Positions 1 through 64,000 of a stretch of 64,000 bases of DNA are shown here, piece after piece (position 1 is the first letter of the stretch; each line of letters opens with the position of its first letter). The notes below the pieces were generated by a model that worked only from the letters and a program-made list of their open reading frames with translations, was not told where the DNA came from and searched no databases. Origin of the DNA: Eubacteriales bacterium. Its GTDB lineage: Bacteria; Bacillota; Clostridia; Lachnospirales; Lachnospiraceae. Position numbers and translations under genes: made by a program. The stretch is from NCBI GenBank assembly GCA_030524175.1, contig JAUNHC010000024.1:1-64000 (forward strand), in the 5' to 3' direction.

Positions 1-22
1 TTTCATGCATATATGCATGAAA
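1..22. repeat. Perfect palindrome at the left edge
   Basis: TTTCATGCATA and its exact complement TATGCATGAAA make a perfect 22-bp palindrome at the very start of the window, about 40 bp beyond the mazG stop. It could be an operator or part of a 3' end element. The neighbouring sequence is not visible. Confidence 0.5.
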
Positions 23-64
23 ACACCTCGCGGGATATTACCAGTGAAAAGTAACCGGAAAAAG

Positions 65-478
65 CTACCGGTCAGGAATACTGCTCCTGTGCATTTCTTT
101 CTCCCTTTTCTTCAGCTCTTCCCAGCTTAAGGATGCCGCCTCTTTATCCTCCGGAGAAAAAATCTTTGGGTGGCGGTAGCGCATCTTGTCAGATATTCCG
201 GAAATCACATCCTCCAGAGTGAAAAGCCCTTCCTCCTGGGCTATGATACTGTGAAGGACGATCTGAAGAAGAACGTCTCCAAGCTCCTCGCACAGATTAT
301 CGCCCTTTCCGTCCCGGGTGAGGATATCAATCCCCTCCAGGACTTCACCGGTCTCATCTGTCAGGCAGGGCTTAAGGCTTTCATGAGTCTGAACGCTGTC
401 CCACGGACATTTCTGCCGTAATTCCCTCACAACTTCAACGAATTCCCAGAAAACATCTTTCTTTGCATCCTCTGTCAT
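65..478 (-). CDS. mazG: MazG-family nucleotide pyrophosphohydrolase, single domain
   Basis: This probably hydrolyses (d)NTPs to the monophosphate and pyrophosphate, a housecleaning role in the cytoplasm. The protein has the MazG signature: CPWD near residue 25, then a helical acidic stretch with DETGEVLE and EELGDVLLQ supplying the metal-binding acidic residues. At about 137 residues it is one MazG domain, whereas E. coli MazG has two in tandem. The first acid of the usual EExxE motif is Asp here. I chose ATG at 478 because it overlaps the TGA stop of the upstream phosphoglucomutase gene (TGATG), which suggests translational coupling. A GTG one codon upstream is possible. Confidence 0.85.
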   Translation of the reverse strand: MTEDAKKDVFWEFVEVVRELRQKCPWDSVQTHESLKPCLTDETGEVLEGIDILTRDGKGDNLCEELGDVLLQIVLHSIIAQEEGLFTLEDVISGISDKMRYRHPKIFSPEDKEAASLSWEELKKREKEMHRSSIPDR

Positions 479-2211
479 CACATCATAGAATCAACCATGG
501 CCAGCACTGCCTTGCCCATGGTTGCAGACTTCTCATCTGCATCGGAAAGAGAGGAACCTTTAACACCATAATAGAATTTTACTTTGGGCTCTGTTCCTGA
601 CGGACGTACACATACCCACGCATCATTTGTCAGTTCGTAGTACAGAACATTGGAGCCCGGAAGTCCGGTAGGCTTCACTTCACCTGTTGCCAGGTCTGTG
701 ATGGTATCTTTTTTGTAATCTCTCACTGCAATCACCTTATGTCCCGCAAATTCTGCAGGAGGCTCTTTGCGCAGAGTATCCATGATATCCTGGATTTTCT
801 GCAGACCTTCGATTCCTTTCAGCGTCACTGACTTAATGTCGTCCTTGTAGTAGCCGAACTCCTCATACATGTCGATCATGGCATCCCACAAGGTCTTACC
901 CTGTGTCTTATAGTAAGCGGCAGCCTCACAAAGAGCCATTGTTGCAACAATAGCGTCCTTGTCCCTTGCATAAGTTCCGATCAGGCAGCCGTAGCTCTCT
1001 TCAAATCCAAAGAGATAAGTACCTTCTCCGCTGTTCTCGAAGCCAAGGATCTGCTGGCCGATAAACTTAAAGCCGGTAAGCACTTCAATAAGATTTACAT
1101 TGTAACCCTTTGCAATGGCGTCTGCCAGGTTGCTGGTAACAATTGTCTTGATCAACGCACCGTCCTTGGGAAGTCCGCCTTCTTTGGCCTTCTTCTGGCC
1201 GATTTCATAATTGGCAAGGAGACAGCCGGACATATTTCCCGTAAGGTCATGGTATTCCCCGTTCTTGTCCTTCACCCGTACACCCAGACGGTCTGCATCC
1301 GGGTCAGTGGCCAGTACAAGGTCTGCATCCACTTCCTTAGCAAGCTTAAGGCCAAGCTCAAAGGCCTCTGCTGCCTCTGGGTTGGGATAGCTGACTGTGG
1401 GGAAATCTCCGTCCGGAAGTTCCTGCTCTTTTACTACATAAACATTCTCAAAGCCCAGTTCCTTCAATATCCTTCTGGCAGGAATATTCCCTGTACCGTG
1501 AAGGGGAGAGTAAACAATCTTCAGATTTTTGCCCTCTGCCTGGATGGCGTCCATGTGGATCACCTGTTTCTTCAGTTCCGCGATATAGTCATCGTCAATT
1601 GCCTGTCCGATCACCTGGTAGAGGCCTGCGTTTTCAGCCTCTGCTTTATCCATTGTTTTTACTGTGTTCCAGTCGGAAATTGCTTTTACCTCACCCATGA
1701 TCCCTGAGTCATGAGGCGGTGTGATCTGAGCGCCGTCCTCCCAGTATACCTTATATCCGTTATATTCAGGGGGATTATGGCTGGCAGTGATATTGATACC
1801 TGCCGCACATCCCAGATGACGCACTGCGAAAGAAAGCTCCGGCGTTGGTCTCAAGGATTCAAAAATGAACGCTTTGATTCCATTGGCAGCAAGGCATAAA
1901 GCAGCCTCCTGGGCAAATTCCGGGGACATATGACGGGAATCGTATGCAATTGCCACGCCCTGGGACTGTTTGCCCACCTTTGCAATATAATTGGCAAGTC
2001 CCTGGGTTGCACGCCTTACCACATAAATATTCATGCGGTTGGTTCCTGCACCGATAATTCCGCGCAGACCTGCAGTGCCGAATTCCAGATCCATATAAAA
2101 CCGCTCTTTAATCTCGTTCTCGTCACCTTCAATTGCCTTCAATTCTGATTTAGTAGCCTCATCGAAGTATGGGTTGTCAAGCCACTGGCTGTAAACCTCT
2201 TTATAATCCAT
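478..2211 (-). CDS. pgcA: Phosphoglucomutase/phosphomannomutase (alpha-D-phosphohexomutase family)
   Basis: This interconverts hexose 1-phosphate and 6-phosphate, feeding UDP-glucose and cell-envelope glycan synthesis. The 577-residue protein has the full family motif set in order: the active-site phosphoserine loop TASHNPPEYNGYK, the metal-binding DPDADRLG, the sugar-binding GFEESYG, and the C-terminal phosphate-binding RPSGTEPK. Length and motifs fit the long Firmicutes PgcA type. The open frame extends 15 codons upstream, but a GGGAGG box lies about 8 nt before the ATG at 2211, so I start there. The gene is followed by overlapping mazG. Confidence 0.93.
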   Translation of the reverse strand: MDYKEVYSQWLDNPYFDEATKSELKAIEGDENEIKERFYMDLEFGTAGLRGIIGAGTNRMNIYVVRRATQGLANYIAKVGKQSQGVAIAYDSRHMSPEFAQEAALCLAANGIKAFIFESLRPTPELSFAVRHLGCAAGINITASHNPPEYNGYKVYWEDGAQITPPHDSGIMGEVKAISDWNTVKTMDKAEAENAGLYQVIGQAIDDDYIAELKKQVIHMDAIQAEGKNLKIVYSPLHGTGNIPARRILKELGFENVYVVKEQELPDGDFPTVSYPNPEAAEAFELGLKLAKEVDADLVLATDPDADRLGVRVKDKNGEYHDLTGNMSGCLLANYEIGQKKAKEGGLPKDGALIKTIVTSNLADAIAKGYNVNLIEVLTGFKFIGQQILGFENSGEGTYLFGFEESYGCLIGTYARDKDAIVATMALCEAAAYYKTQGKTLWDAMIDMYEEFGYYKDDIKSVTLKGIEGLQKIQDIMDTLRKEPPAEFAGHKVIAVRDYKKDTITDLATGEVKPTGLPGSNVLYYELTNDAWVCVRPSGTEPKVKFYYGVKGSSLSDADEKSATMGKAVLAMVDSMM

Positions 2212-2293
2212 ACTAGTACCTCCCTGTGCCTTTATTTTTTCTCTATTATATAACAATCATTAAAAAAAATAAAGGTAAAACAGGGTTTTCCAT

Positions 2294-3277
2294 CTAAAAG
2301 GGATACCGTTCGAAGCACTTTCCGGCAAATTCCTCCCATATATCTTTTTGTTTCACCAATATCTTTAATTTTTCGATATTCTTTTCGGAAATCCAAGCTT
2401 TATTATGAGAATAATAGTAATTGGCCAGTTTCCAATATTTTTCCGGATAAGTAAATCTCACTCTCAGGTTCTTCCACTCCAAGGGCGAAATAGGGCGTAC
2501 CTGGTGATAAACACGGAGCATTTCCCGTGCCAGGCTTAAATCCCAATTATATTTTTCCAGCACCTTGCGCATAAAACGGTAAAGATCTGCCGCCTGTATA
2601 TCGAATCCCCAATGGCCGAAATTTGTCACTGCCGTACTGCCTTTCATAATAAGAACATTATGCTGGTTATACTCCCCGTGGCAGATGCGTCCTTCATCCA
2701 TGGACTGCTGCCTGAGCGTTTCATAGGAGGAGTCCTCCAGCATAGCCAAAGCCTCCTCCCCCTTTTTCAAAAACCATTCCACACTTGCCAGAAAATCCTT
2801 CTCAAACAGGCTTGTCGGCCCTTTTTTACGGATAAACTTGCGGATCTTTCGGATTTCCTGATTATGACGTACATATTCCTCCTGCAGAGATTTTTCAACA
2901 TAATCGTTTATCACAGGCAGCTTCATGACCTTATGTAATTCTGCCAGGGAACGCACGCTCTTTAAAATGTCGTCCCTGGATTTCGTATCACATTCCCGGC
3001 CATCGTACCAGTGCTGCAGGGTAAAAGGTATCTCGTCCTTGTCACGGCTCACCAGACTGCCTTCCTGGTTTTCCAGAAAGCTGTCCACGTTCAGGCCGCT
3101 CTCTTGTATGGTGAGAAGCAGTTCCTGCTGCTTTTGCAGTTTCTTTTCGGAACCATGGAATTCCCGCAGAATCAAAAGTCCCTTCTCCGTATAGCACAGA
3201 AGAGCTCCTCTTGTGCGGGAGGAAGACTTGGCTGTCAGGCCATACTGCTCCAAGGTGCTGAGTCCATAATCATACAA
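2294..3277 (-). CDS. CotS-family spore coat kinase-like protein
   Basis: This is a member of the aminoglycoside phosphotransferase-like CotS/YutH family, whose characterised members are spore coat proteins. The kinase-like C-lobe is visible as HGEYNQHNVLI, a variant of the catalytic HGDxxxxN loop with Glu for Asp, followed by NFGHWGFDIQAADLYRFMRK in place of the DFD/DxA metal site. Both metal or catalytic acidic positions therefore look altered, which suggests a structural rather than catalytic role. At 327 residues the length is normal for CotS. It stands alone between the phosphoglucomutase gene and the sugar module, and it implies that the host makes endospores. Confidence 0.8.
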   Translation of the reverse strand: MYDYGLSTLEQYGLTAKSSSRTRGALLCYTEKGLLILREFHGSEKKLQKQQELLLTIQESGLNVDSFLENQEGSLVSRDKDEIPFTLQHWYDGRECDTKSRDDILKSVRSLAELHKVMKLPVINDYVEKSLQEEYVRHNQEIRKIRKFIRKKGPTSLFEKDFLASVEWFLKKGEEALAMLEDSSYETLRQQSMDEGRICHGEYNQHNVLIMKGSTAVTNFGHWGFDIQAADLYRFMRKVLEKYNWDLSLAREMLRVYHQVRPISPLEWKNLRVRFTYPEKYWKLANYYYSHNKAWISEKNIEKLKILVKQKDIWEEFAGKCFERYPF

Positions 3278-3365
3278 TCGCGTATCCCCCTCATGTTTTT
3301 GTACCTTCTATCTTATGTTCCTGTCCTTTAGGATATGCGAAGGGAAAATGAGGGGGATAATTCTG

Positions 3366-4289
3366 TTATAAACCGTGATATTTTCTCGATACTTCCGGAG
3401 AGCGTGCAATCCTCAGAATGTCGTACCACTGCTCCCGGCTCATAGAATATTCAAGAGCTTTCACCGCAGCCAGGACTCTCTCTTTCTTTCCTGTACCTGT
3501 AATGGGGATTGTTTTCACCGGCAGGCGGTATAGCCATGCATACATAACTTCGTCAATACTTTCTGCCCCTAATTCCTGCCTGATTTCCTCCAGCACCTCC
3601 AATGTTGCCAGATTCCCTTTGGCAAGATTCTTCTTTTGCAGTTCACCTCCGCAAAGGGGTGAATAGGCCAGCAATGGGATTTTTCTCGTAAGGGCATCTT
3701 CCATTGTACCGTCTGCCAGAAAATCCATACACTGTACACTCATTTTAATCTCATTTGTAAGAATGGGCAAAGTCAAACAGCTTTCCAATGCTTTTATCTG
3801 CTCCGGTAGAAAATTAGATACACCTACATGTCTTACTTTTCCGTCTTTATATAATGTTTCCAGAGCTTCGGCCGTTTCTTCCGGATTCATAAGAGGGCAG
3901 GGCCGGTGCAGTAAATATAAATCTATAGTGTCAATCCCAAGGCGCATCAACGACTGTTCACAGGCAGCGATGATATATTCCTTGGAAAGATTATATGATT
4001 CACTTACAAAATATGGTCTTCTTAGAGAATCATATACAATACCCCCCTTAGTGATGATCTGCATCTTACTGCGCAGAGACGGCTCAAGCTTCAGCATCTC
4101 ACCGAAATAACGCTCACATTCTCCCTGTCCGTAAATATCTGCATGGTCAAAGGTGGTAAGGCCAAGTTCCAGATATTCCTTAGTCCTGTTCAACAAGCCC
4201 TGCCTGTCCAATCCCCATTCCATCAGGTTCATAGTGCCTACTGCCACAGGGGCAATTGAAAGGTCTTTACATAATGCAATTTTTTCCAT
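3366..4289 (-). CDS. Aldo/keto reductase
   Basis: This is an NAD(P)H-dependent carbonyl reductase of the AKR (beta/alpha)8-barrel superfamily. FDHADIYGQGECERYFGEML carries the catalytic Asp and Tyr, the catalytic Lys region is around IITKGG, and LLHRP provides the active-site His. The C-terminal half has the GTGKKERVLAAV cofactor-phosphate loop. The start at 4289 is preceded by GGAGGAGCGGGA; the frame extends 16 codons further and would then overlap the aldolase gene. The gene is last in a co-directional cluster of DeoR regulator, ABC importer, PfkB kinase and class II aldolase, so it probably reduces or oxidises a sugar or its cleavage product. The substrate is not evident. Confidence 0.85.
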   Translation of the reverse strand: MEKIALCKDLSIAPVAVGTMNLMEWGLDRQGLLNRTKEYLELGLTTFDHADIYGQGECERYFGEMLKLEPSLRSKMQIITKGGIVYDSLRRPYFVSESYNLSKEYIIAACEQSLMRLGIDTIDLYLLHRPCPLMNPEETAEALETLYKDGKVRHVGVSNFLPEQIKALESCLTLPILTNEIKMSVQCMDFLADGTMEDALTRKIPLLAYSPLCGGELQKKNLAKGNLATLEVLEEIRQELGAESIDEVMYAWLYRLPVKTIPITGTGKKERVLAAVKALEYSMSREQWYDILRIARSPEVSRKYHGL

Positions 4290-4305
4290 TCCCGCTCCTC
4301 CGTAT

Positions 4306-5178
4306 TTATATCTCCTCATGTAAAATGTTCTTCCCAAGCATCCTCATCTTATGCTCTGCGAAAGCCGCAAGCTTTTCATAAGCAGGTGCATACATTTTGG
4401 CAACTGAATATCCAAAGCCTTCCCCGGTCTGGACACGTGCCGTACTTTCTCCAACTACCCGGACAAGGTCTGTTGCCAGATTCACTTTCGTGATCCCATA
4501 ATTCACTGCTTCCTGTACTTTATCCTCCGGAGTTCCTGAACCTCCGTGCATTACCAGAGGGATTGACACACGGTTGTATATCTTTTTAAGTCTGTCTATA
4601 TTTATATGGGGCGGAAATTGATATTCTCCATGGACAGTGCCGATAGATACTGCCAGCAGATCGATTCCTGTTTTCTCCGCAAAAAGAGCTGCCTCCTCAG
4701 GGTCTGTCTGCAGCGCCTCCTCCTGGCTAAGAGAAAGTTTCTGCTCACAGCCTGCTATTTTCCCCAGTTCTCCTTCTACAGTAACCCCATAACGGTGAGC
4801 ATATTCCACAACCTTGGAAGTCCGCTCTATATTTTCTTCCAGTTCATATGCAGAAGCGTCTATCATAACAGATTTAAAGCCTGCATCAATGGCCTGACGT
4901 ATCCTGTCATAATCCCGGAAATGGTCGGCATGGAGAATAACAGGCACATCCACCTCACCGGCAATGGTTTTTGCCGCTGCAACAGCATTGTCAAGCCCTC
5001 CGAAAAATTCTACCTCTGCATCGCCGATAATGTACAGCATAGGGAGTCCAAGCTTTTGTGACACCTGGGCGATGGCGTACCCATATGCATAAGTCCATAT
5101 ACAAAAGCCTCCCAGAGCATATTTTCGTTTTCTGGCATCCACCAGATAATCCTTTAATGGTGATAACTCTCTCTTCAT
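4306..5178 (-). CDS. Class II ketose-bisphosphate aldolase
   Basis: This zinc-dependent aldolase of the FbaA/GatY/IolJ family cleaves a phosphorylated ketose or keto-acid to DHAP (or a related triose) and an aldehyde. The metal ligands and catalytic segments are present: ILHADHFRDYD, TVEGELGKIAG, GTVHGEYQF, and MHGGSG followed by KVNLATD, which binds the phosphate. Length (290 residues) fits the GatY/IolJ branch. It lies just downstream of a PfkB kinase, a classic phosphorylate-then-cleave pair. The family cannot be resolved further by eye: tagatose-, fructose-, deoxygluconate- or sulfofructose-type substrates are all possible. Confidence 0.88.
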   Translation of the reverse strand: MKRELSPLKDYLVDARKRKYALGGFCIWTYAYGYAIAQVSQKLGLPMLYIIGDAEVEFFGGLDNAVAAAKTIAGEVDVPVILHADHFRDYDRIRQAIDAGFKSVMIDASAYELEENIERTSKVVEYAHRYGVTVEGELGKIAGCEQKLSLSQEEALQTDPEEAALFAEKTGIDLLAVSIGTVHGEYQFPPHINIDRLKKIYNRVSIPLVMHGGSGTPEDKVQEAVNYGITKVNLATDLVRVVGESTARVQTGEGFGYSVAKMYAPAYEKLAAFAEHKMRMLGKNILHEEI

Positions 5179-5199
5179 AGTAAATCCTTTCCCTCTGTC

Positions 5200-6150
5200 T
5201 CAGAGTCCTTTTCTATGTAATAATCCCAAAACCTGCTGTCTGTTCTTAAGGGCAGAAACCGCCCCGGTTCCTGTGACACTGACTGCAGCAGCGGCATTGG
5301 CAAATAATGCTGACTTCTGAAAATCCATCCCCTGCAGCACAGCCGCCATAAAAGCACCGGTAAAATTATCCCCCGCCCCTGCGGTATCACAGACGTACTC
5401 CTGGTAAAATGCCGGAATCTGCTCCTCATATCCTTGCTCTGCGAGATAACATCCCTGTTCCCCCATCTTAATAAGAACACGTTTTGCCCCTTTATCCAAA
5501 AAAGTATGTGCCATTTTATGCACATCCATAGTTTCCGCAAGATAAGCGGCTTCTTCATAGCTGGGCACGAAATAATCGATAAATTGCAGGTTGCGGAACA
5601 CCAGTTCTCTTCCCTTTCCAAACGCATCGCTGGCTGTATCTGCAGTCACCATGGCACCGGCATCCTTAGCGGTCCGGAAAATCATCTCTTCTCCTTTTCC
5701 ATCCAGACCCGGAAGGAAATAAAAGCTTCCATAACTTACCATCCGAGTGTTTTTCAAAACCTGCGGATCCACATCCCTCAATGTAAAATTGTGGATATTG
5801 TCTCCCTCTCTTGTAAGAAAATTGCGGCTGCCGTCAGGTTTTACAAGGGCGATGGTGACCATGGTGGCTTCCTTCTCTGCCACATGGACCCATGTATCCT
5901 CAATCCCCTCACTGTGAAGCACTTCCATAAGATATTTCCCATATGTATCATCCCCAACACGGGAGCATAACGCCACCCGGCACCCAAGACGTTTTGCGAT
6001 CACTGCCTGAGTCATGGCACCGCCTCCCGAGGAAATGCCCATATCTTTCAGCAAGGTTGCATCTCTTGTAAATAACGATTCATCCACTTCTCTTAAAATC
6101 ATGTCATAGGCCATCATACCCACAGCAACAATATCATAATCCTTTTCCAT
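5200..6150 (-). CDS. PfkB-family carbohydrate kinase
   Basis: This ribokinase-fold sugar kinase should phosphorylate the imported sugar or its isomer in the cytoplasm. The N-terminal PfkB signature is SSGGGAMTQAVIAKRLG, and the C-terminal signature DTAGAGDNFTGAF contains the catalytic Asp and anion hole. The ATG at 6150 has GGGGAGACAG directly upstream and clears the stop of the preceding permease gene at 6164; the longer frame would overlap it. It is followed after 21 bp by the class II aldolase. Related kinases act on fructose 1-phosphate, tagatose 6-phosphate, deoxyketogluconate or sulfofructose, and the exact substrate is open. Confidence 0.88.
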   Translation of the reverse strand: MEKDYDIVAVGMMAYDMILREVDESLFTRDATLLKDMGISSGGGAMTQAVIAKRLGCRVALCSRVGDDTYGKYLMEVLHSEGIEDTWVHVAEKEATMVTIALVKPDGSRNFLTREGDNIHNFTLRDVDPQVLKNTRMVSYGSFYFLPGLDGKGEEMIFRTAKDAGAMVTADTASDAFGKGRELVFRNLQFIDYFVPSYEEAAYLAETMDVHKMAHTFLDKGAKRVLIKMGEQGCYLAEQGYEEQIPAFYQEYVCDTAGAGDNFTGAFMAAVLQGMDFQKSALFANAAAAVSVTGTGAVSALKNRQQVLGLLHRKGL

Positions 6151-6163
6151 CCTGTCTCCCCCA

Positions 6164-6994
6164 TCAATTCTTAACACTGCCTGCTGTCATCCCCTCCACA
6201 AAGTATTTCTGAAAAAACAGAAATGCAGCTATTAAGGGAATGCTGGCCATGACAGACAATGCCATCATTTCATTGTACTGAGTTGTGTATTGCCCGATCA
6301 GCATCCCGATTCCTACAGGAAGTGTCCTGGCGGCTGTATCTGAGGTAAGTATCGTTGCATACAGAAATTCATTCCAGGCCAGAATGAAAGTATACACAGC
6401 CGTAGCCACCACCCCCGGTGCGGAAACAGGTACAATGATCTGAAAAAACGTACGAAATCTTGTACATCCATCCATAATGGCCGCTTCATCAATCTCCACA
6501 GGGATGGTAGAAATAAAATCCCGCATCATCAGGGTGGAAAAGGGTAAAGCAAAGGAAACATCCACGATTACTAACGCTGTCCTTGTATTGTACAGCCCCA
6601 TTCTGGAAATCACCAGAAAGTAAGGCACACTGAGCAGCACCAGGGGAAACATCTGTGTCAGCAGAAGGTACAGGACTGTGAATCTTTTCCCGCGGAAGGT
6701 AAAACGGGAAAGCCCGTAGCCTGCCAGCATTGCCAGAAAAACACTAAGTGCTGTCACTGCAATGGTGACAATATAACTGTTCAGAAAAAGACGCATCATA
6801 TCCGGTTTTCCTATTATGGTTAGATATGGTTTTAAGGTAACTACCTCCGGAAGAATTCTTGTGGGGATAGTAAAGACTTCGTTATTATTGCGGATTGATA
6901 TCAAAATCATCCACGCCAGAGGAAAAATGACAATTGCTGAGAACACAAGCAAAAGCACAGTCACCAGAATCTTCCTCATTTTCTGCTTTCCCAT
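6164..6994 (-). CDS. Sugar ABC transporter permease, MalG type
   Basis: This is the inner permease of a CUT1 carbohydrate importer, with about six membrane helices and the cytoplasmic EAA loop EAAIMDGCTRFRTFFQIIVP that docks the ATPase. Its C-terminus (QKYFVEGMTAGSVKN) is typical of MalG partners. The open frame begins at 7000, overlapping the upstream permease by 4 bp. GGAGG sits immediately against that ATG but 7 nt before the ATG at 6994, so I prefer 6994. No ATPase gene is in the cluster, as is usual in Firmicutes, where one shared MsmK-like ATPase serves many importers. Confidence 0.88.
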   Translation of the reverse strand: MGKQKMRKILVTVLLLVFSAIVIFPLAWMILISIRNNNEVFTIPTRILPEVVTLKPYLTIIGKPDMMRLFLNSYIVTIAVTALSVFLAMLAGYGLSRFTFRGKRFTVLYLLLTQMFPLVLLSVPYFLVISRMGLYNTRTALVIVDVSFALPFSTLMMRDFISTIPVEIDEAAIMDGCTRFRTFFQIIVPVSAPGVVATAVYTFILAWNEFLYATILTSDTAARTLPVGIGMLIGQYTTQYNEMMALSVMASIPLIAAFLFFQKYFVEGMTAGSVKN

Positions 6995-6996
6995 CC

Positions 6997-7887
6997 TCAT
7001 TCCTCCTTCCTAAGGGAGCGTTTGATGTATACTGCAGAGAATGCCAACATCAAAAGCAGCATAATGACAGCAGTTGCAGATGCATTTCCATAATCCAGCT
7101 TTTTAAACGCTCCTGCATAAATTAAGGTGGACAGCACCTCTGTCTTATTCATGGGGCCTCCGCCTGTCATGATATAAATTAAGTCAAAAGAGCGGAAATC
7201 CCATATAAACTGCAGAGTCCCCACTGTAAAAATCACGTTTTTAATCTGCGGCAGCACCACATAAAAGAACACTTGTAAGGAATTTGCACCGTCTACGATG
7301 GCTGCCTCTTTAATATCCTCACTCACGGTCTGCATTCCCGCCAAAAGCATTAACATGGCAAAGGGGAAACTCCTCCACACATTGGTAAGCACCACTGCAA
7401 GCAGGGCAAAGCGTTCATCTCCGAACCAGCCGATCACATCAGTTATTATCCCAAGCTTCATCAGCAGCCAGTTGATGATTCCAAAGGGATTAAGCATGAT
7501 GACCCACAATGCAGATACCACTGCGCTGGAAAACAGCCAGGGAAGGAGAAGTGTTGTGCGGAGTATACCGCGCAGCCACGGATTGATTTTTGCAGATAGA
7601 AGTGAGGCAAAGAACAATGCAATTATCAAAATCAGCGCCACAGATATCACTGTAAAAAGAACAGTGTTGCCCATTGCATTCCAGAACAGGTTGTCCTTAA
7701 AAATATCCAGGTAATTACCTAAGCCGTAAAACTTGGGATTTGTAAATTTAGAGTAGTCATAAAAGCTCATTTTGATCACCTGGAGAAGAGGATACCCGGT
7801 AACAGCCAGAAGCAGAACCATGCCCGGCGCCACAAATCCCGTCCCTTTGGAAATCTCAAAAGCATTTTTTCTTCGGATCCTTTTCAC
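6997..7887 (-). CDS. Sugar ABC transporter permease, MalF/UgpA type
   Basis: This is the second permease of the same CUT1 importer. It is 296 residues with an N-terminal helix at about 15-37 and five further helices, and its EAA loop is EAAIVDGANSLQVFFYVVLPQ. It lies downstream of the binding-protein gene with a gap of about 80 bp and is coupled to the MalG-type permease, so the two form the membrane heterodimer. Together with the downstream kinase and aldolase it points to uptake of an unphosphorylated monosaccharide or small glycoside that is phosphorylated inside the cell. Confidence 0.88.
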   Translation of the reverse strand: MKRIRRKNAFEISKGTGFVAPGMVLLLAVTGYPLLQVIKMSFYDYSKFTNPKFYGLGNYLDIFKDNLFWNAMGNTVLFTVISVALILIIALFFASLLSAKINPWLRGILRTTLLLPWLFSSAVVSALWVIMLNPFGIINWLLMKLGIITDVIGWFGDERFALLAVVLTNVWRSFPFAMLMLLAGMQTVSEDIKEAAIVDGANSLQVFFYVVLPQIKNVIFTVGTLQFIWDFRSFDLIYIMTGGGPMNKTEVLSTLIYAGAFKKLDYGNASATAVIMLLLMLAFSAVYIKRSLRKEE

Positions 7888-7965
7888 AGCGTACCCCCAT
7901 TTCTGTCAGGAGCTGCCGCAGGATTCACGACAGCCCCGTATAACTCTTTCCTATACACCCTTCTC

Positions 7966-9237
7966 TTATTTCCCAAGTTCCTCAAAAGCCTGGTCCCAGC
8001 TTGCCGCTGCATCAGCCAAGGCTTCCTCTGCAGTCTTATTACCCGTAATAAATTCTTGTACCTGTATGGTAAATTCTTTACGCAGCTGATCAGACTGAGG
8101 CATCCCCAAATCCGGGTTGACTGCAATTCCGTTATAAGCCTCTGCAAACACCTTCATATACTCATCATCCTGAATCAGGGAAGAATTTAAAACGGATTTA
8201 TTTGGCGGGAAGATCCCAATATCTGCAAGCTGGGTCTGTCCTTCCTCACCGGAAAGCCAGCTTATAAATGTCCAGGCAGCCTGAGGATTCTCACAGTTGG
8301 AGGAAATGCCCATACAGCCGCCGCTGGCGGTAGTTGCCTCCTGTTTTCCTGCCGGCATTGGAACCACTCCGAATTCCAAATCCGGATTAGCTGTTTTCTG
8401 GATTCCTACTCCCCAAGGTCCTTCAATCATAAAGGCTATGTTGCCTGCGGAAAAATTCGCTCTCTTCTCTTCTTCGCCTGCACTAAGCTCTCCGGGAGTC
8501 ATCACCTTGGCGTCAAGGAGTTTCTTATAAAACTCCAACCCTTCCGCTCCTGCATCTGTGTTAAAGGCCGCCTTATTTCCGTCGGTGAGTTGGGCCCCTG
8601 CCTGCAGCATATACGGCCAAACTTCATATGTAATACAGGTAGCAGGCTCTGTCTCCATATTTCCTGTAAATGCGTAAATCCCCTTCTCCGGGTCCGTCAC
8701 CTTTACCGCTGCATCGTACAACTCATCCCATGTGGAAGGCGGTTCAATTCCTGCGTCCGAAAGAATCTGCTTATTATAGAATAATGCAATTGTCCCACTG
8801 TCAAAGGGAAGAGCATAATGTGCGCCTTCGTATTCTGTCCAGAGCGGGCCTTCAATATCAGTTTTAAATTTATCATCCATTTTTTCATAATATTCGTCTA
8901 TGGGAATGATGATCTCATTGCTGGCAAATTCCAGATACCAGGGAGAATTTACCGGAATCACATCCGGCATCTGCCCTGACGCACTCAGTGTCAATATTTT
9001 GTCATGTACCTGATCATAGGGCATATCCTGGACTTCAACCTCAACCTCCGGATGGGCGTCATGAAAGGCTTCCATCACTTTGTCAAAATTCTCTTCCCCT
9101 AATTCACTGCGTTTCCATGTAAGAAATGTTATTTTCGCCGGTTCCTCCGGACTATTTTCCTCTGCCAGTACCAGACCGGCAGGTAAGGTACACAGCATTA
9201 CTGTACTGAGCACTGCTGCAATCGTTTTTTTCTTCAT
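7966..9237 (-). CDS. Extracellular sugar-binding protein of ABC importer (family 1)
   Basis: This 423-residue solute-binding protein should deliver the sugar to the two permeases encoded just downstream. The N-terminus is a clear signal sequence: MKKK, a hydrophobic core, and a likely signal peptidase I site after AGLVLA. The body has typical family 1 features such as ITFLTWKRSE, FDSGTIALFYNKQIL, AFMIEGPWGVG and SGGCMGISSN. There is no lipobox: the only cysteine in the leader (residue 17) is preceded by VML, which does not fit the LxxC consensus. In a Gram-positive this is unusual, since binding proteins are normally lipid-anchored. RBS GGGAGGG precedes the ATG. Confidence 0.88.
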   Translation of the reverse strand: MKKKTIAAVLSTVMLCTLPAGLVLAEENSPEEPAKITFLTWKRSELGEENFDKVMEAFHDAHPEVEVEVQDMPYDQVHDKILTLSASGQMPDVIPVNSPWYLEFASNEIIIPIDEYYEKMDDKFKTDIEGPLWTEYEGAHYALPFDSGTIALFYNKQILSDAGIEPPSTWDELYDAAVKVTDPEKGIYAFTGNMETEPATCITYEVWPYMLQAGAQLTDGNKAAFNTDAGAEGLEFYKKLLDAKVMTPGELSAGEEEKRANFSAGNIAFMIEGPWGVGIQKTANPDLEFGVVPMPAGKQEATTASGGCMGISSNCENPQAAWTFISWLSGEEGQTQLADIGIFPPNKSVLNSSLIQDDEYMKVFAEAYNGIAVNPDLGMPQSDQLRKEFTIQVQEFITGNKTAEEALADAAASWDQAFEELGK

Positions 9238-9270
9238 AAATACCCTCCCGTTATTGGCGTGTGTGTGAAA

Positions 9271-9288
9271 TTCCGGCCATCGCCGGAA
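9271..9288 (-). other. Small leader hairpin before the binding-protein gene
   Basis: TTCCGGC and GCCGGAA form a perfect 7-bp stem with a 4-nt loop in the presumed 5' leader of the binding-protein gene, about 35 nt before its start codon. There is no T-run after it on the minus strand, so I read it as an RNA-stabilising or regulatory stem rather than a terminator. Confidence 0.4.
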
Positions 9289-9336
9289 CTTTCCTTTTTC
9301 TTGTTATTGAAATTTTAAAAAATTCTAATATAAAAA

Positions 9337-9348
9337 CTATCATGATAG
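9337..9348. promoter_or_regulatory. Palindromic operator candidate upstream of the sugar importer operon
   Basis: CTATCATGATAG is a perfect 12-bp palindrome, flanked by A-rich sequence on its left and T-rich sequence on its right, so the near-symmetry extends to about 20 bp. It lies between the deoR stop and the binding-protein start, about 100 bp before the latter. This is where the DeoR repressor or another regulator of the importer operon would be expected to bind. I could not identify a convincing -35/-10 pair around it. Confidence 0.45.
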
Positions 9349-9417
9349 ATTTTTAACTTTATAAGCTCATAGAATCAACCTTCTGTGCAATGAAGAAGTT
9401 TCCGTTCCTTTGTTTTC

Positions 9418-10203
9418 TCAGTTCTCTTCAAGCTTTGCAATATGCAGCCGGCACATATCCTCCAGTCTGTCCTTCACCTCTGGCTGGATACCACTGTCTG
9501 TGATAATATGGTATTCCTTCCTAAGCTCACATAAACGTATACTGGCCTTGCCGTCTTTCTTATTAAGTTTAGAGGAATCTGCCAAAAAATATATTTCCTT
9601 CCCGGATTTGAGGATTTCTTTTTTATTGCCGTATTCCAGGAAATCATTTACGGAAAATCCACTTTCAAAATTAAACTCTGTCACCCCCAGAAACACTTTG
9701 TTTGCGTATATCATCTGAAACATAGTGTCGAAAAACGGATTTGAGAGGCAGGCTGTCCTGGCCCTGTATGTTCCTCCTGAAAGAATGGTGGTAATACCTT
9801 CTCTGTTTTCCAATTCCTCGGCAATATTCACCGCCGTCACCACTGCAGTAATCCCTCTTTTGCCGTATAAGGCGCGGGCCATCTGCACTGTGGTAGAGCC
9901 GCTGTCAATGATGATCGTCTCTCCGTGGAGAACCATGGATGCTGCCAATTGACCAATGGCTTTCTTTTCTTCCAGATTGATCTGTGAATGAATGTCATAT
10001 CTTTGATTCAAATACAGCGGGTCATCGTCTACCAGCTTTGCACCGCCGCGTATGCGTACAATCTTATTCTTTTCTTCCAAATCCTTTAAATCCCTGCGGA
10101 TTGTGATCTCTGATACAAACAGTTCCTCAGCCAAGTCCTGTACGATCACAAATTCCCGTTCCTTAAGGATATTCAGTATCTCATTCTGCCGTTCACTTAA
10201 CAT
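9418..10203 (-). CDS. DeoR-family transcriptional regulator
   Basis: This is probably the repressor of the adjacent sugar importer and catabolic genes, released by a phosphorylated sugar intermediate. The N-terminal helix-turn-helix reads IVQDLAEELFVSEITIRRDL followed by the wing KNKIVRIRGGAKL. The C-terminal DeoRC sugar-phosphate domain is marked by IIIDSGSTTVQMARAL. Length (261 residues) is typical. I chose ATG at 10203 (MLSERQNEIL is the usual DeoR start); a GTG at 10215 is an alternative. The gene has its own promoter and an unusual leader full of short direct repeats, and it is followed by the binding-protein gene in the same direction. Confidence 0.9.
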   Translation of the reverse strand: MLSERQNEILNILKEREFVIVQDLAEELFVSEITIRRDLKDLEEKNKIVRIRGGAKLVDDDPLYLNQRYDIHSQINLEEKKAIGQLAASMVLHGETIIIDSGSTTVQMARALYGKRGITAVVTAVNIAEELENREGITTILSGGTYRARTACLSNPFFDTMFQMIYANKVFLGVTEFNFESGFSVNDFLEYGNKKEILKSGKEIYFLADSSKLNKKDGKASIRLCELRKEYHIITDSGIQPEVKDRLEDMCRLHIAKLEEN

Positions 10204-10234
10204 GCCTGACACCACTTTCCCATTTATTTTTTAT

Positions 10235-10323
10235 GACCTTGCTGTTCTTTATCACTTTGTTTCTTTTAATATCTCGTTTTATTTCTTCTCACCTTGTTAC
10301 TTCTTATCATCTCGTTATCTCGT
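10235..10323 (-). repeat. Array of short direct repeats in the deoR leader
   Basis: On the minus strand an 8-bp motif of the form (A/G)C(A/G)A(A/G)(A/G)TV occurs six times: ACGAGATA, ACGAGATG, ACAAGGTG, ACGAGATA, ACAAAGTG and GCAAGGTC. Successive starts are 8, 18, 20, 17 and 18 bp apart. Most copies are followed by an A-rich ATAA(A/G)-like tail. The array lies just downstream of the predicted transcription start and before the deoR start codon. It could be a repeated operator for autoregulation. Confidence 0.5.
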
Positions 10324-10342
10324 ATTGTCTTTTCTTGTCTTT

Positions 10343-10371
10343 AATATATTGCACATTTTTTCATTTGTAAA
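10343..10371 (-). promoter_or_regulatory. Sigma-A promoter of deoR
   Basis: On the minus strand TTTACA (-35, 10366-10371) is followed after 17 bp by TATATT (-10, 10343-10348). Transcription would start near 10336, at the head of the direct-repeat array, leaving a leader of about 130 nt before deoR. Confidence 0.55.
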
Positions 10372-10686
10372 GTTCAATATTTTGATAATTTTGATAGTTT
10401 TTTGAACTTTTACAACAAATATAATCACAACTCTTACTTTTTATCACCAAATTATCATACTGTTTTTATCTCTTTCTCCTGGTAAATTTTCAAATATATG
10501 AAAAAACGCTGTAGAAATCCATTATTTCCACCCTTACTTATTTTATTTATTATGGACATCCATGATAATTCCATGATAAAAATTGATAATTTGTTTAAGT
10601 TCAACGACTGCAGCTTTCACACTGCGCTCAGCCAGTTTCTTCCATATTCTCATATGCCCGACAAAAATGGCCGCAAAGGTTAAAAG
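10372..10686. other. AT-rich intergenic stretch without a supported gene
   Basis: This stretch lies between the deoR promoter and the terminator after the glycerol dehydrogenase gene. It contains several TTGATAATT/TATCA-like words, including a GGTGATAAAAAGTAA on the minus strand that resembles the deoR leader repeats. The 61-codon plus-strand frame in it has no ribosome binding site and no recognisable protein. I see nothing else I can support. Confidence 0.5.
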
Positions 10687-10731
10687 AGGGCTGCTGCACT
10701 TATGATTTTCACTCACAAATGCGGCAGCCCT
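10687..10731 (-). terminator. Rho-independent terminator after glycerol dehydrogenase
   Basis: AGGGCTGCTGCA and TGCGGCAGCCCT form a 12-bp stem with one G-T type mismatch and a 21-nt loop. On the minus strand the stem is followed by CTTTTAA. It lies about 70 bp beyond the glycerol dehydrogenase stop codon. Confidence 0.6.
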
Positions 10732-10801
10732 AGCTGACGAAGCAAAATATTTCAGTTTTTAATCAGATACTTCTTTTTCCAGAAATCCTTTTCCAGGAAA
10801 C

Positions 10802-11896
10802 TTATCCAAGAAAATAACGTCCCGTTGCATCTGCAGCCATGATCGCCGCATATACTGTTTCCGGAGTGACCGGGAACGACATGTTGTGCAGTGTATCCCC
10901 TTCTGCACAGGCAGCCTTAGCCACCTCCATGATTTTCTCAGGCTTGATTTCATTGACGCCAAGCTCCTTCAGTGTTACAGGCAGGCCAAGTTCGATACAG
11001 AACAACACCGTATCCTCCAATTCCTCCGCCGAAACATTCTCCAGAACTAACTGGGCGATCGTACCGAAAGCCACTTTTTCGCCGTGGTACATGTGATGAC
11101 ACTCTTCCAGCACCGTCAGTCCATTGTGGATCGCATGGGCTCCTGCCAGTCCTGCGCTTTCAAATCCAATACCGGAAAGAAGTGTATTGGCCTCAATAAT
11201 TTTCTCTACTGCCGGTGTGCAGGCTCCTGCTTCAAGAGCAATTTTTGCCTTCACCCCTTCCTCAAGGAGAGTATCCAGGCACAATTTTGCCAACGCCATA
11301 GAAGCCTCTGTGGCATTGCCGCCCACACAGTTATTGGCACCGCTCCGGTAGCAGGCACGTGCCTCATAATAGGTTGCCAGGGCATCTCCGATCCCAGCCA
11401 TGGTAAGGCGTACAGGAGATTTTGCAATAATCTCCGTATCCATAAGCACCATATCCGGATTCTTAGGCAGAAACAGGTATTCTTCAAAAACGCCTTCATC
11501 CGTATAAATTACAGACAGGGCACTGCAAGGTGCATCTGTGGAAGCTATGGTTGGGCAGATGATAACAGGAACGCCGCACTTATAGGCCGCTGCCTTGGCA
11601 GTATCAAAAATCTTTCCGCCGCCTACGCCGATCACCAGATCACAGCCTTTTTCTTCCATGACAGAAGCCACCCGAGCAATTTCATTCTTGGAACATTCTC
11701 CGTTGAACACTTCAAATGATACGCTGCATCCTGTGCCTTTGAAACTCTCCTCAATCAATCCGCCTGTCCTCTTTTGTCCGCCTGAACTGATAAGAACCAG
11801 CGCATGGCTTCCGTATTTCTCCCCATAAGTGCCGAGACGCTTCATCTCTCCTGCACCCTGCACATATTTTCCCGGACTGCTTATAATCTTTGCCAT
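10802..11896 (-). CDS. gldA: Glycerol dehydrogenase
   Basis: This NAD-dependent, metal-dependent (usually zinc) dehydrogenase converts glycerol to dihydroxyacetone. It belongs to the iron-containing alcohol dehydrogenase superfamily. Seen are the nucleotide-binding GVGGGKIFDTAKAAA, the IASTDAPCSALSVIY loop characteristic of GldA, and metal ligands: Asp in MAGIGDALATYYEA, His in GLAGAHAIHNGL and His in MYHGEKVAFGT. At 364 residues it has the normal length. GGAGG lies 1 nt from the ATG at 11902 but 7 nt from the ATG at 11896, so I start at 11896. It is transcribed alone or after selD, and a terminator follows. Confidence 0.92.
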   Translation of the reverse strand: MAKIISSPGKYVQGAGEMKRLGTYGEKYGSHALVLISSGGQKRTGGLIEESFKGTGCSVSFEVFNGECSKNEIARVASVMEEKGCDLVIGVGGGKIFDTAKAAAYKCGVPVIICPTIASTDAPCSALSVIYTDEGVFEEYLFLPKNPDMVLMDTEIIAKSPVRLTMAGIGDALATYYEARACYRSGANNCVGGNATEASMALAKLCLDTLLEEGVKAKIALEAGACTPAVEKIIEANTLLSGIGFESAGLAGAHAIHNGLTVLEECHHMYHGEKVAFGTIAQLVLENVSAEELEDTVLFCIELGLPVTLKELGVNEIKPEKIMEVAKAACAEGDTLHNMSFPVTPETVYAAIMAADATGRYFLG

Positions 11897-12082
11897 TGTC
11901 ATACCTCCTGGTTAAAGCTCTTGTTAAATAGTTATCTCTGATTATACGCTCAAAATGCAATGCCTGCAAGATGCAGCCGCCAACAACGCAATAGAATGCG
12001 TTACTCTTCCCTCTCAATGTCAATGAACCGTAACTTAAATGCCGCTTCCGTCACCGCCCAATCAATCAGGGATGACCCAATC

Positions 12083-13120
12083 TCATTCTATATACAGAGA
12101 ATACTCCATACGCTCTGTCACGTACCCCACGATTGCTGCCTGGGCAATGTGCTCCTGAAGCTGACGAAGACAATCCTCGGAATATGTTTCCGGCAGTGCG
12201 ATCAAGAGTCCTCCGCTTGTCTGAGGGTCATAGAATATATCCTGCATTGCCCGGTCAATATTTCCCTGTACCTTTACCCCCTGTTCCGCATATTCCCTGT
12301 TACGGTAAGCCCCTGCCGGGATAAATCCCATATCTGCAAGTTCATAAGCCTCGGGATGATAAGGTACCTGATCTGCTATTATATGAATAGAACAATCACT
12401 TCCCTGTGCCATCTCATAGCTATGTCCCATAAGTGCAAATCCTGTGACGTCCGTACAGCTATGGATAGGATATCGGACCATAATATTCCTGGCAGTTTTA
12501 TTCAGCGCTGCCATCTGTTTGTTAATACGTTCAAGTACCGGTTCGGCCACCATATCCGCCTTGGCTCCTGTGGTGAGAATTCCGATTCCCAGTGGCTTGG
12601 TGAGAATTAAAACATCCCCCGGCTTGGCTCCGCTGTTGGTCAGCACCTTTTGAGGATGGACAAAACCGGAGACAGCCAGTCCATAAATAGGCTCCGCCCC
12701 TTGGATAGTATGTCCTCCGGTGATGATTGCCCCTGCCTCGTAAGCTTTTTCATATCCTCCCCGCAGAATCTCCTGGACGGCAGCTTTGTCCATATGCTCT
12801 GAAAGACACATGATATTCAGTGCAAGCTTTGGCTCTCCGCCCATGGCGTATACATCACTTAATGCGTTTGCCGCTGCAATCTGTCCATAAAGGAAAGGGT
12901 CGTCCACAATAGGCGGAAAAAAATCCGTTGTCTGTACCAATGCTGTTTCATCATTTATCACATATACACTGGCATCATCACTTTTGTCATAGCCCACGAT
13001 CAGACGGGGATCGTAATGAGTGCGGAAGCCTTCCAGCATATGGACCAGCGTACCTGCTCCCACCTTTGCCCCGCATCCGGCGCAGCTTGCAAGCTTTGTA
13101 AGTTTAATATCTGTTTCCAT
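12083..13120 (-). CDS. selD: Selenide, water dikinase (selenophosphate synthetase)
   Basis: SelD makes selenophosphate from selenide and ATP, the donor for selenocysteine, selenouridine in tRNA, or labile selenium cofactors. The catalytic segment is SCAGCGAKVGAG, with Cys in the position that is selenocysteine in some homologues and the essential Lys three residues on. Further motifs are TTDFFPPIVDD, AANALSDVYAMGG, ITGGHTIQGAEPIYGLAVSG and DPQTSGGLL. At 345 residues it is full length. ATG 13120 follows GAGGTGACATTC; a GTG at 13129 is less likely. No selA, selB, selU or tusA/yedF-like gene is visible in the window, so its use is unknown. Confidence 0.93.
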   Translation of the reverse strand: METDIKLTKLASCAGCGAKVGAGTLVHMLEGFRTHYDPRLIVGYDKSDDASVYVINDETALVQTTDFFPPIVDDPFLYGQIAAANALSDVYAMGGEPKLALNIMCLSEHMDKAAVQEILRGGYEKAYEAGAIITGGHTIQGAEPIYGLAVSGFVHPQKVLTNSGAKPGDVLILTKPLGIGILTTGAKADMVAEPVLERINKQMAALNKTARNIMVRYPIHSCTDVTGFALMGHSYEMAQGSDCSIHIIADQVPYHPEAYELADMGFIPAGAYRNREYAEQGVKVQGNIDRAMQDIFYDPQTSGGLLIALPETYSEDCLRQLQEHIAQAAIVGYVTERMEYSLYIE

Positions 13121-13161
13121 GAATGTCACCTCAGTTATTTTTTATCTGGTATGGAATCTGA

Positions 13162-14505
13162 TCAATTGTCCGGCACCGGAAATTTCTCTTTTGCCATTCC
13201 CAGTAGCTCTTCCTTTTTGTTAATGTGAGGATTTATCAGTACCTCTTCCAAAAGCAGCTCCAGAATTTCACCAATCTGCTTTCCCGGCCCATAGCCTGCC
13301 TCAAGCAGATCCTTGCCTGACACTGCCAGTTTTTTCAGAGATACGCACTGCCCCTCTCTGATAATTTCCTGATAAATCTGATCAACACCGTCAAGACGGT
13401 TCAATTTCTGTTCACGCCTATATTCACTCTGTGCCAGCATGTCTGCCCGCTGAATCTCCAAAAATAACGGAAATATATCCTCACCGATCATGTGCACTGC
13501 CTTACGGACATCCACAGGTTCGGCTTTTGGTCGGTAATCATGCCATTTGATCAGGCGGCACACCTTTCTGACAGTATCATTGTCCAGCTTTAAACGGCGC
13601 ATGATCGCACCGGCCATCTTCTCTCCTGCAGCACCATGTGTCTTAAAATGATCTCTGCCGTTTTCATCTGTTTTCCTCACCACAGGCTTCCCGATATCGT
13701 GAAGAAGCATAGTAAGGCGCAGAACCTTATCTGACCGGATATTCTTAAGACTTTGCAGAGTATGTTCCCCAACATTGAAGCAATGATGAGGTGTATTCTG
13801 TTCTGTCACCATACAGACATCCCACTCCGGCAGAAACTGTGCGGTGATCCCTGCCTCATAAGCTGTCCTGAGATAATCAGGGTTGGGGGAAAGCAAAAGT
13901 TTCAAAAGTTCTGCCTGGATACGTTCTGCACTCACATGCTTAAGGTTTGGAGCCAGCACAGCCAACGCTTTTTCCGTATCTTCTTCAATGGCAAATCCAA
14001 GCTGGGCGGAAAACCTTACTGCCCGGAGGATCCTCAGCGCATCCTCCGTAAACCGTTCCAGGGGATTTCCCACACAGCGGATGATCTTTCTCTCCAAATC
14101 CTCTGCACCACCGAACATATCCACCAGCCCTCTTGCAGGGTTGTATGCCATTGCATTTATAGTAAAGTCTCTTCTCTTTAAATCCTCCTCAAGACTGGCC
14201 GTGAAGGTTACTTCTTTTGGATGGCGTGCGTCCTCATATTCTCCGTCCACCCGGTAGGTAGTCACCTCGAAGCCTTCCTTATCCACAAGAACTGTCACCG
14301 TACCATGGGCAAGCCCTGTATCCACAGTCCGGCGGAATAATCTCTTCACCTGCTCCGGCTTGGCGGAGGTAGTGATATCCCAGTCATCCGGGGTACGTCC
14401 CAAAATAGAATCCCTCACACAGCCTCCCACCGCATACGCTTCGAAGCCTGCTTTCTCTAATGTTTGTATAATCGTCTCAACCCTGTAAGGAACAGTCAGC
14501 TGCAT
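13162..14505 (-). CDS. cca: CCA tRNA nucleotidyltransferase
   Basis: This adds or repairs the 3' CCA end of tRNAs. The N-terminal nucleotidyltransferase core is complete: YAVGGCVRDSILGRTPDDWDITTSA with the metal-binding DxD-like DWD, then DLKRRDFTINAMAYN and the RFTEDALRILRAVRFSAQLGF motif that selects nucleotides. An HD domain (LLHDIGKP around residue 265, with H at FKTHGAAG and IKWHDYR) follows, giving the long HD-containing bacterial form of 447 residues. The start is the first ATG, with a weak AGGGAG box. It precedes selD by about 40 bp on the same strand. Confidence 0.95.
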   Translation of the reverse strand: MQLTVPYRVETIIQTLEKAGFEAYAVGGCVRDSILGRTPDDWDITTSAKPEQVKRLFRRTVDTGLAHGTVTVLVDKEGFEVTTYRVDGEYEDARHPKEVTFTASLEEDLKRRDFTINAMAYNPARGLVDMFGGAEDLERKIIRCVGNPLERFTEDALRILRAVRFSAQLGFAIEEDTEKALAVLAPNLKHVSAERIQAELLKLLLSPNPDYLRTAYEAGITAQFLPEWDVCMVTEQNTPHHCFNVGEHTLQSLKNIRSDKVLRLTMLLHDIGKPVVRKTDENGRDHFKTHGAAGEKMAGAIMRRLKLDNDTVRKVCRLIKWHDYRPKAEPVDVRKAVHMIGEDIFPLFLEIQRADMLAQSEYRREQKLNRLDGVDQIYQEIIREGQCVSLKKLAVSGKDLLEAGYGPGKQIGEILELLLEEVLINPHINKKEELLGMAKEKFPVPDN

Positions 14506-14673
14506 AAAATCTCCCTTTCTCTACTTTTCTGAACATCACCGGCAGATTGGTTTAACACTGGCCGAATAATCATGTCTTTTATTATAGCCATATTTTCTTG
14601 CATTGTACAGTAGTCAAAGCGTTACTTTACCACTTACACCTGGGAAAACATGTTGGAAAAACCGGAAAATATA

Positions 14674-14702
14674 TTGACATATATCCTTTCTGGTTTTATA
14701 CT
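14674..14702 (+). promoter_or_regulatory. Sigma-A promoter of the YtrA-type ABC operon
   Basis: A consensus TTGACA (14674-14679) is followed after exactly 17 bp by TATACT (14697-14702). Transcription would start near 14709, inside a near-perfect palindrome, about 70 bp before the first ATPase gene. Confidence 0.8.
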
Positions 14703-14723
14703 GTATATATTGATATAAACAGT
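14700..14723. promoter_or_regulatory. Palindromic operator, probably for the GntR/YtrA regulator
   Basis: This is a 24-bp near-perfect palindrome: the left arm ACTGTATATAT and the right arm ATATAAACAGT match as inverted repeats with one mismatch around a central TG. It covers the -10 end and the predicted start site. The operon it fronts encodes a GntR/YtrA-subfamily repressor. Members of that subfamily usually autoregulate, so this is the natural binding site. The assignment is inference. Confidence 0.65.
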
Positions 14724-14778
14724 TGATACACAGTACAGATACAGTTATTCTCATATTTACAGGAAAGGGGCGATTGCT

Positions 14779-15660
14779 ATGACACCGCTGCTGGAAGTCA
14801 CAGATCTGACAAAAAAACTAGGAGATTTTTCTCTCAGCAACATCAGTTTCTCTTTGGAACCAGGTTACATCCTGGGGATCATCGGACTGAACGGTTCAGG
14901 AAAAACCTCCCTGCTCCGTACCATTATAAATCTATATGAGCCGGATGGAGGTTCCGTAAAGGTGGGCGGCATCTCCATGGCAGGGCAGGAAAAGAATGCC
15001 AAGGAACAGATTGGTACTGTGCTGGATGAAGATTTTTTCGATGAAACCTTAACACCAGAGAAAAATGCTGCTTTCTACGGGTCTTATTATCCTTACTTTG
15101 ATATGGACATTTTCCGGGAAACCTGCAGAAGATTGGAAATCCCTCTTGACCAAAAGGTAAAAAAACTTTCCCGGGGAATCCGTACAAAAATGCAGTTTGC
15201 CTTCGCTCTTGCTCACAGATCAAAGTTGTATCTCATGGATGAACCTGCAGGCGGCCTGGATCCCCGCTTCAGAAAAAACCTGATAAGCTGTATGCAGGAA
15301 ATCGTTGAGTCAGGTGAGAGAAGCATCGTCTTTTCCACACATCTCACACAGGATCTGGATAAAGTGGCAGATTACATTCTGATGATGCATAATGGAAAAG
15401 CAGTATTTTGTGTTAATAAAGAAGAACTGCGCGGGAACTTCTGTCTGATAAGGGGAACTAAGGAAGAAATAGATGCATTTCCTCCAGCCTGGATAGCAGG
15501 AAAAGAGCACGGACTTTATCACAGCGAAGCTCTGCTGCACCTGCTGGAAGAAAACAGGAGCCTCTTCCGGAACATGCCTGCGCCGGAGCTGTCATCCATC
15601 TTATATTATCTGGAAAGGGGGACTGAAAATGTGGAAACTGATGTTTCAAAAATCAATTAG
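14779..15660 (+). CDS. ABC transporter ATP-binding protein (BcrA/YtrB-like)
   Basis: This is the ATPase of an exporter-like ABC system, probably for a peptide antibiotic, lipid or envelope-stress substrate. Seen are Walker A GLNGSGKTSLL, a degenerate signature LSRGIRTKMQFAFAL instead of LSGGQ, Walker B LYLMDEPAGGLDP, and the switch His in FSTHLTQDLD. The C-terminal 70 residues beyond the ATPase core are typical of YtrB-type proteins. RBS GAAAGGGG lies upstream. It is the first gene of a five-gene operon and overlaps the next gene by 32 bp. Confidence 0.88.
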   Translation: MTPLLEVTDLTKKLGDFSLSNISFSLEPGYILGIIGLNGSGKTSLLRTIINLYEPDGGSVKVGGISMAGQEKNAKEQIGTVLDEDFFDETLTPEKNAAFYGSYYPYFDMDIFRETCRRLEIPLDQKVKKLSRGIRTKMQFAFALAHRSKLYLMDEPAGGLDPRFRKNLISCMQEIVESGERSIVFSTHLTQDLDKVADYILMMHNGKAVFCVNKEELRGNFCLIRGTKEEIDAFPPAWIAGKEHGLYHSEALLHLLEENRSLFRNMPAPELSSILYYLERGTENVETDVSKIN

Positions 15661-16390
15661 ACTTTTCTTAAAAAACAGTGCAAAGGATTTATGTATTCTC
15701 TTGGTATGGGCGTTATTTTCCTTGCTTCTTTTTACCATTATTATTCCAGTAGGAATGGCCTTCAGCGATTCCTACTATCAGGGCGTTGATGTAATGATAT
15801 TAATGTTTACCTACCCCGGCTCGGGCCTTGCTGTTTTTTCTTCTATGACAATTTTACTTTTAAGTACAGGTATGGCAGCATACTTTATTAAGGAAAATCC
15901 TATTCAATTACCTAAAATGATGTTTCTCATTCCCATGGACAGAAAGACAAGAATAAACTACCTTTTCCAGCGTTTTTTCATAAAATTGTTATGGTTGCTG
16001 GGAGGTGTGATTTTATATCATTATGTTATGCTGGGAGGTTTTTTTTACAAAAAATCATTCATTGACATGGCAGTTCAGCTATGCGTATTCATCTTTACTT
16101 TGTGGAGCCTGATTTTAAAAACAGGTTTCCTGGGAATTACGTCCAATACATCTTTGGAAGAGAGCACTTCATTGAAAGAAGCATTGGTAAATTTCTACTG
16201 GATTTTTTTCCTTCTTCTGCAGCAGATCCTGCTGGCGGTGGGATACCTGGCCCATATATATGAAAAATATCCTGCTGTATGGCTGTTATGGATGGTTATA
16301 CTTGGCATTGACGTATGTATCGCCAAATACTGCACCCCTGAAATCCTGCAGAAAGCCGCATCTTATGAGAATGTTTACACAAAAGCCTGA
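15629..16390 (+). CDS. ABC transporter membrane subunit
   Basis: This 253-residue polytopic protein has about six hydrophobic segments (for example residues 20-45, 65-90, 115-135, 145-165, 185-205 and 210-235). It should be the permease partner of the ATPase whose gene it overlaps. Its start is supported by GGAAAGGGGG a few bases upstream. I recognise no conserved catalytic residues and the family is poorly conserved, so the assignment rests on topology and position. The GntR regulator gene follows after 42 bp. Confidence 0.75.
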   Translation: MWKLMFQKSIRLFLKNSAKDLCILLVWALFSLLLFTIIIPVGMAFSDSYYQGVDVMILMFTYPGSGLAVFSSMTILLLSTGMAAYFIKENPIQLPKMMFLIPMDRKTRINYLFQRFFIKLLWLLGGVILYHYVMLGGFFYKKSFIDMAVQLCVFIFTLWSLILKTGFLGITSNTSLEESTSLKEALVNFYWIFFLLLQQILLAVGYLAHIYEKYPAVWLLWMVILGIDVCIAKYCTPEILQKAASYENVYTKA

Positions 16391-16432
16391 TCCAGGAAAA
16401 AACAAACACAAATGGCAAGGAGGGTTCTGCCC

Positions 16433-16816
16433 ATGTATATTATCCTAAAGGAAGAAAGCAATCTGCCCATTTATGAACAGATTGTCAATGCTGTAAAAGA
16501 AGGATTGATCAATCATACGATCCAGCCAGGAGAAATGCTTCCCTCCATCCGGTCTCTGGCAAAAGACCTGCAGATCAGCGTGATCACCACGAAAAGAGCT
16601 TACGATGAACTGGAAAAAGACGGACTGATCTATTCTGTGCCCGGAAAAGGCTTCTATGTGAAAGAAACCAACCAGGAATTTCTCAGGGAACAGCAGCTCA
16701 AAAAATTAGAGCAGCAGCTCAGTGACTGGATTGAACAGGCCAGGGGCCTTGGTATCAGCCCTGATGAAATGAAATCCATGCTGGATGTGTTGTGTGAAGG
16801 GAGGAAGGAATCATGA
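16433..16816 (+). CDS. GntR-family regulator, YtrA subfamily
   Basis: This is a short (127-residue) GntR-type repressor: an N-terminal winged helix (PIYEQIVNAVKEGLINHTIQPGEMLPSIRSLA, then DLQISVITTKRAYDELEKDG and the wing GLIYSVPGKGFYV) plus a short helical dimerisation tail, as in B. subtilis YtrA. YtrA-type regulators control ABC exporters made with them and respond to cell-wall antibiotics in some species. I chose ATG 16433, 9 nt after GGAGG; an ATG 21 bp upstream lies before that box. It overlaps the next ATPase gene by 4 bp (ATGA). Its position in the middle of the operon, rather than first, is unusual. Confidence 0.9.
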   Translation: MYIILKEESNLPIYEQIVNAVKEGLINHTIQPGEMLPSIRSLAKDLQISVITTKRAYDELEKDGLIYSVPGKGFYVKETNQEFLREQQLKKLEQQLSDWIEQARGLGISPDEMKSMLDVLCEGRKES

Positions 16817-17535
16817 CAGAAGTGCTCACCTGTAAGAATCTGACAAGAAATTTTGGCCATTTTAGCCTGAAGGATATCACATTTTCCGTAGAAAAGGGAT
16901 ATTTGACAGGGATTATGGGAAGCAACGGTTCCGGAAAAACCGCTCTGCTGAAAATCCTTTCCGGATTAGATCATGGATTTACAGGAACTGTGGAAATCCA
17001 GGGGATCTCTATCAGAGAAAACCCTTCAAAAATAAAAAATCTTGTAGGATACGTTTCAGAAGACCTGCAGCCCTTCTGGGAAAAAACGGCTTTGGAAAAC
17101 GGAAGTATCCTGGGTCCTTACTTTGAAAATTATGAGGAAGCCTATTACAGAAAATGGCTGGACCGAATGGGTGTAGACACCAGTCTCCCTGTGCATCAGC
17201 TTTCTAAGGGAAATAAAATGAAATTCTTCTGTTGTTTTGCCTTATCCCATCACCCCAGTATACTCATGCTGGATGAGCCGTCCGCAGGCTTCGATCCGGT
17301 GTTCCGAAAAGAATTTCTCACTATCCTTCAGGAATTTTTGGAGGAAGACATGGCAGTTCTCATGGCATCCCATGTGACAGAGGATTTAGATAAGGTCACA
17401 GATTATATTTTACATCTGGAGGAAGGTTGTCTTGTACAACAGGAAAGCATCGAACAGCTAAGAGCCGGAAATCACAGAAAAAAACTTGCCGATTCTTTTC
17501 CGGGAACGATCCACATCAGTGACTTGCTGAGATAG
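16813..17535 (+). CDS. ABC transporter ATP-binding protein, second of the operon
   Basis: This 240-residue ATPase is paralogous to the first one in the operon. Seen are Walker A GSNGSGKTALL, a degenerate signature LSKGNKMKFFCCFAL, Walker B ILMLDEPSAGFDP, and the switch His in MASHVTEDLDKVTDYIL. It overlaps the GntR regulator by 4 bp and is followed by a small membrane protein. The operon may encode either two exporters or one exporter with two different ATPases. Confidence 0.87.
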   Translation: MTEVLTCKNLTRNFGHFSLKDITFSVEKGYLTGIMGSNGSGKTALLKILSGLDHGFTGTVEIQGISIRENPSKIKNLVGYVSEDLQPFWEKTALENGSILGPYFENYEEAYYRKWLDRMGVDTSLPVHQLSKGNKMKFFCCFALSHHPSILMLDEPSAGFDPVFRKEFLTILQEFLEEDMAVLMASHVTEDLDKVTDYILHLEEGCLVQQESIEQLRAGNHRKKLADSFPGTIHISDLLR

Positions 17536-17550
17536 AAAGGAGGGACTGTA

Positions 17551-18057
17551 ATGAAAAACAGATTTTATGTGGAGGAAAGCCATAGAATAAGGGAAAAGAA
17601 CTACGAATACTACATTATTATCGGGATCATATGGATTTTAAACATTATTGTTATGTGCTGTAAGTACAATGGCAGTCCTGAAAATGCAGGACGGTTATCC
17701 GTATCATACTGCTATATTCAATTTTTTGGAGCTTTCCAGCTCATGGCTTCTGTGTCTGAAAACTTGTACTATGTAAAAGAGCTTGGTCAGAGAAACCTTC
17801 GATTAAAAAAGTACGAATCCCTTCCTCTTTTAAAAAAGCAGTGCATTCTGGCTTATGAAGCCATCATGGCAAAATATCTGCTCCTATTGACAGGCGGATT
17901 TCTTATTTTATTTTTTTCTGTGGCTCTGGTCACTCACACTGAGCTTCGGCTGTTTGATACTGTAACCGGTATTCTATGGTTTCTCCTTGCGAGTGCCATT
18001 GGCTATGTATGGTTCACAACGGCCAATATAGTAAAAAATATAAAAAAAATGTCTTAG
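17551..18057 (+). CDS. Small membrane protein, likely permease partner
   Basis: This 168-residue protein has four hydrophobic segments, roughly residues 22-40, 55-72, 110-130 and 138-155. It is preceded by AAAGGAGGG and lies 15 bp after the second ATPase gene, so it is probably the membrane partner of that ATPase. I do not recognise a named family, and it is shorter than usual ABC-2 permeases. A strong terminator follows. Confidence 0.65.
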   Translation: MKNRFYVEESHRIREKNYEYYIIIGIIWILNIIVMCCKYNGSPENAGRLSVSYCYIQFFGAFQLMASVSENLYYVKELGQRNLRLKKYESLPLLKKQCILAYEAIMAKYLLLLTGGFLILFFSVALVTHTELRLFDTVTGILWFLLASAIGYVWFTTANIVKNIKKMS

Positions 18058-18068
18058 TTGTCTCACTT

Positions 18069-18102
18069 CCCCAATCTCCCTCATTCATGAGGGGAATTGG
18101 GG
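18069..18102 (+). terminator. Rho-independent terminator of the ABC operon
   Basis: CCCCAAT plus CCCTCAT on the left and ATGAGGG plus ATTGGGG on the right form a 16-bp stem, with a two-base C-A/T-G interruption and a 2-nt turn. T-rich sequence follows (CTTTATTTTCTT). It lies 12 bp after the last gene of the operon. Confidence 0.8.
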
Positions 18103-18248
18103 GCTCTTATCTCAACTTTATTTTCTTGATCATCCTTATATTGTTTTACAATAAGTATACATTAATATAAATTTTCAAACTATTTTCCAGGAGATTGCGA
18201 CAAACTGGTTTAAAACTATACTTCTACCATTATATACCGAAACCGATT

Positions 18249-19706
18249 TTACTCCGAAAGTTTTGCTTTGCCCGTTTGTTTTGCACGGTATAAAGCATCA
18301 TCAGCCTTTTTATATAGTTTACGGAATGAATCTGCCTCTTCCCCTGCATGTGCAATTCCAACACTGATGAATACCATTTGTCTTTCTCCTTCTTCTGTAA
18401 GGACATTAAAATTGCGTATTAGATTATTGACCCGCTCCTCTATTTTCCCCATGTCTGTGCCATCATATAAAAACACAACGAATTCATCACCGCCGATACG
18501 CCCAATCAATCCTTCACTTCCAAAACTTTCTTTCAGACTGTTGGCACACTCTTGCAGTACATAATCACCAAATAAGTGTCCTTTCTGATCGTTGATTTTT
18601 TTAAAGTCATCTATATCGATTACCAGCAATGCTGCAGGACTATTTTTTCCAGCAGAAAGCGAGCCCTCAATATTTTCTTCAATGGCTTTCCTGTTATAAA
18701 TACCCGTCAGACCATCCATCCTGGCGGCATCCTCCAAAATTTTTCTGGTTCTTTTCTGCTCAACTAACCAGTTTGCAATAATTACGAAAAAGATGCAGAC
18801 CATGATTATAACCAATTTAACAGTCAGTTGGAAACCATACTGTTCAAAATTTACAAGTTTTTGGCGCAGAGCGCTTTCCCGGACTGTCATTATAAAATAC
18901 CAATCATTCTCCCCAACAGGCGTATAGCTGCAGTAACGTTTTACCCCTCTTACGCTGTACATAGAAATGCCCGGCTTACCATTCTCAAAATCCGCCTGCA
19001 TTTCTTTCATAGATGATTTTAAAAATTTAGTATCTTTCATGGTATCAAAAATATTAATCATATAATCCGCACTAGTTCTTCCGCTGATTACATCTCCCTG
19101 GTTATTGACAATGCCAAGACCTGCTGATTCTCCAATCAGATTGTTATCCAGCAACAATGAGAAATTTGATACCTTGTAAGCAGAAAGCAGAATTCCCCGC
19201 CTTTTCCCAAGTGTAGTTGGCGCTCCCACACCCCACACAACCTCATCTAACTTCTCAACATAATAAGGCCGGGAAAAAACGGTATCTGTAATGTTTGATA
19301 TGGGAATATCATTAATAACAGTTGCTTCTTCGTATTGCCCGGCATATCCTGTATAGTTCGTGTATACATGCCCATCCAATGTAATAAAGTAAGTCCAAAC
19401 AATATCGGAAGTTTCTGCATACTCCTTAAGGATCTGTATAATATCCTCATCTGTTTGGATCTTTGCATGACTTATTACTTGTGCTGTAGACGCAGTTATA
19501 TATTTTAAATGATCCATTTCATTCTGGATGGCTTCGGTACTGCTATCTTGAAGTGCTTCTATTTGGGAAAGCATATCCTCTTCCATATATAGGTTAACTT
19601 GTTTCCGAAAATCAAGGAAGCAAAACATAATTAATACGATTGCTGCCACAGTCGTACATGTTACTATTTTAGATTTTTTAAATACAATACATAATCTCTT
19701 CAGAAT
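18249..19706 (-). CDS. Membrane diguanylate cyclase with extracellular sensor (non-AUG start)
   Basis: The C-terminal GGDEF domain (ARMDGLTGIYNRKAI to GRIGGDEFVVFLY) should make cyclic di-GMP. The RxxD product-inhibition site is absent. The N-terminal half is an extracellular Cache-like sensor between two membrane helices, the second being LTVKLVIIMVCIFFVII. The first ATG/GTG in frame, GTG at 19649, would cut the first helix in half and has no ribosome binding site. AAGGAGGG instead lies 8 nt before an in-frame ATT at 19706, and starting there gives a basic leader and a complete helix of about 21 residues. I therefore annotate an ATT start; a CTG at 19703 is the alternative. The product would be 485 residues. 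Confidence 0.85.
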   Translation of the reverse strand: MLKRLCIVFKKSKIVTCTTVAAIVLIMFCFLDFRKQVNLYMEEDMLSQIEALQDSSTEAIQNEMDHLKYITASTAQVISHAKIQTDEDIIQILKEYAETSDIVWTYFITLDGHVYTNYTGYAGQYEEATVINDIPISNITDTVFSRPYYVEKLDEVVWGVGAPTTLGKRRGILLSAYKVSNFSLLLDNNLIGESAGLGIVNNQGDVISGRTSADYMINIFDTMKDTKFLKSSMKEMQADFENGKPGISMYSVRGVKRYCSYTPVGENDWYFIMTVRESALRQKLVNFEQYGFQLTVKLVIIMVCIFFVIIANWLVEQKRTRKILEDAARMDGLTGIYNRKAIEENIEGSLSAGKNSPAALLVIDIDDFKKINDQKGHLFGDYVLQECANSLKESFGSEGLIGRIGGDEFVVFLYDGTDMGKIEERVNNLIRNFNVLTEEGERQMVFISVGIAHAGEEADSFRKLYKKADDALYRAKQTGKAKLSE

Positions 19707-19740
19707 GGCGGTTCCCTCCTTCGTGATTAGATGTTGCTTT

Positions 19741-19771
19741 ATTATATCACAAGACTGTATGTACTGTACAA
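19741..19771 (-). promoter_or_regulatory. Promoter of the diguanylate cyclase gene
   Basis: On the minus strand an extended -10, TGATATAAT (TATAAT at 19741-19746), is preceded at a long 19-bp spacing by TTGTAC (19766-19771). It lies about 35 bp before the proposed ATT start, so the leader is short. Confidence 0.5.
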
Positions 19772-20092
19772 AGGAAAAACAGTCCCGGCAGGCTTTATTT
19801 TTCTTGTTCAGGCTTTCACTTCAATATTAAGAAATCAAGACTGCTGATTATGTAGTGATTTTATAAAGTTTAATAATTTTCTTATAACAAAAACATATTT
19901 GTCAACACGAAATATTCCTGTGTTTCAAAAATTTATCAGTTTCAAACTTGTGCACTTTGTGTGCCAATTTACAACTGCCAAGCAGCTTTTCTCTGAATAT
20001 TGTGTGCGTCCCCCCGGAGAGTTTTTATATCATAGCAAATTAATAACTTTCCTGTTAGAAAACATTGGAGTACTTTCCTATGAAAATAAACG
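19772..20092. other. Intergenic stretch between proS terminator and cyclase promoter
   Basis: This AT-rich region of about 320 bp has no supported gene. A plus-strand open frame that starts here runs antisense into proS and has no ribosome binding site. I see no further structured element. Confidence 0.5.
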
Positions 20093-20124
20093 CAAAACGG
20101 GTACCTGCATTAAGCAAGTACCCG
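20093..20124 (-). terminator. Rho-independent terminator of proS
   Basis: CGGGTAC and GTACCCG form a perfect 7-bp stem with a 13-nt loop. On the minus strand it is followed by TTTTGCGTTTATTTT. It lies just downstream of the proS stop codon. Confidence 0.75.
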
Positions 20125-20132
20125 CGTATGAT

Positions 20133-21572
20133 TTAATATGCTCTGCCCCAATATACCATTTTCTTCGCCGGTTTGCCGCAGCACACACAATTCTCGCTTA
20201 TCTGCTCCTGCTCAAAGGGGATACATCTGGAAGTAGCCTGTACATCTTCTTTGATCTTGTCCTCGCACTCCTGGCATCCGCACCACATAGCCTTGACAAA
20301 ACCAGGCTTATTATTAATGATATCCTTAAACTCTTCATAATTTCCAGCCACATAGGTGTGTGCATCCCTGTGTGCCCTGGCACGCTCAAGCATATCCTTC
20401 TGCATGGTATCTAGGATTTCCTGAACCTTGGCAGTAATGTCTTCAAATTTCACAGTATATTTCTCTCTTGTGTCACGGCGGCAAATTACAGCCTGTCCGT
20501 TCTCGATATCCTTAGGTCCGCACTCGATGCGCACCGGAATACCGCGCATTTCCTGCTCTGCAAACTTGAATCCCGGACTCTTGTCTGTATCGTCCACTTT
20601 CACACGGATTCCTGCTGCTTTAAGCTGGGCAAAGAGCTCATCTGCTTTTTCCAGAACTCCTTCTTTTCTCTGCTGGATAGGAATGATAACAGCCTGTACA
20701 GGTGCAATTCTCGGGGGCAGAACAAGACCGCTGTTGTCTCCGTGTACCATGATAATGGCTCCGATCATTCGGGTAGTCATACCCCATGAAGTCTGATGTA
20801 CATACTGGAGTTTATTTTCCTTATCTGTATACTGGATTCCGAAAGCCTTTGCAAAGCCGTCACCGAAATTATGGCTGGTGCCTGACTGCAGAGCCTTTCC
20901 GTCATGCATAAGAGACTCGATTGTGTAGGTGGCTTCTGCACCTGCAAATTTCTCTTTGTCGGTTTTCTGTCCTTTGATCACAGGAATAGCCAATGTCTCC
21001 TCACAGAAATCAGCATAAACATTCAGCATCTGGATTGTTCTCTCCTCTGCCTCCTCTGCCGTAGCATGTGCGGTATGGCCCTCCTGCCACAAGAATTCAC
21101 GGGAACGCAGGAACGGACGGGTCGTCTTCTCCCATCGTACCACAGAACACCACTGATTATAAACCTTAGGCAGATCCCTGTGTGACTGGATTTCTTTCGC
21201 ATAGAAATCACAGAATAAAGTCTCTGAGGTAGGACGGACACAAAGTCTCTCCTGAAGGGGATCAAGTCCTCCGTGTGTCACCCATGCAACCTCAGGCGCA
21301 AACCCTTCCACATGGTCTTTTTCCTTTTCCAAAAGAGATTCCGGGATAAACAGAGGCATATATACGTTTTCTACGCCTGTCTCCTTAAACCTTCTGTCCA
21401 GTTCGTTCTGAATGTTCTCCCAAATTGCATAACCTGCCGGCTTGATGACCATGCATCCCTTTACACTGGTGTAATCACAAAGCTCTGCTTTTTTCACCAC
21501 GTCTGTATACCACTGAGCGAAATCTTCTTCCATAGAAGTGATGGCTTCAACCAGTTTCTTTTCTTTTGCCAT
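20133..21572 (-). CDS. proS: Prolyl-tRNA synthetase, archaeal/eukaryal type
   Basis: This charges tRNA-Pro with proline. It is the short 479-residue type without the editing insertion that marks bacterial-type ProRS. Class II motifs are visible: motif 2 around [29 protein letters not shown] (split across the catalytic fold), VRPTSETL, and motif 3 in the region [12 protein letters not shown]. The anticodon-binding domain follows, then a cysteine-rich C-terminal zinc-type extension (CGCQECED, and [18 protein letters not shown]) with the typical terminal Tyr. The start has AAAGGAGAG upstream. It is controlled by the T-box leader immediately upstream. Confidence 0.96.
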
Positions 21573-21629
21573 GATTTGTTCTCTCCTTTTATGTGATTAT
21601 TTGTATGCCGGGATAAGAAGACAGAAACT

Positions 21630-21925
21630 AAAAAAAGCCCTCAAATCCCTCACAAGGGACCGAAAAGCTTCGGCGGTACCACCCTAATTAGCAGCTCATC
21701 TATGATATTCAAATCAAGCTCACTGCTCTCTTCATTTCCCATAACGCTGGAATAACGCCGTACTTCAATTGCACGGGGCTCCGAGGCCGGTTCCACGATT
21801 CACGCACAGAATCCTCACACCACTGTCCAAAGCCGCTCTGTCGCAGCTTCAAAACCGGGACTCCTCTCTGAGATTGCTCCTCATGTACTATTCTCATCAT
21901 CGCCGTAATGCCATATTGCATTTCC
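21630..21925 (-). promoter_or_regulatory. T-box riboswitch controlling proS
   Basis: On the minus strand the leader contains the hallmark T-box sequence AGGGTGGTACCGC (21673-21685), followed by a hairpin TCCCTTGTGAGGGA and a run of seven Ts at 21630-21636. This is the antiterminator/terminator switch read by uncharged tRNA. The upstream part has stem I features, including an AGAGAGGAG purine motif. A GAACCG segment contains a CCG proline triplet that could be the specifier codon, but it may also pair with CCGGTT, so I do not fix the codon. High uncharged tRNA-Pro should allow readthrough into proS, whose start is 58 bp beyond the T-run. Confidence 0.88.
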
Positions 21926-21929
21926 ATTT

Positions 21930-21958
21930 ATTCTAGTCGATATTCCTGCCAGTGTCAA
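21930..21958 (-). promoter_or_regulatory. Sigma-A promoter of the proS T-box leader
   Basis: On the minus strand TTGACA (21953-21958) is followed after exactly 17 bp by TAGAAT (21930-21935). It lies directly before the T-box leader. Confidence 0.8.
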
Positions 21959-22032
21959 GATGCAGAAGGGAATTTCTCTCCTGATTATACAGAAGAGAAT
22001 TTTTTATCCTGATTTTCACACAAATGTATTGC

Positions 22033-22064
22033 CAGGAAAGGAACGTATAAACGTTCCCTTCCTG
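22033..22064 (-). terminator. Strong inverted repeat after the Rpn-type gene
   Basis: CAGGAAAGGAACGT and ACGTTCCCTTCCTG form a 14-bp stem with one mismatch and a 4-nt loop, 15 bp beyond the stop codon of the Rpn-type gene. There is no good T-run on either strand. It is probably a transcript 3' end or stabiliser. Confidence 0.45.
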
Positions 22065-22078
22065 ACCCACAATTCATT

Positions 22079-23089
22079 TTAATTTACATTTGCCAGATAC
22101 TGATTCCGATAGTTTTCCGCCTCATCCTGAGAAAGGTGGAACTTCTGTTCAACTTTGCTCAGAATTTCCATTAAGGGAAGTCCTGTTTCCATACAAAGTT
22201 CTATTACATTTTTAATTGCTTCTGATCTTGCTTCTGCACGTGCCTCTGCTCTTCCTTCTTCTTTGCCTTCTTCTTTGTAAAGAAGCATTGCACCATCCCA
22301 TGCCTCACACATTTCCTTCACCTCCATTGTACCATCATCCATAATGTCATACTGATCCAGGAGGACTGCCAGAAATCTTCTTGTCTCCAGACTCAGCTCC
22401 CAGATTTTATCTTTCCGTTGTTCTATGTACTTTTTCAGTTCTTCCCTGTTCCTGCTGAAGCTCATCACCTCAAATATATCCTTCCATTCTGTCCTGAACA
22501 ATCGGGGATCCTGATTATGGATATCAACGATCAGAATCTTATATTCCGGCAGAAGTTTTATATACTCCTTCAGATTCTCAGGAATATCCATCATCTCCAA
22601 CAATGAATGCTTACTTAGCCATTGCTTCTCTCCCAAATACAAAACTACATGCAAAACAGGTATCAGCGGTTTACGGGATTTGCTGTATTCTTTTCCTTCT
22701 TTGTATTTTATCTGATCCGAATATTCGATTGCATCATATGCAAAGTTCCTTACCGGCATAACATAATCCGGCTGAGCCTGCCCTTCACAGGCCAGGTAAA
22801 ATCTTAACTCAGGTTTATCGTGAAGCATAAGCATGTCACGTTCCCGTTCAAAGTAACCCGCTGTATCCGAACTATTCCTCTTCTGTATATTTGTTATCTT
22901 CGTTTCTCCGTAAATACCTCTTAATACTGCTTTTCTTCTGGGAGCTCTTTTAAGGAATTCAGCCTGTACAATCTGTCTGCCGCCGAAAACAGTCCCATTC
23001 ATTAAATCTGCATAACGCAGACAGTCCTCAAGGTATTCCTTCAAAACCTGGTCCTTAATCCCCAAATTCTCTTGACCGCCTTTCTTCAT
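22079..23089 (-). CDS. Rpn-family recombination-promoting nuclease / putative transposase
   Basis: This 336-residue protein resembles the Rpn/PD-(D/E)XK proteins often annotated as transposases in clostridia. The N-terminal part holds a nuclease-like core (KITNIQKRNSSDT, LRFYLACEGQAQPDYVMPVR, PLIPVLHVVLYLGE). The middle is helical. The C-terminus has the family's characteristic charged repeat (EEGKEEGRAEARAEARSEA) followed by a helical tail. No inverted terminal repeats or target duplications flank it, so it is not an obvious mobile element. The start lacks a strong ribosome binding site. Such genes are typically variable between strains. Confidence 0.7.
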   Translation of the reverse strand: MKKGGQENLGIKDQVLKEYLEDCLRYADLMNGTVFGGRQIVQAEFLKRAPRRKAVLRGIYGETKITNIQKRNSSDTAGYFERERDMLMLHDKPELRFYLACEGQAQPDYVMPVRNFAYDAIEYSDQIKYKEGKEYSKSRKPLIPVLHVVLYLGEKQWLSKHSLLEMMDIPENLKEYIKLLPEYKILIVDIHNQDPRLFRTEWKDIFEVMSFSRNREELKKYIEQRKDKIWELSLETRRFLAVLLDQYDIMDDGTMEVKEMCEAWDGAMLLYKEEGKEEGRAEARAEARSEAIKNVIELCMETGLPLMEILSKVEQKFHLSQDEAENYRNQYLANVN

Positions 23090-23238
23090 ATGATAATTGT
23101 TAAACTCACAGGATTTCCGCGCCGAACGGCAGAATTAATAAGATTTCCTGAAATGTATATCAAGCTTACCATAGAACAGTACGGGCTTCAATACTTTTTA
23201 TTCAATTTATATTTTTTTAAGAATCTGAGGCTGATTTT

Positions 23239-23267
23239 ATTATATCATTCCTTCGCAAAGAACGCAA
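23239..23267 (-). promoter_or_regulatory. Promoter of the Rpn-type gene
   Basis: On the minus strand TTGCGT (23262-23267) is followed after 17 bp by TATAAT (23239-23244), with an extended TGA just before the -10. The leader to the start codon would be about 140 nt. Confidence 0.6.
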
Positions 23268-23392
23268 TGGGCTAATTGATATAATATGGGTGTTAATGTT
23301 CCCATCAAATACCTGGATTCAATAGAGATATATGCTAAAAACAGGGAATGGATTTCAGAAAGTTATGGAAGGGGAAGGAGAAGGGAAACCGA
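23268..23392. other. Gap between divergent promoters
   Basis: This is the central part of the 388-bp gap between the Rpn-type gene and the DUF4825 gene. I see no gene. A purine-rich run ends in GGGAAA at about 23384, and TTTCCC follows at about 23398, so an imperfect inverted repeat brackets the -35 of the plus-strand promoter. Confidence 0.4.
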
Positions 23393-23421
23393 TTTACTTT
23401 CCCTCCCCCCTATGCTATTAT
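23393..23421 (+). promoter_or_regulatory. Promoter of the DUF4825 gene
   Basis: TTTACT (23393-23398) is followed after 17 bp by TATTAT (23416-23421), about 57 bp before the start codon of the secreted protein gene. Confidence 0.55.
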
Positions 23422-23477
23422 GAAGTTAACAACCCCAAGACAATTGTTTCCGTCAAAGCAAACAAGGGAGGAATTTT

Positions 23478-24179
23478 ATGAAGAAAATGCCCATGGTTCA
23501 CCAGTCTGTTCTGCATATGCATCAAAGCAAAAAGTGTATCCTTATAATTTTAGCAATCCTCTGCATGTCTGGATTCTGCACCAGTATTATTTATGCTCAA
23601 TCTAAAGAAAAAACGGATATTCCTGCTTCTTCCGGCGCTTCTGCCAAGATGGAAGCTGCCTTCAATACCCTGGATGCTGACACTTTGTACGATCTGCGTA
23701 CCCCTTATGTGGGGGATGCATCCGCAGTCGGTAAGCTTCTGTATGCACTGAGTGATCTTCTTCCCAGCGGGGCCTACAAGATTGAGCTTGATACAGAGGA
23801 TACTCCTTATGTCCTGCGTCTGGCATATGAGGAAGAACCCACTGAAGGAGAAGACGAGACTTCACATAGAATGAATGTTGCCGGCACACTGCTGCTGGCA
23901 CTGATTGATAATCTTGATGAGGTACAGTGGACATTTCCCACTCATATAGACGGAGAAGAGGTTTTCTATACAGGTTATTGGAATCTTAGCAGTGTTTCAG
24001 ACAACTACTCCTGCACCCCTGAGGAAGTAAAAGATTTTGGAATTTCAGAAGAAAATCTCCAGACATTGCTAGATAAATTCTCTCAGTCCATCTCTGTCAT
24101 CGGCGGCGCAGACGGACCTACCTCCATATCCATTGGCCTTCCGGCCTCAAAAGAGAAGGATAGTCCGGCCCATGACTAA
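23478..24179 (+). CDS. Secreted DUF4825-like protein with C-terminal GADGPT motif
   Basis: This 233-residue protein of unknown function has an N-terminal hydrophobic segment at about residues 20-40 (signal peptide or anchor, possible cleavage after IIYA). A DUF4825-like region follows, recognisable from LYDLRTPYVGDASAVGKLL and the segment YVLRLAYEE. The C-terminus carries SVIGGADGPTSISIGL, a motif also found in the membrane beta subunit of Na+-pumping decarboxylases and at the end of many small clostridial proteins. The start has GGGAGGAATTTT upstream. It stands alone with its own promoter. I assign no function; signalling or peptidase-linked DUF4825 proteins exist, but nothing catalytic is visible here. 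Confidence 0.7.
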   Translation: MKKMPMVHQSVLHMHQSKKCILIILAILCMSGFCTSIIYAQSKEKTDIPASSGASAKMEAAFNTLDADTLYDLRTPYVGDASAVGKLLYALSDLLPSGAYKIELDTEDTPYVLRLAYEEEPTEGEDETSHRMNVAGTLLLALIDNLDEVQWTFPTHIDGEEVFYTGYWNLSSVSDNYSCTPEEVKDFGISEENLQTLLDKFSQSISVIGGADGPTSISIGLPASKEKDSPAHD

Positions 24180-24188
24180 ACCAAAATC

Positions 24189-24253
24189 AGGACGGCCAGA
24201 AGGTTTCCTGATTCACCGGATTCCTATACTGCGCCGTCCTGAAATTAATTTTT
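24189..24253 (+). terminator. Possible terminator after the DUF4825 gene
   Basis: AGGACGGC and GCCGTCCT form an 8-bp stem enclosing 36 nt, followed by GAAATTAATTTTT. It lies directly after the stop codon. The long loop makes it only a moderate terminator candidate. Confidence 0.45.
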
Positions 24254-24267
24254 CAACGTTTCCGAAC

Positions 24268-24292
24268 GGACTGTGCAATAAATGCACAGTCC
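24268..24292. terminator. Perfect hairpin between convergent genes
   Basis: GGACTGTGCA and TGCACAGTCC form a perfect 10-bp stem with a 5-nt loop between the convergent DUF4825 and dCMP deaminase genes. There is no clear T-run on either strand. Its position suggests a 3' end element for the deaminase transcript. Confidence 0.45.
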
Positions 24293-24314
24293 TGTAATGA
24301 ACAGTTACAATTTG

Positions 24315-24809
24315 TCATACTTTAAAGGAAATCTCCCTACCGGTACGGCTGTATCTGTAGTACCGTACACCTGCCGCATCCAGCATACGCTTGGATGCAA
24401 TCACTGATGGAGTATCCGCATATTTGTCTGAATCATATACAACAGTTTTGATGCCCGACTGGATAATTGCCTTGGCACATTCATTGCAGGGAAACAGGGA
24501 CACATAAAGCTTTGCCCCTTCCAGGCTTCCTCCTCTGTAATTAAGGATGGCGTTTAGCTCACTGTGGGTGACATACAGATATTTTGTATACAGAGGGTCC
24601 CCTTCTCTTGCCCAGGGGAAATCGTTATCGGAACAGCCAATGGGAAAACCATTGTAGCCCATGGACAAAATTTTATTGTCCTCACTTACAATGCAGGCCC
24701 CAACCTGAGAATTTGGGTCTTTAGAACGCATCCCGGAGAGAATTGCAACCCCCATAAAATACTCGTCCCATGATAAATGGTCCATACGTTTCTGATTTTG
24801 ATTTTCCAT
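24315..24809 (-). CDS. dCMP deaminase family protein
   Basis: This zinc-dependent cytidine/deoxycytidylate deaminase converts dCMP to dUMP for thymidylate synthesis, or has the related ComEB role. The zinc site and catalytic acid are clear: HSELNAILN supplies the His and catalytic Glu, and PCNECAKAI the two Cys ligands. An extended N-terminal part (SWDEYFMGVAILSGMRSKDPNSQVGACIV) is typical for the dCMP family. Length is 164 residues. GGAGG lies 7 nt before the ATG. It is the last of a co-directional set with the Sua5 and rpiB genes. Confidence 0.9.
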   Translation of the reverse strand: MENQNQKRMDHLSWDEYFMGVAILSGMRSKDPNSQVGACIVSEDNKILSMGYNGFPIGCSDNDFPWAREGDPLYTKYLYVTHSELNAILNYRGGSLEGAKLYVSLFPCNECAKAIIQSGIKTVVYDSDKYADTPSVIASKRMLDAAGVRYYRYSRTGREISFKV

Positions 24810-24886
24810 ATCTTAACCTCCTGTCTTCCCGCATAAAATCCGGCCGCTGCCTTATCACAGAGTACATGATAGACCCCAGCAATTAT

Positions 24887-25318
24887 TTACTCCGTCTCAA
24901 TCTGGGCAATTCTGTTTTTGTGCCGTTCCTCTCCTGAAAATTCCGTATTCAGGAAAGTATCCACGATCTTAACCGCCAGCCCGGCTCCCACAACACGGCC
25001 GCCCATAGCCAGCACATTAGCGTCATTATGAAGCCGGGTTGCCTCTGCAGAAAAACAGTCGGAACAAAGTGCCGCCCGGATTCCCGGGAATTTATTTGCA
25101 GTAATGGAAATCCCAATGCCTGTGCCGCAGATAAGAATTCCCTTTTCACATTCCCCATCCAGAATGGCATGTGCCACTCTTTTGGCATAGATGGGATAAT
25201 CTGTGGCTTCCATACTGTCACATCCAAAATCTTTATAGGCAATGTGGCTGTCATCCAAATACTTCTTAATCTCCTGTTTCAGCTCATAGCCGCCGTGGTC
25301 ACATCCTAAAGCTATCAT
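24887..25318 (-). CDS. rpiB: Ribose 5-phosphate isomerase B
   Basis: This interconverts ribose 5-phosphate and ribulose 5-phosphate in the pentose phosphate pathway. Signature motifs are the N-terminal IALGCDHGGYELK, the active-site Cys segment ILICGTGIGISITANK, and the phosphate-binding HNDANVLAMGGRVVG. At 143 residues it has the normal RpiB length. Its ATG overlaps the upstream stop codon by one base (TAATG), so the two are translationally coupled. The Sua5-RpiB order is common in Firmicutes. Confidence 0.95.
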   Translation of the reverse strand: MIALGCDHGGYELKQEIKKYLDDSHIAYKDFGCDSMEATDYPIYAKRVAHAILDGECEKGILICGTGIGISITANKFPGIRAALCSDCFSAEATRLHNDANVLAMGGRVVGAGLAVKIVDTFLNTEFSGEERHKNRIAQIETE

Positions 25319-26379
25319 TACTGTTCCTCCTGTACTTTTATGATTTTATGCCCTGCGGCCTTTAGCAGACGGTTCATGATCGCCTGCCCCATCCGAGGGG
25401 TATAGAACGCTTCTGAATAAATAGCGCTTACTTTACATTGGTCAAACTCTCTGAGCACCTCGTAGAGATGATGGGCAATGGTCTCTTCTTCCTGCCGGCT
25501 GCCAATACTTTTCACTACACCTATGGGATATCTGTCCATTGTCTCGTCTGTGGCAATAATTCCAACCTGCCCTCCCGCAGCCTCTGCCCGGGCGGCAAAA
25601 GAATTGATCATCTCCACCACAGAATCAATAGGACCTTCCACAATTGACAGATCTGCCTTCGGTGCATAATGCCGGTACTTCATTCCCGGTGCTTTAGGCC
25701 GGACTTTGCTGTCTGCCTTAAGCAGTCCCTGGTCCATGCGGACCTCGCCTAAGGTTTCCTTAAGCATATCAAGGGAAATATATCCTGGTCTCAGAACCAC
25801 AGGCACCGCCTCAGTAAAATCCACAATGGTAGATTCCAGGCCGATCCCTACCTGCCCGCCGTCAATTATCATATCAATAGCATCTCCCAGGTCTTCCTCC
25901 ACATGCTGTGCCGTGGTAGGGCTTGGCCTGCCGGAAGTATTGGCGCTGGGAGCTGCCACAAAACCTCCTGCCGCTTTGATCAAAGCCTGGGCCACAGGAT
26001 CGCTTGGAAACCTTACTGCCACGCTGTCCAGACCACCGGTTGTCTCCTTGGGCACAATTTCAGATTTAGGCAGAATCATAGTCAGCGGTCCCGGCCAGAA
26101 CTTATCAGCCAGAATCCTGGCCCCCTCCGGCACCTCCGATACGATCAGGGAAAGCTTGTCTATATCTGCAATATGCACGATCAGCGGATTATCAGAGGGT
26201 CTGCCCTTTGCCGCATAGATCTTTATGGAGGCTCTGGAATCCAGCGCATTTCCGCCAAGCCCATACACCGTCTCCGTGGGAAAAGCTACAAGCCCGCCTT
26301 CCTTCAGAATTCTTCCGGCTCTCAAAAGTGCCTCCTCATCCAATCTATCTGCTGACATGGATACAATTTCTGCTCTCAT
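25318..26379 (-). CDS. ywlC: L-threonylcarbamoyladenylate synthase (Sua5/YwlC)
   Basis: This makes threonylcarbamoyl-AMP from threonine, bicarbonate and ATP for the t6A37 modification of ANN-decoding tRNAs. The YrdC domain spans about residues 10-200: GGLVAFPTETVYGLGGNA, KIYAAKGRPSDNPLIVHI, WPGPLTMIL, VAVRFPSDPVA and APSANTSGRPSPT. The characteristic linker APGMKYRHYAPKA leads to the C-terminal Sua5 domain, so it is the two-domain Sua5 form (about 353 residues). I chose the second ATG (26379), better spaced from AGG than the ATG at 26385. It is coupled to rpiB. Confidence 0.93.
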   Translation of the reverse strand: MRAEIVSMSADRLDEEALLRAGRILKEGGLVAFPTETVYGLGGNALDSRASIKIYAAKGRPSDNPLIVHIADIDKLSLIVSEVPEGARILADKFWPGPLTMILPKSEIVPKETTGGLDSVAVRFPSDPVAQALIKAAGGFVAAPSANTSGRPSPTTAQHVEEDLGDAIDMIIDGGQVGIGLESTIVDFTEAVPVVLRPGYISLDMLKETLGEVRMDQGLLKADSKVRPKAPGMKYRHYAPKADLSIVEGPIDSVVEMINSFAARAEAAGGQVGIIATDETMDRYPIGVVKSIGSRQEEETIAHHLYEVLREFDQCKVSAIYSEAFYTPRMGQAIMNRLLKAAGHKIIKVQEEQ

Positions 26380-26455
26380 TCCCATCCTGCTTTCTCATAT
26401 GTTCTCTTACAATATTGTACACGATTTCTATCTTTTTGTCTCTAAAAAAATTCTC

Positions 26456-27910
26456 TCAATAGCTCATCAGTTCCTTACGCTTGATCTTACCGTTAAAAGT
26501 CCTAGGGATCTTGTCAATCGCCACAATATGCTTAGGCACCTTATAAGCCTCAAGTTTTCCAGATAAAAAGACGCTTAATTCTCCTTTATCCACCTCATTC
26601 TCCGAAACAATAAAAAGCCTTGGGACCTGCCCCTGTATTTTGTCCTCAGCAGGAACACAGGCGCACTCCGCAATTCCGGGGAACTTTAACGCTGCTTCTT
26701 CTACTTCCTCCGGTGAAACCTTATTTCCTCCTACATTGATCACATCCCCTTTTCTTCCCAGGAGATACACATAACCATCCTCCATGTAGGCAATATCATT
26801 GGTATAAATGTAAGGACCGCTCATGACCTTGGCTGTCTCTTCTTCATCCTGATAATATCCAAGCATGTTCATACCACCCTTGATAGCCAAAAGCCCCGGG
26901 TTCTCCCGGTCAGTTTTGCCCACAGGCCTTCTCTGGTCATCTACCAGAAGAAATTCAGCATTAACAGCCGATCTTCCGATGCACCCTGTCATTCCCTTAT
27001 CCTTGTTGAAATCAAGAATACAGCAGCAGCCGCTCTCTGTACTTCCATAAAAATTGTAAAGTCTTGTATCCGGCAAAAGTCTGCACAGAGTCTCCTTGTC
27101 CTCCTCAGGAAGAGGAGCTGCGCCAAGCTGTACATAGTCAAGCTGATCTCTATAATCCCCCAGCTTATCCTTGGACAGCTTAAAAATTATAGATAAAGAA
27201 GAGGGTACCAAATCCAGGGCTGTCACAGGATATTCATCAAGATACTTGAAAAACTTCTTGATATTGAGAATCCCATCCATGAGAATCACACTGCTGCCAT
27301 TGAACATATTACCGTAATAACGGCGAAGCCCGTGGGAATGGTTTAAGGGCACCGGAATGATCTCTAGATTGTCAGATCCCATCTCAACCCCAAATTTTAC
27401 ATTTTCTGCCAAGGCTATATCATTTCCATGGGTAAGTCTGATACCTTTCGGTTTGCCGGTGGTACCTGTGCTGAAGAGAATTTCCGCCTCCTGCGCTCTG
27501 GACGGAAAATCATAATGCTCTATAGGCTCTGCCTGACTGCACATCTTGTCAAGATCCTTCAGTCCTATCACCGGAATATCACACACAAGATCCTGATCTG
27601 TAATGATCAGTCTGGCATTCGTCTGCACGGCAATATCAAGAATCCGCCCGGGAACACATTTCCGTTCCAGCGGAACGAAAATCCCCTGCAAGAGCTGAAG
27701 TCCCATCTCACAGGCCAGATAAACCACACTCTGGGATGCTTCCACAACCACACACTCACCGCTCTTAGCATATGTACCAAGCACTGAGGCCATCCTTCTT
27801 ATATAATCCCAATATTCCCCGTAGGTTTTTTCAACCTTACCGTCGAGAATGCACCTTTTCTCAGGCTGACTCGCGGCATACCGGGATATACATTCTACAA
27901 TCGAATCCAT
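26456..27910 (-). CDS. AMP-forming acyl-CoA synthetase / carboxylate-CoA ligase
   Basis: This adenylate-forming enzyme activates a carboxylate to its CoA thioester (or loads a carrier). Motifs are the P-loop-like STGTTGKPKG, NFYGSTESG, YTNDIAYMEDG, the hinge LGRKGDVINVGGNKVSPEEVEE, and the catalytic Lys region FNGKIKRKEL. At 484 residues it is compact. The frame runs 29 codons further upstream, but GGAGGAATT precedes ATG 27910. It follows the SLC13-type anion transporter gene by about 120 bp with no terminator between, so the ligase probably activates the acid that the transporter imports. The acid is unknown. Confidence 0.88.
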   Translation of the reverse strand: MDSIVECISRYAASQPEKRCILDGKVEKTYGEYWDYIRRMASVLGTYAKSGECVVVEASQSVVYLACEMGLQLLQGIFVPLERKCVPGRILDIAVQTNARLIITDQDLVCDIPVIGLKDLDKMCSQAEPIEHYDFPSRAQEAEILFSTGTTGKPKGIRLTHGNDIALAENVKFGVEMGSDNLEIIPVPLNHSHGLRRYYGNMFNGSSVILMDGILNIKKFFKYLDEYPVTALDLVPSSLSIIFKLSKDKLGDYRDQLDYVQLGAAPLPEEDKETLCRLLPDTRLYNFYGSTESGCCCILDFNKDKGMTGCIGRSAVNAEFLLVDDQRRPVGKTDRENPGLLAIKGGMNMLGYYQDEEETAKVMSGPYIYTNDIAYMEDGYVYLLGRKGDVINVGGNKVSPEEVEEAALKFPGIAECACVPAEDKIQGQVPRLFIVSENEVDKGELSVFLSGKLEAYKVPKHIVAIDKIPRTFNGKIKRKELMSY

Positions 27911-28032
27911 AATTCCTCCATTTTCCAAGTGCTTCACTGCACAGACAGGATACTGTTTACTCTGTAACCAGCAACCAGACCGGCAGCTTACTTTCATGAC
28001 TGGTTATGCCTGCGTCTGCAGACATGTCCGTT

Positions 28033-29460
28033 TTATATTGTACTGAACATGGGCCAGAAATTCATAAGACCCCAGCACAAAAGTGTGATTACCACGATTA
28101 TAAGCAAAGTGATACCAATCCCTTTCCTCAGCATATACTGGGGACTCAGCCCGTATCCCACCGGAATTGCCCTGATGGAAGTGGGCAGCATAAACGAAAG
28201 ATTGACTCCCACAGAAGCCACATAAATATAAGGAATAGGATCAAGTCCCGCTCCCTGGGTGATACTGATCACAATAGGCATTGCAATGGCAGCTGTAGCC
28301 GTATTACTTGTAACATCGGACAAGAGAAGCGTGAACAAGAAAATCACAAATATGGTAACAACACCGCCGGTGATTCCCATGTTTGCCACCATATCGCCCA
28401 ATGCCGCAGCAGCTCCGCTGTTATTCATGAGGGTGCCCGCTGCAAGTCCGCCTGCAAAGATAAAAATCAAATCCCAGATAATCTTCTTCTGCACATTTTT
28501 CCACCGTAACAGCGGCTCTCCGTCCTTTTTCTTTATCATAAAGGAGATGATGGCACAGATAATAAACACATAAGCCGGCTTAAGCCCCGGCAGAATATCC
28601 TGGTAAAGCTGACGTGTAAATGCCAGCAGCGCAGCCACCACAAACAAGAGAAAAGATGCCCATTCGCATTTATCCATAGGAGGCATCTTGCGGAACTCTT
28701 CTCTGAAATATTCCTTGGAGCCTCCAAGCTCGCTCCCCTTTTTTGAAAAAGCTAACAGATATAAAATATTCAAAACTACCAGCACTATGAAAATCGGCAG
28801 GAAGCGTACTACCCAGGAAATATACATATATTCTTCCCCTGTGATCTGCTGCAGATAATCAACAGTGACAAGATTCATTGCACCGCCAAGAGGTGTTGCC
28901 AGACCCCCCACTCCGGCCGCATATACAATCGTCAGTAACAACAGTGAACCTTTTTCACTCTTGCCTATTTCTCCTTCTCCCACATACCTCAGCATAGACA
29001 CCGCAATAGGCGTGACTGTGGCACAAACAACAGCATTGGGCAGCACTGCAGAAAGCATGGCAGACAGCAGAAACCAAAAAATGATCTGGCTACGCATACT
29101 GCTTCCAATCAAAGCAAGAAAACTGGCTGCAATCCTCTTGTCAAGCCCTGTCTCCTCCCATGAAATCGTAAGAATAGACGCACCCAAAAGCAGCAGGATC
29201 GTCTCTGAGGCATAATTCTGTATCACAGACGACATATCCGCCATGCTGAACAAGGCATTGAGGCCAATAGGCAGAAAAGCCGTCACTGCAAAATCCACAG
29301 GCCCGGTGATCCACCAGAAAGCCATCCATACAATAGTACCCACAGCACTTCTCTGGGCCGCCTCCGGAAAAATACTTGCCGGAAGAAGCCAGATACAAAG
29401 TGCAAAAAGTAAAGGTCCCGCTGCAAGCTTCAAACCTCTGCGGCTGTTTTCTTTTTTCAT
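28033..29460 (-). CDS. SLC13/DASS-family anion (dicarboxylate) transporter
   Basis: This 475-residue polytopic protein has about 11 helices and the two inverted substrate/sodium-binding hairpins of the DASS family: LPNAVVCATVTPIAVSML in the first half and SDVTSNTATAAIAMPIV, containing the SNT signature, in the second. Family members import di- and tricarboxylates or sulfate with sodium. The downstream acyl-CoA ligase suggests an organic acid substrate. It has its own consensus promoter with a palindrome over the -10, and an AAGGGAAGG-type ribosome binding site upstream. Confidence 0.88.
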   Translation of the reverse strand: MKKENSRRGLKLAAGPLLFALCIWLLPASIFPEAAQRSAVGTIVWMAFWWITGPVDFAVTAFLPIGLNALFSMADMSSVIQNYASETILLLLGASILTISWEETGLDKRIAASFLALIGSSMRSQIIFWFLLSAMLSAVLPNAVVCATVTPIAVSMLRYVGEGEIGKSEKGSLLLLTIVYAAGVGGLATPLGGAMNLVTVDYLQQITGEEYMYISWVVRFLPIFIVLVVLNILYLLAFSKKGSELGGSKEYFREEFRKMPPMDKCEWASFLLFVVAALLAFTRQLYQDILPGLKPAYVFIICAIISFMIKKKDGEPLLRWKNVQKKIIWDLIFIFAGGLAAGTLMNNSGAAAALGDMVANMGITGGVVTIFVIFLFTLLLSDVTSNTATAAIAMPIVISITQGAGLDPIPYIYVASVGVNLSFMLPTSIRAIPVGYGLSPQYMLRKGIGITLLIIVVITLLCWGLMNFWPMFSTI

Positions 29461-29536
29461 TTATCCTTCCCTTCTGAAACTTAATGTTCCTCTTCATCTG
29501 CATCCGAAAACCTCGGCGCATTTTGTAGTTATTCAC

Positions 29537-29554
29537 ACTTTATTGTAATAAAGT
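29537..29554. promoter_or_regulatory. Palindromic operator over the transporter promoter -10
   Basis: ACTTTATT-GT-AATAAAGT is a perfect 18-bp palindrome that overlaps the -10 box of the SLC13 promoter. This position suits a repressor that blocks RNA polymerase. No regulator gene lies next to it, so the protein that binds here is unknown. Confidence 0.55.
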
Positions 29555-29570
29555 TGTAACACATTGTCAA
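29542..29570 (-). promoter_or_regulatory. Sigma-A promoter of the transporter/ligase operon
   Basis: On the minus strand TTGACA (29565-29570) is followed after exactly 17 bp by TACAAT (29542-29547). It lies about 75 bp before the SLC13-type gene. Confidence 0.78.
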
Positions 29571-29587
29571 GGTGTTTCCATGCAGAA

Positions 29588-31831
29588 TCACCTGCTGCCC
29601 ACCTTCAGAATATACGTTGGGGAATCCGGATCTGCAAAAACTACTTCTCCCAAATTCTTCAGAAGCTCATCATTGATTCTTCCCTCATACTTCTCCCGTT
29701 CCTTTGAGCCCACAAAAATATAAGCAACCTCATACTGATCAAGCAAATCTCTTACCTGCTCTTCATCCTGGGAGGTATACACAAGCTCGATGTCAGCACT
29801 CTTCTGATTCAGATCTGCCACATCGTTCCTCCACAGCCATTGATGAACATACCATCCAAGCACAGTGGGAAGTCCCGTCATGGCAGAAACTCTGCAATAC
29901 CCGGTATAGCTGTCTCCATTGGCCTCCAGCACTACAGGAGAGCCGGAAATATTACTTTTCAGCCACCTCACTGCAGACGCATCCTCCGGAAAATCATTCT
30001 CCAGAAAGGCAGTGGCATTCAGTCCCTGATATGAGGATACCTTCCATACATCCCCAAACCAGGAATGGACACTGTTTCCAAAGTATCCCACTGTCCACAA
30101 GAGACAGAATAACCCCGCTCCTGCCACAACTTTAAATACCTTCTGCCTGGATATTACCAACACACGGAATATCACATATCCCATAGCCATCCCGAAAAGA
30201 ATAAATGCCTGGTAAGTAAGCTTAAACATAGTGTTTGCCCTTGCATTCCCCTGTTCATAGATATCCCGGACATAAACAAGCTCAGGGATCAAGACAAGAC
30301 CTATTGCACAGAGCCCCATGATCACAGCAAAGAGATCAGGAATGGCTATTGACCTTAATAACCGGTACACACTCTTATTCTTTATCCTCCTGCACTTTTC
30401 CATAAGAACAGAAATGATAAATATGAGTGTGAGTATAATGGGAAGCCCCCACAGAATCAGAAGCTGATGCGGCAGCGAATGATTTGCCGCAAGTGCAACT
30501 CCCTGGATCATAGTCTCAAACTTAAGCGTAAAGGGAAGGATCACAAGGTATGCAATAGCGGTGACCTCAACTGCCTGGGCTGCTGTCACAGACAGGACAG
30601 TCCTTGTCTTTCCCCGGAACCGTATGATATTGGTAAAAAGCACTACACCTCCTGTCACCACAAAATAGATGACAAAATCCCAGAAATTAGTCCACTGGAA
30701 CATGCCCAGAAGCATGCTGACAAGCAGAATATGCGGCATTAAAAGCTGCCGTTTCCAGAACGTCTTCGCCGTAACCTTCTCCACCACTGCTTCTTTGGTA
30801 CGGATGGATTTCATCCAGGCATAGAGCAGCCCCACCAGAAGAAGTACAAACATAATATTGACCACATGGGCGTGCAGATCCCCCAACACGAAGGAATAAC
30901 AGGGAAACTCATGGATCGTTTTATCAGGCACATCGGGATTATACCCAATATACCGCGTAGCATCAGGAAACCAATAACTCTCCGTATCTGTCACCCCCTG
31001 AAACTTCTGTATCCAGGGAATGATCTTACTGTAGATAACATAATGCATATTTCCGGCAATACAGACGGCAAGCCCGGCCACAACACCGGATGCAGCAGGA
31101 ATCCAGGCCTTTTTCCCGGAAACCCTGCCGAAAAATCTGTCCTTAGTCATCTGGTAAACCAGGGAAAAAGGAAGGACAAAGGCAAGCCCGGCCACAAAAG
31201 TCCTCATAAGGTTATAAGTGATTTCTACTTTACTCCCGGTTATTTTTGTCAAAAACACAGCGAAATACTGGCCGCCGTAATAGTAATTAATTGTTCCCTG
31301 GGAATACCACAGATCGGTTGCCGGAAGAGTTTTGCTCCGCATCATTGCTTCCATAAAACCATAATCCATAAATTTCTCTGTCCCATAAGCCGCGGGATGA
31401 AATCCTGCCAGGTAAGTCCACAAAAGAAATACGGCAAAGAAAATAATTTCTTCCCAAAAAACAAGTTCTTTATGACTGGCGGGAAAACAGTCAATGCCAT
31501 GTTTTATCTGATGATTAAAAAGAAAAAAGCAGCCGGCTGCACATACAACACAGACAAGAATGCAGCTTAAGGAAGTAAAGGGCATGATTTTCACAGCCAC
31601 TAAAAACCAGGTAAGAAACCCTGTCACAGCCACAGCCAAAACCTTAGAGAACATCCATCCTTTATCATCAAAGCCTTCAAACAGCCGTCCTGTCACAGGC
31701 ATGGCGATCATACCCATAAGGGCTGCCAGCAGCCACCATGACCAGAATGTCCACACATCTCCCTTAAGAAGAAAGACGGAAAGACCAGCCAGCAGTAAAA
31801 CCAGCACAGCCTTTGGCCCCCATTTTTTCAT
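29588..31831 (-). CDS. DUF2298-family polytopic membrane protein
   Basis: This 747-residue integral membrane protein has roughly 16 hydrophobic segments. Its family signatures are GTEKFMDYGFMEAM, INYYYGGQYFAVFLTK and FPCYSFVLGDLHAHVVN in extracytoplasmic loops, followed by a soluble C-terminal region of about 120 residues (ASAVRWLKSNISGSPVVLEA). DUF2298 proteins look like GT-C-type glycosyltransferases or glycan-handling membrane proteins, but their reaction is not established. The ATG at 31831 follows GGGAGGGACAGACAG. It is the last gene of a three-gene cassette with a family 2 glycosyltransferase and another large membrane protein. Confidence 0.8.
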   Translation of the reverse strand: MKKWGPKAVLVLLLAGLSVFLLKGDVWTFWSWWLLAALMGMIAMPVTGRLFEGFDDKGWMFSKVLAVAVTGFLTWFLVAVKIMPFTSLSCILVCVVCAAGCFFLFNHQIKHGIDCFPASHKELVFWEEIIFFAVFLLWTYLAGFHPAAYGTEKFMDYGFMEAMMRSKTLPATDLWYSQGTINYYYGGQYFAVFLTKITGSKVEITYNLMRTFVAGLAFVLPFSLVYQMTKDRFFGRVSGKKAWIPAASGVVAGLAVCIAGNMHYVIYSKIIPWIQKFQGVTDTESYWFPDATRYIGYNPDVPDKTIHEFPCYSFVLGDLHAHVVNIMFVLLLVGLLYAWMKSIRTKEAVVEKVTAKTFWKRQLLMPHILLVSMLLGMFQWTNFWDFVIYFVVTGGVVLFTNIIRFRGKTRTVLSVTAAQAVEVTAIAYLVILPFTLKFETMIQGVALAANHSLPHQLLILWGLPIILTLIFIISVLMEKCRRIKNKSVYRLLRSIAIPDLFAVIMGLCAIGLVLIPELVYVRDIYEQGNARANTMFKLTYQAFILFGMAMGYVIFRVLVISRQKVFKVVAGAGLFCLLWTVGYFGNSVHSWFGDVWKVSSYQGLNATAFLENDFPEDASAVRWLKSNISGSPVVLEANGDSYTGYCRVSAMTGLPTVLGWYVHQWLWRNDVADLNQKSADIELVYTSQDEEQVRDLLDQYEVAYIFVGSKEREKYEGRINDELLKNLGEVVFADPDSPTYILKVGSR

Positions 31832-31850
31832 CTGTCTGTCCCTCCCTTTC

Positions 31851-32561
31851 TCATATACTCCGGCGCAGAGAACAAAAATCCTTCCATGCCTTCCTGCCCA
31901 TACGGACAATCCGTCTCATATTCAGGGAATTCCTGCCCCCCTGACGCGGCCGGAAAGTAATAGGTATATAATCCACACCAAGAGCATGCTTTTCATAAAT
32001 TACAGTCATAAGTACATTAGACAGATCGAATCCGTCAGGAATACGCTTCAGTACCTCCTGAAGCTGGTCAGCCTTCATAAGCCGGTAAGGCGTATTGGCA
32101 TCCTTTACCCAAACACCGAAAGCAAGATATAAAACCAATCTTAAAACCTTAGTGACAAAAACTCTGGAAAGGCCATCCTTACGGCCCTTACGGTATCCAA
32201 TCAGCAGACCGCACTTTTCCCTTTTCTCCCAAAACTGCCAGAACTCCTCAGCCAGCGTCTGACCGTCAGAATCTGTCTGAAAGACATAATCTGCCCCGGA
32301 ACGGATAGCATAATGATATCCCCGCAGGATCGTAGGACCGTGCCCCTCGTTCTCCTTGTCAATCCCCACAAGCCGGGGATACTTCTTCTCATATTCCTGT
32401 ATTTTCCGGTAAGTTCCGTCTTTACTCCCGTCATTAAGGATCACAAGGCGGCTTTCACCGCCGGTTTTCTCTATCACCGGATACCAGTTCTCGATCACTT
32501 GTCCGATGTTCTCTTCCTCATTGTAAGCAGGCATTATTATATATAAACAATCATGTTTCAT
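31851..32561 (-). CDS. Family 2 glycosyltransferase (polyprenyl-phosphate sugar synthase-like)
   Basis: This 236-residue GT-A enzyme transfers a sugar from an NDP-sugar. Motifs are IIMPAYNEEENIGQVIEN, the nucleotide-binding VILNDGSKDGT, the DxD metal site in QTDSDGQT, and a C-terminal arginine-rich amphipathic tail (FRPRQGGRNSLNMRRIVRMG). Its size resembles dolichol-phosphate mannose synthase and related enzymes that make polyprenyl-phosphate sugars, which would supply donors to the neighbouring GT-C-like proteins. The ATG at 32561 overlaps the upstream stop by 11 bp and has GGGAG upstream; the longer frame lacks a good site. Confidence 0.85.
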   Translation of the reverse strand: MKHDCLYIIMPAYNEEENIGQVIENWYPVIEKTGGESRLVILNDGSKDGTYRKIQEYEKKYPRLVGIDKENEGHGPTILRGYHYAIRSGADYVFQTDSDGQTLAEEFWQFWEKREKCGLLIGYRKGRKDGLSRVFVTKVLRLVLYLAFGVWVKDANTPYRLMKADQLQEVLKRIPDGFDLSNVLMTVIYEKHALGVDYIPITFRPRQGGRNSLNMRRIVRMGRKAWKDFCSLRRSI

Positions 32562-34575
32562 AAATTCTAATTCTCCCATCTTCCGAATTATATACCATCG
32601 GATAGGTTTGTGCAATAATATCCTCTCTGCAGGCCTGCTGTTCGAATTCCATATTCTCTTCAAAAAGAATATAATCAATACCCTCCTGCTCCACCGTGCT
32701 CTTCAGCAATTCCGTATCCCGGGTCGTATAGATCACGACAGCCTTTTCCGCCCTGTAGCTGGTGTCATATCCCGCTGACCAGGCATAATAGGGCCAGCCG
32801 CAATACATCATTGCACCTGACATAGTAACCTCGTTCATACTGTATTCCGGAGTAAGGATCAGATCATCCTTGTCCAGATTACCGGAAATCCACTTACTTA
32901 AGGGACTGTCTGCCTCCACCGCCACCCTGTGCCGGGAATCATTATCCTTCAGAATCACTACGAAATCATAAACTCCGTTCAGGGAAAGGCAGATGACAAG
33001 AATAACAGCCGCGGCCTTGTACCTCCGTCTCCCCGCAAAAAGCTTAACTGCCGCAAAGGCCCAGAACATAGTGAGAAATGCATAGGAAATCATTACATAC
33101 TTATGATTCACATTGATATCCGGCGTAAGGGAAACCACAAAGGCAAACACAGCAGGAAACAAAAAGCTCACCATGACAGCTCTCTCCCTCCGCTTCAAAA
33201 AAAGTGCAGGCAGAAAAAGTCCCAGAAAAAAGAAACCGCTGATTTGTGCCACATACCAGATAATTCCCCAAATGGTCTTATCCTCTGCAAGAAATCCCAG
33301 ATACAAAGAAGGACTCATGACGCTTCCGTTCACAAAAATTTTAGACTGAAGCATAGTAAAAAGCACAGCCACAGCCGCTGTCACAGCATAATCCAGCTTT
33401 CCATCTGAGAAAACAGCAAACCCCATAAGTATCAACAGACCGCCGATCACTGCAGCCCCGTTCCAAAAGGAACTAAGTCCCAGAAGCAGGCCAACCATCA
33501 TGGCTGTGTCCAGACTCCTGCTTTTCCAGGCCGTTTTTGTGAACAGCCGGTTTTTAATCCAAATCAGGCCTTTTTCCTCATGGGACGTCCCCGCTTCCAG
33601 CCAGTCCAGATAGATCCACAAGGCAGCCGCAACCAAAAGCAGCCCGAATGCAAGATGTCTCTGATTCAAATACACATTAAAATTCCAAAGTCCCCAGTCC
33701 TCATTAGGTGTATAACCCAGGAAGGAGGTATTCTCCGCCAAGGTAATCCAAAGATCCCCGGCCTTAAGATGCTCCCAGGCAAAACGAAAGAACGCTGTCC
33801 CGCTCCGGAAGAAAAAAAACAGTGAAGCCAGCACTCCCCCGGCAAAGCCGCCGACAATTCTCCCTGCCAGTTTGTACAAAATCATCAGAAAACCCAAAAG
33901 TGAAAAAATGCTGACTATATTATAGGCAAAATCAAGGCGGATGCCCAAATATTCAAGATTTCCGGTCAGGAACTGGAACATAAAATGATACTTTACATCA
34001 GCACCGCCGTAATGAGGATATTGTGTGGGGAAATTATTCCCCCAGGAAAAAGAACGCATCATAGCAGTGTGGGGGGCATAATCCCCATAAACTGTGAACC
34101 CCGAATAAAGAACTCCGTCCCGTATGTAAAATACATAGAACATGATCCATGTAATAAACACCAGCAAAAAGGCAAAGAACACAGCTTCTTTATAAAAAAG
34201 CTTTCTGTCCCTTACCAGGAAACCAATGTCTGATTCTGTCTTTCCTCCTGACACTATTCCTGCTGCATTTTTCATCAGATTCCTCCTCTTCATCCTGCCC
34301 CTGTATAAAAAAAACAAGAATAAACCAACAGGGACCAAAACGAAAAGATTCCCATAAAAAAGAGGCCTTGATACTCCTGCACACACACTGAAAATCCAGG
34401 ATACAGCATAAACTCCCCAGGTCATAATAAGAGTGCCTGCACCAAAAGATGCAGGCAACACAAACCAGAAACGGTTTCCCTCCGTCTCCGCTCCAGTCTT
34501 ATTCTGTAAAAGCAGCCCCTCTGTTATCTCTTTTCCAAGCAGAAAAGCTAAAATCAGATAAATGATCCCAAACAT
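32551..34575 (-). CDS. Large polytopic membrane protein, GT-C glycosyltransferase-like
   Basis: This 674-residue protein has about 13 membrane helices and a C-terminal soluble portion of about 110 residues. The loop YGDYAPHTAMMRSFSWGNNF near residue 163 resembles the first extracytoplasmic acidic loop of GT-C transferases, and GGADVKYHFMFQF parallels YYYGGQYF in the DUF2298 protein two genes downstream. I recognise no exact family. The gene is translationally coupled to a family 2 glycosyltransferase. The cassette probably builds or decorates a surface glycan or glycolipid. The start is the first ATG. Confidence 0.7.
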   Translation of the reverse strand: MFGIIYLILAFLLGKEITEGLLLQNKTGAETEGNRFWFVLPASFGAGTLIMTWGVYAVSWIFSVCAGVSRPLFYGNLFVLVPVGLFLFFLYRGRMKRRNLMKNAAGIVSGGKTESDIGFLVRDRKLFYKEAVFFAFLLVFITWIMFYVFYIRDGVLYSGFTVYGDYAPHTAMMRSFSWGNNFPTQYPHYGGADVKYHFMFQFLTGNLEYLGIRLDFAYNIVSIFSLLGFLMILYKLAGRIVGGFAGGVLASLFFFFRSGTAFFRFAWEHLKAGDLWITLAENTSFLGYTPNEDWGLWNFNVYLNQRHLAFGLLLVAAALWIYLDWLEAGTSHEEKGLIWIKNRLFTKTAWKSRSLDTAMMVGLLLGLSSFWNGAAVIGGLLILMGFAVFSDGKLDYAVTAAVAVLFTMLQSKIFVNGSVMSPSLYLGFLAEDKTIWGIIWYVAQISGFFFLGLFLPALFLKRRERAVMVSFLFPAVFAFVVSLTPDINVNHKYVMISYAFLTMFWAFAAVKLFAGRRRYKAAAVILVICLSLNGVYDFVVILKDNDSRHRVAVEADSPLSKWISGNLDKDDLILTPEYSMNEVTMSGAMMYCGWPYYAWSAGYDTSYRAEKAVVIYTTRDTELLKSTVEQEGIDYILFEENMEFEQQACREDIIAQTYPMVYNSEDGRIRIYET

Positions 34576-34630
34576 AATTTCCTCTATTCCGAAAGCACTT
34601 CACAGCACGAACCAAAAGCCGGTGTACTGC

Positions 34631-35551
34631 CTATCGTTTATCATGGTCAATTAATTCTAAACTAAAAATACTGATCGCGGCAAATACAGCCACAAAGGCC
34701 ATAAGATAAAGCCAACGCCTTGTCACAAGCTCTTCCTTATAATCATAAATCTTCTTGTAAGTCATCTGTGATGACAAATCAGAAACCGCCTCTTCGGGAA
34801 TTAAGTCTATAAGCTTTTCCATACCATCAAACATCTGAAGCTGCTTTAGTTCCTCCTCCAACATTGTAGAAGGGATTTCATTGAGATTAGCCTCTATCAG
34901 CAGCGCCCTCTGTCCCCATTTACTGATCGTAAGATTAGAGAGACTCTTGGCCGGTCCGGTCAGGGGAAATATAGAGCCGGACAGTATCAGCTGTATGATC
35001 AAAAGAAACGGCATGACTGTCATAGCCGCCGTAGTTGATTTCACCACAGAGGATACAGCCAGTCCCATCATATCAGATGCATAAAGGATCAGGAAAAAAC
35101 AGATAAAAATGTCAACATAGTAATTGCCCGTGACAAGCCCCTTCTGCGGAAACTCCATAAAAATCCGGAAAATTACAATCATGACAATTGCCTGGACCGC
35201 ACAGATAACAGCCTGGAATATCATGTGAGACGCCACATATGACGTAATGTGCAGCCCTGTTCTGTGCTCTCTCTTTATAATGTCTCTCTCCCTGCATACA
35301 TTCTGGATAGAGTTAAAAATACCAATCCAGACCATAGAAGATACAATGGCGAACATGCCAGTCCTTGTAAATTCCTTTTGCACAAACATCTTAGGTCCCA
35401 TTACCAATGACAGCAGTGCAGATATTACCACTGCAAAAACAATTACCTTCCAGTCTCTTTCATTTATAAATATGCGGAAAAATTTCCCTGTGTATACACG
35501 TATCTGACCTAGCCTTCCTGTACGTTCCTGCATAGCTTCCTCCATTTTCAT
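34631..35551 (-). CDS. ABC-2 type transporter permease (partner of FHA-domain ATPase)
   Basis: This 306-residue protein has six hydrophobic segments in the ABC-2 arrangement: an N-terminal cytoplasmic part, helices from residue 35 to about 220, a soluble loop of about 60 residues, and a final helix. RTGMFAIVSSMVWIGIFNSIQNVCRERDIIKREHRTGLHITSYVASH matches the ABCG-type permease core that contains the coupling helix. It follows the FHA-domain ATPase gene by about 24 bp. In many bacteria this permease is fused to the ATPase; here it is separate. GGAG precedes the ATG by 6 nt. Confidence 0.82.
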   Translation of the reverse strand: MKMEEAMQERTGRLGQIRVYTGKFFRIFINERDWKVIVFAVVISALLSLVMGPKMFVQKEFTRTGMFAIVSSMVWIGIFNSIQNVCRERDIIKREHRTGLHITSYVASHMIFQAVICAVQAIVMIVIFRIFMEFPQKGLVTGNYYVDIFICFFLILYASDMMGLAVSSVVKSTTAAMTVMPFLLIIQLILSGSIFPLTGPAKSLSNLTISKWGQRALLIEANLNEIPSTMLEEELKQLQMFDGMEKLIDLIPEEAVSDLSSQMTYKKIYDYKEELVTRRWLYLMAFVAVFAAISIFSLELIDHDKR

Positions 35552-35575
35552 CTGTATCTCCGGCAGTAAAACTGC

Positions 35576-37156
35576 TTATTTCCCCTCAAGGCTCTGGTAT
35601 TTGCTGATAAATTCATCTGCACGGCCTTCCCCGCCTTCATCCTGTCGGTTGATCTTCTTAACGATCCCCTCCATAGAGTCAGTCTCAAAGAAGTCTTTTG
35701 CCTCTTCAATGAAACCATAGAATGCCAGATGCCCCACATCATCCTTCTCGCTCTTTGCAAGAACCACCACTTTGTCAAACAGGTCATCCACCCTGTCCGG
35801 TGCATGGGTGATAACTATTACAATCTTCTGCTGATCTGCGATCCGTCTCAGATTCTCCATCAATGCCCTTGCCATAACACCGTCCAAACCTGAATCCGGC
35901 TCATCCAGAAAGAACAAACTGGGATCGGCTATAAATTCCAATGCAATAGACAATCGTTTCCGCTGACCCCCGGAAAGCTTCTCAACTAAACTATCCTTTT
36001 CTCTGTCCAGGCCGAAAGTCTCAAGCATCTGGCCGATACGCTTCTCGCGCTCATCACGGGAGAGATTTCTTGGAAGCTTAAGCTCCGCTGCATTGTCCAG
36101 GGTATCATATACCGTATCTTCCCCTCTGAGCAAATCCTGCTGAGGAACAAAGCCAATCTCATATTTCATCTGATTGTAGTTCCGGTAAATGTCCTTCTCA
36201 CCTTCCATGATAGTCCCTTTAGCCTTTTCATACCCCATAACAGCATTTATAAATGTAGTCTTTCCGGCGCCTGATCCGCCCAAAATCAACACCATCTCAC
36301 CAGGATTTATGGTGAGGTCAATATCCTCCAGAAGGATTTTTTTCCTGAAAAAATTCCAAACACTTCTCTCTTCAATGTGAATCATAAGCTGATTCCCGGC
36401 TGACTCTTTATGGCTGAACACCAGTTCATCCTCTCTGTAGAAAAATAATGTATTACCAATGCGGATCACATCTTTCTCCCTGAGTTCACAGTCATGAAGC
36501 ATTCTCTGGTTATTCACATAAACGCCATATTTGGTATTTTTGTCACTTAAGATCCATTTCCCGTTCTCATTGGATAAAACAGCATAATGCCCGGGAAGCT
36601 GGGGTATACTGGCATTCTCCACAAATGCCTCGTCATCCCCTGTCTTCTCCTCATGGCGGCTGATATAAATCCTGTCCGCACAATCCCTCAGACTGACTGT
36701 GCGCCATTCCACATTTTCCATATATTTCTTACGGTACACAAGGACTACGGTCTGTTCCTGGTCATTTTCCGTGAACACATCACCTTCAATACGAAGTACA
36801 TCTCCGTCCTCCAACGGGAAGCAGTCCTTTCCTGATAAAACGCCTGTACCGATACGGATACCATTCAAATATGTTCCGTTACGTGTACCTAAATCCTGAT
36901 AAGAAAATCCATCCTCTGTTTTTAGAAACTTGCCGTGCATTCTGGCTGCATATTCGGAATGAATAGTAAGAATCCCTTCCTCTGTCCCACTTCCAATGAG
37001 TATATCACCGGACAACGGAGCCTCCTGTAATTCTCCCTTGCCGGTGCAGATCACCAGTTTTGCTGATAAGCTTTCTTCTTGTGTATGGTTATGTATATCA
37101 CTCTCTGCTGACAACTGTCCATTTTCGGCAGATCCTTCTGTATATTGCTCTCCCAT
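35576..37156 (-). CDS. ABC transporter ATP-binding protein with two FHA domains
   Basis: This 526-residue protein joins two N-terminal FHA domains to an ABCG-like ATPase. FHA1 spans about residues 30-125 (HSEYAARMHGKFL, DLGTRNGTYLNGIRIG). FHA2 spans about 190-255 (LPGHYAVLSNENG, DKNTKYGVYVNNQRM). The ATPase has Walker A GGSGAGKTTF, signature KLSGGQRKRLSIALEF and Walker B LFFLDEPDSGLDG. FHA domains bind phosphothreonine peptides, so the exporter may be gated by a Ser/Thr kinase, though none is in this window. FHA2 has lost the exact RNG motif (TKYG), so only FHA1 looks canonical. A strong GGAGGACACT site precedes the ATG. Confidence 0.9.
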   Translation of the reverse strand: MGEQYTEGSAENGQLSAESDIHNHTQEESLSAKLVICTGKGELQEAPLSGDILIGSGTEEGILTIHSEYAARMHGKFLKTEDGFSYQDLGTRNGTYLNGIRIGTGVLSGKDCFPLEDGDVLRIEGDVFTENDQEQTVVLVYRKKYMENVEWRTVSLRDCADRIYISRHEEKTGDDEAFVENASIPQLPGHYAVLSNENGKWILSDKNTKYGVYVNNQRMLHDCELREKDVIRIGNTLFFYREDELVFSHKESAGNQLMIHIEERSVWNFFRKKILLEDIDLTINPGEMVLILGGSGAGKTTFINAVMGYEKAKGTIMEGEKDIYRNYNQMKYEIGFVPQQDLLRGEDTVYDTLDNAAELKLPRNLSRDEREKRIGQMLETFGLDREKDSLVEKLSGGQRKRLSIALEFIADPSLFFLDEPDSGLDGVMARALMENLRRIADQQKIVIVITHAPDRVDDLFDKVVVLAKSEKDDVGHLAFYGFIEEAKDFFETDSMEGIVKKINRQDEGGEGRADEFISKYQSLEGK

Positions 37157-37259
37157 AGTGTCCTCCGTAAATCAAATGAATTTCTAGTAAACAACTCAAG
37201 TATAGCAAAATTATTCCTCCAGTTAAAGCAATTTCACGGAAAATAAATGCTTTTTTTCA

Positions 37260-37937
37260 TCATTCGCCCAAATATTCACAGATTCCTTCTGCCACTGCCT
37301 GCGCCACCTTCTGCTGATACTCTTCTGTCTGAAGAAGCTGGGCTTCATTGGCATTTGTGAGGAAACCACATTCCACAATATTAAGGATACCAGGACTGCG
37401 TTTCAGCAGATAATAGCTTGTATTTCCCTTAGCCACTCTTGGGTGATCCACAGAAAGTCCTGTATTCAGCTTTTCCTGAAGGGTTTTCGCCAGTGTTTCT
37501 CCTTCGGGAGAATCTGAATAATAGAATACCTGAGGGCCGTAGACAGACGGATCCTCATAACTGTTCTGATGAATACTCACAGAAAGAAGGGGCTTTGCCT
37601 CACTGATTATGGAAATCCTTTTCTGCAAATCCTGTGCCTTCTTATTCTGCACATTCTCATCGTACAGTCCGGTGTCCTCTTCTCTGGTCATCACCACTGT
37701 AAATCCCTTTTCCTCTAATATTGTCTTTAACTTTTCAGCAATTGCAAGGTTGATCCCCTTCTCTTCCAGACCGCCCACTCCCACCATACCCGGATCAGAA
37801 CCGCCGTGTCCGGCGTCCACCACGATAACCTTCTGGGAATTCAACTCTTTGGAAACAACTGCCGCCTCTCTGGATAAAAAAAAGAAGCAGACCAGCAGCA
37901 GACAGGCCATGGTAAGTTCCATAATATGTTTTTTCAA
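37260..37937 (-). CDS. cwlD: N-acetylmuramoyl-L-alanine amidase, CwlD type
   Basis: This zinc amidase removes stem peptides from muramic acid. CwlD acts in making muramic-delta-lactam in the spore cortex. The protein has an N-terminal membrane/signal segment (residues 7-23) and an Amidase_3 domain with zinc ligands VVDAGHGGSDPG (His), GLEEKGINL (Glu) and SVSIHQNS (His), plus the catalytic Glu in VECGFLTN. The frame begins at a TTG at 37937 with AGGGGG upstream; an ATG five codons on is the alternative. The ribosome binding site lies in the arm of a long hairpin that follows the GH18 gene. Confidence 0.88.
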   Translation of the reverse strand: MKKHIMELTMACLLLVCFFFLSREAAVVSKELNSQKVIVVDAGHGGSDPGMVGVGGLEEKGINLAIAEKLKTILEEKGFTVVMTREEDTGLYDENVQNKKAQDLQKRISIISEAKPLLSVSIHQNSYEDPSVYGPQVFYYSDSPEGETLAKTLQEKLNTGLSVDHPRVAKGNTSYYLLKRSPGILNIVECGFLTNANEAQLLQTEEYQQKVAQAVAEGICEYLGE

Positions 37938-37942
37938 TGTAA

Positions 37943-37988
37943 AACACCCCCTGGCATATTTATTTCAATATATGTCCCAGGGAGTGTT
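37943..37988 (-). terminator. Long-stem hairpin between the GH18 gene and cwlD, covering the cwlD ribosome binding site
   Basis: AACACCCCCTGG (37943-37954) and CCAGGGAGTGTT (37977-37988) form a 12-bp stem with one mismatch and a 22-nt AT-rich loop. Minus-strand readout ends in GGTGTTTTACA, so it may act as a weak terminator after the GH18 gene. The same arm contains the ribosome binding site of cwlD, so it may also control cwlD translation. A T-run also follows on the plus strand. Confidence 0.55.
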
Positions 37989-38048
37989 TTTAGCATTCAA
38001 ATGATGTAGGTGCAAAAGGTATTTTGATCCTGGCATCATCCAAAACGT

Positions 38049-39698
38049 TTACTTCAAATTTTCAGTAATAACCTGCCAGATGCTGCTGTTCTCGAAACCA
38101 AGCTTCCACGCAGCCACACCTGCCAGTTCATATTGGGGGATTAATTTCACTTTGGCAGCCACAGACTGGGCATCCTCCAGCCAAATCTGATAAGTTGCAC
38201 CTTCGTTCTCATAAGTTCCGTAATTCTGTCCTGTGGTTTTATCCCAGTATGTTTCAACCTGGTAAGTGGAAATGACCTCCTGAGCCTGATCCATTCCGAT
38301 CGCTTCACTTGAAAGGCTTCCGGCCTGTGTTTTCCACAGTCTGGTATAAAATGGAATGGCATTGATCACACGCTGAGCCGGAACCTCAGCCAGCGTATCC
38401 TGGATACCTTTTTCAACCCAAGGAAGTGAGGCAACAGAACCTGCTTCCTCCGATCCCACGTAATGCTCATCATAGCCCATAATTATCACATAATCCACAA
38501 CCCGGCCCTGCTCTGCCCTGTCGTAATGACTGGTAAAATCCTCCGGTACCGGATTATCCACGGAAAGTACAAGGTTATTCTTATGGCATTCAATGGATAG
38601 TTCTCTTAAAAACTGCAGGAAATGAGGCCCTACATCCTCGTGCAGAGACTCAAAGTCTACATTGATCCCGTTAAGGCCAGTATTTAAGGCTGCTTCCATA
38701 AGCTGGCTGATAATATTTGCACGGCTGCTTCTCCTGGAGAGCACTTCAGTGGTACTGATCTCCGTGCTGAAATTGTCTATCAGCCCCCATACCTGAAGTC
38801 CGCGCTCATGTGCCTGATTCACATAATCCTGTGAAGCAATACTGGTTATATTTCCTGAATTGTCCTGAATAGAAAACCAAGTAGGAGAAATGACATTGAC
38901 ACCTGTCATATTCTGTATTGCATCCCCAAGCCATGCATTGGCTTCCATGGTAGTCACCTGATGCCAGGCAAGATTTACAGGCTCATCCATTGTAATATAC
39001 TGATACTGCTCGGTCTGAAAATCTCTGTCAGATTTCATTTCTTCCGGCACTGATATTCTTTTCTTCTCCACATACCCGATATAGCCGTCCATGGTTGCCA
39101 CCTGGGACCAATCTTCCAGTTCTTCCAGAAGGATCATTGCTTCGCCCTTTTCCACCTCAGTGAGAACCTTGGACTTGATACCTCCGCGGTAACGCACGTA
39201 TGTATCCTTTTCGGCCCTGACAGTCTGAATCCCTTCAAACTGATACTGTACAGCAACCCTGTCCGGATCCTGATAAACATAAGCGTCAATGTCCGTATAC
39301 TTCTTAATATAATCAAGGCTTAAATATACACTGCCGTCCCTGAGCCATACTTCCCCTCCAGGCTCCTCTGAAGACGATGCTGAAGTCAGCTCCGAGGGAG
39401 TAGCATATAGAACCTGTTGATTCTCACTGTCCCAATAATATCTCTGGTTCAGATAGCCGGTAACTACCTCCAGAGGAAGATACGGCATATCTCCTGACAA
39501 CAGTCCTCTCTGCTCCAGCTTTTCGCTGCCCATGATCAAGGCAGTTTCCCCTTCAGCCACTTGTCCGTAATACTCATTCAAATCCATCCGCGCCTTCGTA
39601 GGCAGATATTTCATAACTAAATGTGTACCCAGACCAGCAACTGCCACAACGAATATCAGAAGGCAGACTACTATCACAGGCATATATTTTTTCTTCAT
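38049..39698 (-). CDS. Glycoside hydrolase family 18 protein with SH3-like domain
   Basis: This is a secreted or membrane-anchored 549-residue protein. A membrane helix at about residues 6-26 is followed by a copper-amine-oxidase-like/SH3-type region of about 200 residues (VRYRGGIKSKVLTEVEKGEAMILLEE, DGYIGYVEKK). A GH18 TIM barrel then starts near residue 240 (VNLAWHQVTTMEANAW), with the active-site strand GLNGINVDFESLHED holding the catalytic Glu, and VDYVIIMGYDEHY. Relatives such as YaaH/YdhD act on spore cortex or cell-wall peptidoglycan. The gene lies upstream of cwlD, fitting a sporulation or germination role. The ATG at 39698 has GGAAG upstream. Confidence 0.87.
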   Translation of the reverse strand: MKKKYMPVIVVCLLIFVVAVAGLGTHLVMKYLPTKARMDLNEYYGQVAEGETALIMGSEKLEQRGLLSGDMPYLPLEVVTGYLNQRYYWDSENQQVLYATPSELTSASSSEEPGGEVWLRDGSVYLSLDYIKKYTDIDAYVYQDPDRVAVQYQFEGIQTVRAEKDTYVRYRGGIKSKVLTEVEKGEAMILLEELEDWSQVATMDGYIGYVEKKRISVPEEMKSDRDFQTEQYQYITMDEPVNLAWHQVTTMEANAWLGDAIQNMTGVNVISPTWFSIQDNSGNITSIASQDYVNQAHERGLQVWGLIDNFSTEISTTEVLSRRSSRANIISQLMEAALNTGLNGINVDFESLHEDVGPHFLQFLRELSIECHKNNLVLSVDNPVPEDFTSHYDRAEQGRVVDYVIIMGYDEHYVGSEEAGSVASLPWVEKGIQDTLAEVPAQRVINAIPFYTRLWKTQAGSLSSEAIGMDQAQEVISTYQVETYWDKTTGQNYGTYENEGATYQIWLEDAQSVAAKVKLIPQYELAGVAAWKLGFENSSIWQVITENLK

Positions 39699-39785
39699 AA
39701 TTTTCTTCCTTTCGGTAAAATACATGGGTCTAAATGCCCTGCGTTCAGCCGCGCTGTAAGCACGGATTGTCTAGCAAGCCTTCAC

Positions 39786-39794
39786 ATTATATCA
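39786..39794 (-). promoter_or_regulatory. Extended -10 promoter of the GH18 gene
   Basis: On the minus strand TGATATAAT (TATAAT at 39786-39791) is an extended -10, about 90 bp before the GH18 start codon. No good -35 lies at the usual distance, so it may depend on the extended -10 or belong to a sporulation sigma factor. Confidence 0.45.
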
Positions 39795-39891
39795 CAATTC
39801 CGTGAGAATGTATTACAAAATTCGACTTTTTACAATTTGTTTACATTCTGGAAGGTAAAATTTCCGTTGCTGTTCACTTCTGCCCAGTAAC

Positions 39892-39953
39892 AAAGGTCCT
39901 TTTGCTTGTATGAGTGTAGGGGAGCTTACCTTGGCGCCAAAAGGACCTTTTTC
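39892..39953 (+). terminator. 13-bp inverted repeat with plus-strand T-run, no upstream gene
   Basis: AAAGGTCCTTTTG (39892-39904) and CAAAAGGACCTTT (39938-39950) are perfect inverted repeats around a 33-nt loop, followed on the plus strand by TTTTT and CTCTTTTG. It has the form of a plus-strand terminator, but no plus-strand gene precedes it. On the minus strand it starts about 8 bp after the stop codon of a small gene, where it lacks a T-run. Confidence 0.45.
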
Positions 39954-39960
39954 TCTTTTG

Positions 39961-40197
39961 TTATTTATCTTCGATAAAATCGAAGCTGACACGAGCTATC
40001 TGTCCTTTTTCATCTTCTGTGTAATCCCTCATGTAAACTCCGCCCTCTGCAATCTGACAGGCTTTTGCAATGGACTTCGGATTACTGGGTTCACCGTCAA
40101 GATAGAGCGGGATTCCTTTTTCCTGGTAAAGTTCCAGCTCCTTCTTCAACGGTTTCAGGGATTTCTTTTTCTTCCTGGCTCGTGATATATTTTCCGT
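39961..40197 (-). CDS. Small conserved hypothetical protein (possible ACG start)
   Basis: A reading frame of up to 78 codons encodes a basic N-terminus followed by LKKELELYQEKGIPLYLDGE, then PSNPKSIAKACQIAEGGVYMRDY and an acidic C-terminus. I recall similar small proteins in Lachnospiraceae but know no function. The first usual start codon is TTG at 40149, which has no ribosome binding site. An in-frame TAA at 40216-40218 is followed by AAAGGAGGG, and 7 nt after GGAGG comes ACG (40197). Starting there adds a lysine-rich segment. I annotate to 40197 but the start is uncertain. A promoter about 240 bp upstream gives a long leader. Confidence 0.6.
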   Translation of the reverse strand, partial: TENISRARKKKKSLKPLKKELELYQEKGIPLYLDGEPSNPKSIAKACQIAEGGVYMRDYTEDEKGQIARVSFDFIEDK

Positions 40198-40218
40198 GTT
40201 CTGCCCTCCTTTCCTTTA

Positions 40219-40433
40219 AAATCTAATTTTAGAAAACACCATATAGGTTCTGGGAAAAGATACCTGTTCTGCGATTCTCTCATCTTCTGGGAATTACATC
40301 GCATCGCCGCAGCGGGAATGCTGCATGACATTTCATGGCAATGCTTTAAGAAAGCGGTTAATTGTAATTGATACATGGTTAAGGAGTTACAAAAAAATTA
40401 AAACCTCAGACCAGATATCTCTTCTTGGTATTT
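40219..40433 (-). other. Long 5' leader of the small hypothetical gene
   Basis: About 215 bp lie between the predicted minus-strand start and the ribosome binding site of the small gene. It can form hairpins, for example GCAGC...GCTGC around 40310-40325. The overlapping 73-codon open frame has no ribosome binding site and reads as noise. It could be a regulatory leader, but I cannot match it to a known riboswitch. Confidence 0.35.
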
Positions 40434-40461
40434 ATTATACTTAATATGGATGATCTTGCAA
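40434..40461 (-). promoter_or_regulatory. Promoter of the small hypothetical gene
   Basis: On the minus strand TTGCAA (40456-40461) is followed after 16 bp by TATAAT (40434-40439). Confidence 0.55.
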
Positions 40462-40533
40462 TAGTTTTCGTCAATTTGTGAAAAATTTTCGATTTAGTTT
40501 CCAAATATTTTATAAATAGGTAAATTGAATTTC

Positions 40534-40563
40534 TTTACATCTTGTGGTTGAATGTTATATAAT
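40534..40563 (+). promoter_or_regulatory. Promoter of mecA
   Basis: TTTACA (40534-40539) is followed after 18 bp by TATAAT (40558-40563). The leader to the mecA start codon would be about 180 nt. I see no gene in it. Confidence 0.6.
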
Positions 40564-40750
40564 ATAAAATGTAAAACCATAAGAATGAAAGAAGCACAAA
40601 AGCATTACAATAAGTCAAGGATTATAAACTGCCTATTGTAGTCTGAGCGGAATTCCTTATCCGCTTCGCTACTTGCTCATAATCTGCCGGTTTATTATCA
40701 AGCCAGTCAGGTTAAATATCAGCAGGATATCAAGAATAGGATGTGATGAT

Positions 40751-41500
40751 ATGAAAATAGAAAAAATTAATGAAAACCAAATCCGCTGTACTCTCACAAA
40801 AGAAGACCTGGAGAACCACCAGATCCGTATCAGTGAGCTTGCCTACGGTACAGACAAGGCGAAACGGCTGTTCCGGGACATGATGCAGCAGGCACAGCTG
40901 CAGTTTGGATTTGAAGCAGATAATATCCCTCTGATGATCGAGGCTATTCCGGTAAATGCCGAGAGTATCATCCTCATCATCACTAAAGTGGAGGATCCGG
41001 AAGAACTGGACACACGTTTTTCCAAGTTTGCCCCCTACAAAGACAGCGGGCAGACAGAAAATATACAGGTAGACGGCGCTGACAGTATCATAGACATCTT
41101 CCAGAAGCTCTGTGAGGCAAAGCTTAAAAAACTTCCCAAAAAGCAGTCTGAAAAATCTGATTCTGATGCTGAAGAGAAAGCAGCCCCATCTTCTGACGAG
41201 ACGCCTGTGAGCCTGATAAGACTTTATAATTTCCGCTCACTGGACGATGTGATCGCCGCTTCCCACGGATTGAGCGGATTCTTCACAGGGGAGAATGCCC
41301 TGTACAAGGATCCGGCCAGCGGGACATATAAACTTGTGATCCACCAGTCTTCTGCAACTCCCGAGGAATTTAACAAGGTATGCAACATTCTTTCAGAATA
41401 TGGAAAGGGAAAAGCCTTCTCCCCTGCCGGCGAGGCACATCTCCAGGAGCACGGAGAGCTGATTTCCAGAAATGCACTTCAACAGCTTACACAGCTGTAA
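40751..41500 (+). CDS. mecA: Adaptor protein MecA
   Basis: MecA delivers substrates to the ClpC AAA+ unfoldase for ClpP degradation. The 249-residue protein has the family N-terminus MKIEKINENQIRCTLTKEDLE (substrate-binding domain, residues 1-90), an acidic, low-complexity linker (KKQSEKSDSDAEEKAAPSS, about 145-165), and a C-terminal ClpC-binding domain (LYNFRSLDDVIAAS, YKLVIHQS, FNKVCNILSEYG). The frame is open 26 codons further upstream, but homologues start at MKIEKI and AGGATGTGATG lies before ATG 40751. A bidirectional terminator follows. Confidence 0.9.
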   Translation: MKIEKINENQIRCTLTKEDLENHQIRISELAYGTDKAKRLFRDMMQQAQLQFGFEADNIPLMIEAIPVNAESIILIITKVEDPEELDTRFSKFAPYKDSGQTENIQVDGADSIIDIFQKLCEAKLKKLPKKQSEKSDSDAEEKAAPSSDETPVSLIRLYNFRSLDDVIAASHGLSGFFTGENALYKDPASGTYKLVIHQSSATPEEFNKVCNILSEYGKGKAFSPAGEAHLQEHGELISRNALQQLTQL

Positions 41501-41530
41501 AAGACTTATTATAATGCTTTCCCAATATAT

Positions 41531-41558
41531 AAAAAGCTGGCCCTCAAGCCAGCTTTTT
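41531..41558. terminator. Bidirectional terminator between mecA and the DUF1858 gene
   Basis: AAAAAGCTGGC and GCCAGCTTTTT are perfect inverted repeats around 6 nt, with T-runs on both strands. It serves the convergent mecA and DUF1858 genes; the stop of the latter is 2 bp away. Confidence 0.85.
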
Positions 41559-41559
41559 A

Positions 41560-41760
41560 TTATTCACCAAAAAAGTCGTTGATCTGCTGTACCAGCACGT
41601 CCACATCAAGACCATGAACCACTGCGGCTTCCTCCAGAGACTCCATCTGTGCAGACGGACATCCAAGGCAGTGCATTCCTGCTCTCATAAGAATCGGTGC
41701 AACATTGGGATCTAAATTAATCAATTGGCCAATCAGCATACTTTTTGTAACTTTTGCCAT
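41560..41760 (-). CDS. DUF1858 domain protein
   Basis: This 66-residue protein consists of one DUF1858 domain: [26 protein letters not shown] followed by the [15 protein letters not shown] motif with a CxxC pair, then a C-terminal helix. Such domains occur alone or fused to hybrid-cluster and other redox proteins and are thought to have redox or metal roles, but the function is not established. A consensus promoter and GGAGG lie upstream. A ferredoxin gene diverges from it. Confidence 0.88.
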
Positions 41761-41789
41761 TGTTTTTCCTCCTTTTGTTTTATTTTCAC

Positions 41790-41818
41790 ATTATAATACG
41801 AAAACGCTGAGGAATCAA
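41790..41818 (-). promoter_or_regulatory. Sigma-A promoter of the DUF1858 gene
   Basis: On the minus strand TTGATT (41813-41818) is followed after 17 bp by TATAAT (41790-41795), 30 bp before the start codon. Confidence 0.65.
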
Positions 41819-41865
41819 CCAATATCCGTGCAAAATTTTACCTGGTTATGTTTACAATTTTATAC

Positions 41866-41894
41866 TTGTAATCCTATGGAAGATATATTAGAAT
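41866..41894 (+). promoter_or_regulatory. Promoter of the ferredoxin gene
   Basis: TTGTAA (41866-41871) is followed after 17 bp by TAGAAT (41889-41894), about 50 bp before the ferredoxin start codon. Confidence 0.6.
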
Positions 41895-41931
41895 GGGGTT
41901 AGAACCCTTAAGGGGGCGCAAAAGAGATTAA

Positions 41932-42120
<189 letters not shown>

Positions 42121-42134
42121 TTAATCGTAAGAAG

Positions 42135-42176
42135 AAACAGACGGGCTGTCGGCACTATGCCGTAACCCGTCTGTTT
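42135..42176. terminator. Bidirectional terminator after ferredoxin
   Basis: AAACAGACGGG (42135-42145) and CCCGTCTGTTT (42166-42176) pair perfectly, enclosing an inner CGGC/GCCG hairpin. TTTTTGCGTTTT follows on the plus strand. On the minus strand it lies beyond the MerR-type gene. Confidence 0.82.
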
Positions 42177-42183
42177 TTGCGTT

Positions 42184-42732
42184 TTATCTGCCTGTTCCGC
42201 TATGTACTTTGTTCCTTTTCTTAGACTTCTTCTCTCCTGCTGCCGCAGCCTCTTTTCTGGCCATCTGCTGCCTTCGGATCGCTGCATCCAGAGAACGGCA
42301 CCGTTCCTCTTCCTCATTTTTCATCTGCAGCTCCTGAGTGATCAAACGTTCCAGGATCAGCTGAAATTCCAGGATTTTCTCGTCATCCTCCCGGTCAGGA
42401 TCATCCAGGTCTATATCTTCCCTGGAGGCTTCAGATTTTGGTGCTGTGCCAGCTTCCTGTTCCCCATCCAGCAGCTTTACCTTACTCTCCGCCGAGCCCG
42501 GCGCTGCCAGGGCGATCTTGGGCAACAGGTCTTTGATGGCTCTCAGCTGAAGTCCTCGGTTCTTAAGTTCCTTAATATTCAGAAAAAGCTGAATATCATA
42601 TCCGGTGTAGCAGCGGTGACCCAGCTCGTTCCTGCCGATACGCAGTTCCAGCTCGTCCTCCCAGTAGCGGAGCACGTAGGATTTAACCCCTACCATTTCT
42701 GCCGCCTGTCTGACACTGTACCTTGTCTCCAT
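42184..42732 (-). CDS. MerR-family transcriptional regulator
   Basis: This 182-residue protein has an N-terminal MerR winged helix, RYSVRQAAEMVGVKSYVLRYWEDE, with the wing RNELGHRCYTGYDIQLFLNIKELKNRGLQLRAIKDLL. An acidic linker, a coiled-coil stretch (QLILERLITQELQMKNEEEER) and a Lys-rich tail (KKSKKRNK) follow. No effector-binding cysteines are visible. The ATG at 42732 has AAGGAGGGG upstream; the open frame reaches 56 codons further but without homology. It lies after dnaB on the same strand. Its target is unknown. Confidence 0.82.
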   Translation of the reverse strand: METRYSVRQAAEMVGVKSYVLRYWEDELELRIGRNELGHRCYTGYDIQLFLNIKELKNRGLQLRAIKDLLPKIALAAPGSAESKVKLLDGEQEAGTAPKSEASREDIDLDDPDREDDEKILEFQLILERLITQELQMKNEEEERCRSLDAAIRRQQMARKEAAAAGEKKSKKRNKVHSGTGR

Positions 42733-42910
42733 ACTACCCCTCCTTATGAAATCCGCTGTTTGTTGAGGGTTGTTACATAATAATGATAAACCCACCTGTA
42801 CAGTGACACAATCATATGTTACTGCACTATTCTTATTATAGCAGGTAGATGGGATATTGCAATGAAAAATGGTCGACATAATGTGTGCTGATTTGCACAT
42901 CGGGCAGCCT

Positions 42911-44239
42911 TTATTTTTTCATATTGACAAACTGTGTATACCTTGGCAGCCATACAAGCTCCACAGTTCCGATGGGGCCGTTTCTTTGCTTGGCAATGAT
43001 TATCTCTGCAATGTCCTTCTTTTCTGTATCTTTATGATAGTAGTCATCTCTGTAAATGAACATGACCACGTCCGCATCCTGCTCAATGGCACCGGACTCA
43101 CGAAGGTCAGAAAGCATAGGGCGGTGATCCGGCCTCTGTTCCACGGCACGGCTCAGCTGTGAAAGGGCAATGACAGGCACACTCAATTCACGGGCAAGAG
43201 ACTTAAGGGAACGGGAAATATCAGAGATCTCCTGCTGCCGGGAATCGCTCTTGCCGCTTCCGCTCATGAGCTGCAGGTAGTCAATGATTATGATCCCCAG
43301 ATTGTGCTCCAGCTTATATTTTCTGCATTTAGATCGCATCTCCGCAATGGAGATACCGGGAGTATCGTCTATGATCAAATTAGAGCGGCCGATAATATCA
43401 GCCCCTTCTACCAGCTTTGTCCACTCTTCATCTTTCAGATTACCGGTACGGAGATTCTGTGAATCTACATGGGACTCCATGGCAAGAAGACGGTTCACAA
43501 GCTGCTCCTTGGACATCTCAAGACTAAATATAGCTACGGTGACATCTTTTCTGAAAGCCATATACTGGGCTACATTTAATACGAAAGCCGTCTTTCCCAT
43601 AGAGGGACGGGCGGCTATCAATACCAGATCAGAGGGATGCATTCCCGAAGTCTTATAATCTAAATCCACGAAACCTGTGGGAATTCCGGTAACTGTTCCC
43701 TTAAGCTTGGATGCTTTCTCAATATTATTGATGGCATTGAGGACAACCTGCTGGATCGGAACAAATTCCCCGCCTGTATGGCGCTGCAGGATATTAAACA
43801 GCTTCTTCTCCGCCTCTTCCAGGATGATCTCGGTGTTTTCCTTCTCCAGATAGCAGGAATTGGCAACTTCCTCGTTAACCTTGATCAAACGGCGCAGAAC
43901 TGCCTTTTCGCTTACAATATTGGCATAATATTTCACATTGGCAGAGGTTGGCACCGCTGATATTAAATCCCTTACATATTCCATACTGCTGATATCAGGA
44001 GGAAGATCCTTCTCCTTCAGACGGTTCTGTAAGGTGATCAAATCCACAGGCTTCCCTTCATTGCAGAGCTCCACCATGGCGTCAAAGATAATCCCATACT
44101 GTTTCTGATAAAAATCATCACTTGTCACAATCTCCGATGCCACTAAAATAGCATCACGGTCCAATATCATAGAACCGATGACAGATTGCTCTGCTTCTAT
44201 GCTGTGAGGAAGAATCCTCTTGATCAGCGCTTCTTCCAT
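42911..44239 (-). CDS. dnaB: Replicative DNA helicase
   Basis: This hexameric helicase unwinds DNA ahead of the replication fork. The N-terminal primase-binding domain begins LPHSIEAEQSVIGSMILDRDA. The RecA-like ATPase has Walker A ARPSMGKTAFVLN, motif H2 LGIIIIDYLQLMSG, the SLARELSVPVIALSQLSRAVEQR segment, and SGAIEQDADVVMFIYRDDYY with the arginine finger region nearby. At 442 residues it has the usual length. GGAGG is well placed upstream. It follows rplI and gdpP on the same strand, the common Firmicutes order. Confidence 0.96.
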   Translation of the reverse strand: MEEALIKRILPHSIEAEQSVIGSMILDRDAILVASEIVTSDDFYQKQYGIIFDAMVELCNEGKPVDLITLQNRLKEKDLPPDISSMEYVRDLISAVPTSANVKYYANIVSEKAVLRRLIKVNEEVANSCYLEKENTEIILEEAEKKLFNILQRHTGGEFVPIQQVVLNAINNIEKASKLKGTVTGIPTGFVDLDYKTSGMHPSDLVLIAARPSMGKTAFVLNVAQYMAFRKDVTVAIFSLEMSKEQLVNRLLAMESHVDSQNLRTGNLKDEEWTKLVEGADIIGRSNLIIDDTPGISIAEMRSKCRKYKLEHNLGIIIIDYLQLMSGSGKSDSRQQEISDISRSLKSLARELSVPVIALSQLSRAVEQRPDHRPMLSDLRESGAIEQDADVVMFIYRDDYYHKDTEKKDIAEIIIAKQRNGPIGTVELVWLPRYTQFVNMKK

Positions 44240-44261
44240 TTATTGCACCTCCAAAGGAATC

Positions 44262-44708
44262 TCAGGCCTCTTTTACCCAAACCTTAAGGCTTCCGGTTAC
44301 CTGAGGATGCAGGCGTACAGGGACCTGGGTTACACCAAGATTCTTGATGGGTGCGGGAAGCTGCAGTTTCTTCTTGTCAAGGTCAATGCCAAGCTGTTCC
44401 TTGGCTGCCTCTGAAATCTCCTTTGTGGAGATGGAGCCGAAAGTTCTGCCGCCTTCTCCTACTTTCAAAGTGAGAATGATTTCTTTCGTGGCTAAATCTG
44501 CTGCAAAAACTTTTGCTGCCTCCAGGATTTCCTGGGCCACTTTGTCTGCATTTGCTTTCTGCAGCTTCAGATCGTTCAGATTTTTGGATGTAGCCTCAAT
44601 GCCTAATTTTTTCGGCAATATCATATTTCTGGCATAGCCGTCGCTCACATTTACAATTTCTCCCTTTTTGCCAAGGGATTTTACGTCTTCCAATAAAATT
44701 ACTTTCAT
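44262..44708 (-). CDS. rplI: 50S ribosomal protein L9
   Basis: This 148-residue ribosomal protein has the invariant L9 N-terminal domain: [28 protein letters not shown] with PKKLG, the long connecting helix, and the C-terminal rRNA-binding domain ([30 protein letters not shown]). Its start overlaps the gdpP stop by 4 bp. Confidence 0.97.
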
Positions 44709-46759
44709 TCCTTTAAATCTCCTTCTTCACATACTTCATCTAAAATGCCTTTCAGCATATTTTCTGCATCTTCCACAGAGGACTTCACCTGGGCACCGGC
44801 GATATTCAAATGTCCGCCTCCTCCCATACGCTCCATCAAAAGCTGCACATTAATTTCATCAATTGCCCTGGCACTCACATAAATCTCATTATGGTACTCA
44901 GTAAGCACAAAGGACGCTTTCACTCCTGCTATGTTCAGCAGCTCATTGGCTGCCTGGGCTCCCACCACTGTAGGACTTTCCAAACCTTCGCTGGGGCATC
45001 TGGCGATGGCGAAATAATCCCTGTAAATCTCAGCAGTGCGTACCGCTTCTGCCCTTGCTTTATAAGAATCCAGATTATCGCGCAGCATCTTCCGCACTCT
45101 TGTGACATCTGCACCGTTCCTGCGAAGGAAAGCGGCAGCCTCAAAAGTTCTGACTCCTGCCCGGGTGGTAAAGTTGTTTGTATCAATCATAACCCCTGCA
45201 TAAATACAGTCTGCTTCCATATTGCGCAGGCGCAGGTCATCGGAAAAATACTGAAGTATTTCTGCAACCATCTCACAGGTAGAGGAAGCATAAGGTTCCA
45301 CATAAGACAGAACTGCATTCTGGATCACTTCATTTCCACGTCTATGATGGTCAAGGACCACGATCGTCTTTGTGAGATACAGAAGATCCTGACACTCAGT
45401 ATAGCTTGGCCTGTTTGTATCCACCACAACCACAACCGTATTATTGTCCACCAGATCTTTTGCCTGGGCGCTGTCCACAAACATGGAAGGCTCATAGTCA
45501 GGATTCCCCATATAACCCGCCATCAGCGGACGGATAGAAGTGGTGGGATCATTGACTACTATGTGCACCGGCTTGCCTAAGGTCTTGCCTGCACGGTAAA
45601 TACCGATGGCCGCACCAAGGGCATCCACATCTGTGATCTTATGCCCCATGACAACCACACGGTCTTTTGTACTCATAAACTCCTTCAGTGCCTGAGCCTT
45701 TACACGGGCTTTCACCCTGGTATTCTTCTCCATCTGCTGGGCTTTCCCGCCGAAATACGTAATATTGTTGCCATTCTTTATTACCACCTGGTCGCCGCCG
45801 CGGCCGAGGGCCATCTCAATGGCGATCCGGGAATACTCATAATTCTGCAGATATGTGGATGCATTTAATCCGATACCGATGCTTAAAGTAACAGCCATCT
45901 CATTGCCGATATTGACGGTCTTCACCTCATCCAGAATATGAAAACGCTGTTCCTTCAGGGCTTCCAGTGAGCTCTGCCTCATAATAAGGAAATACTTATC
46001 TTTCTCAAGCTTTCTCACCAGACCATCAAAATTGGAGAAATACTTGGTGATCTTCCTGTCAATAAGCGCAATAAGCAGAGAGCGGCGTACATCCTCAACA
46101 CTCTCCAGCGCCTCTTCATAATTATCAAGATAAGCTAGGGCAACTACAAGCTTATTATCCTCATTCTTCTGGATATACTCCTTAAGCTCTGTCTCATCAT
46201 ACAGGTACATTGCAATAAGATCTACGTTTTCGTCTGTGTTCTCCAGCATTTCCGTTCTGAGGATCACTTCCTTCAGCGAAACTCGCTGCATGGAGATACG
46301 GTAAATCCTGTCTCCGAACTGGGTACTTAACTCTGAAATCTCTTTCTCCTCAGCCACAGGAAGCTTGTCCGCAGTGATTTCCGGAAAAATGGTGTCCACA
46401 CCCTTCTTAAAAAACTGGTCTCTTCCGGTCAGTTCAGAAAACAGCTTGTTTGACCAGATCATTTTCCCATTCATATCCATAATGGCATAGGGCATAGCCA
46501 GCTCGTCAAGAATACGCTTCTCCAACAGATCATACTGATTGGCAAAAGCGATAAGGTCATTCATAATCATCGGTCTGTGATAACGGTATAAAATCGCCGC
46601 CACCCCCATGTACACCACCAGCCCCAGTGATACTACGAAGCCGGCCTTTCCGTTCACCAGGTAAACCAGTATATTGAGCATGATCAACAATATAGAAAGG
46701 TATAATGGCCACTGTACAAACCGTTTTATGTGTCCTTTTAATTTCAGTTTATCATTCAT
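44705..46759 (-). CDS. gdpP: Cyclic di-AMP phosphodiesterase GdpP
   Basis: This membrane phosphodiesterase lowers cyclic di-AMP, which controls potassium and osmolyte balance and wall stress in Firmicutes. Two N-terminal helices (residues 16-55) are followed by a PAS-like domain (about 75-160), a degenerate GGDEF domain (about 175-300), then DHH and DHHA1 domains. Catalytic motifs are [34 protein letters not shown] and the C-terminal [13 protein letters not shown]. It runs into rplI and dnaB, and only a weak GGAATGG site is seen at the start. Confidence 0.94.
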
Positions 46760-46793
46760 ATTTCCATTCCGTTCTTTTTTTAATTAACAAGAA

Positions 46794-46836
46794 ACCTCGC
46801 CTTTCGCCTCCGGCTCGGGCTCACTAAGTGTTCTCA
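46794..46836 (-). repeat. Dispersed intergenic repeat, copy A
   Basis: On the minus strand this contains GAACACTTAGTGAG followed by AGCCG and GGCG modules that can fold as a small hairpin. A diverged copy lies between ssb and rpsR at about 59427-59462 (GAGCACTTAATGAG then AAGCCGAAAGGCG). It lies between the second GGDEF gene and gdpP. Confidence 0.5.
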
Positions 46837-46947
46837 TTATAACAGATTTTTATGGATTTTACCATATGGTATGTGGAAAAAGATTGCCGGGGCGGGTGAC
46901 AGGGCGGAAAATAGCCTGTTCAGCGCAGAAAAAAAGACCCTACGGTC

Positions 46948-48099
46948 TCATTTTTCTGCGCTTCCTTTCTTCATTTTTACTTTGTTCCGGTACATGTCTC
47001 TGTCGCTGCGGATGAGCATATTGTGGATACAATCGCTTTCATAATCTTCGATTTTCCCGTATCCCAGTGCCATTCCGAAGCTTTTATTGTCATATTGATA
47101 AAATGCTTCACATTTATCCCTGATTTCCTTAAGCTTCTGCTCCATGCTCCTCTCTTCGCAGTCGGGAAACAACAGTACGAATTCATCCCCTCCTGTCCTG
47201 TATGCTCCAATTGCTTTTTCTCCGCAATCACGAAGTACATCGGCAGCTTTTTTTATAAATACGTCCCCTTGAAAATGTCCGTATTCATCATTTACCCGTT
47301 TTAGGTCATTAAGGTCAAACATCACATAAAAAAAAGATTCTCTGGCTTTTTCAAGCCTTTTCATTTCATGATCCAGTGCCCTGCGGTTCAGCAGGCCTGT
47401 AAGTTCATCAACAAAGACAAGCTCCTCATACTCCTTCATTTGCTGGATCCTCATTCTTACGGCACAATTGTTTACTGCAAGTATAAGGCTGCGTCCCATA
47501 AGCAGATAGGTAAAGCCGGTTGTGATACAAAATATTAAAGCTGCAGGTATAAATTTTTCTGATTCCCATATTTTTACGGTACCCAAAATTAAAAACAACA
47601 CAATTGAATGCCAAAAAGAAATTGCGCCGAGCACTTTCCAGCCGTTCTTAACATTTTCCAGAATACTTCTGTATTTGGGGTGAATTTTATAAAGATAAAG
47701 AAGGTATCCTAAAGACAGGAGTAACTGAAAACAGATACTTAAATTTATTTCCCGGCCCATAAGCCTGCCGATCCCCCACGAGACAACATGTATACTTACG
47801 CCGAAGGTAAATGCGGAGCACAGAGTAAACAGAAAACGGCAGTCCCTGTATTGTGAGGTCTTCCAGGCAAAAACAGTGACAGGGACCATAAGCCATAAAA
47901 TTCCATATACAATATATCCTTCAACAGGATACTTCATAGATGACCAGAGATATCCTGAACTACAAATCCCCAGAAGCACCAAGGCCGATATCCGTGTTTT
48001 TCTTTTGTCATACCGGGCAGGGAGCAGAACAAAAAGTGTTAAAGATATACTGATATACGTCAGTATATCCCATAACAGCCGGATAATTTCAATTTTCAT
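46948..48099 (-). CDS. Membrane GGDEF protein (diguanylate cyclase)
   Basis: This 383-residue protein has six or seven N-terminal membrane helices (residues 8-225) and a C-terminal GGDEF domain (VDELTGLLNRRALDHEM to AYRTGGDEFVLLF). It should make cyclic di-GMP. The RxxD inhibition site is missing. The membrane part probably senses a small ligand or the membrane state, but I recognise no named sensor domain. The ATG at 48099 is preceded by GGAGTGGGGAAGCC. It diverges from an XRE regulator, and the shared intergenic region holds a 12-bp inverted repeat. Confidence 0.87.
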   Translation of the reverse strand: MKIEIIRLLWDILTYISISLTLFVLLPARYDKRKTRISALVLLGICSSGYLWSSMKYPVEGYIVYGILWLMVPVTVFAWKTSQYRDCRFLFTLCSAFTFGVSIHVVSWGIGRLMGREINLSICFQLLLSLGYLLYLYKIHPKYRSILENVKNGWKVLGAISFWHSIVLFLILGTVKIWESEKFIPAALIFCITTGFTYLLMGRSLILAVNNCAVRMRIQQMKEYEELVFVDELTGLLNRRALDHEMKRLEKARESFFYVMFDLNDLKRVNDEYGHFQGDVFIKKAADVLRDCGEKAIGAYRTGGDEFVLLFPDCEERSMEQKLKEIRDKCEAFYQYDNKSFGMALGYGKIEDYESDCIHNMLIRSDRDMYRNKVKMKKGSAEK

Positions 48100-48137
48100 G
48101 GCTTCCCCACTCCTTCCGTTCATATATATAAATATAC

Positions 48138-48208
48138 TATACTATCTTTTTTAAGGCAAGTATTTCCTTTATAATTACTTTTCTTCTTTCTTTTTTAAAG
48201 ATAGTATA
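48138..48208. promoter_or_regulatory. Paired inverted operator sites in divergent promoter region
   Basis: TATACTATCTTT (48138-48149) and AAAGATAGTATA (48197-48208) are perfect inverted repeats 47 bp apart. They lie in the 133-bp gap between the divergent GGDEF and XRE genes. Such spaced identical sites suit a repressor that binds both promoters. The neighbouring XRE protein is the obvious candidate. I could not place -35/-10 boxes with confidence in this AT-rich sequence. Confidence 0.55.
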
Positions 48209-48232
48209 TAAAAAAGAATCAGAGGTAGGAAT

Positions 48233-48562
48233 ATGATAACAAATAAGGAAATCAGCAGGCATGTAAAAAAATACAGAAAAGCAAAAGGTTTTACACAGGC
48301 ACAGCTTGCAGAGATTGTGGACATCTCAACCATCCACATGTCTCATATAGAGACTGGAACTGTTTCCATGTCCTTAGAATGCCTTCTGAAAATCTGCGAT
48401 GCCCTGGACATTTCGCCCAATCATCTCCTGCTGCCGGACTTTGCCGTTCCCCTGGACAACAGTCTGCTCCAGGAAAAAATCCAAGCTCTGACCAATGATG
48501 AAAGAGAATTTGTGATGTACATGATAGATGCACTGGACTCCATGCACCTTAACCGTCCATAA
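48233..48562 (+). CDS. XRE-family helix-turn-helix regulator
   Basis: This 109-residue protein has an N-terminal XRE/Cro-type helix-turn-helix (residues 8-65: VKKYRKAKGFTQAQLAEIVDISTIHMSHIETG, SLECLLKICDALDISPNHLL) and a short C-terminal helix pair (DEREFVMYMIDALDS). It is probably an autoregulator that also controls the divergent GGDEF gene. GAGGTAGGAAT precedes the ATG. Confidence 0.88.
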   Translation: MITNKEISRHVKKYRKAKGFTQAQLAEIVDISTIHMSHIETGTVSMSLECLLKICDALDISPNHLLLPDFAVPLDNSLLQEKIQALTNDEREFVMYMIDALDSMHLNRP

Positions 48563-48587
48563 CCCTGACAAAATCCGTACTCGAATA

Positions 48588-48633
48588 TAAAAAGGATACC
48601 TTAAAGGCAGACAAAAGCCTCTGAAGGTATCCT
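48588..48633 (-). terminator. Rho-independent terminator of the alpha-galactosidase operon
   Basis: AGGATACCTT and AAGGTATCCT pair perfectly with an inner AGGC/GCCT stem, and on the minus strand TTTTTATATT follows. It lies 23 bp after the GH36 stop codon and between convergent genes. Confidence 0.78.
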
Positions 48634-48655
48634 CATTACTTATTCCGGACTATTT

Positions 48656-50410
48656 TTATTTACGGATCAATATTGCTGTTCCGCTTCGGGGAACATGGAT
48701 CAAGTTCATTCCCTGAGCAACCTTTAGCTCCTCTTCAGACACCAGATTTCCTCTGCAGTCATAAACTGTTAGTCCTGCTGCTCCGGAAATCCCTTCATTG
48801 AAAATACTGAGAATATTTCCACTTGTTCCGTTTACAAAAACCATCTCACCATACAACTGATCAATCTGTATGAGTTCCCGGGCATGACAGGTGCAGACCA
48901 TCACATCTTCTGAGATTCCTTTTATGACAGAATACCTTCCTGCTGGATTCAGCGGCTGAAAACTCCCCTCTATAAATGCTGATTTATATTTTTTCCACAG
49001 TTTCAAATAAAATTCCAGCATTTCCCTGTGTTGGGACTGCATATCCTCCAGTCTGACCGATATTTGGGGAACACTGAACAATACTTGTATGATCTGCAGC
49101 GCCGCACTCTCCGCACTGTCTTTTGGGTGCCACATAAGCATATCAGAATGGACCGCACTGTTTCCTGCCAGAAGCCTTATATCAGTCACTCTTTGATGAT
49201 TTTCCAGTGCATCAAAGGGACAGTCCACTGCACGGAAAATATTCCCGTAGCTCCGCATCAACGGACCATTGTAGGTCTGCCGGAATTCCAGCAGAATATC
49301 CGGTTTACGCTGCTTCAGGCGCCGGATACATTCCTTCATAAGAAAATCTGCCGCCTCGCCTACAGAACGAAAGTCTCTTCTTTCATCCTCCTTTTTGCCG
49401 CTGAAAGCTGTCACCACAAACTCATCCACAAAATCCAGTTTAAAGCCATCCAGGTCATATTCTTCCAATGCCTTCTCATAGGTACGGATTATAAATTCTC
49501 TCACCTGTGGATACCTGGGATCAAGGACATACCATTCCCGGTCATTGACAGGGTCTATGACCATATCCTTAAATTTCCGGTAATTTTTTGACCGCTCTCC
49601 AATAAAGGGAACAGAATACCAGGTCATAACCCGCATCCCCAGTCCATGGACTTTTTTCACAAAACTTTTCATATCCGGTATTTTTGACGCTGCCGGAAGC
49701 CAGTCACCGCAGTAAGCGTATCCTCTGTTATTGTCGTCTGTCTGCCATCCGTCGTCCAACAAGATTGTTTTGAATCCGAATTTCTCCGAAAGACGGCACT
49801 GAAGGAGCAGTTCCTCCTCTGACAGCCTTTGGTGAAAGCTGTACCATGTGGAATACATCGGCTCCCTGTCTGCCTCCGGCACATAAGCAGGACGGTTTCG
49901 TTCCACCTTTTCCCACCACAATGCCGTATCCGCCAAACTCCTGTAATAAGGAATCTCCCGGGTGTCCAGCCGTATGGTCAGCTCATATTCCTTTTCCTCA
50001 TAAGGATCTTCAAATAAATCCACCAGAAAAGCATACTCCCCTGTTTCCTCCAAAGGGGCGGCAGACAAACCTGTGCTGTGAAGGGTATCCGACAGCCCAA
50101 GCGTAGCTCTGTTCTCATTTTCATTTCCTATGAGACTCACCACAGGTGCGCCGGTAAAGCCGCTGACCTTCTTTAAGTTCATGAACCAGTCCAGGTTCAA
50201 AGCCTTTATGAGATGTATTTTAGGTGTCCACATATAATGGATATCCCAGGCAGGAACCATGATTTTCCACCTCATGGGCGGAAAATTTCTGTTTTGTTCA
50301 CATTTCATATGTATGTGAAATTCCGTAATTCCCTCCCTGCTCTGTTCCTCCCAGGCAATAGTGATTCCCCGTTGTTCTTCAGGGGCTTCTAATTTGTAAT
50401 CAACTCTCAT
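48656..50410 (-). CDS. GH36-type alpha-galactosidase
   Basis: This 584-residue clan GH-D glycosidase should release terminal alpha-galactose from melibiose, raffinose-type sugars or glycoproteins. An N-terminal beta-rich domain is followed by a TIM barrel: YSTWYSFHQRLSEEELL, ILLDDGWQTDDNNRG, MRVMTWYSVPF, and the nucleophile strand DGFKLDFVDEF (Asp after K-L). The acid/base region is FRAVDCPFDALENHQRVTDIRLLAG. A C-terminal beta domain completes it. It has no signal peptide, so the substrate is cleaved inside the cell. It is the last gene of the importer operon. Confidence 0.85.
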   Translation of the reverse strand: MRVDYKLEAPEEQRGITIAWEEQSREGITEFHIHMKCEQNRNFPPMRWKIMVPAWDIHYMWTPKIHLIKALNLDWFMNLKKVSGFTGAPVVSLIGNENENRATLGLSDTLHSTGLSAAPLEETGEYAFLVDLFEDPYEEKEYELTIRLDTREIPYYRSLADTALWWEKVERNRPAYVPEADREPMYSTWYSFHQRLSEEELLLQCRLSEKFGFKTILLDDGWQTDDNNRGYAYCGDWLPAASKIPDMKSFVKKVHGLGMRVMTWYSVPFIGERSKNYRKFKDMVIDPVNDREWYVLDPRYPQVREFIIRTYEKALEEYDLDGFKLDFVDEFVVTAFSGKKEDERRDFRSVGEAADFLMKECIRRLKQRKPDILLEFRQTYNGPLMRSYGNIFRAVDCPFDALENHQRVTDIRLLAGNSAVHSDMLMWHPKDSAESAALQIIQVLFSVPQISVRLEDMQSQHREMLEFYLKLWKKYKSAFIEGSFQPLNPAGRYSVIKGISEDVMVCTCHARELIQIDQLYGEMVFVNGTSGNILSIFNEGISGAAGLTVYDCRGNLVSEEELKVAQGMNLIHVPRSGTAILIRK

Positions 50411-50413
50411 CCT

Positions 50414-50629
50414 TCAGTCCTCAAATTCTGTTATTCTGTCCATCATTCTCCGGTAGCGGAATCTTGCCATTTCGTTTTTCTCCAGAACATCCTTCTCCGT
50501 ACCTGTATACTGGCAGCGGATACAATAATATTCTTCTTTCTCTTTGTCATAAAACATATCAATATCCAAATCCCTCATAAAACAGGAGGGACATCTGTAA
50601 TTCAGTCTGCCTTTTCCACTTTGAGCCAT
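50414..50629 (-). CDS. Small zinc-ribbon protein
   Basis: This 71-residue protein has two CxxC pairs, CPSC at about 13-16 and CIRC at about 36-39, joined by an acidic/aromatic segment (DIDMFYDKEKEEYYCI), followed by a basic helix (EMARFRYRRMMDRI). This is the layout of a zinc ribbon. It overlaps the end of the upstream 609-codon gene by 28 bp and is followed by the GH36 gene, so it is co-expressed with sugar genes. I know no function. Confidence 0.7.
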   Translation of the reverse strand: MAQSGKGRLNYRCPSCFMRDLDIDMFYDKEKEEYYCIRCQYTGTEKDVLEKNEMARFRYRRMMDRITEFED

Positions 50630-52431
50630 GAGCGAAGCACCTCCTTATTTTTCATAGTCTTCTTTAACCCCAGGGTATACATGGGACTGAAGGCATATCC
50701 CTCCCGGATATACGCTGACACCTCTTCCTCTGCCCAAACCCTTGCCCTTGTGTGTATCTGGGGAATGAGCACACTGGCCTCTTTCGCATCTTCTACCTCT
50801 TCTTCACGGCATTTATATGCATATTCAATCCTTTTTTCCTCCTCAGGAGATCCACAGGAAAGCACGATCCCCGTCATGTCCTCCGGATATTCTGTGGTAC
50901 CGTAACATCCCGTGAAATATTCCAAAAGCTCTATCTCTGCCTCAGGGCAGCTCATTTCAAGAATATGACGTTCTATCCCAATAGCCGAACTGCCTTCCTG
51001 AAAACGGAAAATAGTCTGTATGACTACGGAAAGATCATGAAATTCAATTTCCACCGGATCCAGCGTCAGGATCCGTGTGTCTCCATCCTCACTGAAATGA
51101 GCCTTTGTACGGCAAAGGCATAAATCTACCTCCTCACCGTTATATACCACTTTACAGCTTTTTACAGTACCTTCTCCTGCGTAGTGGGTAAAGTAACCTG
51201 CCCTGTATTTTTCCTGTATCAAAAAGGGATAGGAAGCATCCTGTACGTGCCTGGTGCCAATCCCTACCTCCCACTCAATCTTCGCGGCATAAGGGCGCAG
51301 GTCCACCAGCGCCCCGCCCTGATTCATGTCTATACAGGTGCGGAGATATGGATCTGCATACCAGAATAGCTGCTTCTCTGAGCCGTACAAAATATCTCTC
51401 CAAATCGCACATTCCGGCCGGGTATAAGTCTTCGTTTCACGGAAAAAGTCTGCAAATTCAGCCATTGTCATATCTTCCAGCTCCCCCTGTTCCCGAAGCT
51501 GTGCATAATAAGCCATGGCATCCTCATAACTTTTCAGGAGCAGCTCATAAGGAGCTTCCCACCGGCCCATCTTATTCATCCATCCCGGCCCCACAAACAT
51601 CATATTATATGCGTATCCCCTATTGTATCTTTTCAGGTGACGGTATTGGTCAATGAGATTGTAGAGATAAGGGTACTGTCCGTCATGGTAGATCATCCCT
51701 CTCAGCACATTCTGGGGATGTGTGCCAAAATTAGAACCGTTTCCGTCAAAGCAGGCAATCAAATCCCGTGACAAATGAGGAATGGCCACAATTCCTGCAT
51801 CCTGTTCCTCATTTTCCGCGGGAGCATGAGTATTCTGCTTTGAAGGAATCCAAGGATTCCACGGACCTCCGTCGAACAATGTATACCAAGAATTATTACA
51901 GGTATGATATGCCTTGGGTCCTTCCTCCCAGCAGGTTGCCACTGCACATTTCACGGTAGGATACTGGGTCTTGATGTATTGTATCAATGGTGCATCCATA
52001 TAATAAGAACCTGTAGACTGGGGATAAAAGCCGAATCTATCATGGAATTTTTCAAACACATCTGTCACGATCGCTTTTTTGTCCTCCATGGAAAACATCC
52101 AGATACAGAAATCCTTTGTCTTATATTTCTCATGGAATTCCTCACAAGGCAGGCCCAGAAGGGTCAGACCGATTTCATCCCCGTATGTTTCATGGTGCTC
52201 TTTTGCAAGCTGTACAGCCTCCTCATTAAAAAGGCTGGCATAAGTCATTTGAATGGTGGTTTTAAATCCATGTTTATGGGCAATGCTCTGCTGTGTTTTA
52301 AAAATATCCAAGGATTCTGTGAGAAGGGAATCCCGGCTCAAATCCTCCTCCTTTCCGTGACCTGTCACTTTCTCCGCATATTCAGGCACCATCTCCGGAC
52401 GATGGATAATGTTCAAAATAAATCTGTCCAT
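50602..52431 (-). CDS. Unrecognised 609-aa protein of a sugar-utilisation operon
   Basis: I do not recognise the family. The N-terminal 300 residues look like an alpha/beta barrel with motifs IAHKHGFKTTIQMTYASLF, FYPQSTGSYYMDAPLIQYIK, CAVATCWEEGPKAYH and MMFVGPGWMNKMGRWEAP, reminiscent of polysaccharide deacetylase- or GH57-like enzymes. The C-terminal 250 residues look beta-rich (YRAGYFTHYAGEGTVKSCKVVYNGEEVDL). It has no signal peptide. It lies between the importer permeases and the GH36 gene, so it probably acts on the same carbohydrate. GGAGAGAGAC precedes the ATG. Confidence 0.7.
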   Translation of the reverse strand: MDRFILNIIHRPEMVPEYAEKVTGHGKEEDLSRDSLLTESLDIFKTQQSIAHKHGFKTTIQMTYASLFNEEAVQLAKEHHETYGDEIGLTLLGLPCEEFHEKYKTKDFCIWMFSMEDKKAIVTDVFEKFHDRFGFYPQSTGSYYMDAPLIQYIKTQYPTVKCAVATCWEEGPKAYHTCNNSWYTLFDGGPWNPWIPSKQNTHAPAENEEQDAGIVAIPHLSRDLIACFDGNGSNFGTHPQNVLRGMIYHDGQYPYLYNLIDQYRHLKRYNRGYAYNMMFVGPGWMNKMGRWEAPYELLLKSYEDAMAYYAQLREQGELEDMTMAEFADFFRETKTYTRPECAIWRDILYGSEKQLFWYADPYLRTCIDMNQGGALVDLRPYAAKIEWEVGIGTRHVQDASYPFLIQEKYRAGYFTHYAGEGTVKSCKVVYNGEEVDLCLCRTKAHFSEDGDTRILTLDPVEIEFHDLSVVIQTIFRFQEGSSAIGIERHILEMSCPEAEIELLEYFTGCYGTTEYPEDMTGIVLSCGSPEEEKRIEYAYKCREEEVEDAKEASVLIPQIHTRARVWAEEEVSAYIREGYAFSPMYTLGLKKTMKNKEVLRSWLKVEKAD

Positions 52432-52446
52432 GTCTCTCTCCTTTCC

Positions 52447-53277
52447 TCAGCTCTTGACTGCACCTGCAATCATCCCGTCAACAATATATTTTTGGGCAAA
52501 ACAGTAAACGATCAGTATGGGAAGTATGGAAAGCACAATAAATGCACATACATAATTCCATTTATAAGTCATATATCCCACAAAACTATAAATACTTAAG
52601 GGAACCGTATTCTTCATGGTATCGGTGATAAAATACAGGGAAACCTGGAAATCATTCCACACCCCCATAAAAACAATGATCACATTGGTAAAAACCGCCG
52701 GTTTCAGAAGCGGGAAAACCACCTGGAAAAACATACGGAAAAAACCGCATCCCTCCAACATTGCAGATTCGTCCAGGGAATTTGGTATCCCCTTGATGAT
52801 GCCGGAGTAGATCATAATGCTCAAAGGCATTCGGGATGCCACATGTATGAGGATCACCGACAAAAAAGTACCGCTCAGCCCAAGAGTCTTTACTATGATC
52901 ACCTCAGGGATCAGAGACAGAGGTGCGATCATGCCTATCAGGAAATAATTGGATAACAGTTTGCTCAGCCGGTCATGTCTCCTTGTAAGGATAAAAGCTG
53001 TGACTGAAGAAATCAGCACAGTAAGAGCCACTACCGAGAGTGTGACAATCAGACTGTTCTTAAACGCCCGGATCAGATTCCCCTGTTCCACCACATAAGA
53101 GAAATTTTCCCATAAGAAGTTCTTTGGCATGGACAAATCCACAATGGCAGCTTCATCCACCGTCTTAAAAGAGGTGAGCAGCACCAGGAAAAAAGGAAAC
53201 AGCACCACAAATGTCATCACACAGCAAATTGCATACAAACCTGTTTTAGAAAGGATTTTCTTCGTCTTATATTTCAT
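52447..53277 (-). CDS. Sugar ABC transporter permease, MalG type (alpha-galactoside locus)
   Basis: This 276-residue CUT1 permease has six helices, the coupling EAA-type loop DESAMLEGCGFFRMFFQVVFP (Ser in place of the second Ala), and the C-terminus QKYIVDGMIAGAVKS. Its start overlaps the upstream permease stop by one base (TGATG), with AGGAG upstream. It pairs with the MalF-type subunit. As in the first importer, no ATPase gene is nearby. Confidence 0.9.
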   Translation of the reverse strand: MKYKTKKILSKTGLYAICCVMTFVVLFPFFLVLLTSFKTVDEAAIVDLSMPKNFLWENFSYVVEQGNLIRAFKNSLIVTLSVVALTVLISSVTAFILTRRHDRLSKLLSNYFLIGMIAPLSLIPEVIIVKTLGLSGTFLSVILIHVASRMPLSIMIYSGIIKGIPNSLDESAMLEGCGFFRMFFQVVFPLLKPAVFTNVIIVFMGVWNDFQVSLYFITDTMKNTVPLSIYSFVGYMTYKWNYVCAFIVLSILPILIVYCFAQKYIVDGMIAGAVKS

Positions 53278-54173
53278 CAGATATCCGGCTCCTTTCTTCT
53301 CAAAAAGCTGAGCAATGGAGAAATAACAATGACGATCAGCACAAACTGTATAAGATTTATCGCGGAAGCATATCCCAGTGTTCCCACCCGCATAGCATCA
53401 TAAGAAAGTTTGCTGATCACCTGGGTAGCACCGTTGGGCCCTCCATTTGTCATAGACATAACGATATCAAAAATATTAAAGCCGCCGATCACACACAAGG
53501 TAATGGTTGTATTGATGGACGGAACTGCCAGAGGAAGGGTTATATACCTGGTGGTCTGCCATGCATTTGCACCATCTATCCTTGCAGCCTCGTATACATC
53601 AGAGGAAATAGACTGCAGTCCGGCCAATATGATAGCCGTATTGAAGCCAATCCACATCCAGGATTCCACCACACAAACCGTATAGATAGCAATATCCGGA
53701 TTTCCCAGCCAGTTCAGCGCCAAGCCGTCCAACCCTATGGAACGCAGGGCGGCATTGAGGATTCCCGTGTCCGGCTGGAGAATGAAGGTAAACACATACC
53801 CGATCACCAGCGCACCTATGGTACAAGGAAGGAAAATCACTGCACGGAAAAAATTTCTTCCCTTAAAAGCACGGTTGAGAAGCAGGGCAAACACAACTGC
53901 GATCCCTACCTTAAGGATTGTTGTCACCACTGCAAATAAAAAAGTATTGCCCAAGGCAGGAAGGAAGCTGATGGACGCAAATAAATCCTTGAAATTCTCT
54001 ATTCCGATAAAATTAGGGGCTTCAAAGTTATAAATACTCCAGTCTGTGAAAGAAAAAATAAATCCTCCAACAATAGAGCAGATATAAAAAACCGTAAAAA
54101 TTATAATTCCAGGAATTGCAAAGTAAAGCGGATAATACTTCTTTTCCAGTTTACCGACTTTGTTCTTTCTCAC
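53277..54173 (-). CDS. Sugar ABC transporter permease, MalF type (alpha-galactoside locus)
   Basis: This 298-residue CUT1 permease has six helices and EAA loop EAARIDGANAWQTTRYITLPL. The longer open frame begins at 54230 and would run through a terminator-like hairpin. GTG at 54173 has AAGGAG with 7-nt spacing, and starting there gives the usual basic N-terminus (VRKNKVGKLEKKYYPLYF), so I prefer it. It lies 70 bp after the binding-protein gene. Confidence 0.9.
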   Translation of the reverse strand: MRKNKVGKLEKKYYPLYFAIPGIIIFTVFYICSIVGGFIFSFTDWSIYNFEAPNFIGIENFKDLFASISFLPALGNTFLFAVVTTILKVGIAVVFALLLNRAFKGRNFFRAVIFLPCTIGALVIGYVFTFILQPDTGILNAALRSIGLDGLALNWLGNPDIAIYTVCVVESWMWIGFNTAIILAGLQSISSDVYEAARIDGANAWQTTRYITLPLAVPSINTTITLCVIGGFNIFDIVMSMTNGGPNGATQVISKLSYDAMRVGTLGYASAINLIQFVLIVIVISPLLSFLRRKEPDI

Positions 54174-54192
54174 ACGGCCTCTCCTTTCTCTT

Positions 54193-54222
54193 AAAAAGCC
54201 GCCAACGCTCTGCGCCGGCGGC
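54193..54222 (-). terminator. Attenuator-like hairpin between binding-protein and permease genes
   Basis: GCCGCC and GGCGGC form a 6-bp GC stem around 13 nt, followed on the minus strand by TTTTTAAG. It sits between the binding-protein stop and the permease start. Such hairpins commonly reduce readthrough, giving more binding protein than permease. Confidence 0.7.
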
Positions 54223-54242
54223 CCTGTCAATGTCTTACAGTT

Positions 54243-55541
54243 TTACTTAAAACCATCAAATCCAAGCTGCTTACCTGTAGTGATCACAGCATCACTCCAG
54301 ATTTTCGCACATTCCTCCGGCTCTCTCTGTCCCAGCAGAACAGAAAGGAACGCACTGTTCGCTTCATCAGACGGAGTGATAACATATGTCTGGTTATAAT
54401 GGATTTCCGTATTTCCTTCGTCGATATATGCCTGGGTATCCTTCAGCGTCTCACTTAAGTTCACAGCCTCAATATCCTTCCACACAGAAGTACAGGCTCT
54501 TGTCTCAAGGTTCAGTTTAATATTGTCTTCCTCAGCCATGAAATTCAGAAAATCCTTGGCAGCATCCACATTTTTGCTCTGGTTGGAAATATAATATCCC
54601 CCGGGCCCTGCAATTGCCAGCTTGCTGTTTCCGTCTTTGGTTGGTGCGGCAAAAATTCCGATGGTTCCGGCATCATCGGGAGCCACTTTGGCAAATTCCG
54701 GGTCTGCCCAGTCGCCCATATACATCATAGCAGCTTCACCTGTAGCAACTGCCTTCTGTCCCATCTCATATTTTGCGGTGGACATATCGGAATTGATATA
54801 ACCGCTGTCCACATAGCCCTTCAGACGCACAAACATCTCGTTAAACTCAGGTATGTCGTCCCAACGTTCTTCATTGGCATTAAGTTTATCAAGACTGTCC
54901 GGATTTGCACTTAAAATATTCGGCCATTCGCCGTTCATGATCTGATTCACCGTCCAGGCATCTGCCATAGATACATAAACAGGGGTGATTCCTGCTTCCT
55001 TAAGCGTGTCGCAGACTGCATTAAACTCGTCAAAGGTTTTTGGGATTTTCAGGCCGTTTTCCTCAAATACATCTTTATTGTATACAATTCCGAAGGAATT
55101 CACCCCGCCGTTGGGGAAACAATAAATTTTTCCGTCTGTGTGAGTTACAAATTCTTTCCCTGTATCTGTCAGCTTGTCCACCCATTCTTCTCCGGAAAGG
55201 TCTACCAGATTTTTTTCATGCTGGTAAGAGGTTGACTGGGTACCTGTGTCGCCGATAAAAATGTCCCACATTCCGCTTGTAGACATTTTGGTCTGAAGCA
55301 GAGAATCAAACTGGTTGTCGTCAATTGCCTGTACATCCACTTTATTGCCGGTTTTTTCTTCCCATGCGGCCTTAAAGGTTTCGATGTTTGAAATCTCCAC
55401 ATGTGATGCCTTCATTCCCACTGTGATGGTATCGCCTTCCGCACGCACCTCTGATACACCTGACACAACCGTACCAGACACAGCCAGCACTGCTGCCAGA
55501 CCTGCTGCTGCCATTTTCTTTGATAAATTGTTTAATTTCAT
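54243..55541 (-). CDS. Extracellular sugar-binding protein (alpha-galactoside locus)
   Basis: This 432-residue family 1 solute-binding protein probably captures the alpha-galactoside. The signal sequence (MKLNNLSKKMAAAGLAAVLAV onwards) ends with a signal peptidase I-like site after SEVRA. There is no cysteine in the leader and so no lipobox, as in the first binding protein of the window. Mature features include VEISNIETFKAAWEEKTG, FGIVYNKDVFEENGLKIPKT and AAMMYMGDWADPEF. ATG 55541 has GGAGG 6 nt upstream, better than the ATG at 55547. The promoter is shared with the divergent kinase gene region. Confidence 0.9.
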   Translation of the reverse strand: MKLNNLSKKMAAAGLAAVLAVSGTVVSGVSEVRAEGDTITVGMKASHVEISNIETFKAAWEEKTGNKVDVQAIDDNQFDSLLQTKMSTSGMWDIFIGDTGTQSTSYQHEKNLVDLSGEEWVDKLTDTGKEFVTHTDGKIYCFPNGGVNSFGIVYNKDVFEENGLKIPKTFDEFNAVCDTLKEAGITPVYVSMADAWTVNQIMNGEWPNILSANPDSLDKLNANEERWDDIPEFNEMFVRLKGYVDSGYINSDMSTAKYEMGQKAVATGEAAMMYMGDWADPEFAKVAPDDAGTIGIFAAPTKDGNSKLAIAGPGGYYISNQSKNVDAAKDFLNFMAEEDNIKLNLETRACTSVWKDIEAVNLSETLKDTQAYIDEGNTEIHYNQTYVITPSDEANSAFLSVLLGQREPEECAKIWSDAVITTGKQLGFDGFK

Positions 55542-55630
55542 AACCATCCTCCTTCTGTTTTTCTGTAACTTTTGTAACTACATTGTACTTAGTTTTACAA
55601 TTAATGAGAATGTATTTTTTTTATTTCCTG

Positions 55631-55659
55631 TTTATATTTTTTTGACATGCGGTTGTCAA
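55631..55659 (-). promoter_or_regulatory. Sigma-A promoter of the alpha-galactoside operon
   Basis: On the minus strand TTGACA (55654-55659) is followed after 17 bp by TATAAA (55631-55636), about 85 bp before the binding-protein start. The -35 forms one arm of the symmetric element TTGACA-N6-TGTCAA (55642-55659), whose other arm is a plus-strand TTGACA facing the sensor kinase gene. A plus-strand -10 is not clear (TATTAT at 55678-55683 lies at 19 bp from a TTGTCA). This is also where the AraC-type regulator encoded downstream would act. Confidence 0.65.
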
Positions 55660-55754
55660 TGCATTTTTTATATGGCATATTATAGATAGCACTTAAGAGG
55701 AAGCAGTTCAGGAAGTCCTGGAATGTTTCCGGAAGACGACCGGGGGAGTGAAGG

Positions 55755-57548
55755 ATGAAAAAATACAGACTCAGCAATTCTCATTTTAAAACAAGATTAT
55801 TCATGGGAATCAGTGTCCTTTTGATCACATTGGCCCTGGCTGTATCTCTTATTTTTTCCGTCACCTCTGTGAGCAGCACAATTGACGCTGAGAAACTTTC
55901 TGCGCTTGGCCTCACCCAGCGTATTGCCATGCAGGTGGACAATCTGTACGAACAGATGAATATTGCAGCCACATCCATCACGAAAAACAGCACTCTGAAA
56001 AGCATTGTTACGGAACTTAACACCAAGGATCCCTCGGAGACAGTGGAATACATGAGCTGGCTGGAACAGGAACGGACGATTCAAAAGCTGTTGGTAAACA
56101 TGATGTTTTCCCCTATTATCTCCAACGTGATCCTGTACAGCAGAGATCCCCAATACTTCTATTATACGGGAACCTACCTCAATGATTCCCAGCATATACA
56201 GGCTGTTCTGTCTGCAGACACCACTGCGGACAGTTTCCGGGATAAAACTGTTATCTACCGGGGCCCCTCCCAAAATCCATGGCTTACCTCCTCCCAGACC
56301 GTATTGTCTGTACAGAGAAATTTCTCGGACAGCCGTGTAACAGAGGGAACCGTTGTATCTGTCCAGGTGCCCTACCGGGAGCTGGAGGAACTGTGCACTC
56401 AGGCATCCTTTGAGGGTGAAAAGGAAATCTTCCTGTTGGACGGAAACGGTGAAATTTTATACCCTGCAGATCCGGATTTTAGCCTTTTACCCCAAAAGCA
56501 ATACAAAGAGATACTGGAGGGAATCGGAGAAGGAAAGACTGCCTGCTACACATTTCCCTACTCCTATTTTTCTTCCCCAAATGAGAACACCGGCTTTACT
56601 ACTGTGCTGATTTCCAACAACAAGGCTGTCCAGAGGCAGATCAAATCATATGTCATCTCCACGGTCCTGGTAGTTCTGGCTGCTCTGCTTGTGACCCTGG
56701 GAATTGTATTCTGCATTTTGTCCGTGATCACAAAGCCCCTGAATCAACTCATTGATTCTGTAGATGCGCTCAGCAAGGACAGCGATGCAAAGCTTCAGAT
56801 TCCTCCGGGCTCCCTGGATGAATTTAAAATCCTCCGCTCCTCCCTTGACCAGATGGTAAAAAACCTGAAGCTTTCCCTTGAAAAAAACTATGAACTGCAG
56901 ATCCGGGAAAGCAATGCATCTCTTGCTGCACTCCAGGCCCAGATCGACCCTCATTTTCTATACAATGCCCTGAACAGCATCAGTGCCGCAAGCGAAATTT
57001 ACGGCAGTGAAATGACCACCATTATGTGTCAGGAATTTTCCTCCATGATGCAGTATGTCACCTCTTCTAAGCAGACCGTCACACTGGCCGAAGAGCTGCG
57101 GCATACAGAAAATTATCTGAATTTTATGAAGCTGTCCAATGAAGATAATTTTTCCTATACACTGGAAACAGAGCCGGAACTCTATACTCTCACCGTTCCT
57201 AAAATGTGTATCCAGCCTCTGGTTGAAAACAGCTTCAAACACGGATTTAAGTCCACTCTGCCGCCCTGGTCCATCTCCGTTGTCTGCCGTTGTGCACCGG
57301 AGAATCAGTTCGAGATCATCATTTCTGATAATGGATGCGGTTTCACTGAAGAAATGATCCGTTCTGTCACTGAGATGCCTCTCACCTTTCACGGTGTGGA
57401 AATTAACGGACTGGGACTGAATAATACTTTTTCCAGAATGTCCCTTCTTTACAAAGGAAATTTCAAATATTCCATTGAAAATCTTAACCCAGGAAGCCGG
57501 ATCACACTAAAAGGAGTAATTTTAAATGTTGACTGTGATTGTTGCTGA
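55755..57548 (+). CDS. Sensor histidine kinase, YesM type
   Basis: This 597-residue membrane kinase probably senses an extracellular sugar and phosphorylates the YesN-type regulator it overlaps. A first helix at about residues 15-37, an extracellular sensor of about 260 residues, and a second helix at about 303-325 are followed by a HAMP domain (ITKPLNQLIDSVDAL) and a coiled coil. The His_kinase motif QIDPHFLYNALNSISAAS places the phospho-acceptor at His400. The ATPase has LVENSFKHGF (N-box), SDNGCGF (G1) and GLGLNN (G2). Start GGGGGAGTGAAGG-ATG. It overlaps the next gene by 23 bp. Confidence 0.92.
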   Translation: MKKYRLSNSHFKTRLFMGISVLLITLALAVSLIFSVTSVSSTIDAEKLSALGLTQRIAMQVDNLYEQMNIAATSITKNSTLKSIVTELNTKDPSETVEYMSWLEQERTIQKLLVNMMFSPIISNVILYSRDPQYFYYTGTYLNDSQHIQAVLSADTTADSFRDKTVIYRGPSQNPWLTSSQTVLSVQRNFSDSRVTEGTVVSVQVPYRELEELCTQASFEGEKEIFLLDGNGEILYPADPDFSLLPQKQYKEILEGIGEGKTACYTFPYSYFSSPNENTGFTTVLISNNKAVQRQIKSYVISTVLVVLAALLVTLGIVFCILSVITKPLNQLIDSVDALSKDSDAKLQIPPGSLDEFKILRSSLDQMVKNLKLSLEKNYELQIRESNASLAALQAQIDPHFLYNALNSISAASEIYGSEMTTIMCQEFSSMMQYVTSSKQTVTLAEELRHTENYLNFMKLSNEDNFSYTLETEPELYTLTVPKMCIQPLVENSFKHGFKSTLPPWSISVVCRCAPENQFEIIISDNGCGFTEEMIRSVTEMPLTFHGVEINGLGLNNTFSRMSLLYKGNFKYSIENLNPGSRITLKGVILNVDCDCC

Positions 57549-59073
57549 AGACCAGATGCTCATCCAAAAAGACATCTGCCGAAAAATAGAAAAAACCGGA
57601 AAGGACGTACAGATTGCAGCCACTGCCATAAACGGGCAGGATGCCTACGAAAAAATACTGAAGTTTCATCCTGACATTCTCATTACTGATATCCGGATGC
57701 CCATTCAGTCCGGTCTGGAGCTTATACGCCGCCTGCGGGAAGAGAATATTTCCATACAGACTGTCATTTTAAGCGGATACCGGGACTTTGAATATGCTAA
57801 GGAAGCTATGAAGCTCAATGTTGATGAATATCTCCTGAAGCCTGTCAGCGTTGAAGATTTATATTTCATACTGGACTCACTGGAAAAGAAGCTTGACGCC
57901 CAAAAGGACCACTTACTCAAAGAGGCCTTTGGCGCCCTCTTTGCTTCCAGGCCCCTTAAGACTCCGCCGGATATTCTGGAAAACTTCTCCTGTTCCGCTT
58001 ACTACCTGGCACTGGTAAACCTTGATTCCTACTGTACCTTTTCCATAATGGATACGCTTCCTATTGAAAATGAACTCAGCGAACTTTTTGACGGGGATTT
58101 CACCGGACGGTATCTCAGCTCCAGGGAACATTTTTTTGTCTTTGACGGCAAAACATATAATGAAAAGATTCTTATGTTCTGCCTGGAGACCACTGCTGAA
58201 AAGAAGCTTTTACTTCTTCTGAAAGACTTAAAATGCCAGATTGAAAAGCTCACTCAATGCGTTACCATATGCATCAGCCCCCGTTTCACTTCCCTCTCCT
58301 TTGCAGGGATGGAATGCAGGCTTTTGCGCACCCAGATAGAGCAGCAGCTGATCTTTGAGAAATCGGCAATTCTTTCTATGCACAATTTTCTCTCCATTGA
58401 TGAACCGCTGCATACCCAGCTTCTCACCACGGCACAGGCAGAAAAATTTCTGTTTTATATTCAGTCACACAACCCTCATGGCTTTCTGACAGAACTTGAT
58501 ACCTTCCTGAAACATTGCAAGTCCTCAGAGATCACCCAGAAGGATTTGTCCCTGAACCTGAAAAATATACTGCAGAAATGCTTCCTTTCCCTGTCACCCA
58601 GAGCAATAGCCAACGCTGAGCTGGAAATAGACGAATATCTTTCTATTTCCAAAACCTACCAGGAGCTTTACCTCTCCCTGTCCTTCTTATTTGAGCATCT
58701 GTTTAAAAAGGTACATCATGAAAAAAGCCTCTCTGTTGAGCCGGAACAGCTTGTAGCTGATATCAAAAAGTATATTGAAGAAAACTACACCAGGGAAATA
58801 AATATCAACGACATAGCCGTTCACTTTGCCATCACCCCAGCCTACTTAAGCCGGCTTTTCAAAAAACATTCTGACACGAAGCCAATTGATTATCTTACAA
58901 ACTGCCGCATTTCCCAGGCCTGCCGGTATTTTGTTGACTCCCAGCTTTCCGTAAAAGAGATCGCACAGCTATGCGGGTATTCCAATCAGTATTACTTCAG
59001 CAAGGCTTTCAAACAGGAAACCTCCCTGGCGCCTACTGAATACCGCATTAAATATAAAAAACCGTCACCCTAA
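57526..59073 (+). CDS. Response regulator with AraC-type DNA-binding domain, YesN type
   Basis: This 515-residue transcription factor has a receiver domain at residues 1-120 with the phospho-acceptor Asp55 in ILITDIRMP, the Thr/Ser and Lys positions in VILSGY and YLLKPVS, a helical middle region, and two helix-turn-helix motifs at the C-terminus (NINDIAVHFAITPAYLSRLFKKH and SVKEIAQLCGYSNQYYFSKAFK). It should activate the divergent importer operon in response to the sensor kinase. The stop codon lies inside the loop of the terminator hairpin. Confidence 0.93.
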   Translation: MLTVIVAEDQMLIQKDICRKIEKTGKDVQIAATAINGQDAYEKILKFHPDILITDIRMPIQSGLELIRRLREENISIQTVILSGYRDFEYAKEAMKLNVDEYLLKPVSVEDLYFILDSLEKKLDAQKDHLLKEAFGALFASRPLKTPPDILENFSCSAYYLALVNLDSYCTFSIMDTLPIENELSELFDGDFTGRYLSSREHFFVFDGKTYNEKILMFCLETTAEKKLLLLLKDLKCQIEKLTQCVTICISPRFTSLSFAGMECRLLRTQIEQQLIFEKSAILSMHNFLSIDEPLHTQLLTTAQAEKFLFYIQSHNPHGFLTELDTFLKHCKSSEITQKDLSLNLKNILQKCFLSLSPRAIANAELEIDEYLSISKTYQELYLSLSFLFEHLFKKVHHEKSLSVEPEQLVADIKKYIEENYTREININDIAVHFAITPAYLSRLFKKHSDTKPIDYLTNCRISQACRYFVDSQLSVKEIAQLCGYSNQYYFSKAFKQETSLAPTEYRIKYKKPSP

Positions 59074-59088
59074 GGTGACGGCCTTTTT
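59062..59088 (+). terminator. Terminator that includes the stop codon of the response regulator
   Basis: CCGTCACC and GGTGACGG form a perfect 8-bp stem with the 4-nt loop CTAA, followed by CCTTTTT. The TAA stop codon (59071-59073) is formed in the loop and first base of the far arm boundary, so terminator and coding sequence overlap. Confidence 0.85.
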
Positions 59089-59104
59089 GCTGTTTAATCC
59101 TGTA

Positions 59105-59371
59105 TTAGTCCTGGATGTACGGCATCAGTGACAGATGACGTGCTCTCTTAATAGCAACAGTCAGAGCTCTCTGATGTTTTGCACAGTTTCCGGTGATTCT
59201 TCTCGGAAGGATTTTTCCTCTCTCGGAAACATATTTTCTTAATTTTGCTACATCCTTGTAGTCGATCTCATTGTTATCTTTGCCGCAGAATACACAAACT
59301 TTTTTTCTTCTGCGTCCGCCTCTCCTCTTCATTGGAGAGTCTGGTCTTTCGCCTCTATTATTATAAGCCAT
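59105..59371 (-). CDS. rpsR: 30S ribosomal protein S18
   Basis: This 88-residue S18 contains [64 protein letters not shown] in outline. The CVFC and CAKH elements mark the zinc-binding form of the protein. It is the last gene of the rpsF-ssb-rpsR operon. GGAGGAAACC precedes the ATG. Confidence 0.97.
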
Positions 59372-59426
59372 GATGGTTTCCTCCTATCTTAATATTCAGT
59401 TTTGAACGTCCGATCACTAAATTCGG

Positions 59427-59462
59427 TCTGCGCCTTTCGGCTTGTCCTCATTAAGTGCTCTA
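59427..59462 (-). repeat. Dispersed intergenic repeat, copy B
   Basis: On the minus strand this begins in the ssb stop codon and reads GAGCACTTAATGAG, then AAGCCGAAAGGCG. It matches copy A near 46.8 kb in its core. It lies inside the rpsF-ssb-rpsR operon without a T-run, so it does not look like a terminator. Confidence 0.5.
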
Positions 59463-59918
59463 GTTGAACGGCAGTTCTTCGTCAATCCCGTCGGGGATAT
59501 TCATGAAGCCGTCCGCACTGGCTGCACTGGGACTTGGCATAGACGGTGCCGGAGCTGCACTCTGCTGTGGATGGGAAGCAGCATAGCTGTCACTGGATGA
59601 CTTGCTCTCTGCAAATTCCTGATCTTCCACAACTACCTCTGTGGTGTAGACCTTCTGGCCTTCACGGTTGGTGTAGCTTCCTGTCTGAATACGTCCGGTG
59701 ACTGCTATTTTCAGCCCCTGACGGAAATACTTCTCAGCAAATTCTGCGCTGCGGCCAAATGCCACGCAGCTGATAAAATCAGCGCTGGCTTCACCGTCAC
59801 GGCGGAATCTTCTGTCTACTGCCAATGTATATCTGGCAATCGCCAATGCATTTTCTCCTGCGGAATATCTAACCTCAGGATCTCTTGTTAAGCGTCCCAT
59901 TAAAATTGCTTTGTTCAT
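59460..59918 (-). CDS. ssb: Single-stranded DNA-binding protein
   Basis: This 152-residue SSB coats single-stranded DNA during replication and repair. The OB-fold begins MNKAILMGRLTRDPEVRYSA, with RYTLAVDRRFRR, DFISCVAFGRSAEFAEKYF and VTGRIQTGSYTNREGQKVYTTEVVVEDQEF. A Ser/Ala/Pro-rich linker leads to the acidic tip DEELPFN, which recruits partner proteins. It lies between rpsF and rpsR in the standard order. Confidence 0.97.
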   Translation of the reverse strand: MNKAILMGRLTRDPEVRYSAGENALAIARYTLAVDRRFRRDGEASADFISCVAFGRSAEFAEKYFRQGLKIAVTGRIQTGSYTNREGQKVYTTEVVVEDQEFAESKSSSDSYAASHPQQSAAPAPSMPSPSAASADGFMNIPDGIDEELPFN

Positions 59919-59987
59919 TCATCTTACCTCTTCTTTTATATTCGTGAACGGGTTTAATGGTGCTCTCTAAAATCCATTGTAAAAAGA

Positions 59988-60275
59988 TTACGCGTCTTTT
60001 CTAACGACTAAGTATCTTAATACGTTGTCCATGATACGTACATGTCTTTCTACTTCCGCCGGACACTGTGCGTCTGCTTCAAACTGAATAAAGTAGTAGA
60101 AGCCTTCATGCATTTTCTGAATTTCGTAAGCTAATTTCTTCTTACCCCATTCTTCAACTTCTGTGATCGTACCATTGTAACGGGTGATGTAGCCTTTAGC
60201 TTTCTCAACGATTGCTTCGCGTACTTCATCTTCTACTTTGGCACTCACAACTAATGCTAACTCGTACTTGTTCAT
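59988..60275 (-). CDS. rpsF: 30S ribosomal protein S6
   Basis: This 95-residue S6 begins MNKYELALVVSAKVEDEVRE, with the family motif WGKKKLAYEIQKMHEGFYYFIQFEA and VRIMDNVLRYLVV. It binds S18 in the ribosome platform. It is the first gene of the operon, with a consensus promoter and a leader of about 75 nt. GGAGGTAAAGAAAGC precedes the ATG. Confidence 0.97.
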   Translation of the reverse strand: MNKYELALVVSAKVEDEVREAIVEKAKGYITRYNGTITEVEEWGKKKLAYEIQKMHEGFYYFIQFEADAQCPAEVERHVRIMDNVLRYLVVRKDA

Positions 60276-60354
60276 GCTTTCTTTACCTCCTTATGGTCTT
60301 AATGGCCCTTTGCCTGTCAAAGAGCAAGGATATGAAAATATATCACAATTGTTG

Positions 60355-60383
60355 ATTTTAACACAATCTTCGGAGGTTGTAAA
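60355..60383 (-). promoter_or_regulatory. Promoter of rpsF-ssb-rpsR
   Basis: On the minus strand TTTACA (60378-60383) is followed after 17 bp by TAAAAT (60355-60360). The leader contains a small CTTTG/CAAAG hairpin that could serve S6:S18 feedback, which is known for this operon in other bacteria; I cannot confirm the motif here. Confidence 0.65.
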
Positions 60384-60464
60384 GCAGGATTATTCATTTT
60401 TCTTCATATTTTTTATTTTCTTATTTCACCGGAAAAATCTGTGAAGTGATTATGAGAGCATAAT

Positions 60465-61559
60465 TTATTCTATTACTAACACCTGAGTGTGGTTTTGTAA
60501 TAACTCCTCTAAATTAATCAGAAGCCCCTTAAATTCTTTGTGTTCTAAGTTATCATCAAAGTCATGAATGGAAAAATGATTATTCTTCCAATCAAATACA
60601 AGAATTTTCTTAAACATATAGTCCACCATCCAGCATTCCGGAAAACCCATACATTTATAGAGAAAAAGTTTATTTAGGAAATCATCGTTTCTTGTATTAC
60701 TCATCACTATTTCAATACCCAAAACAAGCTTACGGCTGCAATTTCTTTCTCTGTAAATCAATATGTCCGGATGCAGCTCCTTTCTATTCTTATCTCCTTT
60801 GCACTGAACTTTTGCTGCTAAAGCCACTTTATAAAAACTTTTATAATCCTCTATATATTTAATTACTTTTTCATAAAGGCCGCAGGTTATGATTTTTTCA
60901 ATGTTACATTCGTCTTCCTTTTTACCGCCATTCTCTGTGGCAGCTTTTAGTTCAAATTCCGGTACCTCAGCAGGGGAAAGAAAAAACTCCTGCTGTTTTT
61001 CCGTTTGGGGAGCACTGCTTTTACGTATACCCTCTGTCTTTTTTTCCAAAGTAATTTTCTGCAAAAACTGACTTCCGTACTCTGTAAGTTCATATTGCTT
61101 ATGCCTATTAACACGAACCATACCCACACTCTTGAATATTTGAAGTCTCCGGGTAATATCGGTGTTATTAAATTCAATGCCATAATATTGCAGAGCACGG
61201 TTCTGTAACTCCTCTCTGCTCATCTTCTGTTTTTCCAATTGCTCAAGGAGTTCGCCTATATAAGCAATATGCTCATGTATGATCTGGATTAATTCTTCCT
61301 TGCCCCCATGTTGAAGCCACTGCCTTCCTTCATTTGTAATTACAAATATATAGTCCTCTGTTTCCCGAATCAAGCCATAATTCAACAAAGTATTCTGGAG
61401 CAGCCTGATGGTATTTCTATTTTTTATTCCATAACATGTTTCCACGTATTCTTCCAGCTTTATACTGCTTTTCTCTTCTTTAAAAAATTCCAGCAGATCA
61501 CAAATGCAGTCTTCCGCTTCATCAAACTTTGGCAGATATCCAATACTTTCTTTTCTCAT
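60465..61559 (-). CDS. Two-winged-helix protein fused to a Uma2-like PD-(D/E)XK nuclease domain
   Basis: This 364-residue protein appears to join DNA-binding and nuclease parts. Residues 10-75 and 95-175 look like two winged helices (IKNRNTIRLLQNTLLNYGLI with the wing YIFVITNEGRQWL, then NNTDITRRLQIFKSVGMVRVNRHKQYELTEYG). A charged linker follows. Residues 225-355 match the Uma2/DUF820 pattern: HPDILIYRER, then LGIEIVMSNTRNDDFLNKLFLYKCMGFPECWMVD, with Asp, Glu and Lys in the expected order. Uma2 proteins are usually alone, so the fusion is unusual. AAGGAG precedes the ATG by 8 nt. It lies downstream of the type III toxin gene. Confidence 0.68.
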   Translation of the reverse strand: MRKESIGYLPKFDEAEDCICDLLEFFKEEKSSIKLEEYVETCYGIKNRNTIRLLQNTLLNYGLIRETEDYIFVITNEGRQWLQHGGKEELIQIIHEHIAYIGELLEQLEKQKMSREELQNRALQYYGIEFNNTDITRRLQIFKSVGMVRVNRHKQYELTEYGSQFLQKITLEKKTEGIRKSSAPQTEKQQEFFLSPAEVPEFELKAATENGGKKEDECNIEKIITCGLYEKVIKYIEDYKSFYKVALAAKVQCKGDKNRKELHPDILIYRERNCSRKLVLGIEIVMSNTRNDDFLNKLFLYKCMGFPECWMVDYMFKKILVFDWKNNHFSIHDFDDNLEHKEFKGLLINLEELLQNHTQVLVIE

Positions 61560-61637
61560 TTTTATTTCTCCTTTTCATCTCTCCCAGATTTATTATCTGG
61601 TATAAAATTTCGTGTAAAGCAAAACGTCCTATATTTG

Positions 61638-61713
61638 TTATCTTTATTGTTATTTTAATTGCGCTTATCGTTGTGGTTCTAGTCGCGATTCTAGTTGCGG
61701 TTCTAGTTGCTCT
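61638..61713 (-). repeat. Degenerate 12-bp tandem repeat upstream of the Uma2-fusion gene
   Basis: On the minus strand the units GCAACTAGAACC, GCAACTAGAATC, GCGACTAGAACC, ACAACGATAAGC, GCAATTAAAATA and ACAATAAAGATA follow one another with a 12-bp period, getting less regular toward the Uma2-fusion gene. The region lies in the 220-bp gap between the toxin stop and the nuclease start. Translated, it would encode a tetrapeptide ATRT-like repeat, but there is no start codon or ribosome binding site. Confidence 0.55.
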
Positions 61714-61779
61714 GTAGATTGTAACAATTCAGCACAAAAAAATAATGACTTGCCTTTTGTCTTATATCAGCCTGGCATG

Positions 61780-62259
61780 CTATATCATTCCCAGTTCGCT
61801 GTGAAAATAAGGTAAAGCCGAACACTTATATCTTCGGTGAAATTCTTTGTCTATTAGGACTTTTGTACCGTTTATATGATTCTTATACCCTTCCACATAT
61901 TCTTCCGCTTTTTCTGCTATGTATGATATATGCTTCCTCGTCTCAACAAATTCATCCTGGTCAATGACCGCTTTTTCAATACTTAAATATTTCAAATCCT
62001 TTATAATTACTGTTTTTGTATAATCCAATCCTGATTTGTGTTTTTGGGAACGCCTGGTATTCTTAAAATGAAATGCATATTTATGTGAGATTTCCGAACG
62101 ATACGGAACACAAATAAAATATCCGTTATGACTTTGGAATAAAAGACACGCATACCCGCGTGTATGCTTTTTCAGAATTTCCACATATGGCGGATTGGGA
62201 TAATCATCATAAAATTTTTCTGATAATTTAAGTATTTCATAATCAAATATTTTTCCCAC
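61780..62259 (-). CDS. Type III toxin, TenpN-like (ToxN/AbiQ superfamily endoribonuclease)
   Basis: This is probably an RNA-cleaving toxin held inactive by the repeat RNA encoded just upstream. The 159-residue protein resembles TenpN toxins as I remember them: LSEKFYDDY near the start, TRGYACLLF, ICVPYRSEISHKYAF, KSGLDYTKTVIIKD in the middle, and a C-terminal RRYKCSALPYFHSELG. The length is typical. The start is GTG at 62259, with GGGAGG 7 nt upstream. Upstream, in order toward the promoter, are a hairpin attenuator and two 47-bp direct repeats. Family recognition is by eye; the gene layout is independent support. Roles known for the superfamily are phage abortive infection and plasmid maintenance. 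Confidence 0.78.
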   Translation of the reverse strand: MGKIFDYEILKLSEKFYDDYPNPPYVEILKKHTRGYACLLFQSHNGYFICVPYRSEISHKYAFHFKNTRRSQKHKSGLDYTKTVIIKDLKYLSIEKAVIDQDEFVETRKHISYIAEKAEEYVEGYKNHINGTKVLIDKEFHRRYKCSALPYFHSELGMI

Positions 62260-62283
62260 CGTAATACCTCCCGGATAAAATAA

Positions 62284-62306
62284 GCGAGAGGGCTATGCCC
62301 TCCCGC
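62284..62306 (-). terminator. Attenuator between antitoxin repeats and toxin gene
   Basis: GCGAGAGGGC and GCCCTCCCGC form a 10-bp stem with one mismatch and a 3-nt loop. On the minus strand TTATTTTATCC follows, just before the toxin ribosome binding site. In type III systems a leaky terminator here makes antitoxin RNA far exceed toxin mRNA. Confidence 0.75.
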
Positions 62307-62320
62307 AATTTTTCTTCGCC

Positions 62321-62419
62321 CGGTCAAATTTTATTTTACCGACGAGTCGGAACCGTCACTCGTCTCAACATTCGGTCAAATTTTATTTTACCGACGAGTC
62401 GGAACCGTCACTCGTCTCA
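62321..62419 (-). repeat. Two perfect 47-bp direct repeats (antitoxin units)
   Basis: 62321-62367 and 62373-62419 are identical over 47 bp and separated by the 5 bp ACATT. Each unit contains the inverted words GACGAGT/ACTCGTC and the CGGT/ACCG ends. No further copy or partial copy is visible on either side. Confidence 0.92.
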
Positions 62420-62450
62420 TGCTGCGAAGAGAGATAAACATCTCATGATT

Positions 62451-62481
62451 ATTATATAACATAAATTCTCCGAAAATACAA
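62451..62481 (-). promoter_or_regulatory. Promoter of the antitoxin-toxin locus
   Basis: On the minus strand TTGTAT (62476-62481) is followed after 17 bp by TATATA (62453-62458), or after 19 bp by TATAAT (62451-62456). The start would be near 62444, about 25 nt before the first repeat. Confidence 0.65.
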
Positions 62482-62511
62482 GTAACTGCTTTAAATATCA
62501 GGCAGTAAAAA

Positions 62512-62700
62512 TCATACACCTTTCTTCAAATTTTTCGTATTTTTCTCCACCATTTTTCTGGGGACCATGATCTGATGGCCGCAGCCTGTGCATTTAAGGC
62601 GGAAGTCCGCGCCCACGCGGAGGATTTCCCATTCCCTGCTGCCGCAGGGATGGCCTTTTTTCAATGTTACTATGTCTCCAACTTCATATAGAAGGGCCAT
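62512..62700 (-). CDS. DUF951 family protein
   Basis: This 62-residue protein matches the DUF951 pattern common in Firmicutes: GDIVTLKKGHPCGSREWEILRVGADFRLKCTGCGHQIMVPRKM in outline. It has Cys residues in HPCG and CTGCG that may bind zinc, and a basic tail. Its function is unknown. It follows the sirtuin gene by 3 bp and so is probably co-translated with it. Confidence 0.92.
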   Translation of the reverse strand: MALLYEVGDIVTLKKGHPCGSREWEILRVGADFRLKCTGCGHQIMVPRKMVEKNTKNLKKGV

Positions 62701-62703
62701 AAT

Positions 62704-63435
62704 TTATGCTCCTTTGACAACAATTTGTGAAAATACCTGACCTATTGGCTCCTGTATCAGGAGATTTGCGTGCCGGTCTCTGGGCGTTGGGGATTTGTTG
62801 ATCACCACAAGATAATCTCCGCGGAAATAATCGATCAGACTGGCGGCCGGATATACAGCCAGGGAGGTTCCGCCGATGATCAGCACCTGTGCATTGGCAA
62901 TGGCATTCACAGATTCATTAAGAATATTATTATCAAGTCCCTCCTCATATAGGACTACATCCGGCTTGACTATACCGCCGCAGTCACAGTGAGGTATCCC
63001 CTTGGCATGTTTCATGTATGAAAAGTCATGAAATTTTCCGCATTTCATACAATGATTACGGTATACACTGCCGTGCAGCTCCAGTACCTTCTTGCTCCCC
63101 GCCATCTGATGGAGGTTGTCTATGTTCTGAGTGATAACTGCTTTCAATTTGCCGGAACGTTCAAGCTCTGCCAGCTTTAAGTGCGCTCCATTGGGCTTCG
63201 CTGTGTCACACAGCATCTTGTCCTGATAAAACTTAAAAAATTCATCCGGCTTGTTCATGAAAAAAGTATGACTCAAGATTGTTTCCGGCGGATAGTCATA
63301 TTTCTGATGGTACAATCCGTCCTGGCTTCGGAAATCAGGAATCCCGCTCTCCGTGGAAACTCCTGCTCCTCCGAAAAACACAATATTGTCGTGCGTGTCT
63401 ATGATTTCCTGTAATTTCTCAACTTCTCTTCCCAT
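62704..63435 (-). CDS. NAD-dependent protein deacylase (sirtuin, Sir2 family)
   Basis: This removes acetyl or other acyl groups from lysines using NAD. Motifs are VFFGGAGVSTESGIPDFRS, TQNIDNLHQMAG, the catalytic His in LELHGSVY, the zinc Cys pairs CMKCGKF and CDCGG, KPDVVLYEE, and IGGTSLAVYPAA. All catalytic residues are present. The ATG at 63435 has GGGAGGGG upstream; the longer open frame would overlap the sortase gene. At 243 residues it is a normal class II/III-type bacterial sirtuin. Confidence 0.94.
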   Translation of the reverse strand: MGREVEKLQEIIDTHDNIVFFGGAGVSTESGIPDFRSQDGLYHQKYDYPPETILSHTFFMNKPDEFFKFYQDKMLCDTAKPNGAHLKLAELERSGKLKAVITQNIDNLHQMAGSKKVLELHGSVYRNHCMKCGKFHDFSYMKHAKGIPHCDCGGIVKPDVVLYEEGLDNNILNESVNAIANAQVLIIGGTSLAVYPAASLIDYFRGDYLVVINKSPTPRDRHANLLIQEPIGQVFSQIVVKGA

Positions 63436-63466
63436 TTGAACCCCTCCCAAATGTACGGCCGTACGT

Positions 63467-64000
63467 TTACTCAACATCCAAGGTATCAATACGCTTTCCC
63501 TGAACCACAAAACGGGTTGCCTCATTCCCTGTACAGGTGGACAAGGTCACCACCTTATCTTTGATACCTAACTCAACATCATCTGTCTGTATTTCAGAAA
63601 ATCCTTTAATAGTCTTCAGGTATTCCTCAAATTCCTTTCCCGGCCCCTTAAATAACGTATAGGTGTCACTGTTTACGGATGTTGTATAAGCGGATATGAT
63701 TTCATAGCGGTAATTCTTCTCGGGTGTAAGAATCCAGAAGTATTTGCTCTTCTTATAAGTTTCTTCCTTCTGTGAAAAATCCTTCAGCTGTCCGAACATG
63801 GAACCGTTCTTCATATTATGCCCGTATACCAGAGTATTGCAGTCACTGAAATCTCCTTTGTTCTCATAATCCACAAATATAGTTCCTGCAAAATTATAAT
63901 TCTTCTCATAGGTTGTATGAAGATAGGTATCATTATCCTTTCCCTGTACTACAGGATAGCTGACGCCGTCAAGTGCCTCCACATAAATCCAGCCCACCAC
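63467..64000 (-). CDS. Class B sortase, 5' end outside the window
   Basis: This transpeptidase anchors surface proteins to peptidoglycan or assembles pili. The visible 177 C-terminal residues contain the sortase core: YPVVQGKDNDTYLHTTY, the catalytic His in LVYGHNMKNGSMFGQL, the catalytic Cys in VTLSTCTG, and the Arg in ATRFVVQGKRI. The pattern with YGHNMKNGSMF is typical of class B. The N-terminal signal anchor lies beyond position 64000, so the gene is truncated by the window edge, not by mutation. No sortase substrate gene is visible. Confidence 0.92.
   Translation of the reverse strand: MVGWIYVEALDGVSYPVVQGKDNDTYLHTTYEKNYNFAGTIFVDYENKGDFSDCNTLVYGHNMKNGSMFGQLKDFSQKEETYKKSKYFWILTPEKNYRYEIISAYTTSVNSDTYTLFKGPGKEFEEYLKTIKGFSEIQTDDVELGIKDKVVTLSTCTGNEATRFVVQGKRIDTLDVE

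What the first reader, a model, noticed from the sequence alone, without database searches (positions are those of the whole stretch)
61780..62481. Complete type III (RNA antitoxin) toxin-antitoxin locus of TenpIN type
Seen directly: two perfect 47-bp direct repeats, a 10-bp hairpin with a T-rich tail between them and a 159-codon gene, a promoter about 30 bp upstream, and a GGGAGG-GTG start. Known: ToxIN, CptIN and TenpIN loci have exactly this order, and the repeats are the antitoxin. The protein shares LDYTK and SALPYFHSELG-like segments with TenpN as I recall it. Inferred: the repeat RNA folds into a pseudoknot (7-bp stem GACGAGT/ACTCGTC plus CGGT with ACCG) and inhibits the toxin. The repeat sequence and the 7-bp complementary flanks closing the precursor look specific to this locus.
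Basis: partly seen in the sequence, partly recalled or inferred. Interest (0 to 1): 0.9.

Follow-up and report, generated by a model that had tools for sequence, protein, structure and literature searches.

The report
Toxin gene silenced by repeat RNA
This stretch holds a complete bacterial toxin gene of a known kind with its RNA antidote, two copies of a small folded RNA; relatives suggest that bacteria which lost the toxin often keep a single copy of the antidote and that some phages carry a lone copy among their transfer-RNA genes, perhaps to disarm this defence.

Summary
The gene at 61780-62259 (-) passes the NCBIfam TenpIN model (166 vs cut-off 90 bits). Upstream lie a TATAAT box, two identical 47-nt units (52-nt period) and a 10-bp terminator-like hairpin: the type III toxin-antitoxin order. 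Of 19 over-cut-off loci (own included) 18 carry at least one unit; the nineteenth is cut by a contig end. Compensatory changes support the proposed pseudoknot: stem 1 in 5 of 7 pairs, stem 2 among more distant loci. The leader/trailer helix is not specific to this locus: it recurs and covaries. Activity and a ToxN fold were not tested; structure prediction was off. The locus is a new member of a known kind. Two leads go beyond it. Arrays next to an intact toxin hold two units (13 of 14 loci); loci with a broken toxin or none beside the array mostly keep one (15 of 20; Fisher p = 1e-4). And 17 viral contigs (about four sequence types) carry a single TenpI unit, without TenpN in the held stretch, inside or beside tRNA clusters: candidate phage anti-TenpIN RNAs.

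The parts
62451..62481 (-). promoter-like -10 (TATAAT, 62456-62451) and -35-like (TTGTAT, 62481-62476) for the antitoxin RNA
   Evidence: sequence; exact TATAAT at a similar distance in 12 of 18 loci, own included; not listed by the consensus scan
62424..62430 (-). leader arm of the closing helix (TCTTCGC)
   Evidence: pairs with 62313-62319; own leader-trailer pairing beats swapped trailers over 16 host loci, own included (1 of 5000 permutations as good)
62373..62419 (-). TenpI unit 1: stem 1 62410-62416 with 62393-62399, stem 2 62403-62407 with 62373-62377
   Evidence: RNA model R1 74.9 bits (the unit is among those R1 was built from)
62321..62367 (-). TenpI unit 2: stem 1 62358-62364 with 62341-62347, stem 2 62351-62355 with 62321-62325
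   Evidence: RNA model R1 73.8 bits (likewise a model member)
62368..62372 (-). 5-nt linker between the units (presumed place of the toxin's cut; inferred)
62313..62319 (-). trailer arm of the closing helix (GCGAAGA)
62284..62306 (-). intrinsic-terminator-like hairpin between antitoxin and toxin
62267..62272 (-). ribosome-binding site GGGAGG
   Evidence: sequence
61780..62259 (-). tenpN, type III toxin, 159 aa, GTG start
   Evidence: NCBIfam NF047358 TenpIN 166.3 bits, cut-off 90, whole model covered

Best explanation
A complete type III toxin-antitoxin locus of the TenpIN family. One promoter makes a short RNA with two pseudoknotted TenpI units closed by a leader/trailer helix; a leaky terminator lets a little transcription reach tenpN. 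Supported by sequence and comparison: the toxin family, the order of parts, the pseudoknot and the closing helix. Inferred from the characterised ToxIN and CptIN systems: TenpN is an endoribonuclease that cuts the array into units of about 52 nt, the units bind and block it in a closed protein-RNA complex, and phage infection frees the toxin when the short-lived RNA runs out.
For: NF047358 TenpIN 166 bits, cut-off 90. Of 19 over-cut-off loci (own, 7 others in the 200-genome family draw, 11 others in the 391-genome class draw) 18 have at least one repeat unit directly upstream and 17 have two or more; L027 has only 87 nt of upstream sequence. Both stems together on 29 distinct units: 100% of 348 cells pair, shuffles 87.5% (0 of 500 as high), slid controls 16-56%; stem 1 has changes on both sides in 5 of 7 pairs (12 of 500 shuffles reach 5). 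Stem 2 is nearly invariant near the window (4 of 5 pairs never vary) but in a second group 15 units of 7 loci pair as GAGC/GCUC, GGGC/GCCC, GGGC/GUCC and GAAC/GUUC, with two kinds in one array in 5 of the 7 (one more listed row, in L023, is a false match and was dropped). The rival hairpin (CGGU next to stem 1 with ACCG) has no change on both sides and is unpaired at one place in 3 of 29. Copy number follows toxin integrity. Insertion: where both neighbours are held (16 of 29 same-genus loci looked at), DUF951 and rpsF lie about 120-140 nt apart in 13; the window has 2.2 kb there.
Against: No expression or activity data. No structure model could be made. The TenpN profile finds no solved relative (best E 0.13, a ribosomal protein); sequence links to a CptN and a ToxN are short and of middling probability (hhalign 71% and 72%, 46 and 49 columns). 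One covariation measure, further pair types, is not above shuffles (166 of 500). Folding without pseudoknots prefers pairing between the two identical units and, in a single unit, the downstream hairpin. Two relatives, L023 and L139, have an intact toxin with only one unit.
Confidence: 0.93

Rival explanations
1. A decayed TenpIN: the locus looks whole but no longer works.
For: Decay is common: of the 34 R1-positive loci counted, 20 have a broken toxin or none beside the array.
Against: The window toxin covers the whole model without a stop, the two units are intact, and promoter box, terminator and ribosome-binding site are in place. Decayed loci mostly keep one unit (15 of 20); this one has two.
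Confidence: 0.06
2. The repeats are not an antitoxin but a regulatory leader (attenuator) of an ordinary gene.
For: A terminator-like hairpin lies between repeats and gene; pseudoknots can act in leaders (general knowledge).
Against: Units persist where the toxin gene is broken or gone (15 single-unit host loci) and in phage tRNA clusters, which a leader for this gene would not explain; gene order and toxin match a curated type III family.
Confidence: 0.03
3. The toxin is a type II PemK/MazF-like ribonuclease with a protein antitoxin nearby.
For: A distant relative, L034, has a weak PemK hit (18.1 bits, cut-off 23.1).
Against: No PemK hit for the window protein at E up to 1. The gene that follows it, 60465-61559, is a 364-aa protein with weak wHTH and Uma2/PDC-S03-like matches, not a small antitoxin; the gene before it is DUF951, a conserved neighbour also where no toxin lies there.
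Confidence: 0.01

Closest known systems
TenpIN of Photorhabdus luminescens (family founder; PMC5086642 and PMC5377504, passages seen)
   Same: Family of the toxin by curated model; order antitoxin repeats, terminator, toxin. That system aborts phages in E. coli and Pectobacterium according to those passages.
   Different: No direct comparison with that sequence was made. Units of tenpIN loci in gut bacteria are listed as 41-55 nt in 2.1-3 repeats (PMC6315513, table passage seen); the window has 52 nt and two units, so it lies within that range.
CptIN of Eubacterium rectale (PMC4627078, passages seen; PDB 4RMO)
   Same: About two units of similar length, H-type pseudoknot, gene order.
   Different: Toxin similarity only marginal (phmmer E 0.55; hhalign 71% to the CptN-like protein of L019).
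ToxIN / AbiQ (PMC5086642, passages seen)
   Same: Gene order, RNA antitoxin of pseudoknot units.
   Different: The window toxin does not hit the ToxN model; units of 34-36 nt in 2.8-5.5 copies.
Pseudo-ToxI of phage PhiTE (PMC3475682, passages seen), closest precedent for the phage units
   Same: A phage RNA that copies a type III antitoxin and suppresses the toxin after repeat expansion or recombination.
   Different: Wild-type PhiTE has 1.5 repeats that do not make one full RNA; the phage TenpI units here are complete single units beside tRNA genes.

Membership tests
TenpIN (type III TA) | toxin matches the family model above its curated cut-off | tested here: met
   166.3 vs 90 bits, model 1-141 of 141
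TenpIN (type III TA) | tandem nucleotide repeats directly upstream, about two units or more | tested here: met
TenpIN (type III TA) | terminator between repeats and toxin | tested here: met
   (consensus match; function not shown)
TenpIN (type III TA) | unit folds as a pseudoknot | tested here: met
   covariation only; no experiment
TenpIN (type III TA) | toxin has the ToxN/CptN fold and RNase active site | not testable with these tools
   structure prediction switched off; sequence links marginal
TenpIN (type III TA) | RNA is cut by the toxin and neutralises it | not testable with these tools
   needs experiment
CptIN | toxin matches NF047359 above its cut-off | tested here: not met
   not listed for the window protein at E up to 1
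ToxIN/AbiQ | toxin matches PF13958 above its cut-off | tested here: not met
   not listed for the window protein at E up to 1

The most novel reading that the evidence does not exclude
Phages that meet TenpIN hosts carry a ready-made RNA countermeasure: one complete TenpI pseudoknot, mostly closed by its own helix, placed in or beside the tRNA cluster (in some cases near ROOL, tmRNA or skipping-rope RNA), so that infection supplies antitoxin when host transcription fails and TenpN stays blocked. Hosts that lost tenpN may keep a solo unit for a like reason.
Probability: 0.5. Interest if true: 0.8.

Novelty: new member of a known kind. Interest (0 to 1): 0.5.

Why it matters
In the papers seen here TenpIN is the type III family with the least structural work; the profile search found no solved relative of its toxin, and no passage seen gives a TenpI structure. 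The covariation set gives a testable fold for its RNA, and the closing helix is a feature that no passage seen describes. If the phage units neutralise TenpN, phage tRNA clusters would be a place to look for RNA antitoxins and other anti-defence RNAs.

Tried and rejected
Downstream hairpin instead of stem 2: 96.6% of cells pair but without any change on both sides, no better than shuffles. A second array in the own genome: none found, one place only. Rfam: no match in 60000-64000 at E up to 1. TenpN in viral contigs: none with the window protein or L037, one short fragment with L038 (L071), four with closer alignments (L084-L087). Second DNA pattern: 68 stretches, 55 of them new, and none of the 55 has an R1 match at E up to 0.01, so a pattern hit alone does not make a unit. 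INPHARED was asked with three stretches only: one matched 464 records, in the rows shown through the tRNA part; the others gave MT835481.1 (R1 44 bits, stem 1 partly broken) and Bacillus phage BSP18, rejected (13.3 bits). Closing helix of the phage units, one by one: only L180 is clear (5 of 300 shuffles); L153 28, L181 31, L149 40, L182 85, L151 146, L195 155, L156 159, L162 238, L143 240 of 300; it is supported only as a set. For host loci, 10 of 19 have at most 10 of 500 shuffles as good; L013, L022 and L040 have 263, 495 and 125. G625 (L095, 30 bits) was left out of the copy-number table. G676 and G759 carry nearly the same locus (944 of 950 bases); without one, p is 2.5e-4. Loci are related by descent, so these p values are guides. 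The first repeat survey read minus-strand loci in the wrong orientation and was redone.

Full report
What is there. On the minus strand, in order: a TATAAT box (62456-62451), a short leader, two identical 47-nt units 52 nt apart (62419-62373 and 62367-62321), a 10-bp hairpin with a T-rich tail (62306-62284), GGGAGG (62272-62267) and a GTG-started gene of 159 codons (62259-61780). The consensus promoter scan did not list the TATAAT box; it is supported by comparison: 12 of 18 loci, own included, have an exact TATAAT 25-36 nt before the first unit (shuffled rate 0.11).

The protein. NCBIfam NF047358 (TenpIN, equivalog) gives 166.3 bits against a cut-off of 90 over the whole model. Pfam gives no family above its cut-off. 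A profile of 27 relatives finds no solved relative; phmmer with the single protein lists CptN 4rmo at E 0.55, after two Cas7-type chains at 0.18 and 0.19. Profile comparison with a CptN-like protein (L019) and a ToxN (L018; PF13958 129 bits) aligns 46 and 49 columns at 71% and 72% probability.

How widespread. NF047358 matches 16 of 200 genomes of the family (8 over the cut-off) and 19 of 391 of the class (12 over), own included in each; the window protein matches 5 of 64 of the genus, own included, one of the five with a stop inside. On plasmids 68 records match, all under 60% identity; among phage records 2, both Listeria. The window's genome has one copy. The two named relatives are uncultured Lachnospiraceae; no call names the window's own organism.

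The RNA. Thirty-five units (29 distinct) from 19 loci with the same loop were aligned; they were collected by a motif in loop and 3' end, which fixes those letters. Stem 1 (7 bp): 5 of 7 pairs change on both sides. Over both stems every cell pairs, shuffles reach 87.5% and slid versions 16-56%; the measure of further pair types is not above shuffles (166 of 500). Stem 2 (CGGUU/GACCG): 4 of 5 pairs never vary, one alternates UG and UA. Its support comes from a second group, where 15 units in 7 loci pair as GAGC/GCUC (10), GGGC/GCCC (3), GGGC/GUCC (1) and GAAC/GUUC (1), five of the seven loci having two kinds in one array. The script required the pairing, so pairing itself is no surprise there; the matched changes between units of one locus are the evidence. 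Many arrays of the first group also carry two units with different stem 1, each self-complementary (L005, L006, L009, L021, L037, L039, L084, L085); L085 has a third unit that the script did not list as paired.

The closing helix. The leader/trailer complement is general: 16 of 19 loci have at least 6 contiguous pairs, one G-U allowed (L013, L022 and L040 do not; in L002 and L008 the best helix lies further out), with sequences such as CTTCGC/GCGAAG, CTTCATCAT/ATGATGAAG and CATCGC/GCGATG. Own trailers fit better than swapped ones (0 of 2000 permutations; 1 of 5000 with 16 loci and shorter flanks).

Copy number and toxin. An RNA model (R1, stem 1 only) found units in 7 of 64 genus genomes and in 25 of 299, then 29 of 397 family genomes (overlapping draws, strict filters). 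I classed 34 loci, leaving out G625 (30 bits). Next to an intact toxin: two units in 13, one in 1 (G790). Toxin broken, or absent from the held stretch: one unit in 15, two in 5; Fisher p = 1.1e-4, 2.5e-4 without a near-duplicate, 6.9e-5 with that left out and six further intact loci added. Of these 20, 18 genomes were searched whole (not G759 and G795): 8 have no TenpN match at E up to 0.01, the others have the broken gene beside the array or scraps; G605 has a distant match with a stop elsewhere (50 bits), and G651 and G620 a distant one elsewhere without a stop (47 and 67 bits, under the cut-off). G100 has one more unit some 5 kb away. In L122 the single unit joins one arm of each of two different stems, as recombination between repeats would leave it; L102, L112 and L118 keep what read by eye as scraps of tenpN. 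The simplest reading: a live toxin holds the array at two units, and after toxin loss the array collapses. This fits the report that AbiQ needed at least 1.8 repeats (PMC5086642, passage seen). Against a strict rule: G790 and L023 are intact with one unit.

Phage-borne units. A pattern scan of viral contigs gave 70 stretches; the best R1 score is 60 bits or more in 24 of them (pattern and model share letters, so they are not independent). Two belong to contigs with TenpN (L187; L166 is the contig of L085). Three have two or three units and no TenpN in the held stretch (L185, L201, L206). Nineteen have a single unit and no TenpN there at E 1e-3; held stretches are mostly part of the contig (L182 and L191 are whole). 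In 17 of the 19 ARAGORN places tRNA genes on the same strand in the held stretch: between tRNA-Phe and tRNA-Lys in 13 (types A and B) and before tRNA-Lys in L183 (type B, stretch starts there), between tRNA-Gly and tRNA-Leu in 2 (type C), and 11 nt after tRNA-Gly in L180 (type D). L149 and L183 have terminase and portal genes, L183 also a head protease, in the held stretch. Of 11 stretches given to Rfam, L156 has ROOL, L149, L153, L156 and L195 tmRNA, L162 and L180 skipping-rope RNA. Contigs within a type are near-copies, so the independent count is about four types in tRNA clusters, six with L181 and L143.

Is the phage unit kept by selection? Between types A and B the unit is 45 of 48 identical, four tRNAs 62 of 77, 64 of 76, 76 of 87 and 79 of 88, the terminase-like ORF 1211 of 1780, and the gaps beside the unit 9 of 20 and 88 of 118 aligned bases. 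Bias: the scan fixed 18 positions of the unit. Eight distinct units (seven phage and the window) pair fully, with 3 pairs changed on both sides (9 of 500 shuffles reach 3). As a set the own closing helix beats swaps (7 of 5000); one by one it is mostly weak. PhiTE shows that a phage copy of an antitoxin can disarm a type III system (PMC3475682, passages seen), though its wild type lacks a full unit and one pseudo-ToxI repeat failed in an overexpression test. That, and the two-unit rule in hosts, count against one phage unit being enough; high dosage from a tRNA cluster might make up for it, which is inference. Relics of host loci are the main rival for these units; no tenpN scrap was found beside them.

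Insertion. Of 54 other same-genus genomes with DUF951, 29 loci were looked at. In 16 both DUF951 and rpsF are held: about 120-140 nt apart in 13, about 210-245 in two and 855 in one; in the other 13 rpsF is not in the held stretch. Neither tenpN nor the 364-aa gene shows in any of the 29 stretches, nor in 12 longer ones fetched for some of them. In the window 2.2 kb with both genes lie between DUF951 and rpsF, so the pair was probably gained here.

Literature. Searches: TenpIN, TenpI with pseudoknot, type III with Lachnospiraceae, covariation, phage tRNA array/ROOL/antitoxin, phage antitoxin mimics. In these listings and the passages read I saw no report of TenpI covariation, of the closing helix, or of TenpI units in phage tRNA clusters. 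The founding survey (Blower 2012, NAR; recalled) is not held, so a published TenpI fold prediction cannot be excluded. ROOL is described as often lying near tRNA islands of phages (PMC12286853, passages seen).

Noticed in passing
window 60465-61559 (-): 364-aa gene just after tenpN with weak wHTH (Mrr_N) and Uma2-like matches under the Pfam cut-offs and PADLOC PDC-S03 at 9.6e-10; probably gained together with tenpIN.
   Followed up: partly
window 61659-61710: Tandem array of a 12-nt unit (4.3 copies, 77% matches) between the two genes.
   Followed up: no
L156 5297-5347, L149 10919-10966, L162 661-711, L180 11375-11423: Solo TenpI units in or beside phage tRNA clusters, in some near ROOL, tmRNA or skipping-rope RNA.
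   Followed up: partly
L143 123-172 and L156 4489-4835: The two stretches share sequence around the place of the L143 unit (by eye); in L143 a TenpI unit sits inside, in L156 not: perhaps a unit plugged into a larger RNA.
   Followed up: no
L015, L016, L034: Distant TenpN relatives (42-50 bits, cut-off 90); in L034 other, longer upstream repeats (by eye); perhaps a separate subfamily.
   Followed up: partly
L187 41-424 and 692-1285: A viral contig of 141 kb with a CptIN toxin (113.9 bits) directly before a TenpIN toxin (152.2 bits).
   Followed up: partly
L109 (G179): Two TenpI units without TenpN next to a SocA/Panacea-type antitoxin gene (PF13274).
   Followed up: no
L095 1311-1354 (G625): Weak TenpI-like unit (30 bits) beside short ORFs that look by eye like phage holin genes.
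   Followed up: no
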